Source: JAWOFN01 sp046497505 [NCBI: bacterium] (GTDB taxonomy: Bacteria > Blakebacterota > Blakebacteria > Blakebacterales). Taken from it: a stretch of DNA of 5,816 bases. Location of the stretch: assembly GCA_046497505.1 (NCBI GenBank), contig JAWOFN010000002.1, positions 1 to 5,816 on the forward strand. The letters run 5' to 3'. This document shows positions 1 through 5,816 of this stretch, piece after piece; within the stretch, counting starts at the first letter, position 1, and every line of letters begins with the position of its first letter. A model generated the notes under the pieces. That model was not told the DNA's origin and ran no database searches. It worked only from the letters and a program-made list of their open reading frames with translations. The position numbers and the translations under genes are program-made.

Positions 1-1866
1 GTGCTGATCACCACCGAGGGCTTCGAGGACGTGCTCGCCATCGGACGGCAGGACCGCCCCCGGCTCTACGACCTGGAGGTGGAACGCCCCCGCCCCCCGA
101 TCCCCGCGGGCCGCCGGCTGGGCCTGGTCGAACGGGTCGGCCCGGAAGGGGAGCGGGAGCGGGCCGTGGAGGAGGGGAGCGGAGCGCTGGAGGAGCTGGT
201 GGAGCGGCTCCGGGCCCTCGACCCGCCCCCGGAGGCGATCGCGGTCTGCCTGCTCCACAGCTATGCGGAGCCGGCCCACGAGGAGGCGGTGGGCGCGGCG
301 ATGCGGAAGGCCTTCCCTGAGGTCCCCCTCACCCTCTCCAGCCGGCTCATCCCGGTGTTCCGGGAGTACGAGCGGAGCAGCACGGTGGCGGTGAACGCGG
401 CGGTGCAGCCGGTCATGGGACGCTACCTGGAGCGGCTGGGAGCGGGGACCGCCCCGGCCCGCCTGCTCATCACCGCCTCCAGCGGCGGAACCCTGAGCGC
501 CGGACGGGCCGCCGCCGAGCCGGTCCACACCCTCCTCTCGGGTCCCGCCGCCGGGGTGGCGGGAGCCCTGGCCGCCGCACGGCGGGCGGGCTTCGAACGG
601 GTCCTCACCTTCGACATGGGGGGCACGAGCACCGACGTGGCCCTCTGTGACGGTTCCATCCGGCAGACCGCCGAGGGGGTGGTGGGGGGCTATCCGGTCC
701 AGGTGCCCCAGGTCGACCTCCATACGGTGGGTGCCGGCGGGGGCAGCCTGGCCCGGGTGGACCGCGGCGGGGCGCTGGTGGTGGGACCGGAGAGCGCCGG
801 CGCCGACCCCGGACCGCTGGCCTACGGCCGGCGGGAGCCCGGGCCGGAGGGAGAGGGGGTCACGGTCACCGACGCCAACCTGCTCCTGGGACGGCTCCCA
901 TCGGGGGGGCTGCTCGGCGGCGGGATGACCCTGGACGAGGCGGCGGCACACAGGGGTCTGGAGGCGCTGGCCGCCGCGGCCTCCCGCACCCCGGGCGCCG
1001 GGGGGATGGGGCCCGAGGCGGCGGCGGAGGGACTCGTCCGGGTGGCGGTGACGGCCATGGCGGGGGCCCTGCGCACGATCAGCGTGGAACGAGGGAAGGA
1101 CCCCCGGGACTACGTGCTCGCGGCCTTCGGCGGGGCCGGGGCGATGCACGCCGCGGCCCTGGCACGGGAACTGGGCATGGAGCGGGTGCTGGTGCCCCGG
1201 GAGCCCGGTCTCCTCTCCGCGGTGGGGACCCTCACCGCCGGGCTGCGCATCGACAGGGCCCGCACGGTGCTGGGACGCGGGCCCTCCGGGGACCCGGCGG
1301 CCCTCCTGGCGGCCTGGGAGGAGCTCACCGGGGAGGTGAGCGGGGCCCTGGAGGATGCCGGGGCGGATCCCGGGGAGGTGCGGGTGCTGTGGAAGGCGGA
1401 CCTCCGCTACAAGGGGCAGTCGTTCGAACTCACGGTCGACGCCCCGCGCCCGACCGGCGGGGACGCGGAGGAGGTCCGGGAGGTTGTCCGCCGCCGCTTC
1501 GCCGAGGCCCACCGGGAGCGATACGGCTACCGACGGGAGGGGGTCCCGGTGGAGCTGGTGAGCCTGAGGGTGGAGGGGCACGGTCCCGCGGCCGCCGAGC
1601 TGGACGATCTGCTGCCCCTCCCGGAGGGCCCCTGGACCGTGGGCCCGGAGAGCACCCTCCCCGGGGCCCTCTCGGACTTCCCCCGCCGCCCCATGGTCTG
1701 GGAGGGGGAGCGGCATCCCGCACCCCAGGTGCCCCGTTCGGAGCTGGCCCCCGGTGTGCGCTTGCCCGGACCGGTGCTCATCCACGAGTTTTCATCGACC
1801 GTCATCGTCCCCCCCGACGCCGAGGCGGAGGTGGGGGCGTACGGAGATATCGTCCTGTACGTCTGA
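1..1866 (+). CDS. hyuA: HyuA-type subunit, hydantoinase A/oxoprolinase family (5'-partial)
   Basis: This is the ATP-binding subunit of the hydantoinase/5-oxoprolinase/acetone-carboxylase superfamily. Members are cytoplasmic, act with a HyuB partner, and use ATP to open a cyclic amide or activate a carbonyl substrate. The window starts inside the gene. The first residues, (V)LITTEGFEDVLAIGRQ, match a stretch normally about 90 residues into these proteins, so the GTG at base 1 is an internal Val codon and the N-terminal GGTFTD phosphate loop lies outside. Visible conserved blocks (window residue numbers) are FREYERSSTVAVNA (120-133), LSGPAAGVAGA (179-189), the second nucleotide-binding loop TFDMGGTSTDVAL (203-215), HTVGAGGGSLARVD (241-254), TVTDANLLLGRL (288-299), SVERGKDPRDYVLAAFGGAG (361-380) and RYKGQSFEL (469-477). 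The C-terminal beta region ends in a typical STVIVPP block. The usual ADPGPACYG motif reads ADPGPLAYG here, so its Cys is lost. The gene ends in TGA, 18 bases before the PLP-enzyme gene. The family is secure; the substrate (hydantoin, 5-oxoproline or other) is not. Confidence 0.93.
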   Translation: MLITTEGFEDVLAIGRQDRPRLYDLEVERPRPPIPAGRRLGLVERVGPEGERERAVEEGSGALEELVERLRALDPPPEAIAVCLLHSYAEPAHEEAVGAAMRKAFPEVPLTLSSRLIPVFREYERSSTVAVNAAVQPVMGRYLERLGAGTAPARLLITASSGGTLSAGRAAAEPVHTLLSGPAAGVAGALAAARRAGFERVLTFDMGGTSTDVALCDGSIRQTAEGVVGGYPVQVPQVDLHTVGAGGGSLARVDRGGALVVGPESAGADPGPLAYGRREPGPEGEGVTVTDANLLLGRLPSGGLLGGGMTLDEAAAHRGLEALAAAASRTPGAGGMGPEAAAEGLVRVAVTAMAGALRTISVERGKDPRDYVLAAFGGAGAMHAAALARELGMERVLVPREPGLLSAVGTLTAGLRIDRARTVLGRGPSGDPAALLAAWEELTGEVSGALEDAGADPGEVRVLWKADLRYKGQSFELTVDAPRPTGGDAEEVREVVRRRFAEAHRERYGYRREGVPVELVSLRVEGHGPAAAELDDLLPLPEGPWTVGPESTLPGALSDFPRRPMVWEGERHPAPQVPRSELAPGVRLPGPVLIHEFSSTVIVPPDAEAEVGAYGDIVLYV

Positions 1867-1872
1867 GAACGC

Positions 1873-1877
1873 AGGAG
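1873..1877 (+). promoter_or_regulatory. Ribosome binding site of the PLP-enzyme gene
   Basis: AGGAG lies 7 bases before the ATG at 1885. It is the cleanest Shine-Dalgarno match in the window and supports that start. It sits inside the 18-base gap after the hyuA stop, as expected for genes translated from one transcript. Confidence 0.8.
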
Positions 1878-1884
1878 AGCCGCC

Positions 1885-3087
1885 ATGACCGAGCCCTCGA
1901 GACACGGTCCTTCCACCCGCGCGGTGCACGCCGGCGAGGAGGCCGACCCCGCCACCGGTGCCGCCGCGGTCCCCATCTACGAGACCGCCCCCTTCAGCTT
2001 CGCCACCGCGAAGGAGCTGGAGGAGACCTTCTACGACCAGCGTGAGGGGAAGTACATCTACAGCCGCCTGGGCAACCCGACCGTCAGGGCGCTGGAGAAG
2101 AAGGTGGCCGCCCTGGAGGGGGCGGAGGACGCGGCGGCCTTCGGGTCGGGGATGGCCGCCATCAGTACGGTCATGTCCGCGCTGCTCCGGCCCGGGAGCC
2201 GGCTGGTCTCCTACCGGGACGTCTACGGCGGTACCAGCGGCTTCTTCCAGCGGGTCCTGGAGCCGTGGGGGGTGGAGGTCGCCTGGCTGGACGTGGGGGA
2301 CGAGACCGCCGAGGGCGGCAGGGCCCTGCGGGAGGCGATGGAGAGGGGGGCTGACGTGCTCTACCTGGAGAGCCCCACCAATCCCACCCTGAAGGTGGCG
2401 GACATCGCGGCCGCGGCCCGGATGGGCCGGGAGGCCGGGGCGACGGTGGTGGTGGACAACACCTTCGCCAGCCCCATCCTCCAGCTCCCCCTGGAGATGG
2501 GCGCCCACCTGGCGGTGCACAGCCTCACGAAGTTCCTGGGCGGGCACGGCGACACCACCGGCGGCCTGGCCGCCGGGGATGCCGGGATCATGGAGCGGGT
2601 CCGCACCCACCGGGTGGACCTGGGCGGGGTGATGGACCCCCTGGCCGCCTTCCTGATCATGCGCGGGGTGAAGACCGCCAAGGTGCGGGTCATGCAGGCC
2701 TCGGAGAACGCCCTGGCCGCGGCCAGGTACCTGGAGGACCACCCCCGCGTACGGAAGGTGAACTACCCCGGGCTCGCCTCCAACGAATGGCACGAGACGG
2801 CCCGCAGGCAGATGCGGGCCTTCGGCGGGATGCTCTCCTTCGAGGTGGATGCGGAGATCGAGGGGGTCCGGGCGGTGGCTGACAGCTTCGAACTGGTCCG
2901 GATCATCCCGAGCCTGGGGAGCGTGGAGACTACGCTCCTCTTGCCCGCGGTCTCCTCACACTACAAGTTGAGCAGGGAGGAGCGCGAGGCTATCGGCATC
3001 CCCGACGGGCTCATCCGCCTTTCGGTGGGGATCGAGGAAGTCGAAGACATCATCGAGGACCTCAGTCGAGGTCTGGGCGTCCTGTAG
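1885..3087 (+). CDS. PLP-dependent Cys/Met metabolism enzyme (cystathionine gamma-lyase/synthase family)
   Basis: This is a fold-type I PLP enzyme of the Cys/Met metabolism family, which includes cystathionine gamma-synthase, gamma-lyase, methionine gamma-lyase and O-acylhomoserine sulfhydrylase. At 400 residues it is full length and soluble, with no signal peptide. The cofactor site is intact by family comparison. YSRLGNPT (59-66) supplies the Tyr and Arg that reach the phosphate of the neighbouring subunit. FGSGMAAIS (86-94) is the phosphate loop, and Tyr114 in DVYGGT stacks on PLP. Asp191 in VVDNTFASP pairs with the pyridine nitrogen. Lys216 in HSLTKFLGGHGD is the Schiff-base lysine, and Arg378 in LIRLSVGIE binds the substrate carboxylate. 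Gly116 follows Tyr-Gly where methionine gamma-lyases typically carry a Cys, so a lyase or synthase acting on cystathionine or a related gamma-substituted amino acid is more likely. The exact reaction is not settled. The ATG is supported by AGGAG upstream and the expected N-terminus (STRAVHAGEE). The gene lies between hyuA and a PfkB-fold gene in one apparent operon. Confidence 0.93.
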   Translation: MTEPSRHGPSTRAVHAGEEADPATGAAAVPIYETAPFSFATAKELEETFYDQREGKYIYSRLGNPTVRALEKKVAALEGAEDAAAFGSGMAAISTVMSALLRPGSRLVSYRDVYGGTSGFFQRVLEPWGVEVAWLDVGDETAEGGRALREAMERGADVLYLESPTNPTLKVADIAAAARMGREAGATVVVDNTFASPILQLPLEMGAHLAVHSLTKFLGGHGDTTGGLAAGDAGIMERVRTHRVDLGGVMDPLAAFLIMRGVKTAKVRVMQASENALAAARYLEDHPRVRKVNYPGLASNEWHETARRQMRAFGGMLSFEVDAEIEGVRAVADSFELVRIIPSLGSVETTLLLPAVSSHYKLSREEREAIGIPDGLIRLSVGIEEVEDIIEDLSRGLGVL

Positions 3088-3092
3088 TGCAG

Positions 3093-3115
3093 CGGGACGC
3101 AGAGCGGCGTGCCCG
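3093..3115 (+). other. Possible intercistronic hairpin
   Basis: CGGGACGC (3093-3100) can pair with GCGT(G)CCCG (3107-3115), giving an 8-bp stem with one bulged G at 3111 and a six-base loop. It follows the stop codon of the PLP-enzyme gene by 5 bases. No T-run follows, so it is not a standard intrinsic terminator. If real it could protect upstream mRNA or tune expression of the downstream genes. In DNA this GC-rich, such pairing may be chance. Confidence 0.25.
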
Positions 3116-3124
3116 AACCGGCAC

Positions 3125-3140
3125 CAGTGAGGCAGTGAGG
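3125..3140 (+). repeat. Tandem 8-bp repeat carrying two Shine-Dalgarno-like sites
   Basis: CAGTGAGG occurs twice back to back (3125-3132 and 3133-3140), just before the ATG of the PfkB-fold gene. Each copy holds a GAGG core. The upstream core ends 10 bases before the ATG, a usable though long spacing. The downstream core ends only 2 bases before it, too close for normal initiation. The first copy is therefore the likelier ribosome binding site. An in-frame TGA at 3128-3130 prevents any start further upstream. Confidence 0.55.
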
Positions 3141-3142
3141 CC

Positions 3143-4177
3143 ATGAGCGACCGACCGACGCCCGAGTTCTCAGCCGACGAGCCCCTCCAGCCCGCCGACG
3201 TGGTGGGCATGGGCACCATCATGCTCCTCTACGAAGCGCTGGTGCCCCAGGTGGGGGGGAAGCAGAAGCTCCACAGCCAGGGGCTGGAGGTGGTCCCGGG
3301 CGGGGCCGCCGCGGTGGCCCTCACCCAGCTGGCCCGCCTCGGTGTGACGGCCGGATGGCTGGGTGTCATGGGGGACGACGAGGACGGCGACACCCTCATC
3401 AACCACCTCGGTCGCGAGGGGATCGAGACCCGGTGCGTGAAGCGTCTCGGCGGCAAGCGGAGCCCCTTCGCCTGGGTCATGGTCGCGCCGGACGGGAGCC
3501 GCAGCACCCTCTTCTTCCCCAACGTGCTCTCCGACCTCACCCCCGAGCAGGTGAGCGCCACCATGGTGGGGTGCATCGACAACGCGCTCCACTTCCACAC
3601 CGACGTGGCCACCATCCCCCTGCGGACCACCCTCCAGGCCATCGAGGTGGCCCGGGCCGCCGACTGCATGATATTCACCGACCTGGACACCGATCCCGTC
3701 TACCTGGTGGACGAGGTGGGTCTGGGGCGGCACAAGGAACTCGAGGTCATCATGGAGCGGACCGACGTGCTGAAGCTCTGCCGCTCCGCCGCCGCCCGCC
3801 TCACCGGGCAGGAGGACCCCCAGGAGGCCTGCCGGATCATCCACGGGAAGTACGGCAGCCGCTACACCCTCGTGACCGCCGACCGGGACGGGAGCTCCCT
3901 GGCCTACCTGGACCAGGAGTGGTACATCCCGCCGCTGGGGGGACCGGTGGTGGACACCACCGGGGCGGGGGGTGCGTATTTCGGCGGTGTCTCCTACGCC
4001 ATCCTGGCGGGGCAGGAGGGTGCGGACGTGGGCTACTTCGCCAGCGCCTGCGCCGCCGCGGCCTGCAGCCGGGTGGGTTCGCTGGCCCTGGGCTCCATGG
4101 AGGAGATCCAGTCGATCATGAGCGGTGAGGGAGTGACCGAGGAGGCGGACCTCCCGGGCGGGTCCACCGCCGGCTGA
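3143..4177 (+). CDS. PfkB/ribokinase-fold protein, probable pseudokinase
   Basis: The 344-residue protein follows the PfkB (ribokinase-like) plan throughout: DVVGMGTIMLL (19-29), VPGGAAAVALTQLARLG (51-67), GVMGDDEDGD (74-83), TDVLKLCRSAAARLTG (207-222), TLVTADRDGSSLAYL (242-256), VVDTTGAGGAYFGG (269-282) and an Ala-rich C-terminal helix (about 299-309). Active relatives phosphorylate sugars, nucleosides or similar alcohols. Functional positions differ here. The catalytic Asp of the DTxGAGD signature is Gly277 (codon GGT, 3971-3973). The substrate-binding Asp near the N-terminus is Leu29. The two Asn of the GGNxAN-type motif are Ala55 and Val58. NxxE is Cys213 to Ala216. The anion-hole loop DTTGAG is retained, so nucleotide binding may persist. 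I infer a non-catalytic binding or regulatory protein, or a strongly diverged enzyme. The reading frame is intact and the codon style matches the neighbours, so it is not a decayed gene. The C-terminal tail (about 327-344) looks disordered. The start is bounded upstream by an in-frame TGA. Confidence 0.82.
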   Translation: MSDRPTPEFSADEPLQPADVVGMGTIMLLYEALVPQVGGKQKLHSQGLEVVPGGAAAVALTQLARLGVTAGWLGVMGDDEDGDTLINHLGREGIETRCVKRLGGKRSPFAWVMVAPDGSRSTLFFPNVLSDLTPEQVSATMVGCIDNALHFHTDVATIPLRTTLQAIEVARAADCMIFTDLDTDPVYLVDEVGLGRHKELEVIMERTDVLKLCRSAAARLTGQEDPQEACRIIHGKYGSRYTLVTADRDGSSLAYLDQEWYIPPLGGPVVDTTGAGGAYFGGVSYAILAGQEGADVGYFASACAAAACSRVGSLALGSMEEIQSIMSGEGVTEEADLPGGSTAG

Positions 4178-4193
4178 GGGGGCCGGCGCCGTC

Positions 4194-5816
4194 ATGGACC
4201 CCGTCCTCCTCGAGGTCTACAAGCACCGCTACGCCGGCATCGCCGAGGAGATGGGGGCGGTGCTCCAGCGCACGGCCTCTTCTCCCAACATCAAGGAGCG
4301 GCGCGACTACTCCTGCGCGCTGTTCGATGTCCGGGGCCGGACCGTGGCCCAGGGGGACCACATGCCCGTGCACCTGGGCAGCATGCCCAGGTCGGTGGCC
4401 GCCGCCCTCGAGCTCGGCCCCCTGCGCCCCGGCGAGCTGGTCCTGCTGAGCGACCCCTTCGCCGGAGGTACCCACCTCCCCGACCTCACCATGGTGGCGC
4501 CCGTCTTCGCACCGCTCCCCCGCGGGCGAGGTGCTGCCGCCGAGGACCGTGCCGCCGAACCCCTCTTCTACGCGGCCAGCCGTGCGCACCACGCCGACGT
4601 GGGGGGCGGCGCCCCCGGTTCGATGAGCGTGGCCCGTGAGATCTTCCAGGAGGGGCTGCGCATCCCCCCCGTGCGCTTCAGGCGGGCGGGCGAGGCCGAT
4701 CCCGACCCCGGCCTCATGGACCTGCTCCTCGCCAACGTGCGCACCCCCGAGGAGCGGGAGGGGGACCTGCGGGCCCAGGTGGCCGCCCTCGACGTGGGGA
4801 GCCGCCGGCTCGAGGAGATCCTCACCGAGCGGGGCCTGGAGGAGCCGCTCGCCTATGCCGGCCATCTCATGGACTACGCGGAGCGCATGACCCGTGCCCT
4901 CATCGCCGACCTCCCCGACGGGACCTACCGCTTCGAGGATGTCCTCGACGACGACGGCATGGGGTCGGGACCGGCAGCCATCCGGACGGCGGTGACCATC
5001 GAGGGGGACGGGGCGGTGGTCGACTTCACCGGCTCGGCCCCCCAGGTGGAGGGTCCCCTGAACGCGGTGGAGGCCATCACACTCAGTGCGGCGGTCTACG
5101 TCTTCCGCTGCCTGCTCGACCCGGCGGTCCCCCCCAACCACGGCTCTTTCGTCCCCCTGGAGGTGATCGCCCCGCTGGGCTCGGTGGTGAACGCCCGGCC
5201 CCCGGCGGCGGTGGCGGCGGGGAACGTGGAGACCAGCCAGCGCATCACCGACGTGCTCTTCGGCGCCCTGGCGCGGGCGGTCCCCGACCGGGTGCCCGCC
5301 GCGAGCCAGGGCACGATGAACAACCTGAGTATCGGAGGCACCGACCCCCGGACCGGCCGGCCCTTCACCTACTATGAGACCACCGGCGGCGGGATGGGAG
5401 GACGACCGCACGGGCCCGGCCCCTCGGCCATCCACGTCCACATGACCAACACGCGGAACACCCCGGTGGAGGCCCTCGAGCACGCATATCCCTTCCGGGT
5501 GGAGCGGTACGCGATCCGGACCGGTTCGGGGGGGAGCGGTCTGCATCCGGGCGGCGACGGGATCATCCGGCAGATCCGTCTGCTGGCCCCCTCCACGGTG
5601 AGCCTGCTGACCGAGCGCCGGGAGCGGGGCCCGTGGGGGCTGCGGGGGGGCGGAGAGGGCACGCCGGGCCGGAACGTGCGCATCGGGCGGGACGGCTCCG
5701 AGCAGCCCCTGCCCGGCAAGGGGAGCTGGCGGTTCGAGGCGGGCGAGGCGCTCAGGCTGGAGACGCCCGACGCCGCCTCACCCCTCCTCTCCCCATCCCC
5801 CCCCGCCGGGCGTCTC
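4194..5816 (+). CDS. hyuB: HyuB-type subunit, hydantoinase B/oxoprolinase family (3'-partial)
   Basis: This is the second subunit of the hydantoinase/oxoprolinase superfamily, expected to act with HyuA in the cytoplasm in ATP-dependent ring opening or a related reaction. The frame is open for 541 codons from the ATG to the window edge, with no stop seen. Conserved blocks are the N-terminus MDPVLLEVYKHRYAGIAEEM (1-20), FDVRGRTVAQGDHMPVHLGS (44-63), DPFAGGTHLPDLTMVAPVF (87-105), SRAHHADVGG (129-138), NVRTPEEREGDLRAQVAALD (181-200), VPPNHGSFVPLEV (312-324), GNVETSQRITDVLFGAL (343-359), TTGGGMGGRPHGPG (396-409), HMTNTRNTPVEALE (416-429) and TERRERGPWGLRGGGEG (473-489). A family-atypical loop, rich in Pro, Arg and Ala, lies at about 106-123. 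After ETP (523-525) the expected Gly-rich end is not seen. The Shine-Dalgarno is weak: a G-run overlapping the previous stop (4176-4182), about 11 bases from the ATG. The start is supported mainly by the family N-terminus. Family call secure; substrate unknown. Confidence 0.93.
   Translation, partial: MDPVLLEVYKHRYAGIAEEMGAVLQRTASSPNIKERRDYSCALFDVRGRTVAQGDHMPVHLGSMPRSVAAALELGPLRPGELVLLSDPFAGGTHLPDLTMVAPVFAPLPRGRGAAAEDRAAEPLFYAASRAHHADVGGGAPGSMSVAREIFQEGLRIPPVRFRRAGEADPDPGLMDLLLANVRTPEEREGDLRAQVAALDVGSRRLEEILTERGLEEPLAYAGHLMDYAERMTRALIADLPDGTYRFEDVLDDDGMGSGPAAIRTAVTIEGDGAVVDFTGSAPQVEGPLNAVEAITLSAAVYVFRCLLDPAVPPNHGSFVPLEVIAPLGSVVNARPPAAVAAGNVETSQRITDVLFGALARAVPDRVPAASQGTMNNLSIGGTDPRTGRPFTYYETTGGGMGGRPHGPGPSAIHVHMTNTRNTPVEALEHAYPFRVERYAIRTGSGGSGLHPGGDGIIRQIRLLAPSTVSLLTERRERGPWGLRGGGEGTPGRNVRIGRDGSEQPLPGKGSWRFEAGEALRLETPDAASPLLSPSPPAGRL

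What the first reader, a model, noticed from the sequence alone, without database searches (positions are those of the whole stretch)
3143..4177. PfkB-fold protein with all main catalytic and substrate motifs replaced: candidate pseudokinase
Seen: the protein keeps the PfkB order of motifs and the DTTGAG loop, but the position of the catalytic base reads Gly277 (GGT at 3971-3973). Aligned by eye to the family, the N-terminal substrate Asp is Leu29, the GG-motif Asn residues are Ala55 and Val58, and NxxE reads C-R-S-A (213-216). Known: in ribokinase-family enzymes these Asp, Asn and NxxE residues bind the acceptor, position metal/phosphate and deprotonate the hydroxyl. Inference: loss at four separate sites in an intact, well-coded frame suggests selected loss of kinase activity, and a possible new role as a ligand sensor, scaffold or regulator of the adjacent enzymes.
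Basis: partly seen in the sequence, partly recalled or inferred. Interest (0 to 1): 0.66.

Follow-up and report, generated by a model that had tools for sequence, protein, structure and literature searches.

The report
Dead sugar-kinase relative in hydantoinase operon
A protein with the shape of a sugar kinase but without its catalytic residue is kept, in the same place of the same operon, in four related bacterial sequences, so it is probably a real non-catalytic partner protein and not a sequencing error.

Summary
The ORF at 3143-4177 is a PfkB/ribokinase-family protein (Pfam 4.7e-37; AlphaFold model pLDDT 82.8, ribokinase fold Z 37.7) with Gly277 at the catalytic-base position. It is no error or strain mutation: the three relatives found, all from one phylum with 4 held genomes, share 57-61% identity, the order hyuA-PLP enzyme-PfkB*-hyuB, and Gly277 (codons GGT, GGC, GGC, GGA with the window's). 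dN/dS is 0.13-0.41. In 30 of 30 control PfkBs from 30 other genomes the Asp is kept. The substrate Asp and GG-motif Asn are lost too. NxxE is not a clade-specific loss: the nearest Asp-bearing group (7 of 7) lacks it as well. The GG pair and GAG anion hole remain. Best reading: a lineage-specific PfkB pseudokinase, probably a ligand-binding or scaffold partner of the ATP-dependent hydantoinase/oxoprolinase-type enzyme beside it. Loss of ordinary kinase chemistry is well supported by sequence, untested at the bench; the partner role rests on gene order alone. Non-catalytic proteins of this fold are known (plant FLN1/FLN2), so this is a new variant of a known kind.

The parts
3143..4177 (+). pfkB*-like gene, 344 aa, PfkB/ribokinase fold without the catalytic Asp
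   Evidence: ORF; Pfam PF00294 4.7e-37; fold Z 37.7 to ribokinase
3971..3973 (+). codon GGT, Gly277, at the catalytic-base position
   Evidence: alignments; Gly in 4 of 4 orthologues
3953..3970 (+). D271-T-T-G-A-G276, retained anion-hole loop
3227..3229 (+). Leu29, position of the N-terminal substrate Asp (Asn in L001 and L007; absent in L009)
3299..3316 (+). GG motif G53-G54-A-A-A-V58: GG kept, Asn replaced by Val (Leu in the three relatives)
3779..3790 (+). C213-R-S-A216 at NxxE; also lost in the nearest Asp-bearing proteins
3680..3715 (+). D180-L-D-T-D-P-V-Y-L-V-D-E191, acidic stretch of unknown role, largely invariant in the clade
   Evidence: positions 180, 182, 184, 185, 187, 188, 191 invariant in A1
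1..1866 (+). hyuA-type subunit, 5' end apparently cut off by the window edge
   Evidence: Pfam PF01968 7.2e-82; PF05378 matched only from its position 81; the ORF of the relative in L001 is longer, 703 aa
1885..3087 (+). PLP enzyme of the cystathionine gamma-synthase / methionine gamma-lyase family
   Evidence: Pfam PF01053 3e-126; best NCBIfam model PRK08249 2.2e-125, under that model's cut-off
4194..5816 (+). hyuB-type subunit (runs off the window)
   Evidence: Pfam PF02538 2e-198

Best explanation
The gene encodes a pseudokinase of the PfkB/ribokinase fold. An ancestral sugar-kinase-like protein lost its catalytic base (Asp to Gly277) and its acceptor-binding Asp and Asn, kept its fold and anion-hole loop, and was fixed with a PLP enzyme between hyuA and hyuB in one small bacterial lineage. 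Shown: the family, the predicted fold, the missing residues, their presence in all four orthologues, purifying selection, and the conserved gene order. Inferred: it no longer transfers phosphate by the family mechanism; it may still bind a nucleotide or other ligand in the old cleft; and it acts as an accessory or regulatory subunit of the HyuA-HyuB ATP-dependent enzyme (or of the PLP enzyme), coupling ligand or nucleotide state to it.
For: Homology and fold. Gly277 in 4 of 4 orthologues, codons GGT/GGC/GGC/GGA. Asp in 7 of 7 of the nearest Asp-bearing proteins and 30 of 30 control PfkBs. dN/dS 0.13-0.41 over six pairs. Same order hyuA-PLP-PfkB*-hyuB in the window and the three relatives; the fourth genome of the phylum lacks PfkB* at 1e-25, HyuB at 0.001 and the PLP enzyme at 1e-95. 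In the 27 HyuB loci read from outside the phylum neither gene was found within the flanks of up to about 1.5 kb. Precedents, passages read: Arabidopsis FLN1/FLN2, no kinase activity detected (PMC5405513); Apc-epsilon, a 34 kDa extra subunit needed by acetophenone carboxylase, a HyuAB relative (PMC5214803); Asp255 named as catalytic base in ribokinase (PMC10339645).
Against: No biochemical data. The partner role rests on gene order in four sequences of one lineage. Gly247 of the T-x-G stretch, Gly in 30 of 30 controls and in the three relatives, is Asp in the window, so nucleotide binding is uncertain here. Synonymous distances are 0.86-1.75, so dN/dS is rough. Pseudoenzymes can retain function through migrated residues (start of the abstract of PMC10211241, search listing).
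Confidence: 0.6

Rival explanations
1. An active kinase or other enzyme with a relocated or different catalytic group: conserved acidic residues (D154, D180, D182, D184) or a substrate-assisted route replace Asp277, with a new acceptor substrate tied to the PLP/Hyu pathway.
For: Purifying selection and many clade-invariant residues, including D154, D180, D182, D184; D180 and D182 lie in the columns where many active kinases have N/D-P-A/N motifs; D184 is specific to the clade against the nearest group; GAG anion hole kept.
Against: D180 and D182 are present also in the Asp277-bearing nearest proteins (7 of 7 each), and D154 stands where they have Glu, so these are not obvious replacements; loss of the substrate Asp and Asn together with the base fits loss of function better; residues 188-194 of the model have pLDDT under 50.
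Confidence: 0.2
2. A decaying leftover: a former kinase gene without function, carried because it lies inside an operon that is under selection.
For: For pairs with the window its dN/dS is the highest of the genes compared (0.33-0.41 against 0.22-0.29 for the PLP enzyme, 0.16-0.17 for HyuB and 0.23 for HyuA); L009 lacks 14 residues with the first strand.
Against: dN/dS is still well under 1 and the frames are intact in 4 of 4 after divergence to about 60% identity.
Confidence: 0.12
3. Sequencing or assembly error turning GAT into GGT.
For: A one-base change would suffice in the window taken alone.
Against: Gly in 4 of 4 separate sequences with different third bases, including GGA.
Confidence: 0.01

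Closest known systems
PfkB/ribokinase family (PF00294), ribokinase in particular
   Same: Whole fold, order of motifs, GG pair, GAG anion hole
   Different: No catalytic Asp, no N-terminal substrate Asp, no GG-motif Asn, no NxxE
PfkB proteins L010-L014, L060, L061 (some fused to a SIS domain)
   Same: L010-L014 are the neighbours of the clade in two trees (support 93/89 and 86/78, not strong); all 7 share the missing NxxE, D180, D182, P185 and K211 with the clade
   Different: All 7 keep Asp277, the N-terminal Asp and the GG-motif Asn; 5 of the 7 lie in frames of 542-587 aa, of which L061 was scanned and carries a KpsF-type sugar-phosphate isomerase domain
Plant FLN1/FLN2 (fructokinase-like proteins)
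   Same: PfkB fold for which no kinase activity was detected (PMC5405513, passages); FLN chains are among the PDB hits (8qma)
   Different: Plant plastid transcription complex (PMC3409070, abstract start and passages); FLN hits score lower than many ribokinases; I did not compare their active-site residues
Acetophenone carboxylase subunit Apc-epsilon
   Same: A 34 kDa extra subunit essential to an enzyme related to HyuAB (PMC5214803, passages)
   Different: Functional analogy only; no Apc-epsilon sequence was at hand, so no homology was tested; the same paper describes hydantoinase clusters as hydAB alone

Membership tests
PfkB/ribokinase fold family | Significant match to family profile | tested here: met
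   PF00294 E 4.7e-37, 128.4 bits, cut-off 25.8
PfkB/ribokinase fold family | Ribokinase fold over the whole chain | tested here: met
   Model pLDDT 82.8, pTM 0.84; Z 37.7, rmsd 1.8, 299 residues aligned to 9zpu_A
Active PfkB kinase | Catalytic-base Asp in G-A-G-D | tested here: not met
   Gly277 in 4 of 4; Asp in 30 of 30 controls
Active PfkB kinase | N-terminal acceptor Asp | tested here: not met
   L, N, N, absent in the four orthologues; Asp in 29 of 30 controls
Active PfkB kinase | Asn of the GG motif | tested here: not met
   V, L, L, L; Asn in 28 of 30 controls
Active PfkB kinase | NxxE | tested here: not met
   CRSA in the window; the nearest Asp-bearing proteins lack it too, 7 of 7, so not diagnostic
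Active PfkB kinase | GAG anion hole | tested here: met
   G274-A275-G276 invariant in the four orthologues
Active PfkB kinase | Measured phosphotransfer | not testable with these tools
   needs purified protein
Plant FLN-type PfkB protein | Closest relation to FLN1/FLN2 | tested here: inconclusive
   FLN chains score below many ribokinases (8qma_I E 6.2e-7 against 7.7e-16 for the best hit); no tree with FLN was built
HyuA-HyuB hydantoinase/oxoprolinase operon | hyuA and hyuB families present | tested here: met
   PF01968 and PF02538
HyuA-HyuB hydantoinase/oxoprolinase operon | hydA next to hydB without other genes between | tested here: not met
   PLP and PfkB* genes lie between them in the window, L001, L224 and L226
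Apc-epsilon subunit | Sequence homology | not tested
   no Apc-epsilon sequence in hand

The most novel reading that the evidence does not exclude
Probability: 0.25. Interest if true: 0.65.

Novelty: new variant of a known kind. Interest (0 to 1): 0.42.

Why it matters
Non-catalytic members of the ribokinase fold seem little described in the library I could search: 'pseudokinase' with 'PfkB' gave 5 papers, none with either word in title or abstract, and 'carbohydrate kinase', 'ribokinase' and 'pseudoenzyme' together gave none; subscription papers are mostly not held there. A clade with a clean Asp-to-Gly change in a fixed operon gives a compact test system: four genes, one lineage, a clear question (does it bind ATP, HyuAB or the PLP enzyme?). 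It also warns annotators that a strong PfkB profile score does not show a kinase.

Tried and rejected
Rejected: sequencing error (Gly in 4 of 4). Rejected: NxxE as evidence of clade-specific decay (the nearest Asp-bearing proteins lack it too). Considered and not pressed: an EF-hand-like reading of D180-x-D-x-D...E191; D180 and D182 are shared with Asp277-bearing proteins and residues 188-194 of the model have pLDDT under 50. The first structure job, with two sequences, failed (pLDDT 35.2); the second, with 14, succeeded. Two viral-contig scans gave no confirmed relative; the phage record collection was not searched; PHROGs gave one family of unknown function (8.9e-15). Plasmid records gave only distant PfkBs: 315 records, all under 60% identity, 30.4% the highest of the 10 rows listed. 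A search of 64 further genomes with the L007 protein gave nothing at 1e-28, without a positive control; a search of 84 with the four-row alignment gave two proteins at 1e-35, both with Asp at the catalytic place. Rfam at gathering scores found nothing in the window. The Asp-bearing viral-contig PfkBs in the structure alignment were chosen by a pattern that demands Asp in part, so they are not used as a control. Rows dropped: L017 (stops inside) was left out before the alignment; L006 was left out of the trees; L003, L004 and L005 also; L002 and L008 are copies of the L001 locus.

Full report
What is there. The window holds four genes on the + strand: a hyuA-type gene (1-1866, its 5' end apparently cut off), a PLP enzyme of the cystathionine gamma-synthase/methionine gamma-lyase family (1885-3087), the gene in question (3143-4177) and a hyuB-type gene (4194 to the window end). 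The third gene matches Pfam PfkB at 4.7e-37, 128.4 bits against a cut-off of 25.8, but none of the 18 NCBIfam models that match reaches its cut-off, so no model gives its substrate class.

The residues. In HMMER alignments with four solved kinase sequences Gly277 lies opposite the catalytic Asp. A multiple alignment with 23 further hits of the genome searches shows Asp there in 20, Gly in 2 (L015, L019) and Cys in 1 (L006). The same alignment puts Leu29 at the N-terminal Asp, Val58 at the GG-motif Asn and Cys213/Ala216 at NxxE. These are the highest-scoring family members and so lean canonical.

Relatives. One relative came from the genome-contig scan (L001, a MAG titled 'bacterium isolate Meg19_1012_Bin_119'); that scan uses exact peptide patterns and misses remote kin. 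Its phylum has 4 held genomes; 3 of 4 carry the protein. A search of 386 genomes around it found 18 with matches at 1e-20; the three of that phylum have 60-62% identity, the others at most 32%. The genome of the window is not held, so its place in that phylum is an inference from identity and shared operon. All four have Gly at 277, with codons GGT, GGC, GGC and GGA; the N-terminal Asp position is Leu, Asn, Asn, absent; the GG Asn position Val, Leu, Leu, Leu. Pairwise dN/dS (Nei-Gojobori) is 0.13-0.41 for six pairs, against 0.12-0.29 for the PLP enzyme (six pairs), 0.07-0.17 for HyuB (three pairs) and 0.23 for HyuA (one pair). The synonymous distances (0.86-1.75 for the PfkB pairs) make these rough, but they argue against free drift.

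Nearest Asp-bearing proteins. In two trees the clade is placed beside L010-L014, with support 93/89 and 86/78, which is not strong; in the second the nearest rows by path outside the clade are L023 and L010, tied. L010-L014 and the similar L060 and L061 (not in the trees) keep Asp277, the N-terminal Asp and the GG Asn in 7 of 7, but have no NxxE either. The branch that leads to the clade is long (1.5-1.6 changes per column), as expected for a change of function. Two other proteins, L015 and L019, carry Gly at the same position; the Gly state needs two changes on the tree and a single Gly clade is rejected (p-AU 0.0009), though that group was named after the tree was seen.

Structure. With 14 sequences AlphaFold gives pLDDT 82.8 and pTM 0.84. 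The best solved matches are ribokinases: 9zpu_A, Z 37.7, rmsd 1.8 over 299 residues; Foldseek agrees. The matches span residues 16-329.

Operon. In the window and in the three relatives the order is hyuA, PLP enzyme, PfkB*, hyuB. In L001 the block is followed by genes that I recognise as carA and carB and preceded by a galactokinase-like gene, and contig L233 of a second genome looks the same; these names are my reading of the ORFs, not a database result. The fourth genome of the phylum lacks PfkB* (1e-25), HyuB (0.001) and the PLP enzyme (1e-95). HyuB relatives occur in 77 of 386 genomes at 1e-100. I read the 30 loci returned: 3 are the clade's own; of the 27 others none shows the PLP enzyme or PfkB* by tblastn at 1e-5 in flanks of up to about 1.5 kb, and 19 show a HyuA match on the upstream side. 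The PLP enzyme is also distinct: 67-72% identity within the clade, 43-47% in the 6 other genomes that passed 1e-95 out of 290 searched, none of the 6 with hyu or pfkB* matches in its flanks. The simplest reading is that a pair of genes was placed between hyuA and hyuB in one lineage and stayed there (inference).

What it most likely does. Loss of the base, of the acceptor Asp and of the acceptor Asn, kept under selection, argues that phosphotransfer by the family mechanism is gone (inference; about 0.8). The GAG anion hole is kept, so a nucleotide or phosphate ligand could still bind; yet Gly247 of the T-x-G stretch, Gly in 30 of 30 controls and in the three relatives, is Asp in the window, so binding is not certain. 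Gene order suggests work with HyuA-HyuB or the PLP enzyme. There is a functional precedent: acetophenone carboxylase, a HyuAB relative, needs a loosely attached 34 kDa subunit, Apc-epsilon, while hydantoinase clusters are described as hydAB alone (PMC5214803, passages read). I had no Apc-epsilon sequence, so this is analogy, not homology. For the fold, plant FLN1 and FLN2 have no detected kinase activity (PMC5405513, passages read) and belong to the plastid RNA polymerase complex (PMC3409070, start of abstract and passages).

Against this reading. No biochemistry exists; I found only four sequences, apparently all from one lineage; L009 lacks 14 residues with the first strand, which may be an assembly fault or a further sign of relaxed need for the substrate site; window pairs have the highest dN/dS of the operon genes compared. 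An enzyme with a relocated catalytic group cannot be excluded, but the conserved acidic residues D180 and D182 are shared with Asp277-bearing proteins and so are not obvious replacements; D184 is specific to the clade against those proteins and stays open.

Verdict. Observation confirmed; interpretation partly supported; a new variant (bacterial, operon-fixed) of a known kind (PfkB-fold protein without kinase activity).

Noticed in passing
L015:1438-2424 and L019:1459-2442 (- strand): Two PfkB proteins from other genomes also read DTTGAGG at the catalytic position while keeping the N-terminal Asp and GG-motif Asn; their neighbour L028 keeps the catalytic Asp. The tree needs a second, separate change between Asp and Gly.
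   Followed up: partly
L009:1486-2496 (- strand): This orthologue lacks 14 residues covering the first beta strand, in frame; assembly fault or real deletion not decided.
   Followed up: partly
L061:856-2490 (- strand); long frames also at L010, L011, L012, L060: PfkB domain fused to a KpsF/GutQ-type sugar-phosphate isomerase domain (shown for L061 by NCBIfam; L010 and L060 read similarly by eye), all with Asp at the catalytic position.
   Followed up: partly
window 3680-3715: DLDTDPVYLVDE: an acidic stretch with EF-hand-like spacing; D180, D182, D184 and E191 are identical in all four orthologues, without structural support in the model.
   Followed up: partly
L001:965-2260, 8365-9612, 9563-12790: Flanking genes of the operon look like a galactokinase and carA/carB (my reading of the ORFs); similar flanks appear in L233.
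   Followed up: partly
window 3170-4195, - strand: A 341-codon open frame lies antisense to nearly the whole pfkB* gene, as other long antisense frames do in this window; with GC3 of 0.94 such frames are likely by composition.
   Followed up: no
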